Positions 1-64,000 of a stretch of 64,000 nucleotides of DNA are shown here, piece after piece (the stretch's first letter is position 1; every line of letters starts with the position of its first letter). Source of the stretch: a virus; the IMG/VR virus record IMGVR_UViG_3300034358_000008, positions 1-64,000 of that record, one strand, 5' to 3'. The notes beneath the pieces were generated by a model that saw only the letters and a list, made by a program, of their open reading frames with translations, was not told the DNA's origin and did not search any database. The translations under genes and the position numbers were made by a program.

Positions 1-666
1 GATCAACTACAAGATGTAATGGATCAACTAGCTAATGGTCCAGACTCCCGCCGTATCATCGTTTGTGCATGGGACCCACGTCTGGTAGAAGATCAAGCAT
101 TACCGCCGTGCCACTGCTTCTTCCAGTTCTGGACACGTGAACTGAGCTTGGAAGATCGGATCAACGCACTGCAAGATCGCCATGATGCAGAAGACCTACT
201 GATCCCAAGTCGTGGCCAACCACCTGTTCGTACAGTCGAAGCCTTTAAGAGTCGGCTCTGTGTCTGGAATAATCCAGCTATCGTTACCGAAGAGTTCATG
301 CATAACCGTTTAGATCAGGCACAAGCTCCACGCCGCGGTCTGAGCTGCCATCTGTATCAGCGCTCGGTAGATACCTTCCTTGGTAAGCCGTTCAACATCA
401 CGTTCTATTCCCTGATGACTCATCAACTCGCTAACCAGTTCAACATGGCTGCGGAAGAGTTCATTTGGACTGGTGGCGATTGTCACATTTACAATAACCA
501 CCAAGAACAAACTGATCTTCAGTTGACTCGTGAACCGTATGATACTCCACGTATCCTGTTCCAGCCGACGTCGTATGGTAAAGATCAACGTGAGATCACA
601 CCTGATGACTTCGTTATCCTTGGGTATGAGTCCCATCCACACATTGCAGGTAAGGTAGCTGTATGA
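1..666 (+). CDS. thyA: thymidylate synthase (5'-truncated by the window)
   Basis: The frame is open from base 1, so the true start lies upstream. ThyA methylates dUMP to dTMP using methylene-tetrahydrofolate. Visible are the nucleophile motif ALPPCH (Cys at about residue 37 of this fragment), LSCHLYQRSVDTFLGKPFNI, the GGDCHIYNNH segment and the C-terminal HPHIAGKVAV. About 64 extra residues (nt 133-339) sit between FFQFW and LSCHLYQRS, where E. coli ThyA has only a short turn. The frame is not broken. The gene overlaps the next by 4 bases. With DHFR and NrdAB elsewhere in the window it completes a dTTP supply set. Confidence 0.95.
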   Translation, partial: DQLQDVMDQLANGPDSRRIIVCAWDPRLVEDQALPPCHCFFQFWTRELSLEDRINALQDRHDAEDLLIPSRGQPPVRTVEAFKSRLCVWNNPAIVTEEFMHNRLDQAQAPRRGLSCHLYQRSVDTFLGKPFNITFYSLMTHQLANQFNMAAEEFIWTGGDCHIYNNHQEQTDLQLTREPYDTPRILFQPTSYGKDQREITPDDFVILGYESHPHIAGKVAV

Positions 667-1148
667 CCCAACTCTATATCTTCGGTGAAGCGCATAACTC
701 ACCAGAGAACGTAGAGTACATTGCTAACCGTATCCGTGAGATCAAACCTAAGATCATCTTACACGAACTACTCTACAGTGACATTGCTATTACTGATAAG
801 GTGGTCCGTGAGCGTTTGGCACGTTGTGATGGGTCGGGTCCGTGTGATCCAACCCTCAACAAAGATATCTATGAATTGGGTCTAGAGATTAAAGCCCAGT
901 TGATTGGTATAGATACGGGAACACAAGCTAGTGATTTACGTACTCAGTTCTTGCACCGTGAACGTCATATGACCTCAATGATCGACCGGTATCGTAGCAA
1001 GTCTGGTCCAGTCGTTGTAGTTGTAGGCGATGCACATTTAAGAGAGAAGTTTAATCCTGTAATGGGTTACCCCTCTGAGATACAGCAACGTTTTGCAGGT
1101 ATAGCTGTAATTGAACGTGCTCCGGCACATTTACGAGAAGCTGAATAA
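663..1148 (+). CDS. TraB/ChaN-like protein (putative)
   Basis: A 161-residue protein. It opens with FGEAHNSPEN, continues with a strand and acidic site (KIILHELLYSD), then HRERHMTSMI and a strand ending VVVVVGDAHL. This order (GE-x-H, E, R-x-x-x-M, GxxH) resembles the TraB/TIKI and ChaN/EreA-like superfamily, whose members include metalloprotease-like and haem-binding proteins. It is shorter than most family members. The start overlaps thyA by 4 bases and the stop overlaps the next gene by one, so the three are likely co-translated. The fold is an inference from motifs; the substrate is unknown. Confidence 0.55.
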   Translation: MTQLYIFGEAHNSPENVEYIANRIREIKPKIILHELLYSDIAITDKVVRERLARCDGSGPCDPTLNKDIYELGLEIKAQLIGIDTGTQASDLRTQFLHRERHMTSMIDRYRSKSGPVVVVVGDAHLREKFNPVMGYPSEIQQRFAGIAVIERAPAHLREAE

Positions 1149-1381
1149 TGACACTTACCCGTCGTGAAATCATAGCTCAGAAAATTCATTACAAGGTTCC
1201 ACTGACTTTGGATGATCGGGTGTATTACCACGAGGTTAAAATTATGCCTCCGTTTGCATTGAACACTGAACCGTTCCTACAAACGGCTCAAGACGTCAAA
1301 GACTTCTTTCAGAAACGTGGTCGTACATACACTGATGAGAGTATCGCTGAATGGCTTGATGGTCAGAACGTACCTAAGTAA
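1148..1381 (+). CDS. hypothetical protein
   Basis: 77 residues, start codon overlapping the stop of the TraB-like gene (TAATG). The protein is mixed charged with no recognised motif. It is the last gene before a strong TTCG-loop terminator, so it closes the thyA operon. Confidence 0.7.
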   Translation: MTLTRREIIAQKIHYKVPLTLDDRVYYHEVKIMPPFALNTEPFLQTAQDVKDFFQKRGRTYTDESIAEWLDGQNVPK

Positions 1382-1386
1382 CTTAA

Positions 1387-1408
1387 GGGTTCCTTCGGGG
1401 ACCCTTTT
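1387..1408 (+). terminator. intrinsic terminator after the thyA operon
   Basis: Stem GGGTTCC/GGGACCC (7 pairs, one G-U) with a TTCG loop, followed by TTTT. It separates the thyA operon from the RNA ligase gene. Confidence 0.85.
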
Positions 1409-1431
1409 CTATTTCGCTATTGGAGTTTACA

Positions 1432-2871
1432 ATGTCTGCTGTTAAATACCGTGCTGTTAAAGAAGACACCCGTGCATTGGTTCGAGTTGTTAAAGTTGAC
1501 TCGATCAAACCTATTAAGAAAGCTGACTTCGTTGAGTTGGCTATCATCGGTGGTTGGCAATGTGTAGTTAAGAAAGGTGAGTTCCAAGCAGGTAGTCTAG
1601 CTCTGTACGCAGAGATCGATGCCTTGTTGCCAGTGTCCAATCCGGTTTGGGCTTTCTTGGGTGAACGTAAAGAAGGTCAGAAGACTTTTGACGGTGTGCT
1701 CTACTCGCGTATCCGTACTGTGAAACTACGCGGTGAAGTATCGCAAGGCCTACTTACCCCACTCCCAGCAGAATGGGTAGGTAAGAAAGATATGGAAGGC
1801 GCCAACATGACTAACATCATGGGTGTCCGTAAGTTGGAAGAAGAGATCTTGAATACAGATGGTTTTGACGGTCGTCTGAATCGTGAAGGTCCGGTAAGCT
1901 GGTGGGAACGTCTGGTACGTATTGTAGCGGGTAAACCTGCTCCTTCGTTGTTCCGTCCATTCCCTTCGCAGATCTCCAAGTCTGAACAACAACGCGTGCA
2001 GAACATCGGTCACCATTACGCAGCAGCTGCTGAAGCTGATGAACTGTTTGAAGAAACCGTTAAGGCTGATGGTCAATCGATGACGGTCTATAGCTTCCAA
2101 GATATGGATGAAGCTGGACCAGTTAATCGTTATGGTGTTTGCTCGCGTAACTATGACATGGGTCTTGAAGATATCACCTTCACTTGGGAACAAGCCTTCC
2201 GTCGTTTCATTGCACAGAACATGCTTACCCTGAGTGGCGGGTCTTACGGTTTCTATCGCACAGCTCTGTACCTTAAGAGCCAAGTCGATCTAGGTGTAGT
2301 TAAACCACTCGATGCACTGAAAGAACTGTTCGGTAAACGTTACTACTGGTTCGTCCCGTTCATCAAGACATTGCGCGCTATGGATGACAACTGTGTTAAC
2401 TTTGCTCTGACTCGCGGTGTGTTGTCGGCTGTGGCCAAGTACAACGTTGCTAACAATGATGTCATCACGGTCCAAGGTGAGTTGTTCGGTCCAGGCATTC
2501 AAAAGAACTACGAACGCCCTGCTGACAAACGATTCGCAGTATATCAGGTTTACCGTAATGGTAAGCTGTGGGTTGCTCCAGCTGAAGCCCGTGAAATCGT
2601 CGCCGCTATGGGTCTGGAATACATCCATGTACTGTGTGCAGCAACCGTACTACCAAAGAGCCTTAAAGACGTGTTAGCTAGCGCCAAAGGTAAAGGTGTC
2701 TACGCTGAACGCGACCCAGAAACGAATGAGATTCCTGAAGTAAGACGCGAAGGTATCGTATTCAAATCCACTACTCGTGATTTCTCTTTCAAGGTAATCT
2801 CGAATGAATACCTGTTGTTGAAAGAGAAGGAAGCTGATGCTGAAGAGGCTACTGAAGTTGAGCCAAGTTGA
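1432..2871 (+). CDS. RNA ligase, DRB0094-like
   Basis: 479 residues. ATP-dependent RNA ligase that joins RNA 3'-OH and 5'-phosphate ends through a lysyl-AMP intermediate. The N-terminal 110 residues (IIGGWQCVVKKGEF, LYAEIDALLP, TVKLRGEVSQGLL) match the OB-like domain of the Deinococcus DRB0094 family. Motif I is KADG with Lys at about residue 211. GELFGPGIQ is motif III-like, EGIVFKS is motif IV and FSFKVIS is motif V. It is longer than DRB0094 itself. ATG 1432 has GGAG six bases upstream; an in-frame TTG at 1420 is less likely. A role in repairing nicked tRNA during host defence is possible but inferred. Confidence 0.88.
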   Translation: MSAVKYRAVKEDTRALVRVVKVDSIKPIKKADFVELAIIGGWQCVVKKGEFQAGSLALYAEIDALLPVSNPVWAFLGERKEGQKTFDGVLYSRIRTVKLRGEVSQGLLTPLPAEWVGKKDMEGANMTNIMGVRKLEEEILNTDGFDGRLNREGPVSWWERLVRIVAGKPAPSLFRPFPSQISKSEQQRVQNIGHHYAAAAEADELFEETVKADGQSMTVYSFQDMDEAGPVNRYGVCSRNYDMGLEDITFTWEQAFRRFIAQNMLTLSGGSYGFYRTALYLKSQVDLGVVKPLDALKELFGKRYYWFVPFIKTLRAMDDNCVNFALTRGVLSAVAKYNVANNDVITVQGELFGPGIQKNYERPADKRFAVYQVYRNGKLWVAPAEAREIVAAMGLEYIHVLCAATVLPKSLKDVLASAKGKGVYAERDPETNEIPEVRREGIVFKSTTRDFSFKVISNEYLLLKEKEADAEEATEVEPS

Positions 2872-3139
2872 TCCCGATAGTCACCCTAAGTTCTTCCGTA
2901 CTTCATGGGATGCGATCAATAAGGAATTACAATCGTTACTGAAGAAGCAGTTCGAATACGCTGATCCTAATACGGTCTTGATAAACCTGAAATTCGATCA
3001 GTACACTTCGAACATGCTTCACGCATTGAGCGATAAACCATTCGGCATTGGAGAGCAAATTGAGTCCATCAATGTGGATAAAGATTTCTCGTCAATCAAG
3101 GTTAAATTCAAAGGACCTGCTCCATGGATAACCCGATAA
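2837..3139 (+). CDS. hypothetical protein
   Basis: 100 residues, basic N-terminus, no recognised domain. ATG 2837 lies inside the ligase gene with AAGGA five bases upstream, giving a 35-base overlap. A TTG at 2858 is an alternative start. It overlaps the next gene by 16 bases. Confidence 0.65.
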   Translation: MLKRLLKLSQVDPDSHPKFFRTSWDAINKELQSLLKKQFEYADPNTVLINLKFDQYTSNMLHALSDKPFGIGEQIESINVDKDFSSIKVKFKGPAPWITR

Positions 3140-3435
3140 TCTGCATTACTGGACATGAGTCAATGCCCATTTTCATTAAAGAAGAAATATACACCCCACG
3201 AGTTATACTTGTGGGTGGTGATAGTGGCGTGTCACCCAGTCTAATGGAAACGCTCATGAAGGCAGAGATTACTGCACGGGATATCGATTACGACTGGATG
3301 GGTCCTGATCCAATACAGGATGACTTTATACCCGAATCAGATTGTAAGCTAGATCATGGCGAACGGACTAACTACAAACTCAAAGACCAACCATTCTACA
3401 TGCGCGGTCGTAATGGTAAGATGCGAGGTTACTGA
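3124..3435 (+). CDS. hypothetical protein with conserved KLKDQPFY tail
   Basis: 103 residues; ATG preceded by AAGGA. The body is not recognised. The last 25 residues read ERTNYKLKDQPFY then RGRNGKMRGY, and nearly the same tail ends the unrelated gene at 3919-4110. Such a shared tail may be a binding or targeting peptide. The stop shares a base with the next start region. Confidence 0.75.
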   Translation: MDNPIICITGHESMPIFIKEEIYTPRVILVGGDSGVSPSLMETLMKAEITARDIDYDWMGPDPIQDDFIPESDCKLDHGERTNYKLKDQPFYMRGRNGKMRGY

Positions 3436-3932
3436 TGGCGCTGTTCCAGAAGGTTGAACATATTGAATACCCTGTTGTGGATGAGAATCTCACTACGTAC
3501 CTGACTGATGACGAAGCTGAGTATACTCTCAGAAGTGCTGCTTCCCTCATGGTGCAGAATAAGGTGTACGAGGCTATCCAACAAGCGGTAGACCAATACC
3601 GGAACGTAGAAGAAATCACGTATAAACAAATCGATGATCTCAAGTTCGGAAATGATTTCGTTTTCTGTGGTACGACGGAATCTATATTTCTGATGGGTGC
3701 TGGCTTAGAAGCTAATCAGATCTTCGCAAGCCGGCATTGTGGGATGGATGGTAAGATTATCGTCCTGTCACTGAAAGATCGTAGTAAGATATTGGAATAC
3801 AACATGGTTATTACTGACGCCATAGTTCCCGGTCAGATCGACCTCAATCTTAAGATGAAGTTCTTCCTTGAGTCCACTGCGGGTAAGGTTTACAAAATCG
3901 ATTATAAGGGGTTTGAAGATGAACATGTTTAA
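3435..3932 (+). CDS. hypothetical protein
   Basis: 165 residues. Two hydrophobic strands, FVFCGTTESIFLM and KIIVLSLKDRSKIL, recall the strand-G-helix module of the 24-30 kb paralogs, but the match is weak. It sits between the two genes that share the KLKDQPFY tail and overlaps the second by 14 bases. Confidence 0.75.
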   Translation: MALFQKVEHIEYPVVDENLTTYLTDDEAEYTLRSAASLMVQNKVYEAIQQAVDQYRNVEEITYKQIDDLKFGNDFVFCGTTESIFLMGAGLEANQIFASRHCGMDGKIIVLSLKDRSKILEYNMVITDAIVPGQIDLNLKMKFFLESTAGKVYKIDYKGFEDEHV

Positions 3933-4110
3933 TTTCGGTATCCGGCATAAAAAATCAGGGGAAGAGAAACTCCGTGATCTTTGCGGTATTCACTGGGGTA
4001 GCGCTTATAAAGGTGAGATGAAGAATGATCACAACGAGCGTACGAACCGTAAGCTGAAAGATCAACCTTTCTACCACCGTGGTAGCAAGGGCAAAATGCG
4101 TAATTATTAA
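3919..4110 (+). CDS. small protein with conserved KLKDQPFY tail
   Basis: 63 residues from ATG 3919, which has AAGGGG seven bases upstream; a longer frame opens at 3868 without an RBS. The C-terminus (ERTNRKLKDQPFY, then RGSKGKMRNY) nearly repeats that of the gene at 3124-3435, while the N-terminal parts differ. Confidence 0.7.
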   Translation: MNMFNFGIRHKKSGEEKLRDLCGIHWGSAYKGEMKNDHNERTNRKLKDQPFYHRGSKGKMRNY

Positions 4111-4120
4111 GGGGGTTACA

Positions 4121-4306
4121 ATGGGTGAGCCCCAAATAAACTTTGATCTAGAGCGAATGAAAACTTCGATTGAATCAGGAACTATTTCCTTACCTCGAGG
4201 CATGACACATCAGCAGCGCCGACAGTTCGTTCGTGACCACTTAAAGGACAACCTACCCAAAGGCCCGTCCCCTGAAGAAATCGTAAGAGGGTTAGTACAT
4301 GGCTAA
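4121..4306 (+). CDS. small hypothetical protein
   Basis: 61 residues, ATG 4121 after GGGGG. The centre MTHQQRRQFVRDHLKDNLPKG is helical and basic, with some nucleic-acid-binding look, but no domain is recognised. It overlaps the next gene by 8 bases. Confidence 0.7.
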   Translation: MGEPQINFDLERMKTSIESGTISLPRGMTHQQRRQFVRDHLKDNLPKGPSPEEIVRGLVHG

Positions 4307-4577
4307 GGCAGTACGACATAAAAGTGGTGTGTGGATGCAGGAGGGTACGACTGGTTGGGAAAAGCATCATCACCCACCAGTCCAGATGAAAGTACCGAAT
4401 GCTCCACAATCTCTCGACCAGTATATGGACGAACTTGATAAGAAGTGGCGTAAAGCTGAAGGGCGACTTCCCGTTAAGGATCTTGACGAACGTGGGTTAA
4501 TGCTTGAAGGTAGAATCCCATGGGACCCAGTGCGACTAAAAGAACTCACCACTCAATTGTATGAAACTCCCAACTAA
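4299..4577 (+). CDS. hypothetical protein
   Basis: 92 residues, Trp- and His-rich N-terminus (SGVWMQEGTTGWEKHHHPP) followed by a charged helix. No family recognised. It starts within the preceding gene, as expected for translational coupling. Confidence 0.7.
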   Translation: MAKAVRHKSGVWMQEGTTGWEKHHHPPVQMKVPNAPQSLDQYMDELDKKWRKAEGRLPVKDLDERGLMLEGRIPWDPVRLKELTTQLYETPN

Positions 4578-4590
4578 AAAGGTATTGACT

Positions 4591-4692
4591 ATGAAAGATG
4601 AACATGGTGTAGGCGAAGGTATCGGTGCTGAAGAAGTCGGCTTCGGTGAAAGCATTGGTACTGGTGCAGGTGAAGAGTATGAAGGTCTCTAA
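4591..4692 (+). CDS. 33-residue acidic Gly-rich peptide
   Basis: Short frame from ATG 4591 with AAAAGG eight bases upstream. The product is almost all Gly and Glu (GVGEGIGAEEVGFGESIG and GAGEEYEGL), low-complexity and acidic. It may be a real small protein or a chance frame; spacing and RBS favour real. Confidence 0.45.
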   Translation: MKDEHGVGEGIGAEEVGFGESIGTGAGEEYEGL

Positions 4693-4784
4693 GTATGAAG
4701 AATACGAAGGCTTCTAGTCATGGAGATTATTTAATCATACGCTAGCCTCTCATTTCGAGGGGCGCGTCATGATAGGTAATCTGT

Positions 4785-5069
4785 ATGTCGTTCGACAAAG
4801 TAACTCGTCGTGTTAATCGTGTCCAAGCTAATCGCGTAATCCGTAATCAGACTGCTATCTGGTCTTTGTATAACGAACAACGTTGGTTGGAATCACAGAA
4901 GCCTCGTAGCTTCAGCAAAGGTAAGGCTATGAACTGTAGCTGCCGTATTTGCCGTGGTTGGGACAAAGATGGACGGCGCCACCGTTACAATTATCAGTTG
5001 GAGAAAGCCGGTATGCACAAATACGATGAGCGTCCTGATATCATCACTCAAGAAGAAGATTGGATCTAA
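4785..5069 (+). CDS. small CxC-x2-C phage protein
   Basis: 94 residues, very basic N-terminus rich in Arg and Asn. The centre NCSCRICRGWDKDG carries a CxCxxC metal-binding-like knuckle followed by basic residues, a layout common in small uncharacterised phage proteins. Possibly a zinc-binding RNA or DNA contact. A perfect terminator follows directly. Confidence 0.75.
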   Translation: MSFDKVTRRVNRVQANRVIRNQTAIWSLYNEQRWLESQKPRSFSKGKAMNCSCRICRGWDKDGRRHRYNYQLEKAGMHKYDERPDIITQEEDWI

Positions 5070-5071
5070 AT

Positions 5072-5093
5072 GAGTCCCTTCGGGGACTCTTTT
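5072..5093 (+). terminator. intrinsic terminator
   Basis: Perfect seven-pair stem GAGTCCC/GGGACTC with TTCG loop and TTTT tail. Confidence 0.9.
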
Positions 5094-5115
5094 ATTTTGT
5101 CTAGAGGAAACTACA

Positions 5116-5538
5116 ATGCCACAACAGAAATATTCATGGAATACCCGCTGGTATCGTTTCAAGAATAAGTGGACTCACTTTTGGAATAACATTGGCTTCT
5201 GTGCGCTACTGATGTTCTTCTGGTTACTGCACGTCTTAATCTTAGGTTGGTTTCAGTATCTCTTCTATCCGAAGGCTTATGTTATCAAGGCTCGCTATAT
5301 CCTAGAAGACGTTGATAACGACCCACGTGAGCGTCCTAACCACGAATTCTGGTGGAACCGTCACAACTGTAATGCTGCAAAGAAAGCTGCTGCAATGAAT
5401 GAACCAGAGTCATATGTTCAATTCACCGAACGGGTTCACCCATTCTTTCTGGATAGTGAAATCTTCTACGTGCGTTCCAAAGGGTATAAGGCTCGTTGGA
5501 TTGATGACGATGAAAAAGTCTACCCACAATCCAAATGA
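5116..5538 (+). CDS. membrane-anchored hypothetical protein
   Basis: 140 residues. A basic, aromatic N-terminus precedes one strong hydrophobic stretch at about residues 26-50 (GFCALLMFFWLLHVLILGWF). The rest is soluble and charged. One membrane span with a cytoplasmic basic N-terminus is likely. Function unknown. Confidence 0.75.
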   Translation: MPQQKYSWNTRWYRFKNKWTHFWNNIGFCALLMFFWLLHVLILGWFQYLFYPKAYVIKARYILEDVDNDPRERPNHEFWWNRHNCNAAKKAAAMNEPESYVQFTERVHPFFLDSEIFYVRSKGYKARWIDDDEKVYPQSK

Positions 5539-5574
5539 TCTGCAATACCCATTCAATCGTAATAAGGTAATTCC

Positions 5575-6210
5575 ATGACTACCGATACTCCCGTTCAACG
5601 TATCAAGATTGGCCCAAACCAAGTGTTCCGTTTGGTACAGCTGTTGCCTAAAGATCTACAGGCTAAGTTTACCAAAGAAGCGTATACTGATGTAGTGCAT
5701 GACACTGCTGAGTTCGTACCTGAACCTGAACGTAAGTATGACCATCCACTGGGGCTGGAGTGGTTGACCAAACACAAGATTCCTAATACCGTAGAAGAGT
5801 TGGAAGAACAACGTCAATACGTTTTCCAAACCATGGTAAGTGGTTCTGACACCTACAACGTCGGTCAGTTCTTTGTGGTGTTCCCACGTATCGTTTACGC
5901 CAGTAACGATCTGAAGGATAACCTGTTGGTCGTAGAGGTAATGGATGAACTTGAGTTCCCTCCAATGCCTGATATGAAAGTGGCATACACTGACGAAATG
6001 CGTAAAGCTAACTGGCAAGACGAAGCTACTATCGCTCTGCGAGCTGCACTGCAATCGTACGTCGTCCAAGGCAAGATCAAGATTCATGATGCTGGCTTCC
6101 GTATGTACTCGAGTACGGACATGTATCAGTTCCAAGAACGTTACATTGATCCTGAAGCTGAAGTACTGAGTTTCAAGGATGCTGTTCGTCGTCATCGTCA
6201 GAGCAACTAA
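5575..6210 (+). CDS. hypothetical protein
   Basis: 211 residues; ATG after TAAGG. Soluble, alternating acidic and hydrophobic stretches, with QFFVVFPRIVYA and LLVVEVMDELEFPP as likely strands. No family recognised. A hairpin follows. Confidence 0.75.
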   Translation: MTTDTPVQRIKIGPNQVFRLVQLLPKDLQAKFTKEAYTDVVHDTAEFVPEPERKYDHPLGLEWLTKHKIPNTVEELEEQRQYVFQTMVSGSDTYNVGQFFVVFPRIVYASNDLKDNLLVVEVMDELEFPPMPDMKVAYTDEMRKANWQDEATIALRAALQSYVVQGKIKIHDAGFRMYSSTDMYQFQERYIDPEAEVLSFKDAVRRHRQSN

Positions 6211-6215
6211 TAAAG

Positions 6216-6233
6216 GAGGGGCTTAGACCCCTC
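6216..6233 (+). terminator. hairpin, possible terminator
   Basis: Stem GAGGGG/CCCCTC with loop CTTAGA. No T-tract follows, so it may be an mRNA processing or stabilising hairpin. The same CTTAGA loop recurs at 60214-60229. Confidence 0.5.
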
Positions 6234-6253
6234 TGATTAATCGTGAGCTGAAT

Positions 6254-6364
6254 ATGAGAATCTTCACTAGCCTGATCATTGCAACTTTAATTACAGTCGG
6301 TTTCGGTATCGCTCTAAACCAAACCGTTATTACAAATCATCAATTGGAGCGAGCTAATGAGTAG
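6254..6364 (+). CDS. 36-residue single-span membrane peptide
   Basis: Short frame starting MRIFTSLIIATLITVGFG. Residues 5-22 form a hydrophobic span, followed by a polar tail ending LERANE. Its stop overlaps the next start (8 bases), typical of coupled phage genes. RBS is modest (GTGAG). Confidence 0.55.
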   Translation: MRIFTSLIIATLITVGFGIALNQTVITNHQLERANE

Positions 6365-6797
6365 CCAACCAAAAATTCATACTGAACTCTTGCAACGCCA
6401 GTTGGGAGAGTTGTTTAAAGCCGTGAATGATCGCGGTATTCACCGTAGCAAGTTCAATGACTTCAAACCACTAGTCGTTAATGACGTAGAGGGTATTACT
6501 TATACCCATGACTTCGTAGACGCTAGCAAACAACGGTCACGAGCCACTATCCAAGTACTGGTAGGGCCTCGCCGTTTCCTGTTTAACCAGAACTACAACT
6601 TCGGTGTGATGCTCTCCCAAGAGACACTAATGATGTTGAAGGAAGACTCATTGGATCGCAATCCACATGTGTTGTTGGAATACCTCACTGACGAGACGGT
6701 TGACGAAGAACTACGTAAGACTACAATGATTGAATTCGAATACGCGATCAGCCTCGCAACTGAAAGCATTGCAACTAATCTCGCTAACTTGGGGTAA
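6357..6797 (+). CDS. hypothetical protein
   Basis: 146 residues, no recognised domain. The middle (RATIQVLVGPRRFLFNQNYNFGVML) looks beta-rich. It begins inside the small membrane peptide gene and is followed after 3 bases by the next gene, so it is part of a tight operon. Confidence 0.75.
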   Translation: MSSQPKIHTELLQRQLGELFKAVNDRGIHRSKFNDFKPLVVNDVEGITYTHDFVDASKQRSRATIQVLVGPRRFLFNQNYNFGVMLSQETLMMLKEDSLDRNPHVLLEYLTDETVDEELRKTTMIEFEYAISLATESIATNLANLG

Positions 6798-6800
6798 CCA

Positions 6801-7340
6801 ATGGATCGCACTATCGAAAGATTGATGACTCAGGCTATCACTGGTGCACGTAATGCTACGTCGCTAGCTGATGACCTAGAAACAATGTTCGAAATGTGGA
6901 CAGGTTACATGATAGATCGATTGGGGGAGCAAGTCTTCCTCAGTCGTCTTCAGACCTTCGACGATCGAACCTTTAACTTGGATGGGTACCAACCCACCAT
7001 TATGCCGGTTGCCATGAACATGATTGATGGAATGACTTCAATTGGTCTAGACGTCATAAAGCCAAACCCTAACAGCTATGATCCAGAATCGGACGTAATG
7101 CTGTTGGAAGAAGCTAAGAATACGTTGTGGCTGCTGTTTACTGTGACTGAACAAGGGCATCCTTTTAAGGGGCTCCGTTATGTCTGCGGTTACCGTAACC
7201 AAGAGATCACCCTGACTATGGATGATCCAATGTTCTCGGCTACCTATAGCGAAGAAGAATGTCAGTTTGGATGCCGTGGTATCTACATTGATAAGAAAGA
7301 ACGTTTCCTCCGTAGCGTACGTAAGGATATCTTCGAATGA
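6801..7340 (+). CDS. hypothetical protein
   Basis: 179 residues, helical N-terminal half, Met-rich centre (PVAMNMIDGMTSIG). A single Cys pair (EEECQFGCRG) lies near the C-terminus. No family recognised. Overlaps the next gene by 4 bases. Confidence 0.75.
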   Translation: MDRTIERLMTQAITGARNATSLADDLETMFEMWTGYMIDRLGEQVFLSRLQTFDDRTFNLDGYQPTIMPVAMNMIDGMTSIGLDVIKPNPNSYDPESDVMLLEEAKNTLWLLFTVTEQGHPFKGLRYVCGYRNQEITLTMDDPMFSATYSEEECQFGCRGIYIDKKERFLRSVRKDIFE

Positions 7341-7960
7341 ACGACCAAGAACTGATTGACCGTATCCGTAAGATCGCTTTGACTAAAGGTCATACGGCGA
7401 ACTGTCTCCCTAAACTGGGTACCATCCAAGCAGTGGCTAATATTGTTATTGGCGCTAGGGCTATCGATGCAATGGCTAACTTCGGTTATGCAGCTAACCC
7501 ATGGGATGCATCATTTGCAGTCGGTCAGATCATGGCCTTGTTCGATGATGCTCCTGCTTTGATCAGTGCGTCCATGCTGATCAAATGTGTTGAGAGTATG
7601 ACGACCACACCGCTCCAGTTCAACAACTGGATTACGATGTGCATGAAACTCGATAGCGCTATGTTACCGAAGATCATGCATAACTACTCTGAGGTGGTTA
7701 AGAAAGTCCATGGTAATGTTGGACCAGAGCTAGCCAATATCAACACGGTAATTAACATCTACGAACTCGTCCATGTATTGAACGCTTTCGAAGGCATTGG
7801 TCCAAACGAACAACCTGACCCTATCTACAATGGGGTTATCCGACGCCATAGCCAAGACCGTATGGGGTTACGTCCTAGTCATCCAGTTATGGAAAACATT
7901 CATCTTGAACTCTTGAACGAATTGCGTGATCGCAATGGAGGTGTAAAGCATGCTGCGTAG
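7337..7960 (+). CDS. hypothetical helical protein
   Basis: 207 residues, nearly all predicted helix, with many Ala, Met and Ile. No domain recognised. It overlaps the lipoprotein-like gene by 11 bases. Confidence 0.75.
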   Translation: MNDQELIDRIRKIALTKGHTANCLPKLGTIQAVANIVIGARAIDAMANFGYAANPWDASFAVGQIMALFDDAPALISASMLIKCVESMTTTPLQFNNWITMCMKLDSAMLPKIMHNYSEVVKKVHGNVGPELANINTVINIYELVHVLNAFEGIGPNEQPDPIYNGVIRRHSQDRMGLRPSHPVMENIHLELLNELRDRNGGVKHAA

Positions 7961-8291
7961 AATCTTTGCTGTCCTCGTAATCCTCGCCTTCGTAGGCTGT
8001 ACGCCTTCTTATGCAGAACCCGTAACACTTAACACATCCGCGTGTAAAGTTGTCTACAAAGCCTCACAGGCCGCCATAAAGGACTTCCGTGCAGGGAAGA
8101 CCCAGTTTGATGTGATGGGTAAGCTAAATAACCAACCGACTAGTTATTGGGACGGTAGTACGGGTGCAAAAGTCTACACTCAAGTCATCGTTATTGACTT
8201 GATGAAGAACGTACACAAAGGTTTTAAGGATGAACAGATCCTTAAGACGGTTAATGAGGCTTGTCTAGACAATATCAGTAAAGCACTTTAA
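7950..8291 (+). CDS. exported protein, possible lipoprotein
   Basis: 113 residues. The N-terminus MLRRIFAVLVILAFVGC has a basic head, a hydrophobic core and a Cys in a near-lipobox context (AFVGC), followed by a possible signal peptidase I site (PSYA/EP). The mature part has two Cys (SACKVV, NEACLD). A second exported protein of similar style lies at 37962-38486. An envelope role is likely; the function is unknown. Confidence 0.65.
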   Translation: MLRRIFAVLVILAFVGCTPSYAEPVTLNTSACKVVYKASQAAIKDFRAGKTQFDVMGKLNNQPTSYWDGSTGAKVYTQVIVIDLMKNVHKGFKDEQILKTVNEACLDNISKAL

Positions 8292-8309
8292 CACATTTTA
8301 TTTCACATT

Positions 8310-8317
8310 TATATTAC
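8310..8317 (+). promoter_or_regulatory. early promoter motif TATATTAC
   Basis: Exact TATATTAC in the 41-base gap upstream of the gene at 8333, inside an AT-rich stretch. It matches the phiKZ early consensus used by the virion RNA polymerase. Confidence 0.7.
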
Positions 8318-8332
8318 TCAGGTAGAATCCAA

Positions 8333-8797
8333 ATGAAAGAGAAAGCAGTTCTTCACGGTAACTGGATTTACGATCGTAATGATGGCTGGCATCTAGCAGT
8401 CTATCCAATCGTAACCATCATGCCTCGACCAGGTGAACCACCACTATACAGTTCTTTTGTATTGGTGCAGTCCGAAGTACTGAATACAATCGGTACTCCA
8501 ACTGATGCTATCGAACGGATGTTTAGTTCGACCGCTCCACCCGTATCCAACATGACACTGTATAACCTCGGGGTAGTGGAAGACGAGCATAGCTGTGAGG
8601 AACTGGATCTGTTCCTAGTTTGTCCTACAGCCGACATGTCCCATAGTCCAACGCATTCGTGTATTGTTCAGGAAGGTTACATGTACGTCGAAGATCTTGG
8701 CATCGATGATACGGATGAACAACTGGACTGGCAAATCTATCAGGCACTCCAACGTTTGGAAGCACCCCACATTCTAACCTGTAGCCCAAAGGTGTGA
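8333..8797 (+). CDS. hypothetical protein, early
   Basis: 154 residues, first gene behind the TATATTAC at 8310. Acidic C-terminal half (EDLGIDDTDEQLDW). No family recognised. As the lead gene of an early unit it may act in takeover. Confidence 0.75.
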   Translation: MKEKAVLHGNWIYDRNDGWHLAVYPIVTIMPRPGEPPLYSSFVLVQSEVLNTIGTPTDAIERMFSSTAPPVSNMTLYNLGVVEDEHSCEELDLFLVCPTADMSHSPTHSCIVQEGYMYVEDLGIDDTDEQLDWQIYQALQRLEAPHILTCSPKV

Positions 8798-8798
8798 C

Positions 8799-9257
8799 AT
8801 GCAAACTAACTATAAGTCGGTAATGTTCAAACGAATCGTTAACGTCAAGTGGTTAATAGAAGCGTTTAAGACTTTCCCTGCTGTACTCAAACGGAAACAA
8901 CGTAAGTACTTGCTGGACAAACCGTATTTCAAAATACCATTCGATCAACAGGGTCCAGCATTGTTGGCCAATGAAACTGGCTTATGGCAGGTACAAGTAA
9001 AGCATGGCGATACTGAGGAAATCACAGGTATGTGGTTTGTTGACGTTACCCATGACTACAGCATGCGCCCTGAGAACTGGTACGATGGTAAAATACGAAT
9101 CGTCCGAGTCAGTAAGGATAAGTTCATGTTACTGAACTTCCCACCGATCTACTATTCCAGTGAAGCACCCGCACAACTTTACCTCGTGATCAAATCGCAT
9201 ATCGAACACGAAGGCCGTAGTATTAACCTTAGACCAGAAGTGAATGGTGACTTATGA
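8799..9257 (+). CDS. hypothetical protein
   Basis: 152 residues with a basic N-terminal third (KRIVNVKWLIEAFKTFPAVLKRKQRK) and a beta-rich remainder. No family recognised. Overlaps the next gene by 4 bases. Confidence 0.75.
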   Translation: MQTNYKSVMFKRIVNVKWLIEAFKTFPAVLKRKQRKYLLDKPYFKIPFDQQGPALLANETGLWQVQVKHGDTEEITGMWFVDVTHDYSMRPENWYDGKIRIVRVSKDKFMLLNFPPIYYSSEAPAQLYLVIKSHIEHEGRSINLRPEVNGDL

Positions 9258-9607
9258 GTATTTATTTTGAAGGCAATGGTAATCCAAAAGCCGTTGGTAT
9301 TAGCGAAGCACGTGACCAATTCATCTATGCTCTCAAAGAGATGCGTGATGAAGCATTGAACGATCCATACCTCGATGCGTATGAGGACTCTGCTGCACGT
9401 GATACCGCTGTAGCCAATAAGATCATTGGTGGCGTGTTGGGCGTACTGGATGGTAACTCCACCCACTTCCCTGCAATGAACTTGCTCCCATACGTTTCCG
9501 AAGAGGACGTTACTGCTGCTAAAGAAGCCGGCGCTGATTACTTCGACAGCGGTAGTGGCGACATCGGTCAAGGTCTGCAAGAGTACTGGAATCTGGTGAA
9601 CTCTTAA
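9254..9607 (+). CDS. YWxxVS-family small protein 1
   Basis: 117 residues. It ends EYWNLVNS and has an N-terminal helix plus an Ala/Val-rich helix (IIGGVLGVLDGN). This plan is shared by about nine neighbours to 13330. The stop codon overlaps the start of the next copy. Function unknown. Confidence 0.75.
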   Translation: MSIYFEGNGNPKAVGISEARDQFIYALKEMRDEALNDPYLDAYEDSAARDTAVANKIIGGVLGVLDGNSTHFPAMNLLPYVSEEDVTAAKEAGADYFDSGSGDIGQGLQEYWNLVNS

Positions 9608-9861
9608 TGGCCAGTCTAGAACAAGACGTCTTGTTTACGATCTTCGGTGAACTAGATGACCTCCGCGATACATTGATAAAGGATAGCCCTAGACTTACGC
9701 CTACGCAACTAATCGAAGCTGCTATCATGCGTACAGCAGATGTCATTGAAGGATGCTTCGAGTTGAAGGCCATCGGGGTATGTGAATCCAATGGTGATCC
9801 ACATTGGTGTAAAGGTATCGCTGTGGAATGCAACCGTTATTGGTCTGAGGTAAGTACATGA
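9607..9861 (+). CDS. YWxxVS-family small protein 2
   Basis: 84 residues. Core LTPTQLIEAAIMRTADVIEGCFEL aligns with TPEQLVDQAIASTLDVVEQQFEL of the copy at 10423. It ends NRYWSEVST. A clear paralog in the array. Confidence 0.78.
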   Translation: MASLEQDVLFTIFGELDDLRDTLIKDSPRLTPTQLIEAAIMRTADVIEGCFELKAIGVCESNGDPHWCKGIAVECNRYWSEVST

Positions 9862-10088
9862 ATGTTCAATGGTCCATTGAAGGTACCAAGTTGCGGTTTG
9901 ATATATATTACCGCAAACAAAATGAAACCAGTGAAGGTACGAGTGGCTGTAGTACCAGCTGGTTCCAAGAGATAACAACCACGATTAAAGATGCGGCTGA
10001 AATTATCATCGCTAACGTTAAGGTCGATTGGAACTGGCGAGCAATGGAAGGTCTTAACGATTGGACCAAACTGGTAGAGGATGTATAA
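9858..10088 (+). CDS. hypothetical protein
   Basis: 76 residues, Trp-rich (MNVQWSIEG, VDWNWRAMEG, LNDWTKL). Not a clear member of the YWxxVS family although it lies inside the array. Overlaps the preceding copy by 4 bases. Confidence 0.7.
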   Translation: MNVQWSIEGTKLRFDIYYRKQNETSEGTSGCSTSWFQEITTTIKDAAEIIIANVKVDWNWRAMEGLNDWTKLVEDV

Positions 10089-10421
10089 ATGTTCAAACCG
10101 CATGAACGTTACACTGCTGTATTCCCAGTACTCGAGGCGAGTAATCTACCTGATGCTGGTACTATCGTAGAACTCACTTTTAAAGGTTGGTACGATAACC
10201 GATTGCTCTTCGTTGTTTGGCCTGCGGGTAAACCAATCCCAAAAGAGTTTGAAGGTCGTCAATTCCTCTATGTCAATCAAGAAGCCGGTACAGGTGTATT
10301 GACTTTGCGTACAGCTATTAATGGTACTGGCGAACCACCCTTCCAATCGTACGGTGTGTTGTCTATCGCCGGGACAAGTGAAGAGCTTGGTACATTGTTG
10401 ATTGAATTCCACAAGGTGTAA
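10089..10421 (+). CDS. hypothetical beta-rich protein
   Basis: 110 residues. Many short strands (TIVELTFKGWYDNRLLFVVWPAG) suggest a small beta-barrel. No domain recognised. It interrupts the array of small helical paralogs. Confidence 0.72.
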   Translation: MFKPHERYTAVFPVLEASNLPDAGTIVELTFKGWYDNRLLFVVWPAGKPIPKEFEGRQFLYVNQEAGTGVLTLRTAINGTGEPPFQSYGVLSIAGTSEELGTLLIEFHKV

Positions 10422-10422
10422 C

Positions 10423-10716
10423 ATGACAGATAACATAGTAGACAGTGTAAAAGGTAATGTAGCTTTCCTACTTGGTGGTATCCGCACTGGATTGCTATCG
10501 AATAGTAGTAGCATGACCCCTGAACAACTGGTGGACCAAGCTATCGCATCCACTCTGGATGTAGTAGAACAGCAGTTCGAACTACGTGATCCTACCCAAG
10601 AGCACTTGCCGGTAGTAACTGAACTCGCTAAGTGTTATTGGGATATGGTTAATGACGATGGGGAAGACCCTGTCGATCTTCGGAAGGCATTCAATGAAAA
10701 CAGCACGGGTACCTAG
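10423..10716 (+). CDS. YWxxVS-family small protein 3
   Basis: 97 residues from ATG 10423 (overlaps the previous stop; the frame also opens at 10402). Core MTPEQLVDQAIASTLDVVEQ is the clearest form of the family helix, and CYWDMVND follows. Unlike other copies it continues about 18 residues past the YW motif. Confidence 0.75.
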   Translation: MTDNIVDSVKGNVAFLLGGIRTGLLSNSSSMTPEQLVDQAIASTLDVVEQQFELRDPTQEHLPVVTELAKCYWDMVNDDGEDPVDLRKAFNENSTGT

Positions 10717-11071
10717 TGGTCCAGAAATCGACGCATTGATTCATGTGTCTACTGAAGTTACTCTGGCTATGGAGTTATTGGAAGCACAAACCCGTGACTC
10801 TGTACTCCAGAGTATGAAAGATGGTGTCGAACATGGGATGGATAAGCTGATCCAAGCTTACACCGATCTAACACCACAACAAATGAAAGTTGTCAGAGCC
10901 TGTATTGGCGAAGGCGTGGACTATGCCTGTGGTTATATGGCAGCGCACATCCAATTACACGAAAGCATGTTGGGTCTATGTTCAGAGACAGCTCCGGGTC
11001 TAGTTGCCCATGCAGCTGTCCACACTTTCGGTAGCCATGTAAACACTCTTTGGGAAGAAGTAAATTCATGA
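10694..11071 (+). CDS. YWxxVS-family small protein 4 (divergent)
   Basis: 125 residues from ATG 10694 with GGAAGG upstream. It ends TLWEEVNS. Contains DLTPQQMKVVRACIGEGVDYACGY in the family-helix position. Larger and more divergent than its neighbours. Its stop overlaps the GNAT gene start. Confidence 0.72.
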   Translation: MKTARVPSGPEIDALIHVSTEVTLAMELLEAQTRDSVLQSMKDGVEHGMDKLIQAYTDLTPQQMKVVRACIGEGVDYACGYMAAHIQLHESMLGLCSETAPGLVAHAAVHTFGSHVNTLWEEVNS

Positions 11072-11595
11072 CTTACAAGCTAGAATTGATTGAGCACACT
11101 AACACCGCTAAGCTGTCAAATTACATGCGTCTGTTCCACTACCTGAGCGTATACGAGGAGAACGGTAGCCTTCAACAAACGATTGAAGCTGAGTTGTTGA
11201 ACTTTGATCGTAAAGGTAAGTTTCAACATCAATTCAATCTGGTGTTAGCGCGTAATGACGCAGGTAGTATTGTAGGGTACGTCTTCTATTACCCGCGTGC
11301 GAAACGTGTTGAGTTCTATGTGTTACCCACTTGGCGTAATAAGGGTGTAGGTAATGAGTTGGTACTCGGTGTACGGACTTGGTCTAAATACTCTACCCTT
11401 TGTGGTTATCCGGGCTTCGGTTGCTGGAAAGAGTTCTTCGAAAAGAACTTCATCCTTAACATCGACAAGTACATGTCTATCAGTCGTGTCGACGTTGCTA
11501 AGTACGGTGGGGCAGTAGAAGCGTACAAAGCTGTAATGAAGGCTGAGAAACTTCGTCTATCCCGTGAACTACGTAAGGTACTGGATTTCATCTAA
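11068..11595 (+). CDS. GNAT-like acetyltransferase
   Basis: 175 residues from ATG 11068 (ATGA overlap). GNAT enzymes move an acetyl group from acetyl-CoA to an amine. Visible are a strand-strand unit (SIVGYVFYYPRAKRVEFYVLP) and motif A with the CoA loop RNKGVGNELV. The C-terminal third is basic and helical. The substrate is unknown; phage GNATs may modify host RNA polymerase, ribosomal proteins or toxins, which is inference here. Confidence 0.75.
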   Translation: MTYKLELIEHTNTAKLSNYMRLFHYLSVYEENGSLQQTIEAELLNFDRKGKFQHQFNLVLARNDAGSIVGYVFYYPRAKRVEFYVLPTWRNKGVGNELVLGVRTWSKYSTLCGYPGFGCWKEFFEKNFILNIDKYMSISRVDVAKYGGAVEAYKAVMKAEKLRLSRELRKVLDFI

Positions 11596-11840
11596 TGGAT
11601 ATTTTTACATTCTTCCTGTTGTTGTGCTGGACTGTAGCTGGCGTATGGTTGCTGATCGGTGAACTCCCACGATTCCAGAAACATCGGATCGAACAAATCT
11701 TCGGTGTAAAGAACCGCTGGGGTAAGATGTTCATTGGAGTCGCTCTGCTGGCCTTCTGTAGCTTTCAAGTGTACCTGTGGACCATTGACCCAATTTCGAC
11801 TTGGGAACTTACGTGGGCACCTCTGAAGCTTTCCTATTGA
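11595..11840 (+). CDS. two-span membrane protein
   Basis: 81 residues, hydrophobic stretches at about 4-22 and 45-63 with a basic loop between (RFQKHRIEQIFGVKNRWGK). Likely both ends face the periplasm by the positive-inside rule. Function unknown; a holin-like or exclusion role cannot be told apart. Confidence 0.7.
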   Translation: MDIFTFFLLLCWTVAGVWLLIGELPRFQKHRIEQIFGVKNRWGKMFIGVALLAFCSFQVYLWTIDPISTWELTWAPLKLSY

Positions 11841-11847
11841 GGTATTC

Positions 11848-12081
11848 ATGCAAACATTCCTTGAACAGGTTGCACTTGGCGCGTTGCTGCTGATTGAACA
11901 TGAAGCGTACGGCATTTACCTTAATCGTAGAGACTTAACTCCCGAACTAGACCCTGATGATGCTGCTCGTGCGGCAGTTCAAAGAGCTATTTTTAGAACC
12001 GTTGAAATGCTGGAACCAAACGAAAAATCTTCAGATGAAGATTGGTTATCACAACTTTACTGGCAAGAGGTAAGTACATGA
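11848..12081 (+). CDS. YWxxVS-family small protein 5
   Basis: 77 residues ending LYWQEVST. Core DPDDAARAAVQRAIFRTVEML fits the family helix. Overlaps the next copy by 4 bases. Confidence 0.75.
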   Translation: MQTFLEQVALGALLLIEHEAYGIYLNRRDLTPELDPDDAARAAVQRAIFRTVEMLEPNEKSSDEDWLSQLYWQEVST

Positions 12082-12362
12082 ATACCGATATGCAAATCCC
12101 TGAACAAGATGAAAAGCAAATTCTTGATCACGCTGTTGCAGCTACCACGATTTGTCAAATAGAAGACATATTCATTCACACGGTTCCTGCTAACATGGGC
12201 GATGCCCGTGAGATCGTGGAAAGTGTTCTGGTAATCGTACAAAATAACTTCTATCTGATCCCTAAGGTCATGGTTGAAGACGATAAGCCGGTCGAGCGTC
12301 CAGCTCCTAAAGAAGCAATTACTGAACCACTCTATGAGTTGTGGAATTCCGTTTCCAACTAA
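12078..12362 (+). CDS. YWxxVS-family small protein 6
   Basis: 94 residues from ATG 12078 (an upstream in-frame start at 12042 lies inside the previous gene). Ends YELWNSVSN. The helix GDAREIVESVLVIVQNNFYL matches the family core. Confidence 0.72.
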   Translation: MNTDMQIPEQDEKQILDHAVAATTICQIEDIFIHTVPANMGDAREIVESVLVIVQNNFYLIPKVMVEDDKPVERPAPKEAITEPLYELWNSVSN

Positions 12363-12390
12363 CCAAACCCTTTTAATAGACAGGTGACAT

Positions 12391-12684
12391 ATGAGCGAAG
12401 TTGACAATTTTGTATCGGCAGTAAAAGAGAAACGTAACGAAGCAGTGGAGTATTTCCTATCCGAAGACTTCCATCAGGCTATGGCAAATGGTGTTGAAAG
12501 CCCAGACGTCGTGGTTAAGAAAGGTGTCGACCTATTGGTTGGTGCAGTTCTCGATGTAGTCGAAGAACGTTACGCCGATCTGGTTACCGGTAGTGCAAGT
12601 GATTCCGAAGGTGAAGAAGTCTCGGTTGAACTGAGTATCACCACTGGTCTGTCCACTCTGTACTTCGAAGAGGTAGCTTCTTAA
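12391..12684 (+). CDS. YWxxVS-family small protein 7
   Basis: 97 residues. Family core VVVKKGVDLLVGAVLDVVEERY; ends TLYFEEVAS, where Tyr-Phe replaces Tyr-Trp. Stop overlaps the next start (TAATG). Confidence 0.75.
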   Translation: MSEVDNFVSAVKEKRNEAVEYFLSEDFHQAMANGVESPDVVVKKGVDLLVGAVLDVVEERYADLVTGSASDSEGEEVSVELSITTGLSTLYFEEVAS

Positions 12685-13031
12685 TGAGTACTCCTAAAGT
12701 TGATCTCCATCACGGTGAATGGGGTGAGATTAAAATGGGTAATGTAGATGGCTTCATCGAACGTGCGAAAGGTATGCGCGCGTGTGCCCTAGAACTGTTT
12801 GACCAGCGTGCCCTGAAGGCTGCTGCAACTGGTCAAACGATCCCATGGAGTACCTACGTAGCGGAAGCTGTAGATGCAGCTATCGCTGGTACTCTAGACA
12901 TCGTAAGCAATTGCGGTCTGGAAGCTATCACCGAGGTGGAATGCATTATTGGTGATGATGAACAACCAAAAGTAAATATCGCTTTCAGTGATCAACTGGG
13001 TAAAATGTATTTCGAAGCGGTGGGTTCCTAA
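12684..13031 (+). CDS. YWxxVS-family small protein 8
   Basis: 115 residues. Core YVAEAVDAAIAGTLDIVSN; ends KMYFEAVGS. Closest to copy 7, which it directly follows. Stop overlaps the next start. ATG 12735 is an alternative start. Confidence 0.75.
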   Translation: MSTPKVDLHHGEWGEIKMGNVDGFIERAKGMRACALELFDQRALKAAATGQTIPWSTYVAEAVDAAIAGTLDIVSNCGLEAITEVECIIGDDEQPKVNIAFSDQLGKMYFEAVGS

Positions 13032-13330
13032 TGGAAGACACCTACGTACCAGAACCGACTATGGTTCAAGTCGTATTGGCTGAACTGAAGAAGATCCCTG
13101 ATAAGGTACTTGAGTTATCAGCTGGTAACTACACCCCAGAAGAACTCATGGTCCAAGCGATCGGTGAGGCTCTGGTGATCGTTGAACGTTTCATGGATAT
13201 CACTTATCAGGAATCCGATCTGCTTCCACCAGAAGGACACACGGGTCCTGAAGTCGCTTTGGTTAAGGTTGCCTATACCGAGAAAGCAGATAACCTTGCA
13301 CAACAATACTGGGATCATGTGAGTAACTAA
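13031..13330 (+). CDS. YWxxVS-family small protein 9
   Basis: 99 residues. Core YTPEELMVQAIGEALVIVERFM; ends QQYWDHVSN. Last member of the array. Confidence 0.76.
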   Translation: MEDTYVPEPTMVQVVLAELKKIPDKVLELSAGNYTPEELMVQAIGEALVIVERFMDITYQESDLLPPEGHTGPEVALVKVAYTEKADNLAQQYWDHVSN

Positions 13331-13331
13331 A

Positions 13332-13532
13332 ATGTCTACGGTTATCGGAACCAAAGAAATCTACAGTGGTGAGCAACGACCTACTGACAAACAACGTGTA
13401 CTGTATTACTTCGAACCATTTGAACAATGGTACGTTGGTGTATACCACGCGGAAGATGACGCTATCGTTGGGAAGGCTGGGTTCAGTACATGGCAACCCG
13501 AAGTAACTAAATGGATGGATGGAGAACAGTAA
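13332..13532 (+). CDS. small hypothetical protein
   Basis: 66 residues, aromatic centre (VLYYFEPFEQWYVGVYHAED). No family recognised. Starts one base after the array ends. Confidence 0.68.
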   Translation: MSTVIGTKEIYSGEQRPTDKQRVLYYFEPFEQWYVGVYHAEDDAIVGKAGFSTWQPEVTKWMDGEQ

Positions 13533-13533
13533 G

Positions 13534-13665
13534 ATGCCTATTTACTTTCAGCTGTGGCCACGGTTTAATACTGTAAATCTGTGGAGATTATACCCGTGGC
13601 TAAATCCCGTCGTACTTGCTATTTCAAGAACCAAAAAGAATTCTTCGATAAAGACCGTCCTTTGA
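13534..13665 (+). CDS. possible 43-residue peptide
   Basis: Frame MPIYFQLWPRFN onward, ATG with GGAG nine bases upstream. It overlaps the next gene out of frame for 70 bases, so only one of the two may be real, or the overlap may be a coupling leader. Confidence 0.3.
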   Translation: MPIYFQLWPRFNTVNLWRLYPWLNPVVLAISRTKKNSSIKTVL

Positions 13666-13763
13666 GTTGGGAAAACTCCAATAAAAAGAATAAGGTACTG
13701 TGCCATCGCATCGAAAGAGCGTGGGCTAGTCGTCGTCTGTATCAGGAACTCAATCAGCTTTAA
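13596..13763 (+). CDS. small basic protein
   Basis: 55 residues from GTG 13596 (GGAG ten bases upstream); an in-frame GTG at 13581 adds five residues. Very basic (AKSRRTCYFKNQ, SNKKNKVLCHRIERAW), suggesting nucleic-acid contact. Confidence 0.55.
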   Translation: MAKSRRTCYFKNQKEFFDKDRPLSWENSNKKNKVLCHRIERAWASRRLYQELNQL

Positions 13764-13770
13764 ATAAAGT

Positions 13771-13790
13771 GCCCTCCTTCACCGGAGGGC
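13771..13790 (+). terminator. hairpin, possible terminator
   Basis: Stem GCCCTCC/GGAGGGC, loop TTCACC. Weak downstream T content. It overlaps the leader of the next gene. Confidence 0.6.
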
Positions 13791-13805
13791 ATTATGAGGA
13801 ATTCA

Positions 13806-14015
13806 ATGCTAACAGTAATATTCTTTGCAATCATGCAACTGAGCCTTATCGGGTTTTGTTTCATGAGCGCCATGCTAATGCTGGGTATTCTAGCATATGC
13901 GTTTGGTGCTGATCTGCCTGACTGGAAGGCTATGGTCAAATACTGGAAGTGGTGTGGTATCACTCTAGCGATATCGTGTATCGGTTTCTTTGTATGTAAG
14001 GGGTTAGTCCTATGA
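13806..14015 (+). CDS. small membrane protein
   Basis: 69 residues from ATG 13806 (GAGGA six bases upstream; ATG 13794 is an alternative). Hydrophobic at about 2-33 and 48-67, so two spans are likely. Overlaps the next gene by 4 bases. Confidence 0.68.
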   Translation: MLTVIFFAIMQLSLIGFCFMSAMLMLGILAYAFGADLPDWKAMVKYWKWCGITLAISCIGFFVCKGLVL

Positions 14016-14485
14016 ACTGGGGCGTTGTTGCAGGTGTAGCATTAATTCTTTACATCCTTTACGCTATCTTTGTCCCACCTAAGTGGTATCGGGATAAGCT
14101 TTACGAAGACGATGCACTTAAGGCTAAGCGTGAGGCCCGTAAGTACGTCAGGAACGTCGTTAAGGGCATGGTTATACATGCGGTCCAATTCGATCGTGGA
14201 CATACCTCTGGCATCCTTACAAAGCGTACCCCACAAGTATTCATCTTCCATGGAATCATCCGCGGTGACTTTTCAGAGACTCTTTATCTGAGAGTGGATC
14301 AAGACGGTAACGTATTCGAATACGAAACTGACATAGCAGCTAATGCAGCAATCCAACAGACAGACTTCGGTATTGTAGCTGTAACTGCATCCGATGGACA
14401 GATTCGTTTCCGTGACGTAGTTCCTACTGGTTCATCAGATCGGGACCTGTATAAGTTACGATTTAATTTCCTGACGAGTTCCTGA
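14012..14485 (+). CDS. membrane-anchored hypothetical protein
   Basis: 157 residues with an N-terminal span at about 4-22 (GVVAGVALILYILYAIFV), then a basic helix and a beta-rich domain. Possibly paired with the preceding membrane protein. No family recognised. Confidence 0.72.
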   Translation: MNWGVVAGVALILYILYAIFVPPKWYRDKLYEDDALKAKREARKYVRNVVKGMVIHAVQFDRGHTSGILTKRTPQVFIFHGIIRGDFSETLYLRVDQDGNVFEYETDIAANAAIQQTDFGIVAVTASDGQIRFRDVVPTGSSDRDLYKLRFNFLTSS

Positions 14486-14535
14486 TAGTATAGGTCTTGC
14501 AATACCGCTGACCATGTTAGAAGGAAATTTACGCC

Positions 14536-14874
14536 ATGGCTATTCCAAGTCTTGCCGATCTGAAAGTTGCTGTAAGCGCTTCCGAGATCGCACCTTTCGA
14601 AGCTGAAATTACCGCTTATCTCGAAACAGCTGCTACTCTGGCTTATCTCGAGAATACTGCTGGTACCGCCAAGATCGTTATCCGTACCTTCCCAGGTAAG
14701 GAACTGACTGCTCCAGGTATCGTTGCTCTCAAGGCGGCGATTACTGCTGGCGGTTGGACTAACGTTGTTGTCGAGAACCAGTACGGCCCTGCTGCTGAAG
14801 GTATTGGTATCTCTACCGGTCCTGCTGAGAAGATCGTATTCGTATCGTTCAAACCAGCTCCAGTTACACCGTAA
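14536..14874 (+). CDS. hypothetical Ala-rich protein
   Basis: 112 residues, Ala-, Thr- and Val-rich, with strands TAKIVIRTFPG and EKIVFVSFKPAP. Well-spaced RBS (GAAGGAAA upstream of ATG). Its clean leader and terminator suggest an abundant, singly transcribed product. Function unknown. Confidence 0.75.
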   Translation: MAIPSLADLKVAVSASEIAPFEAEITAYLETAATLAYLENTAGTAKIVIRTFPGKELTAPGIVALKAAITAGGWTNVVVENQYGPAAEGIGISTGPAEKIVFVSFKPAPVTP

Positions 14875-14883
14875 TAAAAATAG

Positions 14884-14903
14884 GTCCTACCTTCGGGTAG
14901 GGC
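14884..14903 (+). terminator. intrinsic terminator
   Basis: Stem GTCCTACC/GGTAGGGC, TTCG loop, then TTTATAA. Confidence 0.85.
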
Positions 14904-14928
14904 TTTATAACGTCTCAAGGAAAATTCA

Positions 14929-15555
14929 ATGCATAACCCTAAATTTGATATCTTTGTATGCTCCCGCAAAAATCCTAATCCATGTCTCAATCTCCCTAGC
15001 GAAGCGATTATGCTGAAGCTCTATCAACAGCTTCGTCGCCGGTTAGATAGCCAAGGCTTTGGCAATGTAGTTGTAAATACAATGCGTCATATTTCAGACA
15101 TCGAGTTGGAAGCGGGTGAACTAGAATTGCTTAGGGGTAATCGATTCTACCTATCTGAGCATTACCTGGCAAGGCACCTGGACTTTGGTCCACCAGACAA
15201 AGTGATTGGGCGTTACAGAGCACCATGGAACACCCGCCCTTCCATGGATGCCTACACGTACGCTGAACGTGGTAAGCGGCCAATGTTCCACGCGCAGGTA
15301 ATTGGTGGTACTCTTACTGGCAAGACTTATGTACTCAATGAGTTCAAGTTATTGTTGAACGAACTGGTTCCAGGTATTGAGATCATCGAGTGTGATAACG
15401 ATATCAAAATGTCTGACCACTGGGACGTGGCTTCTGACCCTGAGTACTACAAGGAATACGGTGACCGCATTAAAGCTAATGCTATTTGCTTTGGTATGGG
15501 CCCAACGTTTAATGTTGGTATCGATAACGAACTGTACCACAACACTAAAATCTAA
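14929..15555 (+). CDS. hypothetical protein with strand-G-helix module
   Basis: 208 residues. FHAQVIGGTLTGKTYVLNEF fits a GxxxxGKT P-loop followed by a helix and an acidic strand end (IEIIECDND). The same segment also lines up with WVIGSAMKTNYVLTKLRLC of the gene at 26207, where no P-loop exists. The P-loop may therefore be chance and the protein a distant member of the 24-30 kb family. Confidence 0.7.
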   Translation: MHNPKFDIFVCSRKNPNPCLNLPSEAIMLKLYQQLRRRLDSQGFGNVVVNTMRHISDIELEAGELELLRGNRFYLSEHYLARHLDFGPPDKVIGRYRAPWNTRPSMDAYTYAERGKRPMFHAQVIGGTLTGKTYVLNEFKLLLNELVPGIEIIECDNDIKMSDHWDVASDPEYYKEYGDRIKANAICFGMGPTFNVGIDNELYHNTKI

Positions 15556-15563
15556 GGATCATT

Positions 15564-15899
15564 ATGACTTACGTAAGTCCCCGTGGCATTCCATTGTTGA
15601 CGCAACAGGTGTCTTCCTTTCCTATCGTAACTCTGGAAGACTACGTCAAGTGGTATGGCGCAGATATCCTCTGGCCGGATGGTCGAGTTGAGAATGTTAA
15701 TGTAGACTGGTACTGTGAGATCGTTCGTGAATATCCCAAGTATCCATTGATGGGTGACCATAACTACCATCCATTCTTGTTGGAGAAGATCGCTGAGCGT
15801 ATCGGTGGGCAAGTGTGCTGGAAGGCACGTGAAATGGCCACAGGCCGTTGGATTAATGAAATACGTGATGGCGAAGTAGAAAACGAATATCCTTTCTGA
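15564..15899 (+). CDS. hypothetical protein
   Basis: 111 residues, Trp- and Tyr-rich, no recognised domain. Follows the preceding gene after 8 bases. A bidirectional terminator separates it from the minus-strand gene beyond. Confidence 0.72.
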   Translation: MTYVSPRGIPLLTQQVSSFPIVTLEDYVKWYGADILWPDGRVENVNVDWYCEIVREYPKYPLMGDHNYHPFLLEKIAERIGGQVCWKAREMATGRWINEIRDGEVENEYPF

Positions 15900-15908
15900 C
15901 GACATATT

Positions 15909-15929
15909 GCCCCTCCGTTACGGAGGGGC
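15909..15929. terminator. bidirectional terminator
   Basis: Stem GCCCCTCCG/CGGAGGGGC with loop TTA, between converging genes, followed by TTTATTATGCTTCTTTTTT. One of the CATAA/TTATG terminator family. Confidence 0.85.
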
Positions 15930-15933
15930 TTTA

Positions 15934-16161
15934 TTATGCTTCTTTTTTGTATTTGGTTGTGATACTAGCCTTAGCATGATGTTTGGCGTCATGCTTCTTC
16001 TTGTCTTCTTCGGCTTTCTTCTTCTCTTTTTCTTTGGCTTGCTTGTCGGCTTCGACGAACTCTTTAGCTACGTCTTGTGGAATACCGACTTTCTTAGCAA
16101 ACTCTTGATCGTGAGCGGCTGCTCTCATTGTTCTTGCTTGCTTAGGTGACTTTGTAGGCAT
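15934..16161 (-). CDS. small Lys-rich phage protein, DUF3008-like
   Basis: 75 residues. The N-terminus MPTKSPKQARTMRAAAHD resembles the KSxxQxRxMxA opening of a widespread small phage family (DUF3008-like); KVGIPQDVAKEFVEADK follows, then a very Lys/Glu-rich tail. It stands alone on the minus strand inside a long plus-strand block. GAGG precedes the start. Possibly a minor virion or DNA-binding protein. Confidence 0.65.
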   Translation of the reverse strand: MPTKSPKQARTMRAAAHDQEFAKKVGIPQDVAKEFVEADKQAKEKEKKKAEEDKKKHDAKHHAKASITTKYKKEA

Positions 16162-16198
16162 GGCGATTACCTCGATTATTAGAAGGGGTTTTAACGCT

Positions 16199-16206
16199 AT
16201 ATCATA
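16199..16206 (+). promoter_or_regulatory. early promoter variant TATATCAT
   Basis: TTTTAACGCTATATCAT precedes the gene at 16239. The CGCTATAT context matches the copies at 16769 and 17137. Confidence 0.5.
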
Positions 16207-16238
16207 CCCTTGTAATTAAATCTTAACTGGAGTAATGT

Positions 16239-16592
16239 ATGAACACACTCGATATCTTTTTGGAGATGCCCTGGAAGTTCTATGCGTTGATGGGGACCGT
16301 GATAGTACTGGTAATCTGGGCTATCTGGTTTTCCAGCAAACGACCCACCGATTTCAACCATCTGTTCTACGATCACTGGATGAAACGGATCAACGATGAC
16401 TTTCGGGGTGTCCGTCGTCGTTATAAGCGTGCAGACCGAGCCGAAGCATATAAGGCTACGTACTATCGAATCTACCATGACCTCGCTGAAGTAACGGGTG
16501 GACCAGAGTACTTTGCTCTCCTCCCCACTGCGCAGCGAAGCGTATGGATTCATCTATTCACTCGTACCCGTGATGTACTCTATTTCAGTTGA
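16239..16592 (+). CDS. membrane-anchored hypothetical protein, early
   Basis: 117 residues with a span at about 14-32 (FYALMGTVIVLVIWAIWF) and a basic domain after it (FRGVRRRYKRADRAEA). Lies behind a TATAT-type early promoter. Function unknown. Confidence 0.72.
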   Translation: MNTLDIFLEMPWKFYALMGTVIVLVIWAIWFSSKRPTDFNHLFYDHWMKRINDDFRGVRRRYKRADRAEAYKATYYRIYHDLAEVTGGPEYFALLPTAQRSVWIHLFTRTRDVLYFS

Positions 16593-16603
16593 GGTAAAGA
16601 AAG

Positions 16604-16750
16604 ATGGAAGATCATGGTGAAAGTGGTATACAGATGCGAGATGTGGTGGTAGGATTCGTCCTAACCACAGTCGCTTTCATGGGATTGACGGTCTGGCTTT
16701 TCAGCGGCAACAAAGAAAAGCCTAAATCTGAAGAACCTCCAGAAGGATAA
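16604..16750 (+). CDS. 48-residue single-span membrane protein
   Basis: ATG 16604 with GAGG nine bases upstream. Residues 15-34 (VVGFVLTTVAFMGLTVWLF) form a span; the tail is Lys, Pro and Glu. It sits between an early gene and the next promoter. Confidence 0.6.
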   Translation: MEDHGESGIQMRDVVVGFVLTTVAFMGLTVWLFSGNKEKPKSEEPPEG

Positions 16751-16768
16751 TAGAAACGCTTTAAACGC

Positions 16769-16776
16769 TATATTAC
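16769..16776 (+). promoter_or_regulatory. early promoter motif TATATTAC
   Basis: GAAACGCTTTAAACGC then TATATTAC, 34 bases before the gene at 16810. The GAAACGCTTTAAA context recurs at 54601. Confidence 0.75.
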
Positions 16777-16809
16777 TCTTATGGATTAACTAACTTAAAG
16801 GAATTTACG

Positions 16810-17118
16810 ATGAGCTTTATTCGCGATATGATGAACATCTTCGGCTACGGTGAAGGTAATCAAACTGCAACATCCGTCGAGATGGAAATTACCGCGACGA
16901 TCGGAGAACTGCTGGACACAATGAAAGCAGAAGACGTTCCTTATCTGGATCGTATCTCCATGCTGAACAAGCATCTGGAAAACGAGATCATTCGCTTCAA
17001 CGCGATTGAAGACATCTCTGAAACAGAACGCTGGAAAGCGATCGCTGGTCTACGTGAATACGTCGGCAAACTCAACCGCCACTTCCGTGAATTACAGCTG
17101 TTGTCTAGCCGTAAATAA
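16810..17118 (+). CDS. early helical protein
   Basis: 102 residues, mostly helix, acidic middle and basic C-terminus. Single gene with its own early promoter. No family recognised; a small host-directed effector is plausible. Confidence 0.75.
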   Translation: MSFIRDMMNIFGYGEGNQTATSVEMEITATIGELLDTMKAEDVPYLDRISMLNKHLENEIIRFNAIEDISETERWKAIAGLREYVGKLNRHFRELQLLSSRK

Positions 17119-17136
17119 TAGAAGTCATTTAAACGC

Positions 17137-17144
17137 TATATTAC
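17137..17144 (+). promoter_or_regulatory. early promoter motif TATATTAC
   Basis: CATTTAAACGC then TATATTAC. Directly followed by a leader dyad AGGTGA (17147-17152) and TCACCT (17167-17172). The same arrangement occurs at 54601. Confidence 0.75.
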
Positions 17145-17199
17145 AAAGGTGATACTCTAACCGGTGTCACCTACTCAAATTTATCTAAAGGAAAGAATC

Positions 17200-17442
17200 A
17201 TGCAAACTCTGCCTACCGCTGCAACTTGGATCGCTCAAGCTAAACTGGCTACCGCCACCAAGATCGAAGAACTGATCGCTGCTCAAACCCCTTCCTACGA
17301 AGCGGATGAAGAGATGCGTGGTTTCTTCGACCAACTGTACATCGACCTGTACAAAATGGAAGGCTGCGATCGCATTCGCGCTGAAGTCATCCCGGCTATC
17401 CAGAAACTGGATACTGAAATCTGCAAGATCACCCTGCACTAA
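17200..17442 (+). CDS. early helical protein
   Basis: 80 residues from ATG 17200 with AAAGGAAAG upstream. Helical and acidic, no recognised domain. First gene after the early promoter at 17137. Confidence 0.74.
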   Translation: MQTLPTAATWIAQAKLATATKIEELIAAQTPSYEADEEMRGFFDQLYIDLYKMEGCDRIRAEVIPAIQKLDTEICKITLH

Positions 17443-17477
17443 TCAAACCTAATCTCAATACCGAAGGAATCGAAATC

Positions 17478-17825
17478 ATGGCTAAGTGGACTTTTGAAGA
17501 TTATGCAAATGGCGCCATGGCAATCGTTGGTATTGCTATGATGGCTCATTCGATACTCGAAGCAAAGAAAGTGGCTGATCGTGAAGACGATAGTCGTAAA
17601 GCAAAACGTTGGGTCGCTGAAGCTACTGCTCGTCTGGAGAACATGGTTCACCACATGCAGAAACAACGTGCTTCGAAAGAATGCTACGTTGAAGCTCTGG
17701 GTGCTGCAAAGAACATACTGGCTTTTGAAGTACGTGAAACCCTGACACCGAAGAACTTCCACATGTTGGATGCACAAAAAGAGATTTTCCAAACTGTGGA
17801 CCAACTGATCGCAAAAGCTAACTAA
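17478..17825 (+). CDS. early helical protein
   Basis: 115 residues. A short hydrophobic stretch (GAMAIVGIAMMAHSIL, 12-27) is followed by a long charged helix. Could associate weakly with membrane. No family recognised. Confidence 0.73.
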   Translation: MAKWTFEDYANGAMAIVGIAMMAHSILEAKKVADREDDSRKAKRWVAEATARLENMVHHMQKQRASKECYVEALGAAKNILAFEVRETLTPKNFHMLDAQKEIFQTVDQLIAKAN

Positions 17826-17836
17826 GGAGTAGTAAC

Positions 17837-18070
17837 GTGGTAAATGCACAGCACGTAGTAAACGTAATGATCCTGACCCCCGATGTTGTTCGTATGAACG
17901 CTCGTCGCGAGCAAATCATGCAAGACGCCATCACCTCCCCACTCGGTAAAACCTGTAATGCGTTCGGTAACCCGAATGCAGACGGGTTTACCAGTGTGGA
18001 GTTGTGGGGTGGCGATGAGATTCAGCGACAGACCTTTAAACAGGTTCTGATCAATGATCTTTATCGCTAA
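17837..18070 (+). CDS. small hypothetical protein
   Basis: 77 residues from GTG 17837; AAGGAG lies nine bases upstream, which decides the non-ATG start. No domain recognised. Followed by a terminator. Confidence 0.7.
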   Translation: MVNAQHVVNVMILTPDVVRMNARREQIMQDAITSPLGKTCNAFGNPNADGFTSVELWGGDEIQRQTFKQVLINDLYR

Positions 18071-18087
18071 AGGATCGGAAACCATGT

Positions 18088-18105
18088 GGGAGTCTTCGGA
18101 CTCCC
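18088..18105 (+). terminator. intrinsic terminator
   Basis: Perfect stem GGGAGTC/GACTCCC with TTCG loop; TTTCTTTTTT follows about 15 bases later. Confidence 0.8.
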
Positions 18106-18144
18106 GCTACTCAAATTTCTTTTTTGCTTAAATGGAGTATTTGC

Positions 18145-18645
18145 ATGGAAATTCAATTTGTTAAGAAGGGCGCTAATCACCTCATCCAGATGTCTGGTGG
18201 TTGGGTAACTGACAAAGTGTGTGACTATGTCCGCACTGCGTTGCAGGCTACCTGTTGGAACATTACCCCGGTGTATTCGATTGGTCCTCAGGAAGATAAT
18301 GGTAACCTGGTATCCATCGTTATTCCGATGGGTCGTGATAATGATGTACAGGAGTTCTGCGACTACCTGAACATTATCCTCCGTGACATTATCCCGACAG
18401 CGTTCACTGAGATTAACGCGAGTCCTTACCGGGTACCCGAATATGATGACCGTGGTGGCTTAGATCTGTTGTACATGATCGCCAAAGAAACGGGTTGTCC
18501 AGTAGACTTCACTGAGTGGATGAAACCGGTTATATTCAAGCCCATCTCGAACGTTCAATACGAAGGCGTAATAGCGCTACTTCGTGAGTTCAAGATGTCC
18601 TTCCACAACTACGTAACTAAGGAAGTCTTTAAATGTAGTTGTTAG
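18145..18645 (+). CDS. hypothetical protein
   Basis: 166 residues from ATG 18145 (GGAG eight bases upstream). Strand LVSIVIPMG and a Cys-Cys end (KCSC). No family recognised. Confidence 0.74.
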   Translation: MEIQFVKKGANHLIQMSGGWVTDKVCDYVRTALQATCWNITPVYSIGPQEDNGNLVSIVIPMGRDNDVQEFCDYLNIILRDIIPTAFTEINASPYRVPEYDDRGGLDLLYMIAKETGCPVDFTEWMKPVIFKPISNVQYEGVIALLREFKMSFHNYVTKEVFKCSC

Positions 18646-18688
18646 ATTCTCTACGGTTCAGACGTAGCCTATTGGGTTATGTAGACGA

Positions 18689-18708
18689 CCCTGTCTGCTT
18701 TGACAGGG
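18689..18708 (+). terminator. hairpin
   Basis: Stem CCCTGTC/GACAGGG, loop TGCTTT, in the leader between two genes. Confidence 0.55.
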
Positions 18709-18722
18709 CTCTGAAATTCAAC

Positions 18723-18740
18723 GGTGACTTTACTGTCACC
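18723..18740 (+). terminator. second hairpin in the same leader
   Basis: Stem GGTGAC/GTCACC, loop TTTACT, ending 30 bases before the next start. Two hairpins in tandem could act as terminator plus 5'-leader structure. Confidence 0.45.
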
Positions 18741-18770
18741 ACTTTAACTAAAATAAACTGGAGTAAAACA

Positions 18771-19265
18771 ATGGAACAGGCTACTAACACCGACAACCTT
18801 TACGGTACCCCTAATGATTACCTGCGCTGGCTCGCTTTTTTGCAACATGGTCCGCTGGTAACCTCTTTCCCAGCCGATAACTACACCAAGGTTCCAATGG
18901 CGTGGCACGATGCAGTGTATGGCATCGAATCGAACATTGAATGTATCCCTCACCTGTTACAGTGGGGTGAAGACAAGGTCGAACATAAGGGTAAAGTGTT
19001 GGACTGGATTGTCAAGAAGACTTTGGTCCCTTACCTGTCGAACATGAATGACGATGAGTTGGCGATGGTTGATCCAATGCTGACCTTCATCTACGCTTTC
19101 GGCAAAGTTCTCCGTATTCAAAGTTATGCAGCTAGCGTAGAGCTGTGTATTGAGATCAATGGTGTGCAGCGTACTCTACTCATCAACGTAATGAATATGA
19201 TGGAGTACTCGGGCGGGACTAACAGTGATCTTGATGATTACTATGTCCGCACCACTTTGAACTAA
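18771..19265 (+). CDS. hypothetical protein
   Basis: 164 residues from ATG 18771 with GGAG upstream; the frame extends to 18639 but crosses two hairpins. Beta-rich end (ASVELCIEINGVQRTLLINVM). No family recognised. Confidence 0.74.
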   Translation: MEQATNTDNLYGTPNDYLRWLAFLQHGPLVTSFPADNYTKVPMAWHDAVYGIESNIECIPHLLQWGEDKVEHKGKVLDWIVKKTLVPYLSNMNDDELAMVDPMLTFIYAFGKVLRIQSYAASVELCIEINGVQRTLLINVMNMMEYSGGTNSDLDDYYVRTTLN

Positions 19266-19266
19266 C

Positions 19267-19282
19267 GGGGACTCTGGTCCCC
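19267..19282 (+). terminator. hairpin terminator
   Basis: Stem GGGGAC/GTCCCC with loop TCTG one base after the stop codon. No T-tract. Confidence 0.6.
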
Positions 19283-19293
19283 AAAGAGGGACT

Positions 19294-19569
19294 ATGAGTG
19301 AGCTACATCTAAAGCGTACTGAGTGCGGTCAATGGATTACTAATTGGATGGGTCGTGATCATCATGTAACCCTAGGTACGGTTGATCAACTCAACTACGT
19401 GTCTCTGGGATTCATTGGTAGTGGCCCAGTCAATATCGAGATTACCCCTAAGGGCGAGATCTTGAAGATAGCCGATAACCGCACCGGCGAACATTTAACT
19501 GAATTGCGTATCCCTAACAATCATTTCCTTAAACGGGATGTTAATGTGGGGAAACCATTCTCGGAGTAA
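19294..19569 (+). CDS. hypothetical protein
   Basis: 91 residues, beta-rich (YVSLGFIGSGPVNIEITPKG). AGAGGGA precedes ATG. No family recognised. Confidence 0.72.
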   Translation: MSELHLKRTECGQWITNWMGRDHHVTLGTVDQLNYVSLGFIGSGPVNIEITPKGEILKIADNRTGEHLTELRIPNNHFLKRDVNVGKPFSE

Positions 19570-19571
19570 AT

Positions 19572-20003
19572 ATGGAATACTTTAGTGCGATCAAACTAAT
19601 CCTGTATTGGATCGGTAGTTGGAAGCTGGGCTCGTGGATAGCTTCCTTGCAGATCGATCGCCGCCCATGGATTACATTGAAGAAATTCGATTCGACTGGT
19701 GTTCGAGAATTCGATGATGATCTCGAACTACGGTTCCGGCGTGGCAAGCATGTTCGGTACCTCATCGTTGATACCTTAACTGGTAACGGTAAGCTGTCCG
19801 CTGATAAAAAGAAAGCAGCTACCGCACGAGCACTGGGTAAATCGGTTTACGTATTCAACTTCGATCGCTATAAAAACTTCATACAGTTCAAAAGCTGTAA
19901 TGCGAGTATGCCGGATCGTAACTATAACTTTCTGACTGATACCTTTGAAGGACCAGTTAACCAAGCGAAGGACGTCTATGTTCAATACTTCCAAACCAAA
20001 TAG
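19572..20003 (+). CDS. hypothetical protein
   Basis: 143 residues. Aromatic amphipathic N-terminus (AIKLILYWIGSWKLGSW) and a basic core (LELRFRRGKHVRYLIVDTLTG). No family recognised. Overlaps the next gene by 26 bases. Confidence 0.72.
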   Translation: MEYFSAIKLILYWIGSWKLGSWIASLQIDRRPWITLKKFDSTGVREFDDDLELRFRRGKHVRYLIVDTLTGNGKLSADKKKAATARALGKSVYVFNFDRYKNFIQFKSCNASMPDRNYNFLTDTFEGPVNQAKDVYVQYFQTK

Positions 20004-20421
20004 CTTACCCAAGCCTGGGCCTTGCTATAACCTCAACATTCTGCATCCTTGGTTCCAACGGAACGAAGTGAATGTCATGCTCGCTAACCAAGAGTTCGAG
20101 AAGTCCGTCCATATCGTAACTGATGGGCGAACGTTCGACTTCCGTGAAGCGTATGGTACTAAAGACGAATGGCAGTACATCTACATTCGCGAACTCAGCT
20201 ACGTGGCTGAAGACGGTAGCATTCAGATCGTCAAGGTTAAACCTCGTAATCCACACCCGATCGAGAAAGGTTACGGTAACACGTACACAGGTTACGTCAC
20301 TAAGATCAATGGTAAACGTTGGGGGATCAACATCCATCTTAACTGGCAGACTGGTCGTACGCATTTGTTGGCCGATGACGGGTCACCGATTGTTGGGGCA
20401 TTGTTTCAGTTCATCGAATAA
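19978..20421 (+). CDS. hypothetical protein
   Basis: 147 residues from ATG 19978, beta-rich (VHIVTDGRTFDF, GSIQIVKVKP). The upstream in-frame start at 19945 would deepen the overlap. No family recognised. Confidence 0.72.
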   Translation: MFNTSKPNSLPKPGPCYNLNILHPWFQRNEVNVMLANQEFEKSVHIVTDGRTFDFREAYGTKDEWQYIYIRELSYVAEDGSIQIVKVKPRNPHPIEKGYGNTYTGYVTKINGKRWGINIHLNWQTGRTHLLADDGSPIVGALFQFIE

Positions 20422-20427
20422 TAAACG

Positions 20428-20445
20428 GCCTCCCCGAAGGGAGGC
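20428..20445 (+). terminator. hairpin terminator, also supplies an RBS
   Basis: Stem GCCTCCC/GGGAGGC with loop CGAA, then TTTATG. The 3' stem arm GGGAGG is also the likely Shine-Dalgarno of the small gene at 20449, so folding may limit its translation. Confidence 0.75.
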
Positions 20446-20448
20446 TTT

Positions 20449-20586
20449 ATGTCGACTAATAATTACTACAACGGAATTCAGATTTACATCATGTCTGTGC
20501 AAGCAAAAGAAACTATAATGGCCATTAACAGTATCCTAGACCAATCTTGGAGAAAGAAGCCAACAATTACTGGACAGGGGAAATAA
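20449..20586 (+). CDS. 45-residue hypothetical protein
   Basis: Starts MSTNNYYNGIQIYIM; basic C-terminus (WRKKPTITGQGK). ATG lies three bases after a terminator stem carrying GGGAGG. ATG 20491 is an alternative. It fills an otherwise empty gap and ends one base before the next start. Confidence 0.55.
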   Translation: MSTNNYYNGIQIYIMSVQAKETIMAINSILDQSWRKKPTITGQGK

Positions 20587-20587
20587 C

Positions 20588-20872
20588 ATGTGCTTCTTCA
20601 AGAGCTTTGGACAATTGGTAGACGGTATCTCGAAGAGTGATGTAGCGCGTGGTATGCTGTTACAAGCAACTAACGATATTTTCGTACACCGCACAGATCG
20701 TGAGAAAGGCTACACCGAAGTAAAGTTTGCAAACGAAGGCGATGACCTGACTGTACTCTGTGAAGACCTAGAGAACCCAGGTGGGGGCTTCCGAGTAATG
20801 AACCTTGACAACCATGATCAGATCGAAACTGTACAACTCACTGACATGGATACTGTATTCGGAGTGGATTGA
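20588..20872 (+). CDS. hypothetical protein
   Basis: 94 residues, acidic C-terminal half, beta-rich. GGGG precedes ATG. Stop overlaps the next start. No family recognised. Confidence 0.73.
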   Translation: MCFFKSFGQLVDGISKSDVARGMLLQATNDIFVHRTDREKGYTEVKFANEGDDLTVLCEDLENPGGGFRVMNLDNHDQIETVQLTDMDTVFGVD

Positions 20873-21069
20873 TGAAAAAGGGTAAGGCTTTACAAACCAT
20901 CACTAATACCGTGTTGGATATAACGATTACACTGGCTACTGTTGGGGAGGAGTTGTATATCCTAGAAGACCTTGGTAATGCATACGAAGTTGCAACGGTT
21001 AACGAACCTATGAATACTTTCTATGCATCGAAGAATCAGGTGGAGGTAAGCAGTGACAGCGTACACTAA
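20872..21069 (+). CDS. small hypothetical protein
   Basis: 65 residues from ATG 20872, beta-rich (TVLDITITLATVGEELYIL). Overlaps the DUF4262 gene by 17 bases. Confidence 0.7.
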   Translation: MKKGKALQTITNTVLDITITLATVGEELYILEDLGNAYEVATVNEPMNTFYASKNQVEVSSDSVH

Positions 21070-21658
21070 AAGCGACATTGTAAAACCAAGCCATGTATTA
21101 AAAGAAGAGATCATCGAAACCCTGTTGGATATCAATGACAAACTCGATCGACAAGAGTTTATCGTTAAGCCTTTATACGGGCAGGCTAGTGACGGAATTC
21201 CTTATGGTTTCTACACCATCGGGTTTTCTCGTTTCAACCTACCTGAGATCTACGTATCGGGTATCGCTGTAAACGACTTCAACTTCAATTTGCTCTATCC
21301 GCACATCAAAGGAATGCAACAGTTTCTTACCATGAACGGTTATGGCAATAAGTCGTCCTCTGAGGTTGCTATGGCAATGAATCGAGCGTACGCCACCACA
21401 GAGATAGGTCCGTTCTTCCAAGTCCGCCCTATCGACTCTGAGCGGTTGCTGTATGGACAGGCTCAAGTGTTGCGTTACTGGCTTGATGAACAGAATCATC
21501 GTGAGCATGCAAAAGCAGTTCAAATCGTTTGGCGTAATCCGAGCGATATGGAGTTCCCGATCGAGTCCTCTAAAAATCAATTACTACTGGACTATGTTCC
21601 TTTCGGTGTACCGGTTCCTAAATCTATTACTACGGGGGTAGTAAATGCAGCAGCGTAA
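21053..21658 (+). CDS. DUF4262-family protein
   Basis: 201 residues from GTG 21053; GGAGG upstream decides the start. The order YGFYTIGFSRFNLPEIYVSGI, a helix, RLLYGQAQVLRYWLDEQ and AVQIVWRNPSDMEFPIE matches the DUF4262 family (YT-x-G, PE-hydrophobic, QxVW-P). The biochemical role of DUF4262 is not established. Overlaps the next gene by 14 bases. Confidence 0.75.
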   Translation: MTAYTKSDIVKPSHVLKEEIIETLLDINDKLDRQEFIVKPLYGQASDGIPYGFYTIGFSRFNLPEIYVSGIAVNDFNFNLLYPHIKGMQQFLTMNGYGNKSSSEVAMAMNRAYATTEIGPFFQVRPIDSERLLYGQAQVLRYWLDEQNHREHAKAVQIVWRNPSDMEFPIESSKNQLLLDYVPFGVPVPKSITTGVVNAAA

Positions 21659-21911
21659 CTTCTTCACTGGGGAAAAGTGTTTTGCCAACGTTGACATCGC
21701 CGGTTCCAAAGGCGATGTGTTTGCTTCAGAAGGCGGTCACCTTCAGATCATGGCTTATGATCCGGGTAAAGCTGATACACCGCACAGCATTCGTGCTATC
21801 GGTGATGGCATTACTCCAGTCAGTAACATCGCCCGTGTATGGGTGAGTGAAGCCCAGCTCCGTAAAGATCCAAGTCAGATCGGTGTTCGTCTACCGGACG
21901 TTAACCCTTAA
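21645..21911 (+). CDS. hypothetical protein
   Basis: 88 residues, beta-rich with Gly turns. No family recognised. One-base overlap with the next gene (TAATG). Confidence 0.72.
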   Translation: MQQRNFFTGEKCFANVDIAGSKGDVFASEGGHLQIMAYDPGKADTPHSIRAIGDGITPVSNIARVWVSEAQLRKDPSQIGVRLPDVNP

Positions 21912-22264
21912 TGGCAGTAAAGGATATCGACCCACTACGCCCAGCGTGGATGAGTTGGACCTTGTTTCGGGATCACCATTACGCAGTGTATGACAAAGAA
22001 GGCAATCGTTGCTTAACGCTAGTGACCCTAGTGGATTCCAAGCGATCTTTCTGGATTAAGGATACTTTTATCGACCATGGCCATCGCATTGTCTATGTGG
22101 ACGATGTTGAACAGGCAAGGTTGAATCTGGGGTTGTATGCCCTAGACAGTAAAGACCTTAGTGACACACTGCGATATGAAGGATACCGGGATAGCCAGTA
22201 TGGCGTGTCTGTTGTAGATGCATCCGGTAATAGACTGTACACATTCGACCTATTTATCTTCTGA
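21911..22264 (+). CDS. hypothetical protein
   Basis: 117 residues. Two similar strand-turn units, HYAVYDKEGNRCLTLVTL and QYGVSVVDASGNRLYTFDL, suggest an internal repeat. No family recognised. Confidence 0.72.
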   Translation: MAVKDIDPLRPAWMSWTLFRDHHYAVYDKEGNRCLTLVTLVDSKRSFWIKDTFIDHGHRIVYVDDVEQARLNLGLYALDSKDLSDTLRYEGYRDSQYGVSVVDASGNRLYTFDLFIF

Positions 22265-22272
22265 GGTGACCT

Positions 22273-22803
22273 ATGTCTAAAGTTCTGCTCGTAAATCAAC
22301 TCACTGGTGCTGCCCACGCTATCGATACCGAGGGTAAGCCTGCAACAGTAGCTGATGGTGTGCTTTCGTATTTCGAAGCCACCACTGCGATGAACCGTTT
22401 GGCTGAAGGTTATGTACAGATCCCTTGGGGTCATTACGCAATGCGTTTGGATGTGGTTACTCATATCGAATGCAGCGAATCGTTGGAGATCAATGGAATC
22501 ATTGTGTTGGATTCTGAGGGTAATCCAAAGACGTTGAATATCTACTCGGAAGAAGACACCCGTCACCAAGAAGAATTCGGTGATCGCTTTGGTGTACTGC
22601 TTGCTAAGATCAACGTTGAGAATGACATCGTTTCGTGGGCAAGCAATCCATTGTTGGCAGATGCTTATACGTTCAGTCTTAAGGCTGCACCTAAAGTAGA
22701 AACTCGAACCGCGATGGAGAAAATGTTGTATCTGTTCAAGCGTCAAGAAAGCTCTACCTTGGAGCCAAGTGAAGCCTTGATCATCGTACACGTTAAAGAC
22801 TGA
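22273..22803 (+). CDS. hypothetical protein
   Basis: 176 residues. Starts MSKVLLVNQLTGAAHAID; a helix-rich middle follows and a strand (ALIIVHVKD) ends it. AGGTGA precedes ATG. No family recognised. A TTCG terminator overlaps its stop codon. Confidence 0.73.
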   Translation: MSKVLLVNQLTGAAHAIDTEGKPATVADGVLSYFEATTAMNRLAEGYVQIPWGHYAMRLDVVTHIECSESLEINGIIVLDSEGNPKTLNIYSEEDTRHQEEFGDRFGVLLAKINVENDIVSWASNPLLADAYTFSLKAAPKVETRTAMEKMLYLFKRQESSTLEPSEALIIVHVKD

Positions 22804-22817
22804 GCCCTTCGGGGCTC
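22802..22817 (+). terminator. intrinsic terminator
   Basis: Stem GAGCCC/GGGCTC, TTCG loop. The stem begins within the stop codon. Confidence 0.75.
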
Positions 22818-22838
22818 CATTATTCGCTAGGAGCAAAT

Positions 22839-23075
22839 ATGTATTCAGCTTGGGCTATGGCTTTTGTATGGTTGACTATGTTCACGTGCGTTACGGGTGG
22901 TCAGGTAATACTGTGGGGGTTCCGCAGTATGTTGCCTTGCAGTGAGCGCGAACGTGAAATCCGCCTAAACCTGCTCCGTGGGACTACATTAGGGCTGGTC
23001 ATTTTTCTTTTGGGTGAAGCCGCTATGATCTTAGCGCACATCCAAGGAGTAATCTCTCTGGAAGGTGTACTATGA
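22839..23075 (+). CDS. two-span membrane protein
   Basis: 78 residues, hydrophobic at about 8-29 and 49-68, with a charged loop (SEREREIRLNLLRG). Overlaps the next gene by 4 bases. Function unknown. Confidence 0.7.
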   Translation: MYSAWAMAFVWLTMFTCVTGGQVILWGFRSMLPCSEREREIRLNLLRGTTLGLVIFLLGEAAMILAHIQGVISLEGVL

Positions 23076-23371
23076 AAGACTTTACGCTACATGACGTATA
23101 CAAAGCACTGTACCCTGATACGCCGGATACCTGGTCTGTCGGTATTCGCATGGCATGGGCTGATCGACCTGACTATTACAGCGAACTTTCTTTCGATGGT
23201 TACACGTCATCAGATAATGCCATTGCCGCGGCAGATGTATTCAGTTCGCTAGGTGAGGACATTACATACGTGTTCCACGAGAAGGGTCAACAGATCGAAT
23301 ACAATGGTCAGAAGGTCGATGTAAGTATCAAACGTGTTCCGGGGGTACAAAATGGCGGCGTACGTTATTGA
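23072..23371 (+). CDS. hypothetical protein
   Basis: 99 residues, acidic, with alternating strands and helices (SVGIRMAWADRPDYY, DNAIAAADVFSSLG). No family recognised. Confidence 0.72.
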   Translation: MKDFTLHDVYKALYPDTPDTWSVGIRMAWADRPDYYSELSFDGYTSSDNAIAAADVFSSLGEDITYVFHEKGQQIEYNGQKVDVSIKRVPGVQNGGVRY

Positions 23372-23645
23372 GTTATGTTTAGGTACTCTCAACGAGAAGT
23401 TCTTGTTGACGGAATCTGAGAAAGGTTTCGGTACAACTACTAAACTGCGTAGTGCACAACAATACCGCACTCGTGATATGGCTACCTCTGTCCAAGAACA
23501 GTTGATGGCTGCTTTCCCTAAGACAATGCTTGGGTTGATTCGTAAAGATACAACTCACACGGCACCAGTTAATATCTCAGTTAAGTCGGTTAAAGACCAA
23601 ACGAGTAGCCGCAGCAAACTTTACACATTTATCAATCAGGAGTAA
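23352..23645 (+). CDS. hypothetical protein
   Basis: 97 residues from ATG 23352 (GGGGG upstream). Basic C-terminal half. No family recognised. Overlaps the preceding gene by 20 bases. Confidence 0.7.
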   Translation: MAAYVIELCLGTLNEKFLLTESEKGFGTTTKLRSAQQYRTRDMATSVQEQLMAAFPKTMLGLIRKDTTHTAPVNISVKSVKDQTSSRSKLYTFINQE

Positions 23646-23648
23646 TAC

Positions 23649-23975
23649 ATGTACGTTGAATTCTACAACCTGTCTCAGGATAAGGCCTACTACGCCACAG
23701 GTAGTCTCGATGATCTCGTCGCTATGGTTGGCTCAACTGCCACCATTGAACACATGGTTGATTGTGGTGTCGATGAAGATTTGGTTATCTGGCGTATCGG
23801 CGGGTTGATGAACCAGGTGGCTGATCTTGATCCAGGTGATTCATTTCAAGTTCGTCTATTCACCATGGAACCAGATAGCCCCATTCTGACAAAGCGTATC
23901 CAAACCCGTGCTGTTTATTGGCCTAAGTGGATGGCGGCACATAAAGCCTTCGTTTTCGATAAGGTGGTAATCTAA
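23649..23975 (+). CDS. hypothetical protein
   Basis: 108 residues, AGGAG upstream. The layout (YVEFYNLSQDKAYYATGSLDDLVAMVG) is one strand pair then helix. No family recognised. Confidence 0.72.
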   Translation: MYVEFYNLSQDKAYYATGSLDDLVAMVGSTATIEHMVDCGVDEDLVIWRIGGLMNQVADLDPGDSFQVRLFTMEPDSPILTKRIQTRAVYWPKWMAAHKAFVFDKVVI

Positions 23976-23976
23976 T

Positions 23977-24810
23977 ATGACTTTAGACCGGCTGTGTATT
24001 GTCGTTAACTACGAGCGGATGCAACTGGAACTCAAAGTTTTAGTGAAAGAGTTCATCCTGAATTTCTTTTTAGATAACGATATCCGACACTTTAAGTTGG
24101 ATAAAAGTATCACCGGTAAGAACGAAATTATCGTCATCCCGAGTTTCAGCGATGGTAATCGGTTCTTGCAGTACGTGCATGATCGTAAGTTGGGTTTCCC
24201 TCGTGAAACGACCGCGTTGAATGAGACGGGTTGGATGGGACCCCCTACTTGCCACAGTGTCACCAGTTACAATGACGTCGATGGCTTGCACACTTACGTA
24301 TGCAAAGGCGATGATCTGAGTGGACTGTGTGGTCACATGGTTAAAGGGGTAACCTACCATGGGGCTTGGCTACATGATGAACCGAAGGCACGTTATCTCG
24401 GTAATCCAGCGAGACTGTGGTTCGTAGGTGACAGCACTAACGTTTATGACTGTGTTCGTCAATTGCGTTACGACCTGCGACGAGACCGTAAGGTTTCCGA
24501 TACTCCTTTGACCCTGGAGACCTGTCTGGTACCGACTATCGCTCGTTTAGGTAAACGTACTAAGTTGTGCATCATGACTCATCGTGGTGACTTCTTCACT
24601 ATTACCTCGAAGGGCATTATTACCGTTGGGGAATATAGTGATGAAGAGGCCACTTTGAAGGCCGCTGTGTTTGAATGGCGTAAGTTTAAACATGGTTTCA
24701 CTGAAGCTGATATTGTCGGTATTCGGCATGAACTCGATCCGCTCGAAACGGCATTCCGTCATGCAGCCCACGAGGCTATTATCGATCGTAATAAACGAGG
24801 ATGGATCTAA
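23977..24810 (+). CDS. strand-G-helix family protein A
   Basis: 277 residues. The diagnostic segment is LWFVGDSTNVYDCVRQLRYD, followed about 35 residues later by a hairpin LCIMTHRGDFFTI. The same pair appears in the next gene and in those at 26207, 26830, 27369 and 29408. The VG-x3-N-x6-R pattern faintly recalls the YIG half of GIY-YIG nucleases, but catalytic residues are not evident. Stop overlaps the next start. Confidence 0.75.
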   Translation: MTLDRLCIVVNYERMQLELKVLVKEFILNFFLDNDIRHFKLDKSITGKNEIIVIPSFSDGNRFLQYVHDRKLGFPRETTALNETGWMGPPTCHSVTSYNDVDGLHTYVCKGDDLSGLCGHMVKGVTYHGAWLHDEPKARYLGNPARLWFVGDSTNVYDCVRQLRYDLRRDRKVSDTPLTLETCLVPTIARLGKRTKLCIMTHRGDFFTITSKGIITVGEYSDEEATLKAAVFEWRKFKHGFTEADIVGIRHELDPLETAFRHAAHEAIIDRNKRGWI

Positions 24811-25652
24811 TGTCGAGATGTGCGGTTTACTTTGTTAAGAACGATTGCCCTGCGCCTTATCTGGTTGCGATTCATGGGGCTATCGCGGAAGTCAATAAAA
24901 GTCATCACGGTAAGAAGAAAGTTGATGTGTTGCGTTACGTAGAGCTTAACACTCGTGACTCACATGGGCTTTACGAAGCGGTGATTATTGCTTCCAGTTA
25001 TGTAACGCTCAACGAGTTCGATAAAGCTGCGAAAGCACGTAACTGTGCCGAAGCTCTGGAATACAAACATCCTGATTACCCAGGTGAACGTTTCCATTTC
25101 GAAATCAAGGGTGATGGCCGTGCAGATATCTGGGTAGCTCCAGAAGATGCATGCGTCCACCTAACTGGTGAAGATGTCTGTCAGCGTCGTTGGAATATCC
25201 GGGGTTATTCTCCAGCTGGCATGTTCATCAAAGAAGTCGTGTTCGTCGGCCCTAACGTTGCTGTACGCAATGCACTGCGTCGTTATAAACATGCCGCTCG
25301 AGAAGTTCGTGAATCGTGGCGTTATAAGCTTGACGGTAAAAACACCGGTGGTATGACAGAACAACAGTGGGGTAAGATTTCAGATGCACTGGGCTGTTGG
25401 GGTGCAATGTACCTGTTTACATCTGAAGGTACTGTGATCAAGGTCACCCGTAAAGAGATGAACTGGGTTCGTCCAACCACTCCAGAAGGGCGTCAGTTCT
25501 ACACCCGCATGGTGCATAACGGTTATATCCAAATACCGTTACCTACAGTGCTCCGTGAGTACGATCGGAGTTCCTGCGCCCGGCGCACTCTGTTTGAAGA
25601 CTCAGTGGTAACCATGGCATTGACCCATGATGCTGAAGCTACCCGTCATTAA
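24810..25652 (+). CDS. strand-G-helix family protein B
   Basis: 280 residues from ATG 24810. Family segment VVFVGPNVAVRNALRRYKHAAR and hairpin MYLFTSEGTVIKVT align with protein A in the same order and at similar spacing. The N-terminal half has another strand-rich unit (YEAVIIASSYVTLNEFDKAA), perhaps a second copy. Function unknown. Followed by a terminator. Confidence 0.75.
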   Translation: MSRCAVYFVKNDCPAPYLVAIHGAIAEVNKSHHGKKKVDVLRYVELNTRDSHGLYEAVIIASSYVTLNEFDKAAKARNCAEALEYKHPDYPGERFHFEIKGDGRADIWVAPEDACVHLTGEDVCQRRWNIRGYSPAGMFIKEVVFVGPNVAVRNALRRYKHAAREVRESWRYKLDGKNTGGMTEQQWGKISDALGCWGAMYLFTSEGTVIKVTRKEMNWVRPTTPEGRQFYTRMVHNGYIQIPLPTVLREYDRSSCARRTLFEDSVVTMALTHDAEATRH

Positions 25653-25659
25653 CATAAAT

Positions 25660-25679
25660 GCCTCTCCTTAGGGAGGGGC
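25660..25679 (+). terminator. intrinsic terminator
   Basis: Stem GCCTCTCC/GGAGGGGC, loop TTAG. Weak T content after it. Confidence 0.7.
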
Positions 25680-25701
25680 GATATGTCGTTAGGAGTACAA
25701 G

Positions 25702-25896
25702 GTGAACTGGGAAAAACTAAGAGAAGAGATAGAACAGTTCGGTATTAAGAATACCCGTGTAGTAGCTGTGATGCCTCTTCATCCACCAGCACGTTTGATG
25801 ACTGTGGTAACCGATGGTATCGAACCATGTCGGGATATGTATCTGGAAAGATCCGATCATCCTAAATCGAAATATTACGGAAGGAGCAAGAAATGA
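25702..25896 (+). CDS. small hypothetical protein
   Basis: 64 residues from GTG 25702 with AGGAG eight bases upstream. Strand RVVAVMPLHPPARLMTVVTD. Basic C-terminus. Overlaps the next gene by 4 bases. Confidence 0.68.
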   Translation: MNWEKLREEIEQFGIKNTRVVAVMPLHPPARLMTVVTDGIEPCRDMYLERSDHPKSKYYGRSKK

Positions 25897-26210
25897 GTCG
25901 TGAGATGAATGGTCAAAAAGTTGAGAACGGTATCTACCAGTCCCGTAGTACCTTCGGTCCTAACCACTTCGCTGAAGCGCGTAATGTTTACATCGAAAAT
26001 GGTTCAGTGCAATTGGTAGCTGATGAGAAGCATACGTTGTTTGCTTACGATTGGTTCTTTGCAGTTAACACGTTGGGTGAACGGATCAGTGATATGCCCG
26101 AGGGTGTAAGCATTCGTAGTATCCCAATCCCTGAACCGATGAGCGCCGCTCAACTGGTATTCAATCATCATCAAAAACTCAATGCACGCTTCAACGAGGT
26201 AACCCAATGA
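25893..26210 (+). CDS. hypothetical protein
   Basis: 105 residues, AAGGAGC upstream. Beta-rich with a helical C-terminus. No family recognised. Overlaps the next gene by 4 bases. Confidence 0.72.
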   Translation: MSREMNGQKVENGIYQSRSTFGPNHFAEARNVYIENGSVQLVADEKHTLFAYDWFFAVNTLGERISDMPEGVSIRSIPIPEPMSAAQLVFNHHQKLNARFNEVTQ

Positions 26211-26641
26211 GCTTCTATCTTGAGGTAAGTGATCGTAAACTGAAGTTCGGTGGTCTGAAATCGATTAGTGCTGATTGGGGTTATATTTCTCAATCCGCTG
26301 GTCGTACCTTTAAAGAACCTGATGGTAACATCTGCTCCCCTATCGGGATGTGGGTAATTGGTTCAGCCATGAAGACCAATTACGTACTGACCAAGCTTCG
26401 TCTGTGCAACAACTGGACTGAAGACGAGTTGTTGATGTTGGCAGGTGAGAATGACGTTATGATCGGTGTAGCCACAGATAAACGTTTCTACCTCTATCGT
26501 AACTCAGCTCGTATGTTTTACGACTACGACGAGGGTAGCTACCGCTGGCTCAAAGGTTGTTCTGAAAGCCAATTCGAAGGTGCAGTCTCCGGTCGCAATG
26601 TCCCACAGTACTGGACTACCGACGAAACCAATTACTTCTAG
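26207..26641 (+). CDS. strand-G-helix family protein C
   Basis: 144 residues. GMWVIGSAMKTNYVLTKLRL and hairpin VMIGVATDKRFYLYRNS form the family module. Smaller than proteins A and B, so the module may be the minimal fold. Confidence 0.72.
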   Translation: MSFYLEVSDRKLKFGGLKSISADWGYISQSAGRTFKEPDGNICSPIGMWVIGSAMKTNYVLTKLRLCNNWTEDELLMLAGENDVMIGVATDKRFYLYRNSARMFYDYDEGSYRWLKGCSESQFEGAVSGRNVPQYWTTDETNYF

Positions 26642-26649
26642 GAGTTGAT

Positions 26650-26820
26650 ATGCAACCTACACTAGTTGGATTGTTCTGGGTGATCACTATCGTCACCTGG
26701 ATAGGTTGGTTAGCATTGTGCTTTAAAAGCCACGCACCGGCACGTCGTGAAGTATTGACTGTAGCGCTCATCTTGCTACTTATCTCCACTTGGTCTACAT
26801 TGATCACGCACCACACTTAA
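26650..26820 (+). CDS. 56-residue two-span membrane protein
   Basis: ATG 26650 with GGAG six bases upstream. Hydrophobic at about 5-24 (LVGLFWVITIVTWIGWLAL) and 36-54 (LTVALILLLISTWSTLI) around a basic loop. Fills the gap between two family genes. Confidence 0.65.
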   Translation: MQPTLVGLFWVITIVTWIGWLALCFKSHAPARREVLTVALILLLISTWSTLITHHT

Positions 26821-26829
26821 GGATTTCAG

Positions 26830-27300
26830 ATGTCTTTCATTCTTCATGTCAAACCGAATGGTGTCAGCTACGGTTATCGCGCGAACGACAACATCACGTT
26901 CGTACAAGAAATCGCTAGACCTGATCTGGCCACGTTCCGTCACCACAACTATCTTTACGAATCTGGCCGTCGGGATAAAGTACAAGCTTACTTCGCTATC
27001 GGTAACTTTGACGCCGTTCATGCCGTCGAAGATAAGCTGATGCAAAATACATGCTTGACGCTCGACAAAATTCGTACCTTCATCGGTAAGTCTAACATTA
27101 CCGTGGTTGTGATCGCCGATGGCCGTGTGTGCATGATTAATAAGAATGCGACCATGAGTCAAATCATTCCTAACACTACTCTCACCTTTACGTTCGGTGA
27201 TGTCGACACGAGTTGTAGAGAGTTCGCTGATGCAGAGTTCACGAAATTGGATTATATCCAACACACCGTCGATTTCTGGCCTGAAGCTCCATTTAACTAA
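26830..27300 (+). CDS. strand-G-helix family protein D
   Basis: 156 residues. Family segment AYFAIGNFDAVHAVEDKLMQ and hairpin TVVVIADGRVCMINKN. The N-terminus (FILHVKPNGVSYGYR) differs from copies A to C. Function unknown. Confidence 0.73.
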   Translation: MSFILHVKPNGVSYGYRANDNITFVQEIARPDLATFRHHNYLYESGRRDKVQAYFAIGNFDAVHAVEDKLMQNTCLTLDKIRTFIGKSNITVVVIADGRVCMINKNATMSQIIPNTTLTFTFGDVDTSCREFADAEFTKLDYIQHTVDFWPEAPFN

Positions 27301-27321
27301 TACTGGCCGAACTGATATAAT

Positions 27322-27338
27322 GGGGACCAACTGTCCCC
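27322..27338 (+). terminator. hairpin
   Basis: Stem GGGGAC/GTCCCC, loop CAACT. A TATAAT-like hexamer at 27316 lies just before it; without a good -35 it is not claimed as a promoter. Confidence 0.5.
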
Positions 27339-27368
27339 TAGTCCAATTAATTTATCTGAGGAAAAGTA

Positions 27369-28358
27369 ATGTCCAATAAGTCTAACAATGTTGCCGTACG
27401 TATTGCTTACATGCAAACTGGTAACAACCGTAAAGCATTCGACCAAGAGCTTGCTCTCCTGGCCGACATCAACGGTGTATTGGAGCATCACAAAGAACTG
27501 ACTGATCACAAAGATCACGTTAAGCCAAACATCACTCACACTGATGAAGGTGCATATGGATGCACAATTACCCTGAACTTCCCTATCCGTCATAATGGGG
27601 TTAAGCAGTATCAGTATTCGCGCCTCCACTTCGTTCTGCAAGAACTGGGTCGAGTACTGAAAGAACACGAAGGTAACTTCACACGACTGGAATCCTATCT
27701 GGATAACAACGGCATGGTTGAACCATGGGCGTTGGTAGTTGGACCTGCTCAAGTGTTGTTGCGTGAAGGTGCTGCACAGTGGAACGCCACCGGTATCGAC
27801 ATTCCAGGTTACGACTCTAAATTCAATGCCCCTCTGAATGGCTTGACCGTAATGGGTGAGCCGACTGCGGTAGACCGCTTCCGTCGTATGTGGCAGTACT
27901 ACTCCCGTTCCCACGCTGCACGTATCGCTAAAGAGCGCGAAGGTATGATTGCAGCGGGTGCACAAACCGGTGCTAAGATGAACATCGCGCACATGATGCG
28001 TGAACATCCAAGCATCCAATGGCAACACCTGTTGATCTGGGTTCATACTCAAACCGAAGCTGGTGGTCAGTGGTTCGTTACCAATCTGGACGAACAAGAC
28101 CAATGGGTTCTGGCAGGTGTTCGCTATGTGAACATCAACATGAAGAACATGATGGAAGAGCAACTGCCTTTCACCAAGTCCATGTGGAGTATGGAATCCA
28201 ATGACATGCGTTTCTTCAAACGTATGGAGTACGCTACTTTCGAAACCAGTGAAGAAACCGTCTATGATGGTACTGCTCCAATCACGATCACTGATCCAGT
28301 AGACGTGGTCGCTGAAGCAACTACGCTGGAGTTCCGTAAAGCAGAAGTTGTAGAGTAA
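27369..28358 (+). CDS. strand-G-helix family protein E
   Basis: 329 residues. Family segment LTVMGEPTAVDRFRRMWQYYSR and later strands HLLIWVHTQTEAGGQWFV. An N-terminal region of about 150 residues (DITDHKD-type charged helices, then CTITLNFPIRHNGVKQYQYSRLHFVLQ) recurs in part in the gene at 29408. The Thr/Val-rich C-terminal tail looks disordered. Own leader with GAGGAAAAG; terminator behind it. Confidence 0.75.
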   Translation: MSNKSNNVAVRIAYMQTGNNRKAFDQELALLADINGVLEHHKELTDHKDHVKPNITHTDEGAYGCTITLNFPIRHNGVKQYQYSRLHFVLQELGRVLKEHEGNFTRLESYLDNNGMVEPWALVVGPAQVLLREGAAQWNATGIDIPGYDSKFNAPLNGLTVMGEPTAVDRFRRMWQYYSRSHAARIAKEREGMIAAGAQTGAKMNIAHMMREHPSIQWQHLLIWVHTQTEAGGQWFVTNLDEQDQWVLAGVRYVNINMKNMMEEQLPFTKSMWSMESNDMRFFKRMEYATFETSEETVYDGTAPITITDPVDVVAEATTLEFRKAEVVE

Positions 28359-28372
28359 ATAAACCTAAATGG

Positions 28373-28390
28373 GATGGCCTTCGGGTCATC
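28373..28390 (+). terminator. intrinsic terminator
   Basis: Stem GATGGCC/GGTCATC with TTCG loop and AT-rich tail. Confidence 0.75.
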
Positions 28391-28407
28391 TCAATTTATT
28401 TCACATC

Positions 28408-28415
28408 TACATTAC
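28408..28415 (+). promoter_or_regulatory. early promoter variant TACATTAC
   Basis: TTTATTTCACATC then TACATTAC upstream of the gene at 28447. The TTTATTTCACAT context is the same as before the motif at 8310. Confidence 0.6.
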
Positions 28416-28446
28416 AGTAGTGTATCTCAAGCATTAGGAGTAGGAC

Positions 28447-29415
28447 ATGAGTCGTACGAAAGACGAAGTTACATTGTGGATTCGCCGTGGTACACCTAAA
28501 TCGCCGGAGATGGCTATTGCCGGGTTGTGGTTGCAGTATCGCATTAAAGAAATCGTTGCACATTATCGTATTCTGCTGGAAGATAATCTTGGCCTCGAAC
28601 TTACCCAAGATTACCCGGCTAAGATTATCCAGAAAATCGTTTATGCCGAATGCGGTGTGGTCGATGAAGCTGGTCCTATGAAGTATTGCATCTCGGGTAA
28701 GTGTAAGGACCTCGGCTCTGAGAAGATGTGGAAAGCCATGATGTCCGATATCGGTGAGATGTTATCGATTGCGGAATCCTTTATGGAGGGTGCTTCGATG
28801 TCTACCAAGTACTCCACCAAGATTCGTCCTGAGTGGTTTACTTACGATAATGAACGTGGTCTACTGGCTAACTGTTCTAAGCCGTTGACGATCCATCCGG
28901 TGGGTAAGTCTTGCCGACTGAGTAACTCCGATGCACCTAAAATGACAATGCCTGTTTTCGGGGCTGAGTCAGTGTACTTCGATGTACGTGTGAAAAATGT
29001 TTGGGCGGTTGGTGAAGCCTGTTCGGCTGGTAAGTTGGCATCCGCTGCGCGCAAAGAGTTCAAAGAAACTCACACCTATCAGAATAACGACAACATCTTC
29101 AGTTCACTTGCATCTAAGATGGATCGGAATTCTGTTCTGGTTGTACAGTGCGAACCAGTGGTGGAGGGTGATTTGGAATGGATTACTATTCATCCTAAAC
29201 CATGGCAGTTTACGGAATCTGATATCGGTCCACAAATACGTCATTACGCTGAACGTATGGAGAAGTGGTTGGATTCAGAAGATCCATTCGAACATCTGCT
29301 GTCTGAGCGTAACCACCTCGATCCAATCGAACTGGTAAAACTCGTACGTGATGCTTATCCATCGGTCGGTTATTATACCAACCATTACGTAACCGAGGTA
29401 CTGCATCGTGGCTAA
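28447..29415 (+). CDS. hypothetical protein, possible strand-G-helix relative
   Basis: 322 residues. VWAVGEACSAGKLASAARKEF and SVLVVQCEPVVEGDLEWITI occupy the positions of the family module but match more weakly. Many Lys and Met residues. First gene behind the early promoter at 28408. Overlaps the next gene by 8 bases. Confidence 0.72.
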   Translation: MSRTKDEVTLWIRRGTPKSPEMAIAGLWLQYRIKEIVAHYRILLEDNLGLELTQDYPAKIIQKIVYAECGVVDEAGPMKYCISGKCKDLGSEKMWKAMMSDIGEMLSIAESFMEGASMSTKYSTKIRPEWFTYDNERGLLANCSKPLTIHPVGKSCRLSNSDAPKMTMPVFGAESVYFDVRVKNVWAVGEACSAGKLASAARKEFKETHTYQNNDNIFSSLASKMDRNSVLVVQCEPVVEGDLEWITIHPKPWQFTESDIGPQIRHYAERMEKWLDSEDPFEHLLSERNHLDPIELVKLVRDAYPSVGYYTNHYVTEVLHRG

Positions 29416-30268
29416 ACGTGATCGTGGACATGATCGTATTAAAGTAACGATCAACTGGGAAGAACCCAGTGACTCGATAGTGGGGAAGCTTGCTCAAGAA
29501 GCAATCCTGACTCGTATCTCGGAGGCATTGCCAAACAAGAACGTAGCTGGACTTCAGAGCGATATCCGTAAGGATGTTACACTTACGACACTTGAATCGG
29601 GTGCTAAGCGCCATAAACACGTTTACCGCTTCAAGTACAAGCGTCCGTATCTAAATACGCGTCAGTGTGACATGTGGCATATCTGGTCATTCTGCATCCA
29701 ACTCAAGAAGCTTGAAGGCTACCTTGACGGGGAACTTGGTCTTAAGGTAGAAATCGATGCACAGGCAAGTCGTCTACCGTGGGTATTCGATAATGGTGAC
29801 CGTGTTCGTAAACCTGACGAACTTCGTCTGGCCGTTCGTCCTGGGAGTATGGTGTATAAGGTAGAAGACGTAGCGCCTATACGTGTTGCACGGTCATGCG
29901 CGAGTTTCGCTAAGTTGTTAGGATTACTACCTGATGCCGATCGCTTCGGTACAGACTTCATGATCGTTGGTGAACCCCGCGCGGCGTGGAAGGTCTATCG
30001 CTACTACCAACAACTGTTGCGTGGTGGTAAACTTGATCCCCAACATCAAGAAAGTAGGGTGTTACGCACAGCTCTTCCCGATCTGGTCTGTGTTCTGTAT
30101 CGGAACCGCCAACATGATAATAAGTGGCGATTGGTAGAACCGGATGGCCCTAAGATGCATGGTCAATACCAAGCACACATCCTGACAGGTGATCTACCGG
30201 ACAACTGGGTTCACGGCATACCTGACTTCGGTCTACGCTATGAACTCTTGAACGTTAACCAAGAATAA
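29408..30268 (+). CDS. strand-G-helix family protein F
   Basis: 286 residues from GTG 29408. Family segment FMIVGEPRAAWKVYRYYQQLLRG and strand LVCVLYRNRQHDNKWRLV. The N-terminal part (VTINWEEPSD, HVYRFKYKRPYLN, WSFCIQLKKLEGYL) parallels protein E. Basic overall. Confidence 0.74.
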   Translation: MAKRDRGHDRIKVTINWEEPSDSIVGKLAQEAILTRISEALPNKNVAGLQSDIRKDVTLTTLESGAKRHKHVYRFKYKRPYLNTRQCDMWHIWSFCIQLKKLEGYLDGELGLKVEIDAQASRLPWVFDNGDRVRKPDELRLAVRPGSMVYKVEDVAPIRVARSCASFAKLLGLLPDADRFGTDFMIVGEPRAAWKVYRYYQQLLRGGKLDPQHQESRVLRTALPDLVCVLYRNRQHDNKWRLVEPDGPKMHGQYQAHILTGDLPDNWVHGIPDFGLRYELLNVNQE

Positions 30269-30300
30269 TAATCGACTCAACTTTATCTAGAGGCCTAGGA

Positions 30301-30978
30301 ATGTACGCTATTCGCCCAGTCACAAAAACACGTTATACCGAAGCACGTCGTATCTGCCGTAAGTACATGGCAGAAGTAACACAACAGAAATCTGTACCGG
30401 GGAAGAACAAGGGTGGCTTCTTTGCCATCCTGATGTGTGACACTGGGGAAGTATGGTTGGGTGAAACACGGGATTATAGAAATATCCTCGCTACCTACCG
30501 CTATGTTACCAACAGTGCAGAATGTGTTAGAGCAGCCATCGCGCGTGGATCTAAGCTGGAACTCTATTTCCTGACCCGTCCTGATGTATTCAGTGCACAG
30601 CTGTTAGAAGACGAATTGTTCGCTGCTGATCTACTGGCTTTCCGTAAGGCGCATAATCTTACTGGGCCGGGCAATCTGTATGTGATCCGTCATGACCTCA
30701 CGATGGATTACTTCATTGTCTCTGATCGTCAAGGGTTGGCAACATCCACACTGTTGTCTAACTTCTATGGTCGGCTGTTGAATCAGTCCAGCTCAACCCG
30801 TAATATCGCATTGAATGAGTTCATCACTAATCAGGCGAATGACATCATCAAACAAGTTGGCTTCAGCATCAATCATCTTGACAAGTTCGACAGTCGAGAA
30901 GATGAATGGTTGAAGCGTCAAGTCTATATTGACGATTCTAAGTTCGGGCAAAACCTGAACTGGAAATCAGTCGAATAA
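30301..30978 (+). CDS. hypothetical protein, GIY-YIG-like look
   Basis: 225 residues. GGFFAILMCDTGEVWLGETRDY has the spacing of a GIY-x10-YIG nuclease core, with an Arg helix after it, but the canonical Tyr and catalytic Glu are not secure. A second unit (LELYFLTRPDVFSAQLLEDEL, then LYVIRHDLTMDYFIVSD) fits the strand-G-helix family. Could be a divergent family member or a degenerate nuclease. Confidence 0.7.
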   Translation: MYAIRPVTKTRYTEARRICRKYMAEVTQQKSVPGKNKGGFFAILMCDTGEVWLGETRDYRNILATYRYVTNSAECVRAAIARGSKLELYFLTRPDVFSAQLLEDELFAADLLAFRKAHNLTGPGNLYVIRHDLTMDYFIVSDRQGLATSTLLSNFYGRLLNQSSSTRNIALNEFITNQANDIIKQVGFSINHLDKFDSREDEWLKRQVYIDDSKFGQNLNWKSVE

Positions 30979-31004
30979 CTCAATCTATTTAAAGGCCTAC
31001 CACA

Positions 31005-31649
31005 ATGTCCACGCAAATCGTAACCTGTCCTAACATGACTCTCGTAATCAAGCGACTGACTGATTACACTGTCATGCACCTCTCTGGTCTCTCCAACATC
31101 CCACACCTCTGCGTTAAGGTTCGTCACAACAACGGCTTTGTGTGGTTTGGCATCAACGTAATCGGTGTTACCGACACAAGTGCATGGTCGAAGAAGACAG
31201 AAGAAACTGTCTACAGCCAGTTCATGGAAGCAATGCGACAGATCATCGACATCGTTACTCTGGAATCGGATGTACCATTGTTGATGCGTTCTTTGCAGGA
31301 TATCACTACTGGTCGTAAGCGTCCTGTGATGTTCGGTGGTAACACCAACGAGTTCGTTCAGATCTGTTCCACTAACAATGTGCAGATCGAAGTGTATCGT
31401 CATGAAGTTCGTCACGAGGCCACCACTTACGGTGGCTTCTTCGCTACGGCCCGTGCTGGCGGTAAGACATATCCAGTAATGGTCTACCATCGTGGGATCA
31501 TCCTGTACAACTACATCACTAAAGAAGCAGTTTGCGAAATGCTTCGTAATGAACTGACTGCTTTGTTCCCAGATACCTTTGGGACTGATCTCGTTATCAA
31601 GTTCAGTGATATCGAGTCTGTTCCACGCAACCGTAGCAAACGGAGCTAA
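31005..31649 (+). CDS. hypothetical protein
   Basis: 214 residues. HLCVKVRHNNGFVWFGI and FGGNTNEFVQICSTNNVQIEVY are reminiscent of the preceding gene, so a distant paralog is possible. Basic C-terminus (PRNRSKRS). Confidence 0.72.
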   Translation: MSTQIVTCPNMTLVIKRLTDYTVMHLSGLSNIPHLCVKVRHNNGFVWFGINVIGVTDTSAWSKKTEETVYSQFMEAMRQIIDIVTLESDVPLLMRSLQDITTGRKRPVMFGGNTNEFVQICSTNNVQIEVYRHEVRHEATTYGGFFATARAGGKTYPVMVYHRGIILYNYITKEAVCEMLRNELTALFPDTFGTDLVIKFSDIESVPRNRSKRS

Positions 31650-31651
31650 CC

Positions 31652-32038
31652 ATGAACTCTCAGATCCTTATTGTAGATCTTGTCCGTAACTGGCATACGG
31701 TCGGAAACAACTCAAGGTTCGCTAGTAAGGATCTTGAGCATTTCACGTTGTCTTTGGTAAGTCAACCGGTTGAATACGATGGCACAGAAGACTTCTCTGT
31801 TATCGTGTTGTGGGGTGATGTTGAAACGAAGCCTAAAGCCGAAGGTGAGCGGAATCCAGTTCATGACCTAATCCATGAAGTGGTGAAGAAGTTCGCTATC
31901 GGTGTAGGGTGTCGTACCAGTCAAGTCAATCATGATAACCGGACTACCAAGGTCAAGCTTAAAGCTGAAGAAGCAAAGAACGTTGTTGAATTTGAATGGC
32001 TGGAGATCAACCTTGCAGATCACAAAAGACTCGAGTGA
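31652..32038 (+). CDS. hypothetical protein
   Basis: 128 residues, beta-rich N-terminus and charged C-terminus. Follows after two bases. No family recognised. Confidence 0.72.
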   Translation: MNSQILIVDLVRNWHTVGNNSRFASKDLEHFTLSLVSQPVEYDGTEDFSVIVLWGDVETKPKAEGERNPVHDLIHEVVKKFAIGVGCRTSQVNHDNRTTKVKLKAEEAKNVVEFEWLEINLADHKRLE

Positions 32039-32078
32039 ATTAAGTAGGACCAAGAAGTTAGCGCGCCGTTACGCAAAC

Positions 32079-32309
32079 ATGTTGGTGATCTGGGTAACGC
32101 TCACGTATATGCTCGTGATCGCGGTCGGCGTACCGATTAGCATTATCCCAGACATAAAGACATTACTCATTGTCCCTCGTGTGGAAGATCACACTTTGTT
32201 GAAATGGTTAATGTCGGCTTACCTTGCGACAGCATTCTGTCTGGAATGGTTCCTGTATGGAGTCATTCAACGTGCTCGTGCGCGGATCAAGTTGTACGAA
32301 GTAGATTAA
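32079..32309 (+). CDS. two-span membrane protein (start uncertain)
   Basis: 76 residues from ATG 32079. Hydrophobic at about 1-24 and 40-62, ending in a basic tail (RARARIKLYEVD). No good RBS is seen before this ATG. The frame is open back to ATG 31932, inside the previous gene, so an upstream start is possible. Confidence 0.5.
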   Translation: MLVIWVTLTYMLVIAVGVPISIIPDIKTLLIVPRVEDHTLLKWLMSAYLATAFCLEWFLYGVIQRARARIKLYEVD

Positions 32310-32334
32310 AGGAATACTGTTGTGGTAATAATAT

Positions 32335-32803
32335 AGGAGTGAATGCTCCTCCCGTGATCATCATGCCTTTCATTGGCAACACCCCCTGATCGCGGGCTTC
32401 CTATTCAGAACCATTGCTACGGCAGTGGATCTAAAAGTTTAGGAGTTCTCAAGGGTCATCTCCCTATCCATGGTCCCCGTCGCCTTAGCTACAGGATAGG
32501 GCCTTGATCGAACTCCGCCTAAGCATAGCTGAACTTTCGGTATACGCGAAGCATTTCCCTCTCCGGGTTTTGTCTTGTGAAGAACATAGTGGCCATTAAC
32601 CAGTGGTCGAACCGAAGCATTGTCCCTTGACTGGTTCTCATCCTGACAATGAAGTTATCAACAACATAACACTAACTGGTTAGGTTATTAGAAGATAGCG
32701 ACTGACGATTGCGATACCTCTGAATAAGCTGGGGGTTACGCTGGCCAGCACGCAAGAGTTAGATTACAGCCCAAGCCCCCTGCCATCTGGCGGGGGCTTT
32801 ATT
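32335..32803 (+). ncRNA. candidate structured non-coding RNA, about 470 nt
   Basis: No credible gene lies between 32310 and 32821, the longest empty stretch of the plus-strand block. Helices visible by eye: AGGAG/CTCCT (32335-32350); a 10-pair stem 32351-32360 with 32387-32396 enclosing TGCC/GGCA; CCATTGC/GCAGTGG around a UACG tetraloop (32411-32428); a compound arm 32439-32448 with 32510-32522, CAAGG/CCTTG, and CCCTATCC/GGATAGGG (32462-32469 with 32494-32501); and CATTGTC/GACAATG (32618-32624 with 32645-32651). It ends at a strong terminator. It does not resemble tmRNA, RNase P RNA or a group I intron core by the motifs I know. The 5' end is a guess. Confidence 0.65.
32773..32799 (+). terminator. 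strong intrinsic terminator of the non-coding RNA
   Basis: Stem AAGCCCCC-T-GCC/GGC-GGGGGCTT (one bulged T) with loop ATCT, then TTATTTCG. Confidence 0.88.
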
Positions 32804-32821
32804 TCGTCTTAAGGAGATACT

Positions 32822-33265
32822 GTGAAAAAGATCGATAACACAACATTCCTGATTGAAAGACAGGGCGAACTGGAACAGGTCGTCATTGACTATTTCAAGG
32901 GTGAAGCCGACGCCGGACTTATTCGTGGTCACGTCGCCGGAATCCCAAGTTGGTATTCTGTTTATTACTTAGAGGTGCCGACCGAGTATCCATTCGTTGC
33001 ATTACTAAATGATGACGATGAGCGTTGTAACATCGAATTCCAATATGTCAAACCTAGTGACTTCATCTGTATTGATGATGGTTCGCAACGTCTGTTCGAA
33101 TTCCAACTACGTCGGTCAATGACCTCAAGTCCTTATCGCGTGGTCGAGTCAACTTATCAAATACCCGCAAAAGATATCTTCGAGGCTCATCTCAAACTTG
33201 GTCAGACCATGCACCGAAGCGAAGAGTATGAACTGGAGGTCGTTTCCTATCAACAAGTTCGCTAA
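32822..33265 (+). CDS. hypothetical protein, GELxxxI paralog 1
   Basis: 147 residues from GTG 32822 (AAGGAG upstream). FLIERQGELEQVVIDYF, LIRGHVAG, TEYPFVALLNDDDE and FQYVKPSDFI align in order with the gene at 33479, so the two are paralogs separated by one small gene. Function unknown. First gene after the non-coding RNA. Confidence 0.74.
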   Translation: MKKIDNTTFLIERQGELEQVVIDYFKGEADAGLIRGHVAGIPSWYSVYYLEVPTEYPFVALLNDDDERCNIEFQYVKPSDFICIDDGSQRLFEFQLRRSMTSSPYRVVESTYQIPAKDIFEAHLKLGQTMHRSEEYELEVVSYQQVR

Positions 33266-33274
33266 GGAGTAAGT

Positions 33275-33469
33275 ATGACATTGCAAGATGAACTAGAAAA
33301 GCTTTACCGTACCGTGAGGAATCCACTCTTCCAAAATTACCGGCGGCATCCGGTACAGTTACGTTTGGTGGGTGTTGCCAGATTCAACATGTCCCAAAGT
33401 GAAGGTCAGGTAGGCAATGGTTTTATCACCACTGTAGACCGCTTGACTTACCGCCACTATATCGACTAA
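33275..33469 (+). CDS. small hypothetical protein
   Basis: 64 residues, AAGGAG upstream. Basic (YRTVRNPLFQNYRRHPVQLRLVG). Lies between two paralogs. Confidence 0.68.
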   Translation: MTLQDELEKLYRTVRNPLFQNYRRHPVQLRLVGVARFNMSQSEGQVGNGFITTVDRLTYRHYID

Positions 33470-33478
33470 GGAGGTACT

Positions 33479-33976
33479 GTGAAAGAATTAGCGCGTAATG
33501 ATGACATAGGTTCATCTGATGCTTATCGCTTTCTTATTGAATCGGAAGGCGAGTTACAAGAAGCGATCGGTAGTGTTATCGTAAAAGATAACCTTAGTCT
33601 TCGGGCAAGTGTCCGGGGCGCAGTAGACGTACCGGGGACGTATCCGTACATTGTTTGCATCTACGGTGATGAAGAATACGATTTCGTTTCACTGGCATTC
33701 GTAACAGTCTCTGATTTCTTTGATGGTCCGAATTACTGCCAACAAATCCGTGATCAGTTGATCAATGCTGAAACCATGAAATGTCAAATGGAACGCATCA
33801 ATGATGCAATCCAAGCCAAAGAGTCTGAAGTTGAGTTCCGTGATCTCGATGATGAGCCTAATCCAGATAATCAGTACTGTCTTAATAACGCACAAGCTGA
33901 ATGGTTTCGTCTGAGTGGCTTTAAAGTTAACTGGGAAAAATATCCACGCACGTGGAAGGTCTCTGGTTGGTTCTAA
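33479..33976 (+). CDS. hypothetical protein, GELxxxI paralog 2
   Basis: 165 residues from GTG 33479 (AAGGAGG upstream). FLIESEGELQEAIGSVI, LRASVRGA, TYPYIVCIYGDEE and FVTVSDFF match the gene at 32822. It is about 18 residues longer, with a Trp-rich C-terminus. Confidence 0.74.
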   Translation: MKELARNDDIGSSDAYRFLIESEGELQEAIGSVIVKDNLSLRASVRGAVDVPGTYPYIVCIYGDEEYDFVSLAFVTVSDFFDGPNYCQQIRDQLINAETMKCQMERINDAIQAKESEVEFRDLDDEPNPDNQYCLNNAQAEWFRLSGFKVNWEKYPRTWKVSGWF

Positions 33977-33997
33977 GCTTTAATAAGGAGTAAAACG

Positions 33998-34147
33998 ATG
34001 TTGGGGTTCGATGATCCAATGACCCGTGCAAAACGGGCACGCAGTAAGCGTCAACAGCAAGCTTTCTTTAATCTGACCATCGGGCTAGTACTCGGTGGGT
34101 CTATGTCGTTTCTAGTGATGGAACTAATCAAAGGAGTTTCTGTATGA
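33998..34147 (+). CDS. 49-residue single-span membrane protein
   Basis: ATG 33998 with AAGGAG eight bases upstream. Basic head (RAKRARSKRQQQ), span at about 23-43 (FFNLTIGLVLGGSMSFLVM). Stop overlaps the next start (ATGA). Confidence 0.65.
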   Translation: MLGFDDPMTRAKRARSKRQQQAFFNLTIGLVLGGSMSFLVMELIKGVSV

Positions 34148-34629
34148 GCGGGTTCTGGGGATACGGCAGTGAAGGACATGAAGCGTTTCACGAAAACGCA
34201 TTCAATGAATTATTAGAGACTGTGCATGGGGATGCCAGTCACATCGATCCATTAGTGATGCCTGTTATTACACATGCCTTCGCTTACTACGGTGCAGTGA
34301 GTGTGTGGAGTTGTGAGGGTCATCCAGAGCGTGGTGACAACAAAGGTTACATCACCTGGATCTTTAAGGACGCTGTGAAGCACATGGCCTTTCTGGCGAT
34401 GATGAACCAAGCTCAAACTTGGATGCACAACATCGATCAGAAGGCACACCTGATGTTCGAGTTGGAAGCTAATCCACTGCATCACTCTACAACTGAATAC
34501 GATACCATGGCAATGCCTTCGTTAACACTGCGTACCATGTCGTTCCGTAATAACCGCATTAAAGCACGCTGGTGGGATGAGCTGTTGGAATGCATTACCA
34601 AAATTACTCAAATGACAAAAGGACTTTGA
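34144..34629 (+). CDS. hypothetical protein, SxxGH-x-GYI paralog 1
   Basis: 161 residues. AVSVWSCEGHPERGDNKGYITW is a conspicuous Cys/His segment seen in other uncharacterised phage proteins as I recall. The next gene has the matching SVVAMSHSGIG then NGFIQF, so they look paralogous. Function unknown. Confidence 0.73.
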   Translation: MSGFWGYGSEGHEAFHENAFNELLETVHGDASHIDPLVMPVITHAFAYYGAVSVWSCEGHPERGDNKGYITWIFKDAVKHMAFLAMMNQAQTWMHNIDQKAHLMFELEANPLHHSTTEYDTMAMPSLTLRTMSFRNNRIKARWWDELLECITKITQMTKGL

Positions 34630-34630
34630 A

Positions 34631-35140
34631 ATGTCACTACCTACCCTGCCGACCGTAACACTAAACTGCAAGAAAATCGACCACGAAAAACTCTACGATC
34701 ACTTCGAAAAGAAACAAGACGAAGGCCGGTGGGATAAATACAATACGGATATGTTGACATTCGTTAACTATCTGTGGAATCGTCAACTGGGTTCCGTTGT
34801 GGCTATGTCGCACAGCGGTATTGGAGAAGACGTTTCCAATGGCTTCATTCAGTTCATCTGCGACCATCCGGTAATGATGAATGATCTGATCTCAGAGTTG
34901 TCTACTGTACGTGATATTACATCACGCGCATCTCAGCCAACCATCGAGATCCGTTCCAAGTCATTGCCACGGGACATTGATATTCCGGGTATCCACTCGC
35001 ACATCACTGTGATGTTCCGTACACCTCGGTTCCGTTCTCGTAACGAAGCCAGTGCATGGTGGTCAACGCTCGCTGGTAAAGTGACCCAATCCTATGAAAC
35101 TAATATAGGAGACGGTCATGTTGAGAGCCGTGTTGCTTAA
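34631..35140 (+). CDS. hypothetical protein, SxxGH-x-GYI paralog 2
   Basis: 169 residues. LTFVNYLWNRQLGSVVAMSHSG and NGFIQFICDHP align with the preceding gene, but Cys and His are lost (SHSGIG for SCEGHP). Overlaps the next gene by 23 bases. Confidence 0.72.
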   Translation: MSLPTLPTVTLNCKKIDHEKLYDHFEKKQDEGRWDKYNTDMLTFVNYLWNRQLGSVVAMSHSGIGEDVSNGFIQFICDHPVMMNDLISELSTVRDITSRASQPTIEIRSKSLPRDIDIPGIHSHITVMFRTPRFRSRNEASAWWSTLAGKVTQSYETNIGDGHVESRVA

Positions 35141-35537
35141 AGGTAATCCAAGGTTCGTCAAGACTGACCTAGCCTTAGAATACTACAACGATATCACCCA
35201 GTTCGTTGAAGAACTCGGTGTAAGCGTTACAGACGATCCAGAAGCTTTGGATAGTGCAGACATCATCATTGCCCATGGCAAAGCTGTAACTCGTCTAGGT
35301 GACACTGGCGTGGTTCCAGTTGTTCGTCTGGGACATCCTGATGGCGTATGTCATCCTAAAGATTACGACTGGCAATGTAATGGACAAAAGGGTATACCGC
35401 CTGATGAACATTTGATCCTGACTGCTGACCAGAAATTGGCGATGCAAGAAAAGATCGAGTTTCTCAAACGGGCAACAACCCCAGCGGTAGCTGTAGAGTC
35501 ACGTCAGGCCTCCTCACGGCGCCCTGGAGTGCGTTAA
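35118..35537 (+). CDS. hypothetical alpha/beta protein
   Basis: 139 residues. Strands RAVLLKGNP, DIIIAHGKAV and VVPVVRLGHPDG with helices between suggest a Rossmann-like or hydrolase-like fold. No catalytic set can be assigned. The C-terminus is Ser/Arg-rich. Confidence 0.7.
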   Translation: MLRAVLLKGNPRFVKTDLALEYYNDITQFVEELGVSVTDDPEALDSADIIIAHGKAVTRLGDTGVVPVVRLGHPDGVCHPKDYDWQCNGQKGIPPDEHLILTADQKLAMQEKIEFLKRATTPAVAVESRQASSRRPGVR

Positions 35538-35539
35538 GG

Positions 35540-35881
35540 ATGTCACTGGTAAACGTCATGCAGTTCTGCAAAACGATCTCTCAGGAGTCTCATGGGAGCT
35601 ATACGGTAGATGAGCTAATAGAGTACGCTAAAGGTAAACCTGTAACTTCGGTTGATCTTGAAGAACTCCGTTGGCAGTATCCACATGATCGTATCAGCAA
35701 GAAGCGTCTTGACCGAATAGTCATAGACGGTTTCCCTATCATCGTTATGCGAGATGCTGATGGTACACTTAAGACACTCGATGGGTTCCATCGCGCTTAC
35801 AAGGCTATAAAGGAAGGTCGTAAGACTATCCAAGCTGTACTGATTACAGAAGCTGATCTAAGAAAGCTACGATCACGCTAA
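35540..35881 (+). CDS. ParB/Srx-fold protein
   Basis: 113 residues. After a short helical N-terminus, PIIVMRDADGTLKTLDGFHRAYKAIKEG and IQAVLITEADL match the ParB N-terminal (ParB/sulfiredoxin) fold, with DGFHR in place of the usual DGRHR. There is no DNA-binding domain. Members act as CTPases, nucleases or DNA-modification helpers; which applies here is not visible. Confidence 0.7.
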   Translation: MSLVNVMQFCKTISQESHGSYTVDELIEYAKGKPVTSVDLEELRWQYPHDRISKKRLDRIVIDGFPIIVMRDADGTLKTLDGFHRAYKAIKEGRKTIQAVLITEADLRKLRSR

Positions 35882-35893
35882 CACGTCATAAAG

Positions 35894-35913
35894 CCCCTAC
35901 CTTCGGGTAGGGG
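35894..35913. terminator. bidirectional terminator
   Basis: Stem CCCCTACC/GGTAGGGG, TTCG loop, flanked by CATAAAG and TTATGCTGTTTCTTTTTT, at a convergent junction. Confidence 0.88.
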
Positions 35914-35931
35914 TATTATGCTGTTTCTTTT

Positions 35932-36306
35932 TTATTTCATTGTACGCTGAGTACGGAGCAGTTCGCGTGCACGAACCCACATCTTCTGGAACAGGTCTTT
36001 ACGTTGACGGATGACCTGATTGCCGCCACGGACAATATCAGTTGTTTCAATTTCAGGGTTATTCCGTGCTTCGTCCATCAAGTCATGCATGTGCTTTAGT
36101 GTAATGACTTGGTTCTCTTCGGTTAGCTGCGGATACAATCGATCGTATTCATCTGCGTAATCGAAGTCACGCGTAATACGGTAACCTACTGTACCGATGT
36201 CGATACGAAAGAAGCCACGGTAAGCATGGAAGCCTCCACCGATACGCCACATTTCATCACCGGGTTTGTTTACAAGCTTCTCTATTTTGAACTGAGGTAG
36301 TTTCAT
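35932..36306 (-). CDS. hypothetical protein
   Basis: 124 residues from the minus-strand ATG at 36306 (AGGTG upstream); the frame extends to 36360 inside the radical SAM gene. Central beta segment (WRIGGGFHAYRGFFRIDIGTVG) and charged C-terminus. Coupled to the gene before it. Confidence 0.72.
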   Translation of the reverse strand: MKLPQFKIEKLVNKPGDEMWRIGGGFHAYRGFFRIDIGTVGYRITRDFDYADEYDRLYPQLTEENQVITLKHMHDLMDEARNNPEIETTDIVRGGNQVIRQRKDLFQKMWVRARELLRTQRTMK

Positions 36307-36313
36307 GTTACAC

Positions 36314-37198
36314 CTATTTGAGGAAAGTCCCACAGGAAGCCTGTACATCTGTACCGACACGCGGGATTAGTTTGACACGGCCTTCAGGCAAGCGTCGTTT
36401 GATATAGCGGTAAAGGTAATCGATCTGACCGAATACAGGTTCACGTGACAGGTGTCCCTCTGGTGGATTGTAGCGAACGATATTCCAGTTAACGTCTAGT
36501 TGATAACCATCGATCTCATCTAGAATACACTTGACGTCATGGAGTGTGTCATTCTCGTGTTCAATGAAAGCGTAATGGATCTTTGGAACTTTACCGGTGT
36601 GGAGCTGCCATTCTTTAAGTGCACTAAACGCATTACGTGGGTATTGGGCTTTAGGTAACCAACGCCGACGGAATCGTTCGTTAAGCGAATATACAGAGTA
36701 GTACAACTCAGGGTAAACCGTTGGATCTTGGAATACGTTTACTAGACCCCTGTTACCGAACTCCTCAGGGAAGATAGTCGAGATCAGGAATTTAGCTTCC
36801 AATCCGTATGCAGCTGCACGTTCTTTCAACCCACGCAGAATCAAGTCAGCATTAGCTAAGAAGATCCTGTTGGCCAATGGTTCGCCACGCGCCATGAAAT
36901 TAAAGTGAACACGTTCAGCCGGATGTTTGGTAGCATAGTATGCCAATACTTCGTCCGCCTGCTGGAAATATTCCTCCACAGTGACGTCACGCAGATCAGT
37001 CTGTCCAGTGGCCGTCAACCAGCACATCCTACAAGCTTGCTTACAGCCCGTCTGAGAGCTTAAGTAAACAATGAAGTACTCGTCTGTCCTTCTTACATAA
37101 CGTGCCTCCAATCGTCCCCTGTGATCTTCAAAGACATGTTCGAAGTTAACGGATTGGTCTAATTGCGAATGGTGTTCTTTAAAGATCAGCTGGGTCAT
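36314..37198 (-). CDS. RlmN/Cfr-like radical SAM protein
   Basis: 294 residues. SSQTGCKQACRMCW holds the C-x3-C-x2-C iron-sulfur motif (Cys 52, 56, 59). FNFMARGEPLAN matches the RGMGEPLLN segment of RlmN and Cfr. RVGTDVQASCGTF near the end matches their methyl-carrying Cys (289 here). Those enzymes methylate adenine C2 or C8 in 23S rRNA, and RlmN also tRNA. Two oddities: the N-terminal accessory domain of about 70-90 residues is missing, and the second catalytic Cys, seven residues before the first cluster Cys in RlmN, is Tyr 45. The target RNA is unknown; the tRNA cluster nearby is suggestive. Confidence 0.82.
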   Translation of the reverse strand: MTQLIFKEHHSQLDQSVNFEHVFEDHRGRLEARYVRRTDEYFIVYLSSQTGCKQACRMCWLTATGQTDLRDVTVEEYFQQADEVLAYYATKHPAERVHFNFMARGEPLANRIFLANADLILRGLKERAAAYGLEAKFLISTIFPEEFGNRGLVNVFQDPTVYPELYYSVYSLNERFRRRWLPKAQYPRNAFSALKEWQLHTGKVPKIHYAFIEHENDTLHDVKCILDEIDGYQLDVNWNIVRYNPPEGHLSREPVFGQIDYLYRYIKRRLPEGRVKLIPRVGTDVQASCGTFLK

Positions 37199-37208
37199 GG
37201 TAGGTCCT

Positions 37209-37853
37209 TTAGTATTTATAAGGTGCTTGGGTTGAAAGCTCTTCTAGAGTTTGGTAAGTAGCCAACCAATCGGTAGGCCAGCCTTGAGCGAGTTCGTATA
37301 ACCGATCTAACAGAGCTTCCCAATCGTAACTTCGACCAGGGAGATATTCTACGAATAGCTGTGCCATACCGCCTGTCCGTAAAGTTACTTCCTTACTGAT
37401 CTCATCCATTCGTTCCCAATGAGCGTTAAGGTCTTTACTCTTCCAAGCAACGAATACATCGAAGTCATTGTAACTACATTCGTAGAAGTCTTGCGACAGG
37501 TCACCAATCAAACAACCGATGTCATAACGGGCTTTCTCTTTAATAGCCTCGTCAGTACGGAGAGATGGTACTTCTATCTTAATCTTGAATTTACCAATGT
37601 TGTACAACGTGATGATAACATTGACGTGACGTTCGCCTTTGGTGTTAACCCACAGGGAATAAACGACGTCGTGTGCATTGAGCATCTTATCCAGTTCACG
37701 TCGGACTATGTTTCGGAACGGTACTTGGTTAAGGTACTGGTGACGCTTAGCTATTAAAGATAGTTCTTTAGAGAAAGTTGTAACCCATTCATCAACGCTT
37801 GGATTGAAGCGACTCTTAACATGAACATGCGCGATAAAATCATGTAGGTACAT
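37209..37853 (-). CDS. hypothetical protein
   Basis: 214 residues, helical N-terminus, a beta-rich middle (VNVIITLYNIGKFKIKIEVP) and an aromatic C-terminus. Likely first gene of the minus-strand operon with the radical SAM gene. No family recognised. Confidence 0.73.
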   Translation of the reverse strand: MYLHDFIAHVHVKSRFNPSVDEWVTTFSKELSLIAKRHQYLNQVPFRNIVRRELDKMLNAHDVVYSLWVNTKGERHVNVIITLYNIGKFKIKIEVPSLRTDEAIKEKARYDIGCLIGDLSQDFYECSYNDFDVFVAWKSKDLNAHWERMDEISKEVTLRTGGMAQLFVEYLPGRSYDWEALLDRLYELAQGWPTDWLATYQTLEELSTQAPYKY

Positions 37854-37921
37854 AGGAACCTCGGATAGTAGTGGTCTACACTATCTACCATACAAGTATT
37901 TATTGGAACCTATTATAGCCC

Positions 37922-37929
37922 TATATTAC
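37922..37929 (+). promoter_or_regulatory. early promoter motif TATATTAC
   Basis: AACCTATTATAGCCC then TATATTAC, 33 bases before the gene at 37962, in a divergent intergenic gap. Confidence 0.75.
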
Positions 37930-37961
37930 TCTTGTGAATATCAACCCAAAAGGACTTTGAC

Positions 37962-38486
37962 ATGTCTAAAAGTAATTCGAAAGTAAACTGTGTGTTCTAT
38001 GGTTTCATCGGTGTGTTGTTAGCATTTGCTGCTGTCTGTCTCGTTATGGCTATTGCTGGCGTTCTAACTCGCCCAGTGTATGCCTCTGAAATGAAAACTG
38101 AACAGTATGAGGTGCTCTATAAGCTTCCCAAAGAGGAAGTCAAGATCACCAAAGAAGTATGTGACACTGTGACTCAATCGGCTGCCTGGATTAAAGGCAT
38201 GATCAATAAAGGTTACGATGATGATGCGATTAGTGAGAAACTGTCTGAAGCAGCTCTGGCTAATCTGGGTGATCGTAACGGTTGGATTGCCTACTACATG
38301 CTGGTTGATCCAAAGGCTTTGGCTAACATGCGTGAATGGCCTACAGAAGCCTCTTACCAGTGGATGCAACAGAAGTACCCTACCATGAATGGTGGTGAGT
38401 ACTATCAGGTATACGCCGGTGGTAAATGCGATCAATTGATCGGTAAGATTGTGAAGGTGCATCAGGTAAAGAAGCTTGATGATTAA
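37962..38486 (+). CDS. exported or membrane-anchored early protein
   Basis: 174 residues. Span at about 13-35 (YGFIGVLLAFAAVCLVMAIAG) and a possible signal peptidase site after VYASE. The remaining domain is helical with Cys 61 and a late Cys (GGKCDQL). Single gene between an early promoter and a terminator. An envelope-directed function such as superinfection exclusion is possible but unproven. Confidence 0.72.
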   Translation: MSKSNSKVNCVFYGFIGVLLAFAAVCLVMAIAGVLTRPVYASEMKTEQYEVLYKLPKEEVKITKEVCDTVTQSAAWIKGMINKGYDDDAISEKLSEAALANLGDRNGWIAYYMLVDPKALANMREWPTEASYQWMQQKYPTMNGGEYYQVYAGGKCDQLIGKIVKVHQVKKLDD

Positions 38487-38492
38487 CGTCAT

Positions 38493-38520
38493 ATTGCCCT
38501 CACCTTCGGGTGGGGGCAAT
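38493..38520. terminator. bidirectional terminator
   Basis: Twelve-pair stem ATTGCCCTCACC/GGTGGGGGCAAT (one T-G pair), TTCG loop, followed by ATTTTTTTT. Convergent junction. Confidence 0.9.
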
Positions 38521-38538
38521 ATGTTCTATTTTTTTTGC

Positions 38539-38934
38539 TTAGCTCAGCGAGCCAATCAATTTATCCCCTAGGAATAACTGTAACATGTAACCGTTCCAAG
38601 TCCTGACAGATGGTTTCCAGTATGATCGGTGATTAGAACCACCCATTGCGTCACTTGCACTATGTACTCGCCATTTACCCATCAATGTGTCTTCAAGCAT
38701 TACCCGCATTTGTTCACGGGTACGCGTGCAATCTCCCAGAAGGTTTTCACGAGTATATACTTCGGCTTCCATTAGGTACAGGTTAATGAGATCTTGCGGT
38801 GGTTGCATAACCTGGTCAGCTATGGATAGACTCCGAGCCGTTACCTTTTGCACATTCTTCAGTGCGCTCTCAGCAGCTTTACGTTCACCGTGCATACGAG
38901 CAATGTTGTTCTTAAGTGTTTCTAGTTTACGCAT
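38539..38934 (-). CDS. hypothetical coiled-coil protein
   Basis: 131 residues from the minus ATG at 38934 (GAGGAAA upstream); the longer frame to 39045 runs through a terminator. Residues 1-45 form a heptad-like charged helix. No family recognised. Confidence 0.7.
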   Translation of the reverse strand: MRKLETLKNNIARMHGERKAAESALKNVQKVTARSLSIADQVMQPPQDLINLYLMEAEVYTRENLLGDCTRTREQMRVMLEDTLMGKWRVHSASDAMGGSNHRSYWKPSVRTWNGYMLQLFLGDKLIGSLS

Positions 38935-38960
38935 TGTATTTTCCTCTAAGACGGAATAGA

Positions 38961-38980
38961 ACCCTACCCGAAGGTAGGGT
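38961..38980 (-). terminator. intrinsic terminator (minus strand)
   Basis: On the minus strand: stem ACCCTACC/GGTAGGGT with TTCG loop, then TCTATTCCGTC. It ends the candidate RNA at 38961-39242. Confidence 0.75.
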
Positions 38981-39242
38981 CTAAGGACGAGTTTACTGTT
39001 TCGCTTCAGCCCATGATACCTTGGGGAAGGGTGCTCTAATATCATCGAGTAGATGGACCTAGTGCCTGAGTCGTCAGGTGTTCAGTCTATTCGGGGTACG
39101 GGCCTTCGACTTTCCTGATACTCTCTTATTCCGACTTGTCAGAGAGCGTCACGGGACATTATTTAATCTCAACTACCTACAGTCTGTGGCCCTAGTCTGA
39201 GGGGATTGGGGGCAAGTAGTTGGAAGAGCAGGACTGTTAGTC
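38961..39242 (-). ncRNA. candidate structured RNA, about 280 nt
   Basis: No convincing gene lies between 38935 and 39249. The minus-strand transcript would start near the ATAGTATGTA element (39244-39253) and stop at the terminator 38961-38980. Helices seen: CCTGA/TCAGG with a tetraloop (39065-39078) and CTCTCT/AGAGAG (39121-39146). On the plus strand 39214-39241 looks like a D-arm plus GTT anticodon arm but has no T-arm. Confidence 0.45.
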
Positions 39243-39243
39243 T

Positions 39244-39253
39244 TACATACTAT
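39244..39253 (-). promoter_or_regulatory. ATAGTATGTA element (1 of 4)
   Basis: Exact 10-mer on the minus strand in front of a non-coding, terminator-bounded stretch. It overlaps the end of the gene at 39250. The TATG core matches the phiKZ middle/late promoter core. Confidence 0.55.
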
Positions 39254-39873
39254 CGTGACCAGAGTATTTCTTTCCACTCGTCCGGTAGTTTGTTCATCAG
39301 GTCCTCTACAGTTTGACTCTGGATAAACTGTTTCTGGAGTTGATGATACCTCCAACCCTGAACGGTTTCATATCGAATATCATCGGCGTTATTAGAAGCG
39401 ATATAACCCTTGATCACGTGTAAATCATCACGTGTTTCTTTGTCCCATATCGGTACTATAATTACCGTACCCTTGTACTCTTGATAGAAAGCTAGATCTT
39501 TCAGCAAGTAAACTTTCACCTTACAGTCCGTGTGATAATCTACTACCGAATTGTAGTGCTTAATGAGTTCCAATGCCGCGGGGAACAGCATAGCTAATTC
39601 CTTGGACTGCCTTTGTTCAAGTTCCCATTGCATTACAGTTGTAACAGTTTCGTCAGACAACTCAAGTTTGACTGGGTACGATTGACCACATGAGCAATAA
39701 GTGTAAATAAGCTTATTACCTGTTACCCAGATATCGCCCGATTGTTGGGCATGTAACTGGAGACTACCGTCCGCATCTTCAACGAAGTATTCCTTTTCGG
39801 GATTAAATGCAATTACAGGTGACGCTGGATTAGCGTGGATATAACGTGAAAGAATGCTTTGATCTAATACCAT
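39250..39873 (-). CDS. hypothetical protein
   Basis: 207 residues. YTYCSCGQSYPVKLELSD has a CxC knuckle; the rest is mixed alpha/beta (KVKVYLLKDLAFY, TVIIVPIWD). No family recognised. Confidence 0.72.
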   Translation of the reverse strand: MVLDQSILSRYIHANPASPVIAFNPEKEYFVEDADGSLQLHAQQSGDIWVTGNKLIYTYCSCGQSYPVKLELSDETVTTVMQWELEQRQSKELAMLFPAALELIKHYNSVVDYHTDCKVKVYLLKDLAFYQEYKGTVIIVPIWDKETRDDLHVIKGYIASNNADDIRYETVQGWRYHQLQKQFIQSQTVEDLMNKLPDEWKEILWSR

Positions 39874-39944
39874 GATGTTTGCCTATGTGAAGTTGTCGTA
39901 GTGTGTCTCACCCGACTTCATTAGATTATCAATGTGAGTACTAT

Positions 39945-40484
39945 TTATCCAAAGACCGCTCTAGCAGCCGCTTCGCTTGATTGCAGTTCACCGCAGTAGT
40001 TACTATACCTGCCAGTAGCAGGATCAAAGCGGAGTTGATCTGTTTTCTTAGGACCGATTGTGATTACCAGTTTCTCGCAGGCTTCGCGGAAACTGAGTGC
40101 TGTTTCTCGACCTATTAGACTAGGTGGTTCATGGTTACCATTATCACGCCAACCAACGGACCAGATCTCAAACTCCCGTGGACGAAGGATATGGTCACGG
40201 CACTCTTTAAGGACGGACATGATCTGATCAAAGTCTTCATAGCCTAAAGCTGTAGCATCACGAACAAATGCACGTTGTGAATGGCCATCAGTCACTAGTT
40301 CGTCCAGAGCTTCTGACTTCTCAATCAAGACGCCTTTGTTATAAAGGATAGCGAGGTCGTTCCACTTCATCCATTCACCCTGTGGGTCCTCTGTGAGCTT
40401 CCCAGTGGGTGGTGGAGCATGTCGGTCAACGATGATACCGATTGGTTTAGATGTATAACGTTTAATAAGAGTTAGGGCTGACAT
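39945..40484 (-). CDS. hypothetical protein
   Basis: 179 residues. Ends in a helix (SSEAAARAVFG). FEIWSVGWRDNGNHEPPS is the most distinctive stretch. No family recognised. Stop-start contact with the next gene suggests one operon with 40484-40717. Confidence 0.72.
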   Translation of the reverse strand: MSALTLIKRYTSKPIGIIVDRHAPPPTGKLTEDPQGEWMKWNDLAILYNKGVLIEKSEALDELVTDGHSQRAFVRDATALGYEDFDQIMSVLKECRDHILRPREFEIWSVGWRDNGNHEPPSLIGRETALSFREACEKLVITIGPKKTDQLRFDPATGRYSNYCGELQSSEAAARAVFG

Positions 40485-40717
40485 TAGTCTACCTGTATGC
40501 TGATGTAGATCTTGGTTGATCCGGCGTAGATGATATCGTCATTGGTGTACTGTCCAGCCGATACTGGTTTAGATCCAATCACTACGTGATAGTTATCATT
40601 CTTGAAGTTCTTTATAAATCGACAAACCTTGTGTCGTATGTATACGCGACATTTAGTCGATAGCCTAGGGAATTCCTTAGCTATGATCCGATCCATTGTA
40701 CGGTGGTAATCTTGCAT
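40484..40717 (-). CDS. small hypothetical protein
   Basis: 77 residues from minus ATG 40717 (GAGG five bases upstream). Basic middle (RLSTKCRVYIRHKVCRFIKNF). No family recognised. Confidence 0.68.
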   Translation of the reverse strand: MQDYHRTMDRIIAKEFPRLSTKCRVYIRHKVCRFIKNFKNDNYHVVIGSKPVSAGQYTNDDIIYAGSTKIYISIQVD

Positions 40718-40724
40718 GGTCACC

Positions 40725-40895
40725 TCACAACGTGCACCGCTTGGCTAAAATTTCAGGGGTCATCTTTTGAGCTTCATGTTCGCGAGCGGCACGTTCATTG
40801 AATAGTCGACTACGTTCAGCATGTTGGGCTAAACGTTCTTCTCGGGTAGGGGCAATACGTTGAAGGATCTTTTCCAATAGGTTTTCTGAAAGCAT
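40725..40895 (-). CDS. 56-residue protein, RCTL-tail paralog 1
   Basis: Minus ATG at 40895 preceded by GAGG. Helical, ending MTPEILAKRCTL. The gene at 41972-42142 has the same length and ends RPTEEMLNRRCTI, so the two are paralogs flanking tRNA-Trp. Confidence 0.7.
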   Translation of the reverse strand: MLSENLLEKILQRIAPTREERLAQHAERSRLFNERAAREHEAQKMTPEILAKRCTL

Positions 40896-40902
40896 GGTAA
40901 CC

Positions 40903-41160
40903 TCAATGGCACATGTTAGAACCGACTGTATGGCATTCGCACATACAGATCTTTCTTTTGGCTGTACCGACTTCAACATGATGGTAGATAGGGTATCGTT
41001 GTTCCCGACTATAGATCCACTTACCTAGTTCAGAAGTAGTATCTTCTACAGCAACCAACTTAGCGGACTCGCCATAGTTCTGCTGAAGAAATGTTTCCTT
41101 TACCGTACCATCAGTATTGATGTATTTCTGGTAAGTGTTATCACAGCATGGCTGGCACAT
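40903..41160 (-). CDS. small Cys-rich protein
   Basis: 85 residues. MCQPCCDN at the start and KICMCECHTVG near the end offer a possible two-site zinc ribbon. The middle is polar. No family recognised. Confidence 0.68.
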   Translation of the reverse strand: MCQPCCDNTYQKYINTDGTVKETFLQQNYGESAKLVAVEDTTSELGKWIYSREQRYPIYHHVEVGTAKRKICMCECHTVGSNMCH

Positions 41161-41223
41161 GGATTAATCCTCAATTAGTTAACTATAGGTCTAGACTAGT
41201 GGGTAATCTTTGAGACGGCATAA

Positions 41224-41243
41224 AGCCAGCCCGAAGGCTAGCT
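41224..41243 (-). terminator. intrinsic terminator (minus strand)
   Basis: Minus-strand stem AGCTAGCC/GGCTGGCT with TTCG loop, then TTATGCCGTC. It ends the stretch running from tRNA-Trp. Confidence 0.75.
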
Positions 41244-41535
41244 CGTACCAATCGACTACTTTTTGTAAGGCGCGGTCTTATTAGCGCTCCCTTGTACATG
41301 AGACCATCATCGCTTCAGTAGATGGAGGGATCTCAAGTAAACAGTTCGGTTGCGCGACGCAACCTATTTCTAACAGCAGCCGGTCCTCCCGGTCATGGGG
41401 TTTGAACCCTTCCGTGTTAGCTGTATTGTACAATGTTCTCTCCGGTGGCTACGGGTCTTTTCCCTCATTCCTGAGGTCTAGGGTCTTCTCACGCTTACGA
41501 GGCGCTGTCACTATCGCAATCCACATGAACATTGT
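41244..41535 (-). ncRNA. non-coding stretch between tRNA-Trp and a terminator, structured
   Basis: Nothing protein-like is seen from 41161 to 41554. Hairpins: GAGA-CCATC/GATGG-TCTC (41300-41334) and GGTTGCG/CGCAACC (41348-41364). A T-arm-like GGGTTCAAACCCC occurs on the minus strand around 41398-41411, but no full cloverleaf can be closed. It may be a processed RNA or a decayed tRNA. Confidence 0.4.
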
Positions 41536-41553
41536 ATTCCCGTGCACGGGAAT
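41536..41553 (-). terminator. palindromic hairpin after tRNA-Trp
   Basis: ATTCCCG/CGGGAAT with loop TGCA, directly behind the encoded CCA of tRNA-Trp on the minus strand. May be a processing signal or weak terminator. Confidence 0.55.
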
Positions 41554-41554
41554 T

Positions 41555-41630
41555 TGGCACGCACCCCAAGAGTCGAACTCGGAACCAACTGCTTTGGAGG
41601 CAGCTGCTCTGCCAGTTGAGCTAGGCACGT
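41555..41630 (-). tRNA. tRNA-Trp (CCA)
   Basis: Minus-strand cloverleaf: acceptor ACGTGCC/GGTGCGT, D-arm AGCTCAACTGGCAGAGC, anticodon loop CTCCAAA, T-loop GTTCGACTC, discriminator G and encoded CCA. An ATAGTATGTA element begins 11 bases upstream. Confidence 0.95.
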
Positions 41631-41641
41631 ATTAATTCTTT

Positions 41642-41651
41642 TACATACTAT
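41642..41651 (-). promoter_or_regulatory. ATAGTATGTA element (2 of 4)
   Basis: GTAATAGTATGTAA on the minus strand, ending 11 bases before the first base of tRNA-Trp. The position suits a promoter core at about -10. Confidence 0.65.
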
Positions 41652-41959
41652 TACTTAGCGAGTAAACTTTTCACGTAAGCTTCCCATTCAAACACTGTAA
41701 AGATAGTCCTGAGTAGGTCACACGTTGATACACCATTTACATAGTTGATATGTAAAGTCTTTAACGAGTGAGCTGGTGTGATGTATGTTAAATTGGAATC
41801 GTATATATCATGCTTCACCAACAACCCATTGCATACATTACCTCCTTCGCTACAGAGGTATGTGATATGATGCCGTCTCTCAACGCCGGTCTCTTCGCAA
41901 TCTGCAACTGCATGATTTGATATTGTAATCATGTCTCTTTTACAACATGGACACTTCAT
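41651..41959 (-). CDS. small zinc-ribbon-like protein
   Basis: 102 residues. MKCPCCKRDM and the pair CSEGGNVCNG supply a possible four-Cys site with a His-rich segment between (RRHHITYLC). Such ribbons are common in phage regulators. Function not assigned. Confidence 0.7.
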   Translation of the reverse strand: MKCPCCKRDMITISNHAVADCEETGVERRHHITYLCSEGGNVCNGLLVKHDIYDSNLTYITPAHSLKTLHINYVNGVSTCDLLRTIFTVFEWEAYVKSLLAK

Positions 41960-41971
41960 AGTAGGTAACCT

Positions 41972-42142
41972 TTAGATAGTACATCTGCGGTTAAGCATTT
42001 CTTCCGTAGGACGTTGCTGCTTAGCCATCAGTGACAGTTGACGAGTCATCAATACCGTACGCATACGGGAACGCCTTAGCCGTGTGGCTTCATCAGGACC
42101 CATAGCCAACCTAGCTTTTTCATACAGTGCTTCTACTGACAT
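41972..42142 (-). CDS. 56-residue protein, RCTI-tail paralog 2
   Basis: Minus ATG at 42142; the frame is open further but crosses tRNA-Asn. Arg/Met-rich helix ending RPTEEMLNRRCTI. Pairs with 40725-40895. Confidence 0.7.
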   Translation of the reverse strand: MSVEALYEKARLAMGPDEATRLRRSRMRTVLMTRQLSLMAKQQRPTEEMLNRRCTI

Positions 42143-42170
42143 TTGAATAACCTTTAGGGAAAGACGGAAT

Positions 42171-42194
42171 AAGAGAACCCCGAAGGGCTCTCTT
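42171..42194 (-). terminator. intrinsic terminator after tRNA-Asn
   Basis: Minus-strand stem AAGAGAGCCC/GGGTTCTCTT (one mismatch) with TTCG loop, then ATTCCGTC. Starts five bases after the tRNA-Asn CCA. Confidence 0.82.
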
Positions 42195-42199
42195 AGAAT

Positions 42200-42275
42200 T
42201 GGCTCCATGACCTGGACTCGAACCAGGGACCACACCGTTAACAGCGGTGGGCTCTACCAACTGAGCTATCATGGA
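42200..42275 (-). tRNA. tRNA-Asn (GTT)
   Basis: Acceptor TCCATGA/TCATGGA, D-arm AGCTCAGTTGGTAGAGC, anticodon loop CTGTTAA, T-arm CCTGGTTCGAGTCCAGG, discriminator G, encoded CCA. Confidence 0.95.
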
Positions 42276-42359
42276 ATGTAACTGGGTGATTCTCCTAACG
42301 CCGTAACGTTAAGTTAAGACAGCATTTACTCAGGCGCAGCCGCTGCAAGAATCATGTAA

Positions 42360-42524
42360 CTATGCTTGCTGTTCACGTTTGTCAAGTATGTACTCGGCAT
42401 CGTTCACAGCTTCTTTTAGAACTTGTTTATCTAGCTTCAGATTTTTCCAGCTAAGTCGAGAGCAACACTGACAGTCAGCTGGTCCGAAGTTATCCAATGG
42501 ACGTGGTTTGATTTTTACTTTCAT
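42360..42524 (-). CDS. 54-residue protein with CxxCC
   Basis: Minus ATG at 42524 (GAGG upstream). Basic head (KVKIKPRPLDN), DCQCCSR knuckle, charged helix. Lies between tRNA-Asn and the tRNA-like stretch. Confidence 0.65.
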   Translation of the reverse strand: MKVKIKPRPLDNFGPADCQCCSRLSWKNLKLDKQVLKEAVNDAEYILDKREQQA

Positions 42525-42574
42525 CAGACACCTCTTTGAATAGGTAGAATGTAATGTCACTTTAACCAGCGTAA

Positions 42575-42712
42575 GCTAATAGCCCTGTTAGATAGGCGGG
42601 CCGTCCGAATCAAGGGAGTTGAACCCAAGTTCTACATTACATTCATACAACTGGCGACGGGCACTGTTTAGACTCAGTGCACGGTCAAGCACGCTTGGGA
42701 GGCGACCGTCAT
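42575..42712 (-). ncRNA. tRNA-like or decayed tRNA stretch
   Basis: On the minus strand: CGGTC/GACCG enclosing AAGC-GT-GCTT, then GCACTG/CAGTGC closing an 8-base loop AGTCTAAA (a CTA anticodon in tRNA register with one extra base), then a T-arm-like GGGTTCAACTCCC. No matching 5' acceptor strand or CCA is seen, so it is not called a tRNA. It lies between tRNA-Tyr and a small gene. Confidence 0.4.
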
Positions 42713-42717
42713 TAAAA

Positions 42718-42802
42718 TGGTGGAGAGACAAGGATTCGAACCTTGGAAGAATTAACGCCGGATTTACAGTCCGGTCCCTTTGAGCCGCTCGGGAATCTCT
42801 CC
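42718..42802 (-). tRNA. tRNA-Tyr (GTA)
   Basis: Acceptor GGAGAGA/TCTCTCC, anticodon arm CCGGACTGTAAATCCGG, long variable arm as expected for bacterial tRNA-Tyr, T-arm AAGGTTCGAATCCTT, discriminator A and encoded CCA. Confidence 0.95.
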
Positions 42803-42878
42803 AGTAATAAGCGGGCACTTTCGATCACACTTAAGCAACCTAGTTATGCCCTAAATCTGGCGGACTTTGTATAGTCCT

Positions 42879-42888
42879 ACATACTATT
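42879..42888 (-). promoter_or_regulatory. ATAGTATGTA element (3 of 4)
   Basis: Minus-strand GCAATAGTATGTAGGAC, 76 bases upstream of tRNA-Tyr. It would drive tRNA-Tyr, the tRNA-like stretch, a small gene and tRNA-Asn to the terminator at 42171. Bases 42803-42920 hold no gene. Confidence 0.6.
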
Positions 42889-42920
42889 GCAACAATTGTA
42901 TTCTTTTACAACGACTTACA

Positions 42921-43181
42921 TCACTTGTCCCAAAGATCACCAAGTTTCACTTGACTGGTTCGTTTAGTGGCACCAGTGTAGTAATTGCTACCATAAGGAT
43001 CGGCAGCTACACACGGTACGTAAGGAATACCCTTCTCTTCACAGATACGTTTGTATTCTTCAGTTGAACGGATCGCCGCTTTGAGTAGTTCGCTAGCCTG
43101 TTGTTGATTCCGTCTCCGTACTTCGGGTGACTGGCTATCAATAGCTGCACGAATTTTCTTTAGATCAAATACTGGGATCAT
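42921..43181 (-). CDS. hypothetical protein
   Basis: 86 residues. Helical and charged (RAAIDSQSPEVRRRNQQQASELLKAA), then a YVPCVAADPYGSN loop. Second gene of the 44030 operon by spacing. No family recognised. Confidence 0.7.
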   Translation of the reverse strand: MIPVFDLKKIRAAIDSQSPEVRRRNQQQASELLKAAIRSTEEYKRICEEKGIPYVPCVAADPYGSNYYTGATKRTSQVKLGDLWDK

Positions 43182-43184
43182 GGA

Positions 43185-44030
43185 TTAACCTACGAAGAAG
43201 AGACGGGTGTTGGTACGGCCAAGTTTAGCCATCAAGCGGTAAAGCTTGTTCAGATTGATCTCACCTGAAAGGATATAACGCATTGCTCCGAAGATAACCA
43301 GCTTATTAAAGTTCTGCTGGAAGCCTGGAATCTTGATCAGTTCTTCTGCAAGGAACTTACCTTCAATCATCCATTTAGTTTCAGCCAAGTCGCCCTCAGC
43401 ATAAACTTCATCGGACTCGTATATCGAATCGGTTTGATAGGCATTGATGAAATTCAACACGGCTTTGCCGTTAGTTGGCCAGCGCTTACAAATGCCCTCG
43501 TCGATAACTTCTTTGGTTCGACCAGCCAAGTTCAACAACTGTTCAAACGCTGATTGCTCTTTACCGACAGCGTATTCTTCCGAGTAGCCTGTCGCATCGA
43601 GATAGACTGTGTCACGAAAATGCTTGTAGCACCAACGACGAATCTGTGGGGTGTGTCCACGGGTTAGGTCACCACCAATAAAGGACGCACCGTCTCTGAA
43701 TTGAGTAAAGCCCACTTCGGTCTTATAGGTGCATGAATCCACGATGCGAGCAGAGTCTTCAATGAAATGATCAGCCATTAGTTTAGCGATCGCTTCCGGG
43801 TGAACAAGTCTAGGATCTTCACCTTCGCTGTCTTCATGGTCAGTTTTACAATCGCTATTTGGTTCTGGAACAAAGAAGTGGTACAGTGCGTCAAGAGCGT
43901 GGTAGGTGAATTGACGTTCACGTTTTGAATCCGATGGGGTTTCGAATTCAGCTGCATCCCCTTCAATCAGGTGTCTTGGGCGATAATGTATATTTTGGTC
44001 TTCTGGACCAATCGTTTTCATGTTAGTCAT
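43185..44030 (-). CDS. hypothetical protein
   Basis: 281 residues, acidic (DHEDSEGEDPRLVHPEAIA), mixed fold. AGGA precedes the minus ATG at 44030; ATG 44021 is an alternative. A TATATTAA early-like motif lies 38 bases upstream. No family recognised. Confidence 0.74.
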   Translation of the reverse strand: MTNMKTIGPEDQNIHYRPRHLIEGDAAEFETPSDSKRERQFTYHALDALYHFFVPEPNSDCKTDHEDSEGEDPRLVHPEAIAKLMADHFIEDSARIVDSCTYKTEVGFTQFRDGASFIGGDLTRGHTPQIRRWCYKHFRDTVYLDATGYSEEYAVGKEQSAFEQLLNLAGRTKEVIDEGICKRWPTNGKAVLNFINAYQTDSIYESDEVYAEGDLAETKWMIEGKFLAEELIKIPGFQQNFNKLVIFGAMRYILSGEINLNKLYRLMAKLGRTNTRLFFVG

Positions 44031-44067
44031 TTTCTGTATCCTATTCCCCGAGGGGATCTGGTATCAG

Positions 44068-44075
44068 TTAATATA
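44068..44075 (-). promoter_or_regulatory. early promoter variant TATATTAA (minus)
   Basis: CCCGCTATATTAACTG on the minus strand upstream of the gene at 44030. The GCTATATTA context agrees with plus-strand copies. Confidence 0.55.
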
Positions 44076-44126
44076 GCGGGATTGCTACGTACGATACTTC
44101 CACCCAGTAGACTTTAACGACATAAA

Positions 44127-44144
44127 GCCTCCCCGAAGGGAGGC
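44127..44144 (-). terminator. terminator of the 746-residue gene
   Basis: Stem GCCTCCC/GGGAGGC with a CGAA loop on the plus strand (TTCG on the minus), then TTTATG on the minus strand. Confidence 0.82.
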
Positions 44145-44151
44145 ACTATGA

Positions 44152-46392
44152 TTAGGAGTCTTTAACAGACTTCTCGATCAGCTGGAATACAGCCATGATG
44201 TACGGCTGTAGTTGATGAAACTCAACCCCTACACGATGCATGTTGTACACATGTTCCATAGCCTTCTGATACAACTCTGTAAACTTAGGATCTTTAACTT
44301 GATCATACAACTCCCCATAGTTGGACTTACCTACATATTTCCAGTCCATCCAAGCGTGGGTGTTAATGAAGGTAGAGTTCCACCGCTTAACGAAAGTTAG
44401 GTCTGCCCCTAGTACATTGAACAACTCATAGAGCTTCTTAGCTTCCTCCACAATCTGTTCGGGAGTTAGCGTGTTCACTTCACCAGATTCAACTTTAACC
44501 TTAGGTACTTCTACCTTAGGTTCCTTTAACTGACGAGTAGCCTTCATGATCGTGATGGCTTTCTCAACGTTAGCTGAGTTGTCCAACGATTTACGTTGGA
44601 TCATGTTCATGACTGCTTCCATGTTGTTAAACGCTTGTTCTGCAACTTTGTGATGCTCAACCCGATTAGCTTGACAAGCCTTAATAAACTCAGGCACTAC
44701 TTTATCGTACTCTGCGATTAGGTTAGCGCCTTGTATGGATACTTTCTTGACATCAGACTGGCCATGCGTTTTAACCCAGTTGATGTCAGTGTACTTTTTT
44801 ACTTCATGTACCAGGTTGTGTAAGAAACCTTTGCCTACCGTGTCATAGATTTCGGTATCCTTACCTTTCGTAAAAAACTTCTTGATCGCACCCAACAGAT
44901 CTTCAGTGGATGGGACCAGTTCTGATTCTCCGAAGGTTTCAATAGCTACGCTCTCTATTGGAGTAATAGCTTCGAGACCAACGGTCATAAACTGACGAGC
45001 AACTGGATCGAGGCCATCTATGCCAGCCTGCTCAATCTGAGATCTGTACGTGGTAAGGGTTTTATCATTCATATTGGTTCTTCCAGAGAAATAGTTTTCT
45101 TTAGCTATCAGCATATCGCCTTTGATGGATCTATCCATCCAGACAGCCGCAGCTATGATCATGTCAAAGTATTCTTCACGGGCTTTGTTATACTCTGCAT
45201 TATTTAAGAGTATTTTCCATGGGATAACGTTAGACGATTGAAAAAGCTTCATCCATTTTTCGTTATTATGGAACGCACTTGGTACGTTATAACCCTTAAA
45301 AGATTTCCATTTGATGTTAACACCGTCCCTTAGATAAAACTCCTTGAGCACCTTCAATTGGTGAAAGAGTTCTTTCCCACCTGCTTTAACTTCAGCTTCA
45401 CTAAGAGCGTTGATCTCTTTTACCGTACCACCACCGTACTTAGCTGTATTTAGAAATACAGGTTTTGTCAGCTTAGCCAGATTTTCAGAGAAAGTAGCTA
45501 ATGCCTCATCCGTTGGACCAGCTTTGAATACAGTTTGCATTATAGGCGTTACTTCCGCCAGATATGCATCTACTGTGTTAACCCAGTTAGCGAAGTCTTT
45601 AAGATACGCGCCACCTTGCCCCAGCAATCTCAATATGTCCGGGTTACCCGGTGGTAGCATCTCGATAATGTCAGTCCCATTAATAGGGCCTTTGAGATAT
45701 GTCTGCTTGGCCAACCAACTAGGTGATGCAAGGCTATCTCTTACCTGAGCAAACGCGTATGCGTTGTTATTAAGATTACTTTTACGGAACCCGTGGTCGT
45801 TACCTTTGTTGGAGAAACCGAATGCTTTACGCATCGTATCCATTAATGATTCATTACTAATTTGAGCGACCATGGTATTCCGGTATGCCTCTAATAGTTC
45901 AATTCGTTTAACGGCATGGCGAGAGTAATGTTCCATCCCCGGTTTGATAAAGATCTCACCTTTGACATTCCGGCCAGCGTAATTAGTTTTCTGTACGCGC
46001 ATGATGTAAGAGTTCAATCCTTTACCATCATTGGCATAGCGTTTCATTTCATCAAGCTGTTCACGTGTAGTAGACTTGATCGTGTAGAGGTAACGGGAAC
46101 CTGTAGTGAACTTCACTAGAATCCAGTCGTCTCCAAGATCGTAACTATCCACACCTGAGTTACCGCCAGTGTTAGCATAACTGTGGGCCTGTCTGTGGTC
46201 GTCTAAGAGCTGTGTAATAGAAGCCGGGGGAACGCCCGTTTCTTCTACGATCGCTTCGTCAACGTCACCCCAGTAGCCCTTAACTGTATCTACGGCTTCA
46301 TCCCAGTACTGCTTTACTACATCGACTGCATCCTCATTGGAAACAGTCATCCGATCTTTAATACGACGGATTAAAAGGTCTAGAGAGTTCAT
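44152..46392 (-). CDS. probable virion protein with KTSC-like domain
   Basis: 746 residues, one of the two longest unknowns by size class here. Residues about 80-132 (VDSYDLGDDWILVKFTTGS, RYLYTIKSTTREQLDEMKRY, NDGKGLNSYI) fit the KTSC domain pattern: strand, FxxGxxYxY, helix, GxxxNxxI. The rest is long helices with a Glu/Lys/Val-rich linker near residue 640. The size, lone transcription unit and late-type upstream region suggest a structural or internal head protein; this is inference. Confidence 0.68.
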   Translation of the reverse strand: MNSLDLLIRRIKDRMTVSNEDAVDVVKQYWDEAVDTVKGYWGDVDEAIVEETGVPPASITQLLDDHRQAHSYANTGGNSGVDSYDLGDDWILVKFTTGSRYLYTIKSTTREQLDEMKRYANDGKGLNSYIMRVQKTNYAGRNVKGEIFIKPGMEHYSRHAVKRIELLEAYRNTMVAQISNESLMDTMRKAFGFSNKGNDHGFRKSNLNNNAYAFAQVRDSLASPSWLAKQTYLKGPINGTDIIEMLPPGNPDILRLLGQGGAYLKDFANWVNTVDAYLAEVTPIMQTVFKAGPTDEALATFSENLAKLTKPVFLNTAKYGGGTVKEINALSEAEVKAGGKELFHQLKVLKEFYLRDGVNIKWKSFKGYNVPSAFHNNEKWMKLFQSSNVIPWKILLNNAEYNKAREEYFDMIIAAAVWMDRSIKGDMLIAKENYFSGRTNMNDKTLTTYRSQIEQAGIDGLDPVARQFMTVGLEAITPIESVAIETFGESELVPSTEDLLGAIKKFFTKGKDTEIYDTVGKGFLHNLVHEVKKYTDINWVKTHGQSDVKKVSIQGANLIAEYDKVVPEFIKACQANRVEHHKVAEQAFNNMEAVMNMIQRKSLDNSANVEKAITIMKATRQLKEPKVEVPKVKVESGEVNTLTPEQIVEEAKKLYELFNVLGADLTFVKRWNSTFINTHAWMDWKYVGKSNYGELYDQVKDPKFTELYQKAMEHVYNMHRVGVEFHQLQPYIMAVFQLIEKSVKDS

Positions 46393-46461
46393 ACTAACCT
46401 CGAATGATTAATCATAAGATAGTCTTGTAGGTAAAGCACCAATTCTATGACATTGCGTGCT

Positions 46462-46470
46462 ACTATGAGA
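46462..46470 (+). promoter_or_regulatory. possible late promoter ACTATGAGA
   Basis: ACTATGAGA lies eight bases before the ATG at 46478 of the first lectin-like gene. The identical 9-mer precedes terL on the minus strand (62991-62999). It contains the TATG core of phiKZ late promoters. Confidence 0.45.
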
Positions 46471-46477
46471 ACAAACT

Positions 46478-47719
46478 ATGATCGAACAATTACTGATTAT
46501 TTCAGGTTTTGAGTCTGATGTCAATGACGACCATGATTTACCCTTCCCGACAGGGACACCTTTTAAAGGGGTAGTGCGAGCTAAAAACTTCATTACAGGT
46601 GATGCACTAGCTGATGAAATAGGATTGGTTCAAGGCATCTCTATTAACAGCAACGCGGGGTGGTTACACTTCGTGGAAGAAAATGGTTACAACATCTACC
46701 TGGCTAAGAAACCACTACGTTTTAATCTAGGTTGGCCGAGTATAAATAACGCCCAGTTAGATAAAGAAATCGTTTTGGATGGTAAGACATTCAACGTTGA
46801 ATTTATAACGGGTATGAGACGAGACGGTCTACCAGCTTTGAAGGGTAACGCTGGCGGCGCTTGGAACAGATACATCTATAACGTGTATGGTGGTGAGCGT
46901 GCAGATGAGCTACCTAATACCCGATTGAACTGGGGCTCGTACACTGAGGCTATGTTGGGTATTCCTCTTGACTCAGCTGGTGCTACACCGTTAGCCTCAT
47001 TCTGTTGGGTTAAGGAACTTGATAGTACTGGTGGTCATGCGACACGCGGTGTAAGTTATAGTGACGCTAATGTTCCTAACGTAATGGGTGTATGGTACGG
47101 TGGGCAAGATGATATAGCCATCCACTATGCGTGGAGACCCATGCTTGTAGAGAAAGGTACATTCCCTCCTGTTCCAGTAACCCCATTTAAGGGCGAAGTT
47201 GCACAAGCTGATTTCATTACTTTTAGTGATCTGGCTACAGCGGTTGGTGTTACCGAGGGTACACCACTCAACACTGACGCCCCATGGCTGAAGATTGAAC
47301 TGGGTGAGACTACCTATTACTGGCCTAAGGCCTCTATCCGGGGTAGCGTTCTACGTGAAACACTTAATACCCTGAATCTCGTAACAGGTGACACCACGGT
47401 TATTATTGGTGGACTTACGTATAAAGTACGTTTGATCAAAGGTCGGGATGCAGCACAATCTGACGTCATCGGTGAGGAATGGTTAGAATGGCTAACCCAT
47501 TTAACCAACGGTGATTGGGCGGAATACTCAACCGCACAACTGGTAACTGGTACTGGTGGTACAGGTAATGGTGAGCTAGTGCTGACTCAAGAACTTGCAG
47601 CTAACGGTTTCTGGGCAGCTAACGGTTACCCTACGTTACTGGGTTCTGGCTGGTATCAATCGACTGGCGCAACTCATGATGGCTATGGTTGGAGACCTGT
47701 TCTCGAGCTAGTGCCGTAA
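46478..47719 (+). CDS. lectin/FGE-like tandem protein 1 (probable adhesin)
   Basis: 413 residues built from two repeats, about 27-225 and 235-413, each opening TPFKG then strand, helix and a (P/G)W-L-hydrophobic segment. Each repeat holds a W-N-R-Y or EWLEWL helix and ends YAWRPML or YGWRPVLEL. EW-x-R-Y plus a final GWRPxL recall the RLPTEAEW and GFR signatures of the FGE-sulfatase/C-type lectin fold used in phage receptor-binding proteins. Three such genes lie in a row. Tail fibre or capsid decoration is inferred. Confidence 0.7.
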   Translation: MIEQLLIISGFESDVNDDHDLPFPTGTPFKGVVRAKNFITGDALADEIGLVQGISINSNAGWLHFVEENGYNIYLAKKPLRFNLGWPSINNAQLDKEIVLDGKTFNVEFITGMRRDGLPALKGNAGGAWNRYIYNVYGGERADELPNTRLNWGSYTEAMLGIPLDSAGATPLASFCWVKELDSTGGHATRGVSYSDANVPNVMGVWYGGQDDIAIHYAWRPMLVEKGTFPPVPVTPFKGEVAQADFITFSDLATAVGVTEGTPLNTDAPWLKIELGETTYYWPKASIRGSVLRETLNTLNLVTGDTTVIIGGLTYKVRLIKGRDAAQSDVIGEEWLEWLTHLTNGDWAEYSTAQLVTGTGGTGNGELVLTQELAANGFWAANGYPTLLGSGWYQSTGATHDGYGWRPVLELVP

Positions 47720-47729
47720 CATTATAAAG

Positions 47730-47750
47730 CCCCTCCCGTTAAAGGAGGGG
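47730..47750 (+). terminator. terminator between lectin-like genes 1 and 2
   Basis: Stem CCCCTCC/GGAGGGG, loop CGTTAAA, flanked by TATAAAG and TCTTATG. Confidence 0.8.
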
Positions 47751-47815
47751 TCTTATGCCGGTCAAGCATTATCTTAATTGTATGATTACTACTATTACGC
47801 TTGGGGAATCCTATT

Positions 47816-49054
47816 ATGTTTGAACAACTCCTGGTGGCTGCTCCTAAAGCCCCCATAACGGACGACAGCGATTTGCCCTTTCCGGCTGGGACGCCATTTA
47901 AAGGAGTAGTGCACGCTAGTAATTTTATTAACGGCGCTCAGCTGGCTACTCAGATTGGATTGGTGAATGGAGTTCCCATCAATAGCGATGCAGGCTGGTT
48001 GCACTTTATAGAAGACAATGGATACAACGTCTACATCGCTAAGAAACCTTTACGTGCTGGAGTCACTTGGCAACAAATTGACACGGCGCAAACCGGTAAA
48101 GAAATCATCATTGGCGGTAAGACATTCTTGGTTACCTTTATCACCGGGTTGAAAACTGCTGGTATGCCTGCGGTTATCGGAAACTCTGGTGGGCAATGGA
48201 ACCGATATATTTACAACGTTTACGGTGGGGAATTTGCTTCAGCTCTACCAGCGGACCGCTTGAACTGGGGTTCTTATACCGAGAAGATGTTGGGGATACC
48301 ATTGCTCACTGAGGGTATTAGTGTCATGGCTTCTTTTAACTATGTTAAAGAAACTAGTTCTAGTGCTTCAGGGGCGCACATCACCCGTGGTATGACCTAC
48401 CCAACAGCGGCAGGTAAACCAAACGTACTCGGTGTGTGGTACGGTGCTCCAAGTAACGGTGAGATGAACTATGGTTGGCGCCCTCTGCTATATGAGAAAG
48501 GCACTACTCCACCAGTACCAATAACACCGTTTAAAGGTGAAGTTGCGCAAGCTGATTTAATTACGTTGGCTGCACTGAGAACTGCAACTGGTTATGCTGG
48601 TGGTACATCTCTGAATCCGACTGCTCCATGGATGATGATTGTAGAGAATGGTAAAACATTCTATTTCCCTAAAGCACCATTGTTGATGACGATGAGTCGT
48701 GAACAACTTAACGCAGCTGGTCTGGTAGATGGTAGTAAAGTAATTACCATTGCCGGTAAGCAGTATAAAGTTCGTTTGATGACTGGTCGAGATACTGCGG
48801 TGAACAGTACATCAGGTGGCGAATGGTTACGATGGATGACCAATCTGACTGATGGTACATGGGCAACATACCCAACAGCTGATCTTGGTGGACCATACCC
48901 AATGAACGGTGGCATGACACACGTCTGGGATAGACATGGTGATAACAACTGGGCACTAAGTGGTTATCCAGGTTTCCTTGGCGCTTGGTATCAAATCCTA
49001 GGATCAGCAGCCGATCCAGCTTATGGGTGGCGCCCAGTATTAGAATTGATTTAG
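47816..49054 (+). CDS. lectin/FGE-like tandem protein 2 (probable adhesin)
   Basis: 412 residues from ATG 47816 (GGGGAA upstream). Same two-repeat plan as protein 1, with TPFKGVVHASNFI and TPFKGEVAQADLI opening the repeats, QWNRYIYNVYGGEF in repeat 1, and YGWRPVLELI at the end. Repeat 1 of the three genes is better conserved than repeat 2. It has its own leader behind a terminator, so it may be expressed separately. Confidence 0.7.
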   Translation: MFEQLLVAAPKAPITDDSDLPFPAGTPFKGVVHASNFINGAQLATQIGLVNGVPINSDAGWLHFIEDNGYNVYIAKKPLRAGVTWQQIDTAQTGKEIIIGGKTFLVTFITGLKTAGMPAVIGNSGGQWNRYIYNVYGGEFASALPADRLNWGSYTEKMLGIPLLTEGISVMASFNYVKETSSSASGAHITRGMTYPTAAGKPNVLGVWYGAPSNGEMNYGWRPLLYEKGTTPPVPITPFKGEVAQADLITLAALRTATGYAGGTSLNPTAPWMMIVENGKTFYFPKAPLLMTMSREQLNAAGLVDGSKVITIAGKQYKVRLMTGRDTAVNSTSGGEWLRWMTNLTDGTWATYPTADLGGPYPMNGGMTHVWDRHGDNNWALSGYPGFLGAWYQILGSAADPAYGWRPVLELI

Positions 49055-49063
49055 GGGAATATC

Positions 49064-50275
49064 ATGTTTGAAATGATGCTAACTACGGCATTTAAGCTAG
49101 GGTTACCAGATAACTCAGATTTACCGTTCCCATCGGGTACTCCTTTCCAAGGTGTAGTGAGTGCAAGTAACTTTATTACAGGTACCGCTTTAGCGTCAGC
49201 AATAAGTTTAACCCAAGGTACTGGGATGAATAGCGACGCGGGCTGGTTGCACTTTATAGAAGACAATGGATTAGAACTGTACATTGCGAAGAAACCACTA
49301 CGTTACAATGTCACGTGGGAAGAAATTAACGTTCGTCAGAAAGCCACTGAAGTTACTATCGGTGGTGAGGTTTACGTGGTTAAATTCTTAACCGGTATGA
49401 CTGCTCCTAATCTGATGGCTGCCCCTGCTAACCGGGGTGGCCAATGGAATAGATACATCTATAACGTGTATGGTGGACCATATAAATCGTCACTACCTGC
49501 TGGTACATTGAACTGGGGACCTTATTCCGAAAGTATGCTCGGTATTTACACGGCTGGGCAATCTCAAGAAAATGGTGGGTTATGTCTAATGGCAGAGCCC
49601 GTAACTCAAGGTGGTCATGCGACACGAGGGGTCTCATGGACTGATTCCAGCGATCCTAACATCATGGGGTTATGGTACATCACCCCTAATACCCCACGTA
49701 CGTGGTATGGTTGGCGCCCGGTATTGTTCAAGAAATCGACCTTACCACCAACACCTTATAAAGGTCTGGTAGCTGGTGCTAGTCTGATTACTCCGTCGGC
49801 TTTATCTACCTTGGCGGGTTACACTAGTGGTACGCTTATGGATGATGCTACCCCATGGATGCACTTCATTGAAGACAACGGTAAGGAAGTTTACGTTGCG
49901 CAGAGGTCATTTCGTGATAAGTGTACTAGAGCTAGTTTGAACACTGCCGGGATTGGTAATACGGCTAATGGTAAAACTCTCACGATTGGAGGCAAACAGT
50001 ATAAGTGTCGTTTGTTGACAGAGGCTGAGTGGAACCGTTACATGTACGGTGTGTATGGTGATACGTACACAACGGTAAACACGTTGGAATGGGCATCCTT
50101 TAATGATGCTCAGTTGGGTGTTTGTGCAGGCGGTGTAATCGCTGGTGGTCTTAGTCATACCTTCGATGGTACTACCCGTGGATTCACATCCATTGCTGGG
50201 GCTTGGCAAACCAACGACGGTTCACCCGGTACGTCAGGTTATGCATGGCGTCCAATTCTGGAACTCATTCCGTAA
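49064..50275 (+). CDS. lectin/FGE-like tandem protein 3 (probable adhesin)
   Basis: 403 residues, nine bases after protein 2. Its second repeat shows the FGE-like signature most clearly: KCRLLTEAEWNRYMYGVYGD, with YAWRPILELIP at the end. TPFQGVV and TPYKGLV open the repeats. Cys residues are confined to repeat 2. Confidence 0.72.
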   Translation: MFEMMLTTAFKLGLPDNSDLPFPSGTPFQGVVSASNFITGTALASAISLTQGTGMNSDAGWLHFIEDNGLELYIAKKPLRYNVTWEEINVRQKATEVTIGGEVYVVKFLTGMTAPNLMAAPANRGGQWNRYIYNVYGGPYKSSLPAGTLNWGPYSESMLGIYTAGQSQENGGLCLMAEPVTQGGHATRGVSWTDSSDPNIMGLWYITPNTPRTWYGWRPVLFKKSTLPPTPYKGLVAGASLITPSALSTLAGYTSGTLMDDATPWMHFIEDNGKEVYVAQRSFRDKCTRASLNTAGIGNTANGKTLTIGGKQYKCRLLTEAEWNRYMYGVYGDTYTTVNTLEWASFNDAQLGVCAGGVIAGGLSHTFDGTTRGFTSIAGAWQTNDGSPGTSGYAWRPILELIP

Positions 50276-50285
50276 CGTCATAAAG

Positions 50286-50304
50286 CCCCTCCTTTACGGA
50301 GGGG
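50286..50304. terminator. bidirectional terminator
   Basis: Stem CCCCTCC/GGAGGGG, loop TTTAC, flanked by ACGTCATAAAG and TCTTATTTCGTC. Convergent junction. Confidence 0.88.
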
Positions 50305-50316
50305 TCTTATTTCGTC

Positions 50317-50568
50317 TTACATCGAGATAGGGATAGACCAGCTCGATGGAGGTTCAATCGTTTCACGGGTGAAGTTACATGTAATCAGAGTACGGTCGTT
50401 ACACTTGACTGAGATTGACGTGATACCCATACCTTGGTCTTTGATACCGTACACATGCTTAACGTCTGGGTGGCTGTTGTGGAGGTTTACCAGTAGTTGT
50501 TGCCATGTAATACCAGCGTCACCCAATAACAAACGGATGCTATCTACGATCTTTTCATTGCGAGTCAT
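50317..50568 (-). CDS. hypothetical protein
   Basis: 83 residues. Helical N-terminus then beta (GITSISVKCNDRTLITCNF). Last gene of a three-gene minus operon; overlaps its neighbour by 4 bases. Possibly a distant relative of the next two. Confidence 0.7.
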   Translation of the reverse strand: MTRNEKIVDSIRLLLGDAGITWQQLLVNLHNSHPDVKHVYGIKDQGMGITSISVKCNDRTLITCNFTRETIEPPSSWSIPISM

Positions 50569-50792
50569 TTTTGTAATCCTTCTATTGTAAATGTGTGACG
50601 TACTTGAATTTCATTGTTAGTACCTTTGAATATCCATGTAAACTCAGTCTCACTCGGTGTAAGCTTTCGCTTAACCACTATGATCCGAGCAACACCGGTG
50701 CACTTAGCTTTCACTACCGGTAAGATATCTGCCAAGCAGTCGTCGTAGATGCCTTGTTGTAAGGCTAATCGATCTTCTTCTATAACTAGCAT
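50565..50792 (-). CDS. small paralog, EEDRL type
   Basis: 75 residues from minus ATG 50792. MLVIEEDRLALQQG, CTGVARIIVVKRK and FTWIFKGTNNE match the neighbour's MKIITEDRLLQIWG, CSGVKTLTMVHRN and LTWLFKGHNGE. Function unknown. Confidence 0.72.
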   Translation of the reverse strand: MLVIEEDRLALQQGIYDDCLADILPVVKAKCTGVARIIVVKRKLTPSETEFTWIFKGTNNEIQVRHTFTIEGLQK

Positions 50793-51058
50793 ACGGTACG
50801 GTCCGAATGCCACTGACAGTATGCTTGCAGTACCGCGCGTTCACCGTTATGTCCTTTGAACAACCATGTGAGTAGTTCACCAAACTGCGGTAGTCCAGCT
50901 GCGTCTTCACCGATAAAGGTTTTATTACGATGTACCATGGTCAAGGTCTTAACACCTGAACATTCTTGTAGGATGTCCCGATTAACATCTGGATATGAAT
51001 TTGTTGCATGTTCGTATCCCCAGATTTGTAGCAGTCTGTCTTCTGTTATGATTTTCAT
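50786..51058 (-). CDS. small paralog, TEDRL type
   Basis: 90 residues from minus ATG 51058; the frame extends to 51127 through a terminator. Paralog of 50565-50792. First gene of the operon. Confidence 0.72.
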   Translation of the reverse strand: MKIITEDRLLQIWGYEHATNSYPDVNRDILQECSGVKTLTMVHRNKTFIGEDAAGLPQFGELLTWLFKGHNGERAVLQAYCQWHSDRTVC

Positions 51059-51092
51059 TTTGTACGCCTTTTTAGTTAAAAGCAAAATAAAG

Positions 51093-51110
51093 TCCTCCCC
51101 GAAGGGAGGA
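51093..51110 (-). terminator. intrinsic terminator (minus strand)
   Basis: Stem TCCTCCC/GGGAGGA, TTCG loop on the minus strand, then ACTTTATTTTGC. Confidence 0.85.
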
Positions 51111-51186
51111 GCTTTACCAACCCACAAACCAACACTAAAGGAGAACCATCATGCAATCCACAATGGAGTAACGTTATCGCTTCCGT
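51093..51186 (-). ncRNA. candidate small RNA, about 90 nt
   Basis: Bounded by the ATAGTATGTA element at 51187-51196 and the terminator at 51093-51110 with no reading frame between. This is the architecture of a short non-coding transcript. It may instead be a leader that attenuates the operon at 51058. Confidence 0.45.
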
Positions 51187-51196
51187 TACATACTAT
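51187..51196 (-). promoter_or_regulatory. ATAGTATGTA element (4 of 4)
   Basis: GTAATAGTATGTAA on the minus strand, identical over 14 bases to the copy before tRNA-Trp. Confidence 0.6.
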
Positions 51197-51210
51197 TACA
51201 ACAAAGTATG

Positions 51211-52374
51211 TTAATCTAGGAAGTCGACTTCGAATTCTGCTTGTTCATTGGAGGTGTCCAAAGCGTTAACCATGTACTGGTTGTTATCCACTTCTTGAGG
51301 ACTGGTTTGGTTTGCAGCAAGATCGAGATATTCGGTCATGTAAGGGAGTGGGTTCTTCTCAGGCCATTCCAGTTCAAAACCAGTAACTTCCAAGAACTCA
51401 GCGTAGTGAGCTTCAGTCAGTTGACCTTTATGGCCAGTGAAGATACCAGCAGCATTACCATTGAACAGGACCCATTGGATCATCTTCTTCAGTGTCACAC
51501 CCGGCAGTTCACGACCTTCAGAGAACAGGTACATCAACCAACGAACTTCCGACATCAGAACTTCCCAATACAACTTGGTGCATTCTTCTTTGGTTTGTTC
51601 GTATGCAAGACGTCCACGTTCCGTTTTAAGCAGGGCTTTGATTACTTCCTGACCGAACTGTGCATGGATCTCGAACTCGTCGATAGCGATCTTCTGGACA
51701 CCCATAACGATAGGTTGGAAGCGACCCATCTTACCGAAGGCGAAGGTCACAGCAAACGAAGCCATGAACTGAACACGTTCTAGGTAGTACAGAGCCATGA
51801 AGAACTTGAAGATCTTGTTGTACAAGTCTTGATCGTTCGGGATAGTACCACAAGCGTAAGCATGGGAAGCATCATGTGCCTCACCCATTACTTTAGCTAC
51901 TGTCACCAGACGCTCTTGGGCTTCTTGTACTTTCAGAATCTCATCCAGAATAACCTGTGGATTCTTAAACGAGTTACGCACGATCTCTGAGTAGGTCAGA
52001 GCGTGCAGGTTCTCGTTGGAGTTGATCAGTACGTAGCCTGCCCACACACGGGAGTCAGTCATTACTGGACCAAGGATGTTTACGATAGCACGGGATGCAG
52101 TAGCGTCAGCTTCCCATTGCCATGCCAGAGTCTTGATCATCATCTCGTAAGAAGTACGGTCACACGTTTCAAACTCGTGGAGACAGTCAGCATACGGGAA
52201 TTCATTCTCATCCCAATCCATCATCTTCAAACGTTTGTACAGGTTGAAGAGGATCGGGTGATGGTTGTTGATAGAATCGAACAGGCCCGGCTCCTGACCC
52301 AGAATGATCTCGTTGGAATCGTAGTCGGACTTGTTAGCGTTAAAGATTTTAATCGGGAGATCTACGTTGGACAT
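51211..52374 (-). CDS. nrdB: class Ia ribonucleotide reductase beta subunit
   Basis: 387 residues. NrdB houses the di-iron centre and tyrosyl radical that starts ribonucleotide reduction. Visible are NENLHALTYSEI (ligands Glu and His plus the radical Tyr position), YYLERVQFMASF (Glu), and DEFEIHAQF (Glu and His). The acidic C-terminal tail (EQAEFEVDFLD) is the usual docking peptide for NrdA. The gene lies 3.3 kb from nrdA, separated by plus-strand genes. Confidence 0.95.
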   Translation of the reverse strand: MSNVDLPIKIFNANKSDYDSNEIILGQEPGLFDSINNHHPILFNLYKRLKMMDWDENEFPYADCLHEFETCDRTSYEMMIKTLAWQWEADATASRAIVNILGPVMTDSRVWAGYVLINSNENLHALTYSEIVRNSFKNPQVILDEILKVQEAQERLVTVAKVMGEAHDASHAYACGTIPNDQDLYNKIFKFFMALYYLERVQFMASFAVTFAFGKMGRFQPIVMGVQKIAIDEFEIHAQFGQEVIKALLKTERGRLAYEQTKEECTKLYWEVLMSEVRWLMYLFSEGRELPGVTLKKMIQWVLFNGNAAGIFTGHKGQLTEAHYAEFLEVTGFELEWPEKNPLPYMTEYLDLAANQTSPQEVDNNQYMVNALDTSNEQAEFEVDFLD

Positions 52375-52454
52375 GATGGACCTTTAAGTGAGTTGTGTTG
52401 TCTACAATAAATACGTCAACGAAGTAATCTTTGTATTAGAACCTATTTAAAGAG

Positions 52455-52462
52455 TATATTAC
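52455..52462 (+). promoter_or_regulatory. early promoter motif TATATTAC
   Basis: AACCTATTTAAAGAG then TATATTAC, 36 bases before the gene at 52498, in the divergent gap next to nrdB. Confidence 0.75.
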
Positions 52463-52497
52463 TGTTGGGAGATACTTACCTTAAAGGAGTTTTGAAA

Positions 52498-52830
52498 ATG
52501 AGTTTTCGTAAGGGTAGTGGTGCGATCATATTCTTAAGTATGGATCGCATGCTGGACAACTGCTTCTTCAGTCGTCCGGTACGTTCGTTCTATTACACCC
52601 ATGTGATGTTGTCGAACATCAAAAATGATTCTAAGGTACAAGACGCAGAGAAGCGTCTGCGCCGTAACTCGACTATCCAACAAATGACTGTACGTGGTCA
52701 CATGGTTGATCGCGATGGTTACTTCAAGTGGGTGAAGAAGACTTCCCCAATGGACTACGCCTTTAAACCAACCCAAGAACAACGTCAGTCATTTGAAGCA
52801 ATCGGCCTACCATTAGTGAGTTTTACATGA
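52498..52830 (+). CDS. early hypothetical protein
   Basis: 110 residues from ATG 52498 (AAGGAG further upstream). Basic middle (DAEKRLRRNSTIQQMTVRGH). Overlaps the next gene by 4 bases. No family recognised. Confidence 0.73.
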   Translation: MSFRKGSGAIIFLSMDRMLDNCFFSRPVRSFYYTHVMLSNIKNDSKVQDAEKRLRRNSTIQQMTVRGHMVDRDGYFKWVKKTSPMDYAFKPTQEQRQSFEAIGLPLVSFT

Positions 52831-53192
52831 AGAAAATACACCCTGCGAAAGTAACCCGCAAGTCGTTCCATAATCAACGTAGCCATGAAGCTGCTCTTTA
52901 TGCCGTTGAGATCATTAACCACATGATCCATCGGGCGAGTCAAGGTGACATCATTTTCGAATACGAGAATCTGGTTAAACCTAACTTCGAAGCGGAGTTC
53001 TTCGGCAACGGGACGTTCGCTGGTCTGTTTCTGCGTGACGGTGAGAACTGTCGTGTCCAGATCATCGGCGATGAAACCGATCCTGACAGTGGTTTGATCT
53101 ACTGTACCAAACGCAATATCCGCGAATACTTCAAACTGTGGCGTGTGGCTAAAATCGTCAACGTCAACAAAGTAACTGATCTTACCAAATAA
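52827..53192 (+). CDS. hypothetical protein
   Basis: 121 residues. Basic head (KKIHPAKVTRKSFHNQRSHEAA), then strands around GLFLRDGENCRVQIIGDE. No family recognised. Confidence 0.73.
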   Translation: MKKIHPAKVTRKSFHNQRSHEAALYAVEIINHMIHRASQGDIIFEYENLVKPNFEAEFFGNGTFAGLFLRDGENCRVQIIGDETDPDSGLIYCTKRNIREYFKLWRVAKIVNVNKVTDLTK

Positions 53193-53204
53193 AGGAGTAA
53201 CCCC

Positions 53205-53708
53205 ATGAACAATACTTGCCAAGTGTCTAAGATGATGGATATTCATCGTGACGTAGTTCCAGTTCATCCATCGACCCTTTCTATGGCTGGACACATTGAA
53301 AACATCCAGCAGACGCTTAAAGGCGTTACCTGCGAAGTGATCAATGATGAAGACATCATCCCTGATGATACCCCAGTTAAAGCAGAGATCGTCATCGATC
53401 CTCTTGATCTGGGTGCACATCGCCAACACATCCTCGATCTGTTGCAACGTCGTTCTGCGATGTTGAGAAGCACTCAACAGTTCGTGTGGTTCACCTTCCG
53501 TAAAGAAGCCGATGGTGGTGTGTACTTAAGCTGGCCTGTTGCTGGTTATCAGCATCTGCCTTCACGCATCATTGCTCGGGATTCTCGCGTTGTCCAGGCT
53601 AGTCGTCGACTTAGCAACCGGGTGCACATCAAAGCCGTTACTGTGATCGGGGCTATCCGTACCTTCGATAGCTACTTCCCATGGATCAAAGCCAAGTACG
53701 AGGTTTAA
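53205..53708 (+). CDS. hypothetical protein
   Basis: 167 residues, AAGGAG upstream. Mixed fold with a basic second half (RIIARDSRVVQASRRLSNRVH). One base before the next gene. No family recognised. Confidence 0.73.
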   Translation: MNNTCQVSKMMDIHRDVVPVHPSTLSMAGHIENIQQTLKGVTCEVINDEDIIPDDTPVKAEIVIDPLDLGAHRQHILDLLQRRSAMLRSTQQFVWFTFRKEADGGVYLSWPVAGYQHLPSRIIARDSRVVQASRRLSNRVHIKAVTVIGAIRTFDSYFPWIKAKYEV

Positions 53709-53709
53709 G

Positions 53710-54054
53710 ATGTCGATGTGTCCTAAAGCTGATCAGATGGAAAACGGTCTTAAGGCTATTATCAATGAACTCATGGGTTTAGTCTGGGTAGATGCTGGTG
53801 TTAATATACCGGCAATGAAGATCTGGGAAGAGGATAAAGAAATCGAAGTTATCCCAATCGATCGTGCAGCGGGGAACTACCAGATTGACATGCGCGTCGG
53901 TCAGAAACACCTCAGTTTCGGATGGGATACTATCCGTGATATATCTGGTACCTGTGGGGTATATAAGTACGACTGGGGTGACTGTAATGTCAGCGAGTTG
54001 GCTATTGCAGCCGGCTTGGTCCTGACGTACTATGGTCACGCAATGGCTGAGTAA
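53710..54054 (+). CDS. hypothetical protein
   Basis: 114 residues. Acidic middle (IWEEDKEIEVIPID). No family recognised. Last gene of the unit started at 52455. Confidence 0.72.
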   Translation: MSMCPKADQMENGLKAIINELMGLVWVDAGVNIPAMKIWEEDKEIEVIPIDRAAGNYQIDMRVGQKHLSFGWDTIRDISGTCGVYKYDWGDCNVSELAIAAGLVLTYYGHAMAE

Positions 54055-54075
54055 CATTAGAAACTGTTTTATCGC

Positions 54076-54083
54076 TACATCAC
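54076..54083 (+). promoter_or_regulatory. early promoter variant TACATCAC
   Basis: ATTAGAAACTGTTTTATCGC then TACATCAC before the gene at 54117. The ATTAGAAAC...CGC context equals that at 54601. Confidence 0.5.
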
Positions 54084-54116
54084 TATTTTGAATTAACTCC
54101 AGTAAAGGAAAGCTTC

Positions 54117-54566
54117 ATGTCCGTACAACGTATTAATGAAATCAACATGGCTGCTGGTACTCTCGTCGGTAAGACCATGCAAGCATTGATGGGTACCGAT
54201 AAAGAACGTGTGTTCTTGCGTGCAGCTATGGCCCGTGGTGTCGATGTCACTGAACGATTGTTGAAGCTGGTAACCGATGGTATCACTTTTGATACCTGGG
54301 CTGAATACTTCATGAGTGTTAACAGTGGTATCGGTAGTGATGGTGAGTGGGATGCAGCTGATCTCGAAGAGCTGAAAAAGCTCAATGATGAACTAGCTAC
54401 CATTGACCTGCACGAGTACTACGAAACTATCGTCACGCCTTACCTCAATGTCGAACGGTTGAGCTTCGATCTCTCGGAGATGAAAGAGTACCGTGACGTG
54501 ATGGAATCCATCTGGAAAGAAGAAGATGTAGAAGAAGGTGTTGCACCTTCGGAAGAAGTGGCGTAG
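54117..54566 (+). CDS. early paralog array, member 1
   Basis: 149 residues, helical. FDTWAEYFMSVNSG, then a helix and DLHEYYETIVTPYLN, align with the next two genes. An acidic tail (EEDVEEGVAPSEE) is unique to it. Each of the first two array members has its own early promoter. Function unknown. Confidence 0.76.
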   Translation: MSVQRINEINMAAGTLVGKTMQALMGTDKERVFLRAAMARGVDVTERLLKLVTDGITFDTWAEYFMSVNSGIGSDGEWDAADLEELKKLNDELATIDLHEYYETIVTPYLNVERLSFDLSEMKEYRDVMESIWKEEDVEEGVAPSEEVA

Positions 54567-54600
54567 ACTACGCTTGCAACATTAGAAACGCTTTAAAGGC

Positions 54601-54608
54601 TATATTAC
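54601..54608 (+). promoter_or_regulatory. early promoter motif TATATTAC
   Basis: ATTAGAAACGCTTTAAAGGC then TATATTAC. Followed by the leader dyad GGTGATA (54612-54618) and TATCACC (54631-54637), as at 17137. Confidence 0.77.
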
Positions 54609-54664
54609 AAAGGTGATAATCAATCATGAATATCACCATCAATGTTACCTACAGGAGTTACAAC

Positions 54665-55117
54665 ATGTTTGAATTCTTCGCTCAGCCAGTTAAGACCCTT
54701 GCTGAAGTTCGTAACTACAACGATCTCAATTCGTTCGTTCTTATGCGCGGTTTGCAGTTGGGTCTGAACGCCATTGAAAGCAATGATCTGGTTTACATGG
54801 AAGCGGCTCGGGCTGACATCGTGGCCATTCGTGATGCTTTTATCGAGATCATGAATGCACGTTACGATTACCTGACTTGGTACAGCTTCATTCTGTACCT
54901 GAACCGCAAGTCCAAAATCATGGCATTGGATGCATCCGGCGATCTGCTGGCTGCACTTGACATGTTCACCACGTTCGACGCTCAACAGTACTACGCTGAG
55001 TATGTCAAACCTCTGTTCGGTACCATGACTGAAGGTCAGATCATGGCTCACTACGCTACTCAATTGGCTAACGTCGATAAAACTATCGAAGACATGCGAG
55101 TAGCACTCGGTCGTTGA
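54665..55117 (+). CDS. early paralog array, member 2
   Basis: 150 residues from ATG 54665 (AGGAG upstream; the frame also opens at 54626 inside the leader dyad). YLTWYSFILYLNRKS and QQYYAEYVKPLFG match members 1 and 3. Confidence 0.76.
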   Translation: MFEFFAQPVKTLAEVRNYNDLNSFVLMRGLQLGLNAIESNDLVYMEAARADIVAIRDAFIEIMNARYDYLTWYSFILYLNRKSKIMALDASGDLLAALDMFTTFDAQQYYAEYVKPLFGTMTEGQIMAHYATQLANVDKTIEDMRVALGR

Positions 55118-55131
55118 TTTAACCGTAATAA

Positions 55132-55156
55132 GGTGGTATTCTCTCTGAGTACCACC
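55132..55156 (+). terminator. hairpin between array members 2 and 3
   Basis: Stem GGTGGTA/TACCACC with an 11-base loop. No T-tract; may be a leader structure for member 3. Confidence 0.5.
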
Positions 55157-55184
55157 CCTCAACTATATCTACAGGAGTTCCACC

Positions 55185-55613
55185 ATGTCCCATGCATTCA
55201 CCGAAGTGAACATTAAAGCTGCTGCCATTGGCGAAGCTCTGTTGCAAAAGGCTATCATCGATGGTGACATCGAAACCCTCAAAGCCTTCCGTCAATGTGC
55301 AGCTGACCTGTACGAAAACCTCATTCAGGTGGTTGATACCAAACCTGATTTCGCCACTTGGCATGCTCTGTTCCTCAAACTGAACAAAGAAACAACGATG
55401 AACCAACTCGATACCACTGGCGAGTTCACTCGTCTGGTTAACCTGTTGGATGACATCGATGCTGGCGCGCACTATCGGACTGAAGTAGTTCCGCTGTTCG
55501 CCATGGGTAAAGCCCCGTTCGAAGCTGAACGTGATATGTGCCTCGGTAACCTGGATGAGCTGATCGCCATCGTTATTCGTCGCAGTGCTGAAGATAAAGC
55601 TTCTGACGTATAA
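55185..55613 (+). CDS. early paralog array, member 3
   Basis: 142 residues, AGGAG upstream. FATWHALFLKLNKET and GAHYRTEVVPLFA match members 1 and 2. Followed by a bidirectional terminator. Confidence 0.76.
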   Translation: MSHAFTEVNIKAAAIGEALLQKAIIDGDIETLKAFRQCAADLYENLIQVVDTKPDFATWHALFLKLNKETTMNQLDTTGEFTRLVNLLDDIDAGAHYRTEVVPLFAMGKAPFEAERDMCLGNLDELIAIVIRRSAEDKASDV

Positions 55614-55629
55614 CTGAAACGGCATAAAG

Positions 55630-55649
55630 CCCCTACCTTCGGGTAGGGG
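55630..55649. terminator. bidirectional terminator
   Basis: Stem CCCCTACC/GGTAGGGG, TTCG loop, flanked by GGCATAAAG and TCTTATGTTATTTCTTTTTT. Between array member 3 and nrdA. Confidence 0.9.
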
Positions 55650-55671
55650 TCTTATGTTATTTCTTTTTTGT

Positions 55672-57978
55672 TTACATCTTGCAAGCACCACTACCGCAGT
55701 CAGCATTATCTTCCGCAGAGATATTACCGTGCGCAGATTCCATAGCTTCCAACGAGAGGTTAGCTGTGGTTTCAGTATTGTAGTAGTAACGGGATTTCAT
55801 ACCCATCTTAACCATGTAGAAATACTCTTTGAGCAGTTCGTTGATATCGATCTGTTCACGGCCTACGATACGACGGAACAAGTCAGCCGAGATTGCTTGG
55901 TCAGTAAACTTCTGGAAGATCGCGTAGCAGTCGATCATGTCCTTGGTAGGGATATCCCAAGCGAACTGATACTTGATAGTCGGATCATCACCAAACGGAG
56001 CAGCCCAGTACAGGTGATTGTTCTGATCATTCTTCGATAGAGTCAGACGACGGATCGGATAGATGCCGTTAGCACCGCCCAGAGCTTTCGAACTGGATTC
56101 ACCCGGCATGTATGCAGCCAACACAGAGTGACCAATACCGCCATTCGCGATGATCTGAGCACGCAGCTCTTCCCACTTGAACAGGTTAGAGAACTCAGTA
56201 CCGTCAGACTTGATGGTATCCACCGATTTACGGTAGGTGTCGATTGGCAACCAACCTTCAGGCCACTTGGTCTTATGCATCCATGGAGCCAGACCACGTT
56301 CTTTCGAGATCTGCAAGGAAGCTTCGATCAAGCAGTACATGTGACGTTCGGCAATGAAGTGCATCTCATCTTTACCGGCGTCAGAGGTGTACGTCAGACC
56401 GTTCTGTGCCATATGGGTAGCAAGACCCATGATACCAACACCAGCGCTCATACGCTGCTTAGCGGTGAACTCCAAGTGCGGGAACACATAGGACGAGTTC
56501 AGGATGCAGTAGTCGATCATCTTCAGAGCGTAGTAGCAAACCTTCTTATAGGTTGCCAGATCTGGGATGTTCTCAACCGACACAGCAGCAAGCGAACAAG
56601 TAGCGATTTCACCACGGCCATGATCTTCACTGGAGAACAGGTCAGGCATTTCATAGTACGGAGCGGTAGGCTCAGCAATTTCCATGCACAGGTTAGAACT
56701 ATGGATCGGATCAAGGAACGGGGTATGACGATTGATCTCGTCAATCTGTGCCACGTAAGCTACACCGGTCTCCTGAGCTTCTTTCAACAGAGTCTTCAGT
56801 ACGTCACGAGCCGATGCATAATGCTTGACAAACGTAGGATCTGCTTCATACTTAGCGTACAGGGTTTCAAAGAGTTCGATGTCTTTACCGTAGAAAGCTT
56901 CATGTAGATCTGGAGCAGTGTACGGGTTGAATGCAAAGATCTGATCTTGCCCAGTTTTAGCAGCTGCTTTCTTAGCGAAGAAGCGGTTAGCCAGCATGGC
57001 GAAGTGCATGTCACGGTTACGACGGTCTTCGGTCGAACGTGGGTTACGCAGAGCTTGGATCATGTCAGCTTCTTGGTCGAATGCTTCAAAGAAGCAAGTA
57101 ACCGCACCACCACGACCAGCTTGGATGTTTGCTACAATGGATTTACCCATCGCATCGTAATACTTCTTCTTGCCATGGTGCAGGAACAGACCGTTACGTA
57201 CAGCATCACCCACAGAGCGGGTCATGATGTTAACGCCAATGCCCGCAGACATTTGGGTCATCTTGTCGCCGATGAAGTTACCAATAGCCAGCGAAGTACC
57301 GTTATCGCCAGAAGCGAACAAGCAGCAGCTAGCAAAGCCCCGATGTACAGTACCAAGGTTAATGTAGTTAGGGGTAGGTGCTGAAAGCATCTTGTGTGCA
57401 AAGAGTTCGTAGTAGTCACGAACCACTTGGATACGCGTCGCCTTAGGTTCATTCTCGGCAAGCGCCATAGCCATGCGCATATAAGTAAATTGAGGTGACT
57501 CATATTCTTTACCTGTAACTCGGTTACCCAGTGCGTACTTCTTACGGATCTGGTGCAGAGCGAAGTGAGGTTGATCAAAGTCCAGGTCATGGTTGATGAA
57601 CTTCTGGATCTTCATGTAATCTTGGGTAGTGTACTTCAACTTGATCATCAGTTGATCTTGTTGCAGTCGGGTATGTAGTGCTTTAACGGTCGGGATGCCG
57701 TCAGAACCGTACAGGTGTTTATGAATCCATGCAGCGTACAGTTTACCAGCCAGCATGTAGTGAGACCATGTACGACCAGCGAGTGTACGTTCGATCAAAG
57801 ACATCTGGAATTCTTGCGAAGATGTTTTCTTAGGTGAGGCCCCCGCTACCTCCATTACGATGGAAGTCCAATCCACCTTATCCTTAAGTTTCTCAGCGCC
57901 CCACTCCATCCAGCGGTTAGGCTTAGAGGCATTGAAGGCTTCTTCGGTTCCATCCAGTTTAATAATGGTTTCGATCAT
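55672..57978 (-). CDS. nrdA: class Ia ribonucleotide reductase alpha subunit
   Basis: 768 residues, full length. NrdA reduces ribonucleoside diphosphates. Seen are ASCCLFASGDN (first redox Cys), SSNLCMEI (active-site Asn, thiyl Cys and Glu), HMAQNGLTYTSD-type barrel segments, YMPGESSSKALGGANGIYP, the SRYYYNTET radical-relay tyrosines and a C-terminal CGSGACKM redox pair. The N-terminal 90 residues resemble a shortened ATP-cone, so allosteric activity control may be altered; this is uncertain. No frameshift or intein interrupts it. Confidence 0.96.
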   Translation of the reverse strand: MIETIIKLDGTEEAFNASKPNRWMEWGAEKLKDKVDWTSIVMEVAGASPKKTSSQEFQMSLIERTLAGRTWSHYMLAGKLYAAWIHKHLYGSDGIPTVKALHTRLQQDQLMIKLKYTTQDYMKIQKFINHDLDFDQPHFALHQIRKKYALGNRVTGKEYESPQFTYMRMAMALAENEPKATRIQVVRDYYELFAHKMLSAPTPNYINLGTVHRGFASCCLFASGDNGTSLAIGNFIGDKMTQMSAGIGVNIMTRSVGDAVRNGLFLHHGKKKYYDAMGKSIVANIQAGRGGAVTCFFEAFDQEADMIQALRNPRSTEDRRNRDMHFAMLANRFFAKKAAAKTGQDQIFAFNPYTAPDLHEAFYGKDIELFETLYAKYEADPTFVKHYASARDVLKTLLKEAQETGVAYVAQIDEINRHTPFLDPIHSSNLCMEIAEPTAPYYEMPDLFSSEDHGRGEIATCSLAAVSVENIPDLATYKKVCYYALKMIDYCILNSSYVFPHLEFTAKQRMSAGVGIMGLATHMAQNGLTYTSDAGKDEMHFIAERHMYCLIEASLQISKERGLAPWMHKTKWPEGWLPIDTYRKSVDTIKSDGTEFSNLFKWEELRAQIIANGGIGHSVLAAYMPGESSSKALGGANGIYPIRRLTLSKNDQNNHLYWAAPFGDDPTIKYQFAWDIPTKDMIDCYAIFQKFTDQAISADLFRRIVGREQIDINELLKEYFYMVKMGMKSRYYYNTETTANLSLEAMESAHGNISAEDNADCGSGACKM

Positions 57979-58024
57979 TTCTTACTTCCAGTTCGAGTGT
58001 GTTGGTTTTGATTGAAATAGATTC

Positions 58025-58033
58025 TAACATAGT
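58025..58033 (-). promoter_or_regulatory. possible TATG-type promoter of nrdA
   Basis: Minus-strand GACTATGTTAG about 50 bases before the nrdA start. It shares the CTATG core with the elements at 46462 and 62991. Evidence is thin. Confidence 0.3.
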
Positions 58034-58102
58034 CTTTGAACGACGAGTATATTTTAGAATCCTTTCCTCTTGCATAAGGTTTGACAGAATTTATTTGAGG
58101 TT

Positions 58103-58110
58103 TATATTAC
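58103..58110 (+). promoter_or_regulatory. early promoter motif TATATTAC
   Basis: TTTATTTGAGGTT then TATATTAC, 38 bases before the gene at 58148. The TTTATTT context resembles copies at 8310 and 28408. Confidence 0.75.
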
Positions 58111-58147
58111 AGTGGTGTACTTCCCTAACTATGGCTTTGGAGTTATT

Positions 58148-58714
58148 ATGCATAACAAACGTCCTGTACTGAATGCCGGTGCTTTGTTTGATATCCCTAC
58201 CGGTAAGTTTATCGATGGTCTTCGTAGTGAGATCGACGTGGATATGTTGACCGGAGGTAAGGTTACTCAATTGCCAGTGTGGACAGGTAATTACAACCGT
58301 AATACTGGTTTATCCATGATGGCTTTTAACATCATCAACGAACGTCTGCGTAATACCCCACCTAGTACACCAGAGCGTTATGAACTCGCAATCAAGCTCT
58401 TCAATCTGATGGGTTATGGCGTTAAGCAGAAAGACCCTACTAAAGAACCTGAAGTATTCTGGACTGACTTCGATGGTGATGGTAAGGATACAGCTGAGAT
58501 GATTCGTAATGTCCTGCATAAGGACTATGCGGTAGAGATAGCTGAACGAGCTAGGAGTGCAGAGGCAATCACTGAATCCATGAAACGATTGGTTACTGAT
58601 ACGATCCAGTCTAAGTTGGTAGAGCGTGTCACTGAACAAGTCTTTGGTGAAGGTACTTTCATCGTAGCTGATAGCTACTCTCCACTGCGTGAACAGAATA
58701 CCCAGCTGTCCTAA
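58148..58714 (+). CDS. early hypothetical protein
   Basis: 188 residues from ATG 58148 (GGAG upstream). DFDGDGKDTAEMIR looks like a short acidic calcium-type loop, and a long helix follows. No family recognised. Confidence 0.73.
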   Translation: MHNKRPVLNAGALFDIPTGKFIDGLRSEIDVDMLTGGKVTQLPVWTGNYNRNTGLSMMAFNIINERLRNTPPSTPERYELAIKLFNLMGYGVKQKDPTKEPEVFWTDFDGDGKDTAEMIRNVLHKDYAVEIAERARSAEAITESMKRLVTDTIQSKLVERVTEQVFGEGTFIVADSYSPLREQNTQLS

Positions 58715-58746
58715 GATTATGTATTACTATTTTGGAGTATCGCTAG

Positions 58747-59109
58747 GTGGCTCTTTATTCCGCTTTACTTCCAGTAATGGAAGCTAACCAATGGTTCCGT
58801 AATGGAGACCATCCAGAAGACCGTACAATCAACCGTATCAACACTGGACGTATAATCCAGAGACATGACCTCTACAGACCTCATGTAGATCAAAACTCAC
58901 TATGTCCAACCTGTAGTAAGCCTATGGGTGAGCATGGTAAACTGAATCCACAAATACATCTCTGGATCGAGAACGAAGATACAGAGGTATGTCCAGGTGA
59001 TTACATTATCACCTATCGTGACAAGAATGGACGCGTACGCGGGTATACTGTGTATAAGCGTCAACTCTTCGAATTCTTTTATGGACCGTACAAGGAACCC
59101 ACTGAATGA
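58747..59109 (+). CDS. phage protein with WFRNGDHPED and PGDYIIT motifs
   Basis: 120 residues from GTG 58747 (GGAG upstream). QWFRNGDHPED, a CPTCSKPMGEHG zinc-type knuckle, and CPGDYIITYRDKNG...YTVYKRQLFEFFY match the layout of a widespread uncharacterised phage family. The function of that family is not known to me. Overlaps the next gene by 4 bases. Confidence 0.72.
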   Translation: MALYSALLPVMEANQWFRNGDHPEDRTINRINTGRIIQRHDLYRPHVDQNSLCPTCSKPMGEHGKLNPQIHLWIENEDTEVCPGDYIITYRDKNGRVRGYTVYKRQLFEFFYGPYKEPTE

Positions 59110-59663
59110 CTTACATCGCTAAACCCGTAGTAGCTGATTCCGCTATCCTGAACCACGTTGCTCGTGACCTCTTGGTCCCTACTGATGACCCGATGGTGAT
59201 CAACCTACGTCGTTCGTTAAAAGTGGTCACTGAAGATGGTGTTATCCATGACCTCACCTTTGAACAGGTCGATGGTCTGGTTAATATTCTGGACCTGAGT
59301 CGTGAAACTCCTCTCATCACTCCACTGCAATATCTCGTTACTGCTTATAACCTCGAAGACCTCGTACAAATGGGTCGTGATGGTTGGGCTGTTACCGAGT
59401 ACAGCATTCAAGTGCTCCACCTAGCCCGTACAGTACGTCTAGACGGCGTTCTACACAAAGAGGGTAGCGTGGATAAGGAGTTCACCTTTGCGCTTGGTGA
59501 GTTCGATTTCGTTCAACAGTTCAGTCTGAGTCGAGTTATCTCTGCACAGCGTGAAGAACTCAAAGTCGTAGCAGGTACTTTCGATATGTCGTATACCTTT
59601 GCTTACGATCCGCAGGGTTTCACTCTGCAACCACATGAAGAGGCAACACCTAATGAAGCTTAG
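59106..59663 (+). CDS. hypothetical protein
   Basis: 185 residues, mixed alpha/beta, acidic end (HEEATPNEA). Overlaps the DHFR gene by 11 bases, so likely co-translated. No family recognised. Confidence 0.73.
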   Translation: MTYIAKPVVADSAILNHVARDLLVPTDDPMVINLRRSLKVVTEDGVIHDLTFEQVDGLVNILDLSRETPLITPLQYLVTAYNLEDLVQMGRDGWAVTEYSIQVLHLARTVRLDGVLHKEGSVDKEFTFALGEFDFVQQFSLSRVISAQREELKVVAGTFDMSYTFAYDPQGFTLQPHEEATPNEA

Positions 59664-60207
59664 TATGATTGTAGCTCGGTCTATGGATAACGTCATTGGC
59701 ATTAACAATGACATTCCATGGAAGTGCCCAGCTGATATGCGAAACTTCAAAGATCTCACGACCGGTAAAGCGGTTGTAATGGGACGCAAGACATGGGACT
59801 CACTTCCTAAGAAGCCTCTCCCTAATCGAATGAACATCGTCGTCACCAGTGACCCTAAAAATGTAACTGAATACCATGACAATGTTTTTGTTGTTACGGA
59901 TATATCTACTGCGGTAGCACTTGCGCGGATGAGTGGTTTAGTCGAAGAGTTGGTCTTCATTGGTGGTAAGGCTATCTACGAGGAAGCAGTTAAGATCGTA
60001 GATGAGGTTTACCTCACCGAGATGGAATGGAACACTCTGAGTGATAACACTACTGGGCCAGACGATACGAAGGTTTACTTCGATCATCACTTTGATTACT
60101 CGCCTTCAAATCCTGATCAGGCGTGGACTCTGGTTGAGAGTTACCCAGTACTTGAAAGTCATACTGGGAACACATTGTTTGAATTCTACCACCTTAAGCG
60201 GAAATGA
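59653..60207 (+). CDS. folA: dihydrofolate reductase
   Basis: 184 residues from ATG 59653 (GAGG upstream). DHFR regenerates tetrahydrofolate consumed by ThyA. MKLSMIVARSMDNVIGINNDIPW, CPADMRNFK (catalytic Asp), VMGRKTWDSLP (NADPH site), NIVVTSDP, VFIGGKAIYEEAV and VDEVYLTEME follow in the family order. A short acidic insertion (LSDNTTGPDDTK) precedes the C-terminal strand. Confidence 0.95.
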   Translation: MKLSMIVARSMDNVIGINNDIPWKCPADMRNFKDLTTGKAVVMGRKTWDSLPKKPLPNRMNIVVTSDPKNVTEYHDNVFVVTDISTAVALARMSGLVEELVFIGGKAIYEEAVKIVDEVYLTEMEWNTLSDNTTGPDDTKVYFDHHFDYSPSNPDQAWTLVESYPVLESHTGNTLFEFYHLKRK

Positions 60208-60213
60208 TATGTA

Positions 60214-60229
60214 GGGAGCTTAGACTCCC
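60214..60229 (+). terminator. hairpin after DHFR
   Basis: Stem GGGAG/CTCCC with loop CTTAGA, the same loop as at 6216-6233. Confidence 0.55.
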
Positions 60230-60257
60230 TCGTATCTAACCAAATAAGGAAAGCAGC

Positions 60258-60716
60258 ATGTCTTCATTCACGCGGTTCTCAGGCGAACTTCATACCCACT
60301 ATGCAGAAGAAGCCTCTAAGATTCTAGGTGGTAAGTATAAGTGGATTGACCCAGGTTTTGAATATTATCTCAGTGACGATAATCAAGACGAACGGGTTGT
60401 CATTGAACGTGGTTATCTTTCGGACGGAGCTAGTGTACCTAAGCTACTGCAATGGTTAATTCCAGTCTGGGGTAAGTATGGTCAGTGTGCCGTAGTCCAT
60501 GATAAACTCTGTGAGACTTGGACCACTAACAAACGCAAGTTGAATCGTCAACAAGTTGATGAGATCTTCTTTGCCTCTATGAAAGTGGCCAAGGTTAATA
60601 TCTTCCGTCGTAAGGCTATTGAGTTCGGTGTTACTGTGTACCGTATTGTTAAAAGGCCTTCTGGTCCATCACCAGCTGCGATCAAAGATCTGTTGACCCG
60701 AGACTACGTCCTTTAA
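60258..60716 (+). CDS. DUF1353-family protein
   Basis: 152 residues, AAGGAAAG upstream. YLSDGASVPKLLQWLIPVWGKYGQCAVVHDKLC is the hallmark of DUF1353, a small phage and prophage family of unknown biochemical function, with a conserved HD-like His-Asp. A basic helix follows. Confidence 0.82.
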   Translation: MSSFTRFSGELHTHYAEEASKILGGKYKWIDPGFEYYLSDDNQDERVVIERGYLSDGASVPKLLQWLIPVWGKYGQCAVVHDKLCETWTTNKRKLNRQQVDEIFFASMKVAKVNIFRRKAIEFGVTVYRIVKRPSGPSPAAIKDLLTRDYVL

Positions 60717-60725
60717 CGTCATATC

Positions 60726-60747
60726 GCCCCTACCACACGGTAGGGGC
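60726..60747. terminator. bidirectional terminator
   Basis: Stem GCCCCTACC/GGTAGGGGC, loop ACAC, flanked by ACGTCATATC and TTTATGCTGTTTCTTTTTT. Between converging DUF1353 and terL genes. Confidence 0.9.
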
Positions 60748-60764
60748 TTTATGCTGTTTCTTTT

Positions 60765-62960
60765 TTACATCATCACACGGTTACCACGGAAGCGTTCACC
60801 TTGTGCTTTCACAACATCACCGAAACGATGCGAACGTACTTTACGAATACGGTCATCATGTACCTGCTTAATCATGGCATCAATACCAACACCACCTGCA
60901 TCAGATACATCGATCCATCTCGAGATTGCACGGATACGCATTTCGAGTTTAGTGATAACCATTTTATTGGCTTCACCTTTAAGCTTCTCGACCAACATAT
61001 CAAACTCTTCTTTATACTTCTTAGACTGAGAGTCACGGTAGACTTCAACATTAGTCAATTCAACATCACGAGTCTTAGCTCGAGAGAAGATCGTCTTAGA
61101 GTTGATACCATAGAAGTCCAAGTTCTCACCACGGATACATGTCCAGTGAGCCAGCAACATCGATACACACAAGTCATCGTGCGCGTCGTTGGAGTGGTCA
61201 ATACGACCGTTCTTAATAGTGAGACCGAGCATCTCTGTGATAAGCTGTTTGTCATTCATGGTACGACCACCCAGATCCACGGAACTACCCAAGGAATCTT
61301 TGTAGAGAGCATTACGAGAGTAACGACCACTACCAGCAGTGTTGAACCCGAAGTGACGTTTGAATCGATCGTAGAACTGAGGAGTACGTTGAGTAACCGG
61401 AGTAGACCGGATGACTTCATATTCCGTTTCCATGATGATGTGCTCATCGACTACACGGTTGAAGATACGACGGAATGGATCGATACCTTTAGAGTGCAAT
61501 ACCAGAATCACGATGTCGATCAAACTGATACCGGTAGACTTACGTTCAGGTACCCATGTAACACCCGGATACTTGATCAGGATGTCAGCGATGTAGTTAG
61601 CAAGCGTTGCCACGTTGGTTTCATTGTAACGACCAGCGAACAACACATCGTGCGTTTCTGTATCGATACCCACAATACCGGTGGCATCGTTATCTTCACC
61701 CAAGAGTTCACTAGGGTCACAACCCATTACCACACGACAGTTAGCCATACGGGAGGCGATTTCATGCTCTGGGATGTACCATCGCATCATGTAACCGTCA
61801 GAGTTCTGTTCCATGTACAGAGGTTCACGTTGTGCTTCTTTAAGGATCTTCTTGTGTTCGAGTGTCAGAGGAGAACCTTCACCACCCACAGTCCAGATGT
61901 TAAAGAAGTCTCGGTCAGCAATCTCACCGAAGGAACTAGATTCCCGCAACGTACGATACAGCCATAGATCGTCACGACCTAATTGACGGTGGTTGAATGC
62001 ACCATAGATCAAAGGTGTCTTACCTGTAGTACCTTTCTCTACGATCAGTTCTACCGATGCTTGGTTAGGTAGGTCAAAGTAAGCCTCGGACCAGATAGCC
62101 CCACCTGTCATGAACGTGTGTGCATACTTACCATCACGGGTAGTAATGTCACCAGCAGTTGTAGTGAAGATGTTACCGAAGAACTGTTTAGCTTTACGGG
62201 CGTTATCACGTGCAGCAGATCCAGCAGCTAGTGCTACCGGAAGCGATGTTTCAATACGACTGATGTATGCAAATTCGTCGAACTGCATAATAGGTACGGT
62301 CAGACCACGACCGAGTTTATCCGCAGCGATCTTATCGTTACGTGCAACAGACGTCTTGTAACGGTTACCCAAACGTACACAGGTCATCATCTCGGAGTTG
62401 TCCGCATCGTTACGGTCAACCATGTCAATGTAATCAGGTAAGAGGTCTCTCATCTCCTTGAGTCGCTCAATGTTGGCGTCCCGGAGTTTGGAGTCTTTAG
62501 TGATCAAGTTGATGGTAGTCTTAAAGCCCCAGATAAACATCAGGCCAACCATCAGTACGTCCGTTGATACAGACTTACCTGTCTGACGTGGTTGCAGTAG
62601 TCCGAAGTTAATGTGGTTAAAGAAACTCCAGTACAGTGCGATGTTACCACGGTTAGCCAAGAAGATAGAAGGGACCGAACCTACTTGGGGAATACGGGAA
62701 ACCTCACGGAAGTAATACCATGGGTTCCATTTACATTCGAAAGCAATCTTAGCTTTCGTAGTGATGTCTAAGCGTTCATCATAAGGATCGACACCTGACA
62801 ACTCAGGTTGCATCAAAGCCAAATGAAACTTCCAATTCTTAACTTTGAGTTCGTCACGATACAAGTGTGCAAGTTTTAGGAAGGTTGTATTTTTGGTATT
62901 AAAGTCTGCCCGAGCGGTATGGAACCGATCCCAGTCAGAAGCAAAAAGCAGCATATCCAT
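60765..62960 (-). CDS. terL: terminase large subunit
   Basis: 731 residues. TerL translocates DNA into the prohead and cuts it. ATPase motifs: LLQPRQTGKSVSTDVLM (Q motif plus Walker A), PIMQFDEFAYI (Walker B with Glu) and NIFTTTAGD (coupling motif). Nuclease: VVMGCDPSELLGEDNDATGIVGID (first Asp), a central PERKSTG segment, and DAHDDLCVSM (last acidic residues). No small-subunit gene is adjacent. The extra 100 N-terminal residues and the roughly 90-residue C-terminal extension fit jumbo-phage terminases. Confidence 0.95.
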   Translation of the reverse strand: MDMLLFASDWDRFHTARADFNTKNTTFLKLAHLYRDELKVKNWKFHLALMQPELSGVDPYDERLDITTKAKIAFECKWNPWYYFREVSRIPQVGSVPSIFLANRGNIALYWSFFNHINFGLLQPRQTGKSVSTDVLMVGLMFIWGFKTTINLITKDSKLRDANIERLKEMRDLLPDYIDMVDRNDADNSEMMTCVRLGNRYKTSVARNDKIAADKLGRGLTVPIMQFDEFAYISRIETSLPVALAAGSAARDNARKAKQFFGNIFTTTAGDITTRDGKYAHTFMTGGAIWSEAYFDLPNQASVELIVEKGTTGKTPLIYGAFNHRQLGRDDLWLYRTLRESSSFGEIADRDFFNIWTVGGEGSPLTLEHKKILKEAQREPLYMEQNSDGYMMRWYIPEHEIASRMANCRVVMGCDPSELLGEDNDATGIVGIDTETHDVLFAGRYNETNVATLANYIADILIKYPGVTWVPERKSTGISLIDIVILVLHSKGIDPFRRIFNRVVDEHIIMETEYEVIRSTPVTQRTPQFYDRFKRHFGFNTAGSGRYSRNALYKDSLGSSVDLGGRTMNDKQLITEMLGLTIKNGRIDHSNDAHDDLCVSMLLAHWTCIRGENLDFYGINSKTIFSRAKTRDVELTNVEVYRDSQSKKYKEEFDMLVEKLKGEANKMVITKLEMRIRAISRWIDVSDAGGVGIDAMIKQVHDDRIRKVRSHRFGDVVKAQGERFRGNRVMM

Positions 62961-62990
62961 TGAAAATTACCTATGGTTATTGAAGTATAG

Positions 62991-62999
62991 TCTCATAGT
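62991..62999 (-). promoter_or_regulatory. possible late promoter ACTATGAGA
   Basis: Minus-strand ACTATGAGA, 31 bases before the terL start. Identical to the copy before the lectin-like genes. Confidence 0.45.
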
Positions 63000-63025
63000 G
63001 TTAGCAATAGAAGCCATTATAAGCC

Positions 63026-63033
63026 TATATTAC
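63026..63033 (+). promoter_or_regulatory. early promoter motif TATATTAC
   Basis: GAAGCCATTATAAGCC then TATATTAC, 38 bases before the gene at 63071. Confidence 0.75.
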
Positions 63034-63070
63034 TTACGTGAATCAATACCTAAAATCGATAGGAAATCGC

Positions 63071-63478
63071 ATGAAAGTTTATCGTTTTGTTAATCCGCAA
63101 GGTAATGGGATTTATCAAGATGACTTCTTTACCCAAATAGGTTTGACCTATATCGGTGAAGACATCCCGTTCTATCAACCTCCTTTATACGAGGACGTTC
63201 GTGGCTTCAAATGGCACGACCTCAACAAATACTGTTGTGCCTTTGAATCACCGTATCAGATTGTGTCCTGGTTCCGGGATATCAATCCACTTGATATTTT
63301 TATCGAGGGTGGTCAGCTATATGAATTTGATGTAGATATCGATACCGTTTTGCGTGGTCGGTGTCAATGCATTTTCATGAAGGCTAACTTCAATGAAAAA
63401 CGATTAGTTTCGGTAGATGAGTTTATTGACTTAATCGACCAAGTCAGTCAGAAAATGGATTCACTCATTAGTTGGTAA
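63071..63478 (+). CDS. early hypothetical phage protein
   Basis: 135 residues from ATG 63071. MKVYRFVNPQGNGIYQ, then CCAFESPYQIVSWF and GGQLYEFDVDID, follow the layout of a common phage family that begins with a VYR strand and has a WF helix cap. Its function is not known to me; an ART-like fold has been my impression but is unproven. Confidence 0.7.
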   Translation: MKVYRFVNPQGNGIYQDDFFTQIGLTYIGEDIPFYQPPLYEDVRGFKWHDLNKYCCAFESPYQIVSWFRDINPLDIFIEGGQLYEFDVDIDTVLRGRCQCIFMKANFNEKRLVSVDEFIDLIDQVSQKMDSLISW

Positions 63479-63502
63479 CTCAAATTTAGTAGGAGGCCTG
63501 TT

Positions 63503-64000
63503 GTGGCTTTGAGTAATATTGCACCAGCGTTGGAAACAAAAGCTAAATGGGACGAACGTCTTAGCTGTTTGCATTTGGTTGGGCCTGGAGGTCAGCGTCG
63601 GAAACACATCGACGATCATGCGTGGTGTATCTTGACGGAAGAAACCGCTAAACGAATTGGTCGCTACCTGCAACAGTTCAATAGCGTTATTGAAGTATTC
63701 GCAGGAACAGGTTATATTGCTTCTCATCTCCGTGAGCATTCCGGGTTGGGGCGTAAGTATCGGGCGTATGATCCATGTCGCTCTCATTGGAGGCGTACCG
63801 AACGACCTAACTACGGGTTTACACGTAAAGGTTGCTTTAACGTCAACCTGAAGAAAGCTGATTGCATCGTAATGACTTGGCCTAACTACAACGATAATCT
63901 CGGTTACCGAGTAGCTCGTAAAATGGTGTCAGGCCAACGGATGATTTATCAGGGTGAGGGTACTGGCGGGTGCACTGGATGTGACAAGTTCCATGAATAC
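63503..64000 (+). CDS. SAM-dependent methyltransferase-like protein (3'-truncated)
   Basis: 166 residues visible from GTG 63503 (AGGAGG upstream); runs off the window. VIEVFAGTGYIASHL is a class I motif I (SAM loop), and DCIVMTWPNYND fits the motif IV position. A C-terminal GEGTGGCTGCDKF follows. It might act on nucleic acid or protein; the substrate cannot be told. Confidence 0.65.
   Translation, partial: MALSNIAPALETKAKWDERLSCLHLVGPGGQRRKHIDDHAWCILTEETAKRIGRYLQQFNSVIEVFAGTGYIASHLREHSGLGRKYRAYDPCRSHWRRTERPNYGFTRKGCFNVNLKKADCIVMTWPNYNDNLGYRVARKMVSGQRMIYQGEGTGGCTGCDKFHEY

Follow-up and report, generated by a model that had tools for sequence, protein, structure and literature searches.

The model nucleus-forming phage is phiKZ. 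By Grad-seq, two noncoding RNAs have been described for this phage, one in the 3′ UTR of PHIKZ298/297 and one in the 5′ UTR of p40, both structured, ~100-180 nt long and positioned beside a terminator (PMC8545117), and a 2026 review touches on the noncoding RNAs of phiKZ in a single sentence (PMC13282480). GOLLD and ROOL are phage-borne, highly structured RNAs of >600 nt with no known protein product and a link to tRNA genes; together with OLE, they form homo-oligomers, kissing loops being among the contacts (PMC12286853). GOLLD has one universal and one variable region.

Here, we describe a structured RNA encoded in a window of 64,000 nt from the start of a virus record of 324,912 bp (325-kb genome), and in the relatives of this phage. 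It belongs to the same phage group as the Grad-seq RNAs and resembles them in structure, length and proximity to a terminator, but its phiKZ copy lies elsewhere, between PHIKZ288 and PHIKZ289, and has a promoter-like block of its own, whereas the former are read as UTR-derived. With GOLLD and ROOL it shares phage carriage, extensive structure, the lack of a known protein product and a tRNA-gene link, and with GOLLD also the split into universal and variable parts. In contrast to both, it has a universal core of ~85 nt within a total length of 130-490 nt, and its tRNA link is a shared promoter class rather than adjacency. PHIKZ289 was named in no paper that we searched; a transcript may be tabulated in the main phiKZ transcriptome study.

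Results

A structured noncoding RNA gene downstream of gp287

The ORF at 31005-31649 encodes a homolog of phiKZ gp287 (44% identity to phiKZ, 56% to 201phi2-1 and 57% to Viktualia), assigning the window to a phiKZ-like Pseudomonas jumbo phage near the latter two. An initial annotation from sequence alone had proposed a gene-free gap harboring a structured RNA with its own terminator. Indeed, no supported gene exists between the end of the upstream ORF at 32309 and the start of the downstream ORF at 32822 (AAGGAG at 32811), and the segment 32335-32803, whose start coincides with the inferred transcription start at the end of the promoter-like block, folds with -158.3 kcal/mol, whereas its dinucleotide-shuffled versions give -136.6 ± 6.5 (z = -3.35) and none of 100 reached as low a value. 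The 10-pair stem, the UACG-capped hairpin and the terminator that had been picked out by eye were all recovered (Table 1), as was a compound arm for which about 18 pairs had been counted; the arm is there, albeit with ~20 pairs (7 + 6 + 7).

Table 1 Features of the RNA locus in the window.
Feature	Position	Strand	Remarks
Promoter-like block AATACTGTTGTGGTAATAATATA	32313-32335	+	Ends in TATA at the inferred start; same class as 5′ of phage tRNA genes
Whole noncoding RNA, long form	32335-32803	+	Fold z-score, covariation, non-coding
5′ domain	32335-32431	+	Found only in the window clade
5′ domain hairpin AGGAGUGAAUGCUCCU	32335-32350	+	
10-pair stem CCCGUGAUCA/UGAUCGCGGG	32351-32360 with 32387-32396	+	In 5′ domain (32351-32396)
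UACG-capped hairpin	32412-32427, within 32408-32431	+	In 5′ domain
Universal core	32442-32524	+	Model from other lineages matches 32438-32534 (E = 1e-7)
Core helices P1 GGAGUUC/GAACUCC, P2 UCAAGG/CCUUGA, P3 CCUAUCC/GGAUAGG	within 32442-32516	+	7 + 6 + 7 pairs (the compound arm)
Core internal loop AUCUC	32458-32462	+	
Core loop CCCCGUC	32475-32481	+	
Core tail GCCUAAGC	within 32442-32524	+	
3′ domain part 1, long-range pairing UUUCGG/CCGAAG	32534-32541 with 32611-32618	+	Whole part 32534-32618
Hairpin inside the UUUCGG/CCGAAG pairing	32590-32609	+	Covarying; compensatory change in 6 of 7 pairs
3′ domain part 2, hairpin CAUUGU...ACAAUG	32618-32651	+	Compensatory change in 3 of 6 outer pairs
3′ domain part 3, stem GUUAUC/GAUAGC and branched arm (32702-32762)	32651-32766	+	Part-3 model finds the same place in PA1C (E = 0.03)
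Palindrome GCUGGCCAGC	32740-32749	+	In branched arm of 3′ domain part 3
Intrinsic terminator AAGCCCCCUGCCAUCUGGCGGGGGCUUUAUU	32773-32803	+	Terminator also 3′ of the RNA in homologous loci

Searches with Rfam 15, which includes GOLLD, ROOL, OLE, tmRNA, RNase P, group I introns, 6S RNA and riboswitches, gave no match over the window at gathering thresholds; relaxing the cut-off to E = 10 for 32000-33100, or to E = 0.5 for the loci of phiKZ, PhiPA3, Psa21 and PA1C, brought up nothing meaningful either. ARAGORN placed no tRNA or tmRNA in the gap, the three tRNAs of the window all lying near 41.5-42.8 kb. This is in line with the earlier view that the RNA lacks the hallmarks of tmRNA, RNase P, group I introns and tRNA and has no specific match to a known family; GOLLD and ROOL are among the Rfam families that do not match.

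Covarying base pairs, which the initial annotation had named as a check, are present both across close relatives and in the core described below. For six close relatives, we used a slightly trimmed RNAalifold structure of 101 pairs in 17 helices and an alignment made blind to structure. Compensatory changes occurred in 29 of the 101 pairs (12.6 in shuffles), 96.3% of the cells paired as opposed to 35-45% with partners slid by 1-3 columns, and the covariation score of 0.324 (shuffled: 0.190) was reached by 0 of 500 shuffles. The long-range UUUCGG/CCGAAG pairs show no variation within the window clade.

A conserved reading frame, the finding that would have spoken against an RNA, is absent from the homologs. 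Stops in every frame, frame-shifting indels and mismatch rates that are about equal across the three codon phases (e.g., 0.35/0.34/0.34) rule out a coding region. In Viktualia, short CDSs called across the element lack support in relatives, and gp425 of 201phi2-1 overlaps the RNA because its annotated start seems to be set too far upstream. Chance folding is likewise ruled out, by the shuffle z-score and by covariation in the core and in the six relatives. The interval 32335-32803 is a real, well-supported structured noncoding RNA gene.

Two other genes deserve mention in their own right. The gene 3′ of the RNA in phiKZ (PHIKZ289, L004:5749-6480), PhiPA3 and PA1C resembles HslV-type peptidases (PHROG 1040, E = 1.3e-5), and the window encodes at 36314-37198 (minus strand) a radical-SAM-like (Fe-S-cluster redox) protein that it shares with Viktualia.

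A universal core with lineage-variable extensions

201phi2-1 (66%) and Viktualia (71%) were the only annotated phages in which DNA searches detected the element; their neighboring proteins are 33-57% identical to those of the window. Exact-pattern scans for the long form returned close relatives only. Further loci were collected from IMG/VR using sequence patterns and gp287; a gp287 scan of bacterial genomes found no relative. The relatives carry the RNA at the same genomic place, downstream of gp287, and a core of ~85 nt was present there in nearly every locus reaching far enough, including those of phiKZ, T2P, PA7, Phabio, Psa21, PhiPA3, PA1C and metagenomic relatives. The locus falls at about 263,150-263,330 in phiKZ and at about 287,050-287,540 in 201phi2-1. 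A further pattern match (L084) falls in a low-GC stretch and lacks the core.

The core was located by searching for AUCUCYC...CCCGUC...TGCY, followed by dissection of 19 sequences by hand. It consists of helices P1 (7-10 pairs), P2 (4-6), P3 (5-7) and P4 (3-5), an asymmetric internal loop in which an invariant AUCUC faces UG (G alone in the window), an invariant CCCGUC in the P4 loop, and a tail resembling RCCUA. Within P1-P3, 345 of 354 pair cells hold a standard pair. The hand-placed core of the window is slightly divergent, with GGG instead of GGUG. We do not claim a pseudoknot between GGUG and a CACC tail, which fits by eye in part of the sequences only, nor mimicry of the 16S rRNA decoding strand by CCCGUC, a six-base match that is likely due to chance.

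In a structure-blind MAFFT alignment of 13 sequences, with the window clade left out, 94.7% of the core cells paired, compared to 75.5% after shuffling and 34-58% with slid partners, the latter control being biased in favor of the structure since this was drawn from the same 13 sequences. Both sides had changed in 35 cells (11.3 in shuffles), and the covariation score was 0.627 (shuffled: 0.238; 0 of 500 as high). A covariance model of the core built from these sequences (R1), which is without that bias and whose E-values are rough, recognized the window even though its clade was not in the training set (Table 1), and gave exactly one match per record in 17 of 17 phage records, phiKZ, PhiPA3, Psa21, Phabio and 201phi2-1 among them. 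Nothing convincing was found with R1 in EL, OBP, Noxifer, SPN3US, Goslar or RAY; weak matches in OBP (E = 1.9) and EL (E = 2.6) were treated as chance, that in OBP having no core-like structure and looking coding. Judged by its recognition with a model naive to the window clade and by covariation, the core is a new RNA family.

Only this core is universal, the remainder being lineage-variable 5′ and 3′ extensions. In the short form of ~130 nt, seen in phiKZ, T2P, Phabio, Psa21 and several metagenomic relatives, the locus has only promoter block, core and terminator, as opposed to ~400-490 nt in the long form of the window, 201phi2-1, PhiPA3 and PA1C. A long 3′ domain is present in the window, L012, L014, Viktualia, L010, 201phi2-1, PhiPA3, PA1C and L027. 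The window, PhiPA3 and PA1C have in common the UUUCGG/CCGAAG pairing and the palindrome CUGGCCAG. A palindrome of 10-12 nt is kept in the long forms, reading ACUGGCCAGU in PhiPA3 and AGCUGGCCAGCU in PA1C. A 3′-junction model trained on the window clade alone recovered the corresponding segment of PA1C (E = 0.03) but had no match in either PhiPA3 or L027, and it detected no credible separate copy among short-form genomes. On the gp287 tree, whose root is not fixed, the distribution of long and short forms needs two changes; a long form followed by two losses would be the simpler history, because the long forms share motifs.

A promoter-like block shared with tRNA genes

Just 5′ of the RNA, the homologs share a block composed of AATACT, a short spacer, GTAATA, and TATG (phiKZ, T2P, Phabio, L020, L021 and L029) or TATA (the window and others) at the start. 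The full motif is degenerate ahead of several homologs, including that of phiKZ, and AATACTGTTGTGGTAATAATATA is its sole copy in the window's genome. No sigma-70 promoter was found near 32313. Searching 16 phage genomes for TACTN{3,9}GTAATANTATR yielded 38 matches in 15 of them, whereas the reversed pattern, used as control, yielded 0. For 22 of the 38 matches a tRNA gene follows within ~210 nt on the same strand, four precede the core RNA and the other 12 precede apparently noncoding stretches. At the tRNA density of the window, the chance of 22 in 38 is ~1e-39, of which only the direction matters, the genomes being related rather than independent.

The stretches behind the 12 matches without tRNA include an element of ~105 nt in the window and L053, to which one in Phabio is similar, one of ~125 nt (Psa21 and relatives) and longer structured stretches. 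Another of these matches lies upstream of PHIKZ054 (chmA), ahead of a separate match to the early promoter TATATTAC. The block itself resembles the reverse complement of TATATTAC, and all 22 tRNA-linked matches read in the direction of the tRNA; an early promoter was rejected on this basis.

Late promoters of phiKZ are known only as TATG, with G as +1 (PMC7598289, PMC7618050), and knock-down of chmA leads to loss of the phage tRNAs, from which the authors infer dependence on the non-virion RNA polymerase (nvRNAP; PMC12571901). Taken together with the tRNA-linked matches, this suggests that nvRNAP most likely uses the block as a promoter for stable RNAs. It is akin to the phiKZ late promoters in ending with TATG/TATA at the inferred start, and differs from them by its conserved TACT and GTAATA; for late promoters, no consensus upstream has been reported.

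Several additional loci with the motif were observed. On the minus strand of the window, the motif at 41644-41664 directly precedes tRNA-Trp, and a variant at 42880-42902 lies 5′ of tRNA-Tyr; 3′ of tRNA-Tyr, a structured stretch (42700-42540, minus strand) with a T-arm-like GGGUUCAACUCCC may be a tRNA-like element of degenerate or unusual form. Another candidate for a small noncoding RNA (51210-51085, minus strand), flanked by the gene for the small chain of ribonucleotide reductase (51211-52374) and the next ORF, has a TATG motif, a GUAACG...CGUUAC hairpin and a terminator, with relatives in L053 and, more weakly, in Phabio L074. Psa21 and relatives (L059, L068, L079) contain a conserved structured RNA candidate of ~125 nt with promoter motif and terminator, and structured noncoding stretches of ~300 nt lie behind the motif in L055 and L064 (perhaps also L063 and L073). 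L063 further contains an apparent tRNA-like segment absent from the ARAGORN output. The motif between PHIKZ053 and PHIKZ054 ahead of the TATATTAC match (L070, phiKZ 45470-45648; L082) might serve as promoter for a small RNA or for a second chmA transcript.

Discussion

We consider it probable that the locus is a stand-alone, nvRNAP-transcribed RNA gene of phiKZ-like nucleus-forming phages, whose product acts in trans and binds a protein through its core. nvRNAP would initiate the RNA at the TACT-N-GTAATANTATR promoter, transcription would stop at the terminator, and the transcript would act as a folded molecule. Four features argue for such an independent trans-acting RNA: a promoter class shared with tRNAs, the terminator, downstream genes that differ, and the coexistence of core and terminator in predicted folds. 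The core scaffold drifts by compensatory change around the unpaired AUCUC and CCCGUC, both invariant across phages of P. aeruginosa, P. syringae, P. fluorescens and P. chlororaphis; such a pattern suggests that a phage protein, or else a conserved factor of the host, recognizes the RNA. Most likely, the core (P1-P2, the AUCUC/UG loop, P3 and the P4 loop CCCGUC) would thus dock a phage-encoded or well-conserved host protein, while the 5′ and 3′ domains would be lineage-specific modules that some phages lack.

Alternatively, the RNA might be a riboswitch- or attenuator-like leader acting in cis, its core sensing a ligand or protein to control read-through of the terminator into the next gene. 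The core adjoins the terminator in short forms, every locus has a gene with its own ribosome-binding site 3′ of the terminator, and the invariant unpaired bases would fit a ligand pocket. However, the downstream genes change between lineages (gp289-like, DELFKLY family, small membrane proteins) with no link to one family, and the promoter class otherwise precedes tRNAs and apparently noncoding stretches. Moreover, single-sequence folds, which are ligand-free, recovered the same core together with the terminator for almost every short form and showed no conserved antiterminator, and no Rfam riboswitch matched. We therefore regard a cis-acting leader as unlikely.

A trans-acting RNA might instead be of the antisense type, pairing with phage or host mRNAs through its AUCUC and CCCGUC loops; its small size, terminator, single copy and invariant unpaired stretches would suit such a role. 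Yet these stretches are just 5-6 nt long and enclosed in an internal and an apical loop, and the lineage extensions far exceed antisense needs, making this reading rather improbable.

Joined via the palindrome GCUGGCCAGC, the RNA could also self-assemble into a particle as do the homo-oligomeric GOLLD, ROOL and OLE (PMC12286853), and long forms do keep a palindrome of 10-12 nt. This is, however, quite improbable: the palindrome can equally fold back on itself as a short hairpin around a GGCC loop, L027 does not clearly retain it, and, residing in a 3′ domain that all short forms lack, it cannot underlie the shared function.

In bacterial 6S RNA, an asymmetric bulge interrupts a long hairpin that is conserved in structure more than in sequence. 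By analogy, the similarly built core hairpin might mimic an open promoter and hold host or phage RNA polymerase, but its bulge is small (8 versus 2 nt), its invariant loops set it apart and no Rfam 6S match was found, so that a 6S-like polymerase regulator appears very improbable.

The preferred reading, a trans-acting RNA with a protein-binding core, concerns an RNA that every phiKZ-like genome examined carries and that was not found among the published phiKZ noncoding RNAs. As a single-copy RNA of ~130 nt, its phiKZ version is a tractable target for deletion, silencing and pull-down. The motif preceding it is a candidate long promoter for a polymerase with a known consensus of four bases only, and doubles as a finder for more phage noncoding RNAs. 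Tentatively, nucleus-forming phiKZ-like phages might run a stable-RNA program in which one nvRNAP promoter class serves tRNAs and several structured RNAs; the core RNA would be its universal member and could form an RNA-protein particle that the phage needs to take over or protect transcription or translation in the cell it infects.

Follow-up and report, generated by a model that had tools for sequence, protein, structure and literature searches.

A radical-SAM protein of the RlmN/Cfr type, in which the second catalytic cysteine is replaced by a tyrosine (Tyr45), was found to be encoded on the minus strand at positions 36314-37198 of the window, the stretch of 64,000 nucleotides of viral DNA that was analysed, and the same tyrosine was found to be fixed throughout a family present in huge phages, megaplasmids and scattered bacteria. 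The protein is predicted to be an active enzyme, an offshoot of the RlmN/Cfr group (class A) in which Tyr45 would act as general base and/or radical quencher, and a probability of about 0.5 was assigned to this reading. For the clade as a whole, at the same even odds, the tyrosine would serve as base and radical quencher, or the methyl-cysteine radical would end in a new RNA modification. Since the second catalytic cysteine is always a tyrosine here, the family enzymes must finish the reaction otherwise than RlmN and Cfr or carry out another one.

The gene was found to encode 294 amino acids from an ATG start (stop codon included in the coordinates) and was preceded by a likely ribosome-binding site, AAAGGA (37205-37210, minus strand), 5′ of the ATG. 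The upstream neighbour (37209-37853, minus strand), which had no match in Pfam or PHROG, was found to end 10 bp before the start codon on the same strand, so that no space is left for an N-terminal domain, and a domain hidden upstream was thereby ruled out. The downstream neighbour (35932-36306, minus strand) is of unknown function, and its relatives were found near the family gene in L002, L004, L009 and phage 201phi2-1 (L043). Three tRNA genes (Trp, Asn and Tyr; 41555-42802, minus strand) were located on the same strand, at a distance of 4.4-5.6 kb upstream, and serve as context only, and the RtcB gene of this genome was located elsewhere, away from the RlmN-like gene. On the plus strand, three consecutive open reading frames of 403-417 amino acids (46478-50275) resembled tandem paralogues when compared by eye. 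Two adjoining frames of 147 and 165 amino acids (32822-33976, plus strand) were also alike by eye, and relatives of the second of these were found near the family gene in L002, L004, L009 and L043.

The AlphaFold2 model of the window protein had a mean pLDDT of 94.7, the loop of Cys289 being its least certain part (pLDDT about 60), a point that weighs against the preferred reading. The best VIA-align match was the Sphaerobacter radical-SAM methyltransferase 6fz6 (Z 28.3), followed by the tRNA-crosslinked C118A RlmN structures 5hr7 (Z 28.2) and 5hr6 (Z 28.0), Cfr (9p0p; Z 19.4) and the next other radical-SAM fold (Z 17.1). The radical-SAM superfamily features were present, namely the CxxxCxxC motif in a partial TIM barrel and a fold matching many radical-SAM structures, and the catalytic part of the modelled protein is of the RlmN/Cfr radical-SAM fold. 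The structural match was found to span residues 77-360 of RlmN, the domain of residues 1-76 being missing, which bears out the preliminary description, where the N-terminal accessory domain was given as absent.

The residues were mapped onto E. coli RlmN (3rf9, in its native numbering) by an alignment with a profile built from 83 relatives. The codon of Glu31 (37106-37108, minus strand) was found to correspond to RlmN Glu105, a glutamate in 108/108 family members and 27/27 references, followed by the Tyr45 codon TAC (37064-37066, minus strand) at the site of RlmN Cys118, with one extra residue between Glu31 and Tyr45 relative to the Glu105-Cys118 spacing. The placement of Tyr45 at the Cys118 site, which had been proposed from the sequence alone, was found again in the profile alignment, where YLSSQTGC stood against CVSSQVGC of RlmN without a gap up to the cluster. 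Misalignment at this site was ruled out by the gap-free motif together with the independent profile alignment, and no other cysteine was aligned at the resolving site. The cluster motif (37022-37045, minus strand) contained Cys52, Cys56 and Cys59, corresponding to RlmN C125, C129 and C132, respectively, and the methyl-carrying Cys289 (codon 36332-36334, minus strand) corresponded to RlmN Cys355, so that both the cluster cysteines and the methyl carrier were retained as first described. The residues M102 and N244 were found to correspond to RlmN M176 and N312, and in the joint alignment of 108 members E31, C52/56/59, M102, N244 and C289 (the latter in 108/108) were invariant.

Other positions were fixed in the family in a form that differs from RlmN and Cfr. 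These were V107R, M178R, H235Y, E278H and L358F in RlmN numbering, together with the positions directly after the cluster. The family-invariant Arg104 (codon 36887-36889), Tyr170 (36689-36691) and His208 (36575-36577), all on the minus strand, were found to correspond to RlmN Met178, His235 and Glu278, respectively.

The tyrosine at the Cys118 site was found in 112/112 family loci with an intact motif, from jumbo phages, megaplasmids and scattered bacteria, including L056, where a chance motif precedes the true site, which reads tyrosine. The joint alignment contained tyrosine in 108/108 family members versus cysteine in 27/27 references (RlmN, Cfr, PRK14464 and phage-borne RlmN), and among a further 33 loci cysteine was found in 32, the remaining one being a member of the tyrosine family. 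Near relatives are among the proteins in these tyrosine counts, and thinning at 75% similarity left 66 family members. The tyrosine proteins formed one clade in the maximum-likelihood tree (support 100/98), separate from RlmN and Cfr, and this, together with the 112/112 count, argues that the tyrosine itself is selected. Between the window gene and its near relatives, dN was 0.16-0.27 with synonymous sites near saturation, and the protein is therefore under purifying selection. A single odd gene or a pseudogene was ruled out by the 112 tyrosine loci, the clade support and the low dN.

The only invariant cysteines of the family were found to be C52, C56, C59 and C289, and 19 of the 108 members in the joint alignment contained exactly these four; a cysteine one residue before the tyrosine was present in 16/108 only. 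No other cysteine of the protein can therefore resolve the adduct, and an internal cysteine as resolver was ruled out. Of the suggestion in the preliminary description that another resolving residue may be used, the part concerning an internal cysteine thus falls away, and a residue other than cysteine may still take this role.

The second cysteine of RlmN and Cfr is held to be indispensable, and its role as base, disulfide former or radical quencher is debated. Glu105 of RlmN has been proposed to deprotonate Cys355, the methyl acceptor, after which the methylene radical adds to the adenine (PMC9692996). The C118A variant forms a stable RNA adduct, which is seen in 5hr7, and recent evidence gives C118 as a general base, the adduct fragmenting homolytically to the Cys355 thiyl (PMC9692996). 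The role of C118 assumed at the outset is corrected in one point: by current evidence the residue would be mainly a general base, through which the RNA adduct can fragment, and less a disulfide-forming resolver, which makes its replacement by tyrosine easier to understand.

The following course would be consistent with the residues found. Glu31 would deprotonate Cys289, which would accept a methyl group from SAM, followed by the cleavage of a second SAM at the Cys52/56/59 cluster, whereby the 5′-deoxyadenosyl radical would turn the methyl-cysteine into a methylene radical. This radical would be added to C2 or C8 of an adenine in the RNA to form a covalent adduct, and all residues needed to reach this adduct are kept in the family. 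Tyr45, in the place of Cys118, would then take the proton from that carbon, and the C-S bond would break. The RNA would be left methylated and Cys289 as a thiyl radical, which may be quenched by Tyr45 (or Tyr170), a disulfide being unnecessary. At neutral pH, a thiol is a stronger base than the phenol of tyrosine, which counts against Tyr45 as the base. The finding that C118A RlmN makes no m2A (PMC5130265) also counts against this assignment, and the other changed conserved positions, which likewise weigh against the preferred reading, could point to a changed substrate or product.

In a rival reading the product or the substrate is a different one. The methylene radical would be formed as in RlmN, but a remodelled pocket (Tyr45, Arg104, Tyr170 and His208) would bring the reaction to a different end or act on a different base or molecule, and the modification would be neither m2A nor m8A. 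This is a tentative possibility, consistent with V107R, M178R, H235Y, E278H, L358F and the post-cluster residues being fixed otherwise than in RlmN and Cfr, with the missing N-terminal domain and with the hosts retaining an RlmN of their own, so that the activity need not match; but the exactly kept Glu31, Met102, Asn244 and Cys289 loop suggest that the early steps are the same and the target similar. An external thiol (glutathione, thioredoxin or a partner protein) would resolve the adduct or the thiyl in an ordinary methylation with Tyr45 as a structural residue only, for which the 19 members without any internal cysteine to spare would speak; the invariance of the tyrosine across the family would then be left unexplained, no conserved redox partner was found beside the gene among the neighbours in the family loci, and this course is unlikely.

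The stable RNA adduct of C118A RlmN in 5hr7 (PMC9692996) would be the precedent for a single-use protein that is covalently held on host RNA and blocks translation or a defence RNA. Such a trap needs the loss of the base alone, without need for an invariant tyrosine, and bacterial genomes and megaplasmids, for which a trap ought to be a burden, keep the gene as well, so that a trap is quite improbable. The changed catalytic residue and the lost N-terminal domain would also fit an inactive or decaying copy of RlmN acquired by a phage, but the remaining catalytic residues are invariant, dN is low with near-saturated synonymous sites, and the proteins form one old, widely spread clade; the selection pattern already makes a decaying copy unlikely, and together these points leave it hardly credible.

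Relatives of the window protein were found in the Pseudomonas jumbo phages 201phi2-1, Phabio, Psa21, D6, Viktualia and RVTF4, in Caulobacter and Brevundimonas jumbo phages and in IMG/VR contigs reaching 465 kb, and also on large plasmids of Pseudomonas (pMPPla107 and pBASL58), Acetobacter, Acidiphilium, Rhizobium and Miltoncostaea. The bacterial relatives were scattered over Planctomycetota, Myxococcota, Actinomycetota, Pseudomonadota and further groups, with many MAGs among the genomes. Chromosomal copies were rare: the class to which the Achromobacter host belongs is represented by 274 genomes, and among the matches listed the host's own genome was the sole one with a copy. A separate RlmN-type protein was found in 10/12 host genomes, in nine of them over the cut-off, and all of the host RlmN-type proteins read at the Cys118 site contained cysteine. 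The hosts thus keep their own RlmN with its cysteine, and the tyrosine protein is therefore an addition and no replacement. No RlmN over the cut-off was found in the 20 phage records searched. The surroundings of the gene (about 24 kb) on pBASL58 (L046) and pMPPla107 (L047) contained long same-strand runs of genes for hypothetical proteins, many of 350-450 amino acids, and none of the three tested had a Pfam match.

The neighbouring genes suggest tRNA as the likely substrate of the family enzyme. The tRNA genes were located within about 4 kb in 8/11 Pseudomonas jumbo-phage relatives scanned, 18 tRNA genes were found around the family gene in L101, and a CCA-adding enzyme was encoded 2.1-2.4 kb downstream of the gene in three Brevundimonas phages. 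In seven loci, the surroundings of the gene included a member of a gene family of the RtcB type (identified by Pfam in L008 and annotated as RtcB in phage D6). Most other loci did not contain a tRNA gene close by, and this patchy tRNA context was counted against the preferred reading; no neighbour common to the whole family was found among the family loci as a clue to the substrate. Many jumbo phages encode tRNAs and RNA ligases of their own. An AbiEii-type nucleotidyltransferase was encoded divergently from the gene in 8/8 planctomycete-type loci (L054-L057 and L059-L062), and this neighbour, of a type IV toxin family, may possibly connect the gene with tRNA or with a toxin-antitoxin system.

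Further features were observed around the family gene. Recurring tRNAs on the same strand (Trp-CCA, Leu-UAA, Leu-UAG, Ser-UGA, Cys-GCA and Thr-UGU) were located 0-4 kb upstream in L013 and other Pseudomonas jumbo-phage relatives, and a leucine-rich-repeat protein was also encoded divergently, just upstream of the gene, in L054-L057 and L059-L062. Predicted tRNAs with a CUA anticodon (ARAGORN: tRNA-Pyl) were found within about 2 kb of the gene in the two viral contigs L108 (1871-2026) and L109 (2135-2209), and these are possibly amber-suppressor tRNAs. A defence protein was ruled out, no PADLOC match being found at E 0.01.

The window protein scored 54.1 bits with TIGR00048 (RlmN) versus a cut-off of 290, which was not reached, and 39-44 bits with the Cfr models, far below the Cfr family cut-offs. 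Depositors have named family members 'RlmN', 'RNA methyltransferase' or 'Fe-S-cluster redox'. The family protein most likely works like an RNA-adenosine methylase, but it lacks two defining features of RlmN and Cfr, the second cysteine and the N-terminal domain, and the name RlmN should not be applied to it. No published account of the family or of the fixed cysteine-to-tyrosine change was found in the open-licence literature, and the terms 'radical SAM' and 'RlmN' are absent from the main text of a jumbo-phage survey (PMC7824862). The orthologous group is already known from PHROGs. A natural clade with a fixed tyrosine for the second cysteine makes the question of the role of this cysteine directly testable, and the reading given for the clade as a whole, if true, would add a new completion route to a methyl-cysteine mechanism that was thought to need two cysteines. 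The clade is also a pointer to an activity of jumbo phages that is probably RNA-modifying and has no description so far.

RlmN is a dual-specificity C2-methylase of 23S rRNA A2503 and tRNA A37, and Cfr is the C8-methylase of 23S rRNA A2503. The window protein resembles RlmN in its fold (Z 28), its cluster motif and its equivalents of Glu105, Met176, Asn312 and Cys355, and differs from it in the tyrosine for Cys118, the missing N-terminal domain and the M178R, H235Y and E278H changes. Cfr (9p0p) was the best sequence match among solved structures and has the same cluster and a C-terminal methyl-carrying cysteine (C338), whereas its second site contains a cysteine (L146; C105) where the window protein contains tyrosine. 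The window protein is a member of PHROG 27142, 'Fe-S-cluster redox domain-containing' (full-length match, E 2e-145, residues 1-294 on profile positions 1-300), a group to which no reaction is assigned and whose label does not mention the cysteine-to-tyrosine change. The RlmN-like proteins of Klebsiella phage 05F01 and Tunturiibacter phage Tunturi_5 share with the family the CHxT after the cluster, His208 and the C-terminal CGMF, whereas the site residue is valine in 05F01 and cysteine in Tunturi_5. Both were found to attach between RlmN/Cfr and the tyrosine clade in the maximum-likelihood tree on long branches, which makes their placement unsure, and viral-contig scans with these two proteins yielded no more relatives. 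The 05F01 protein (L037:3863-4789) contained, besides this valine, a cysteine four residues before the cluster, and is perhaps a second way to dispense with Cys118. A chemical precedent for the quenching step is given by spore photoproduct lyase, a radical-SAM enzyme in which the thiyl of Cys141 is proposed to be quenched by Tyr99 (PMC5368176), although it is a DNA repair enzyme and no methylase, and has no more in common with the window protein than the general radical-SAM fold (Z about 14).
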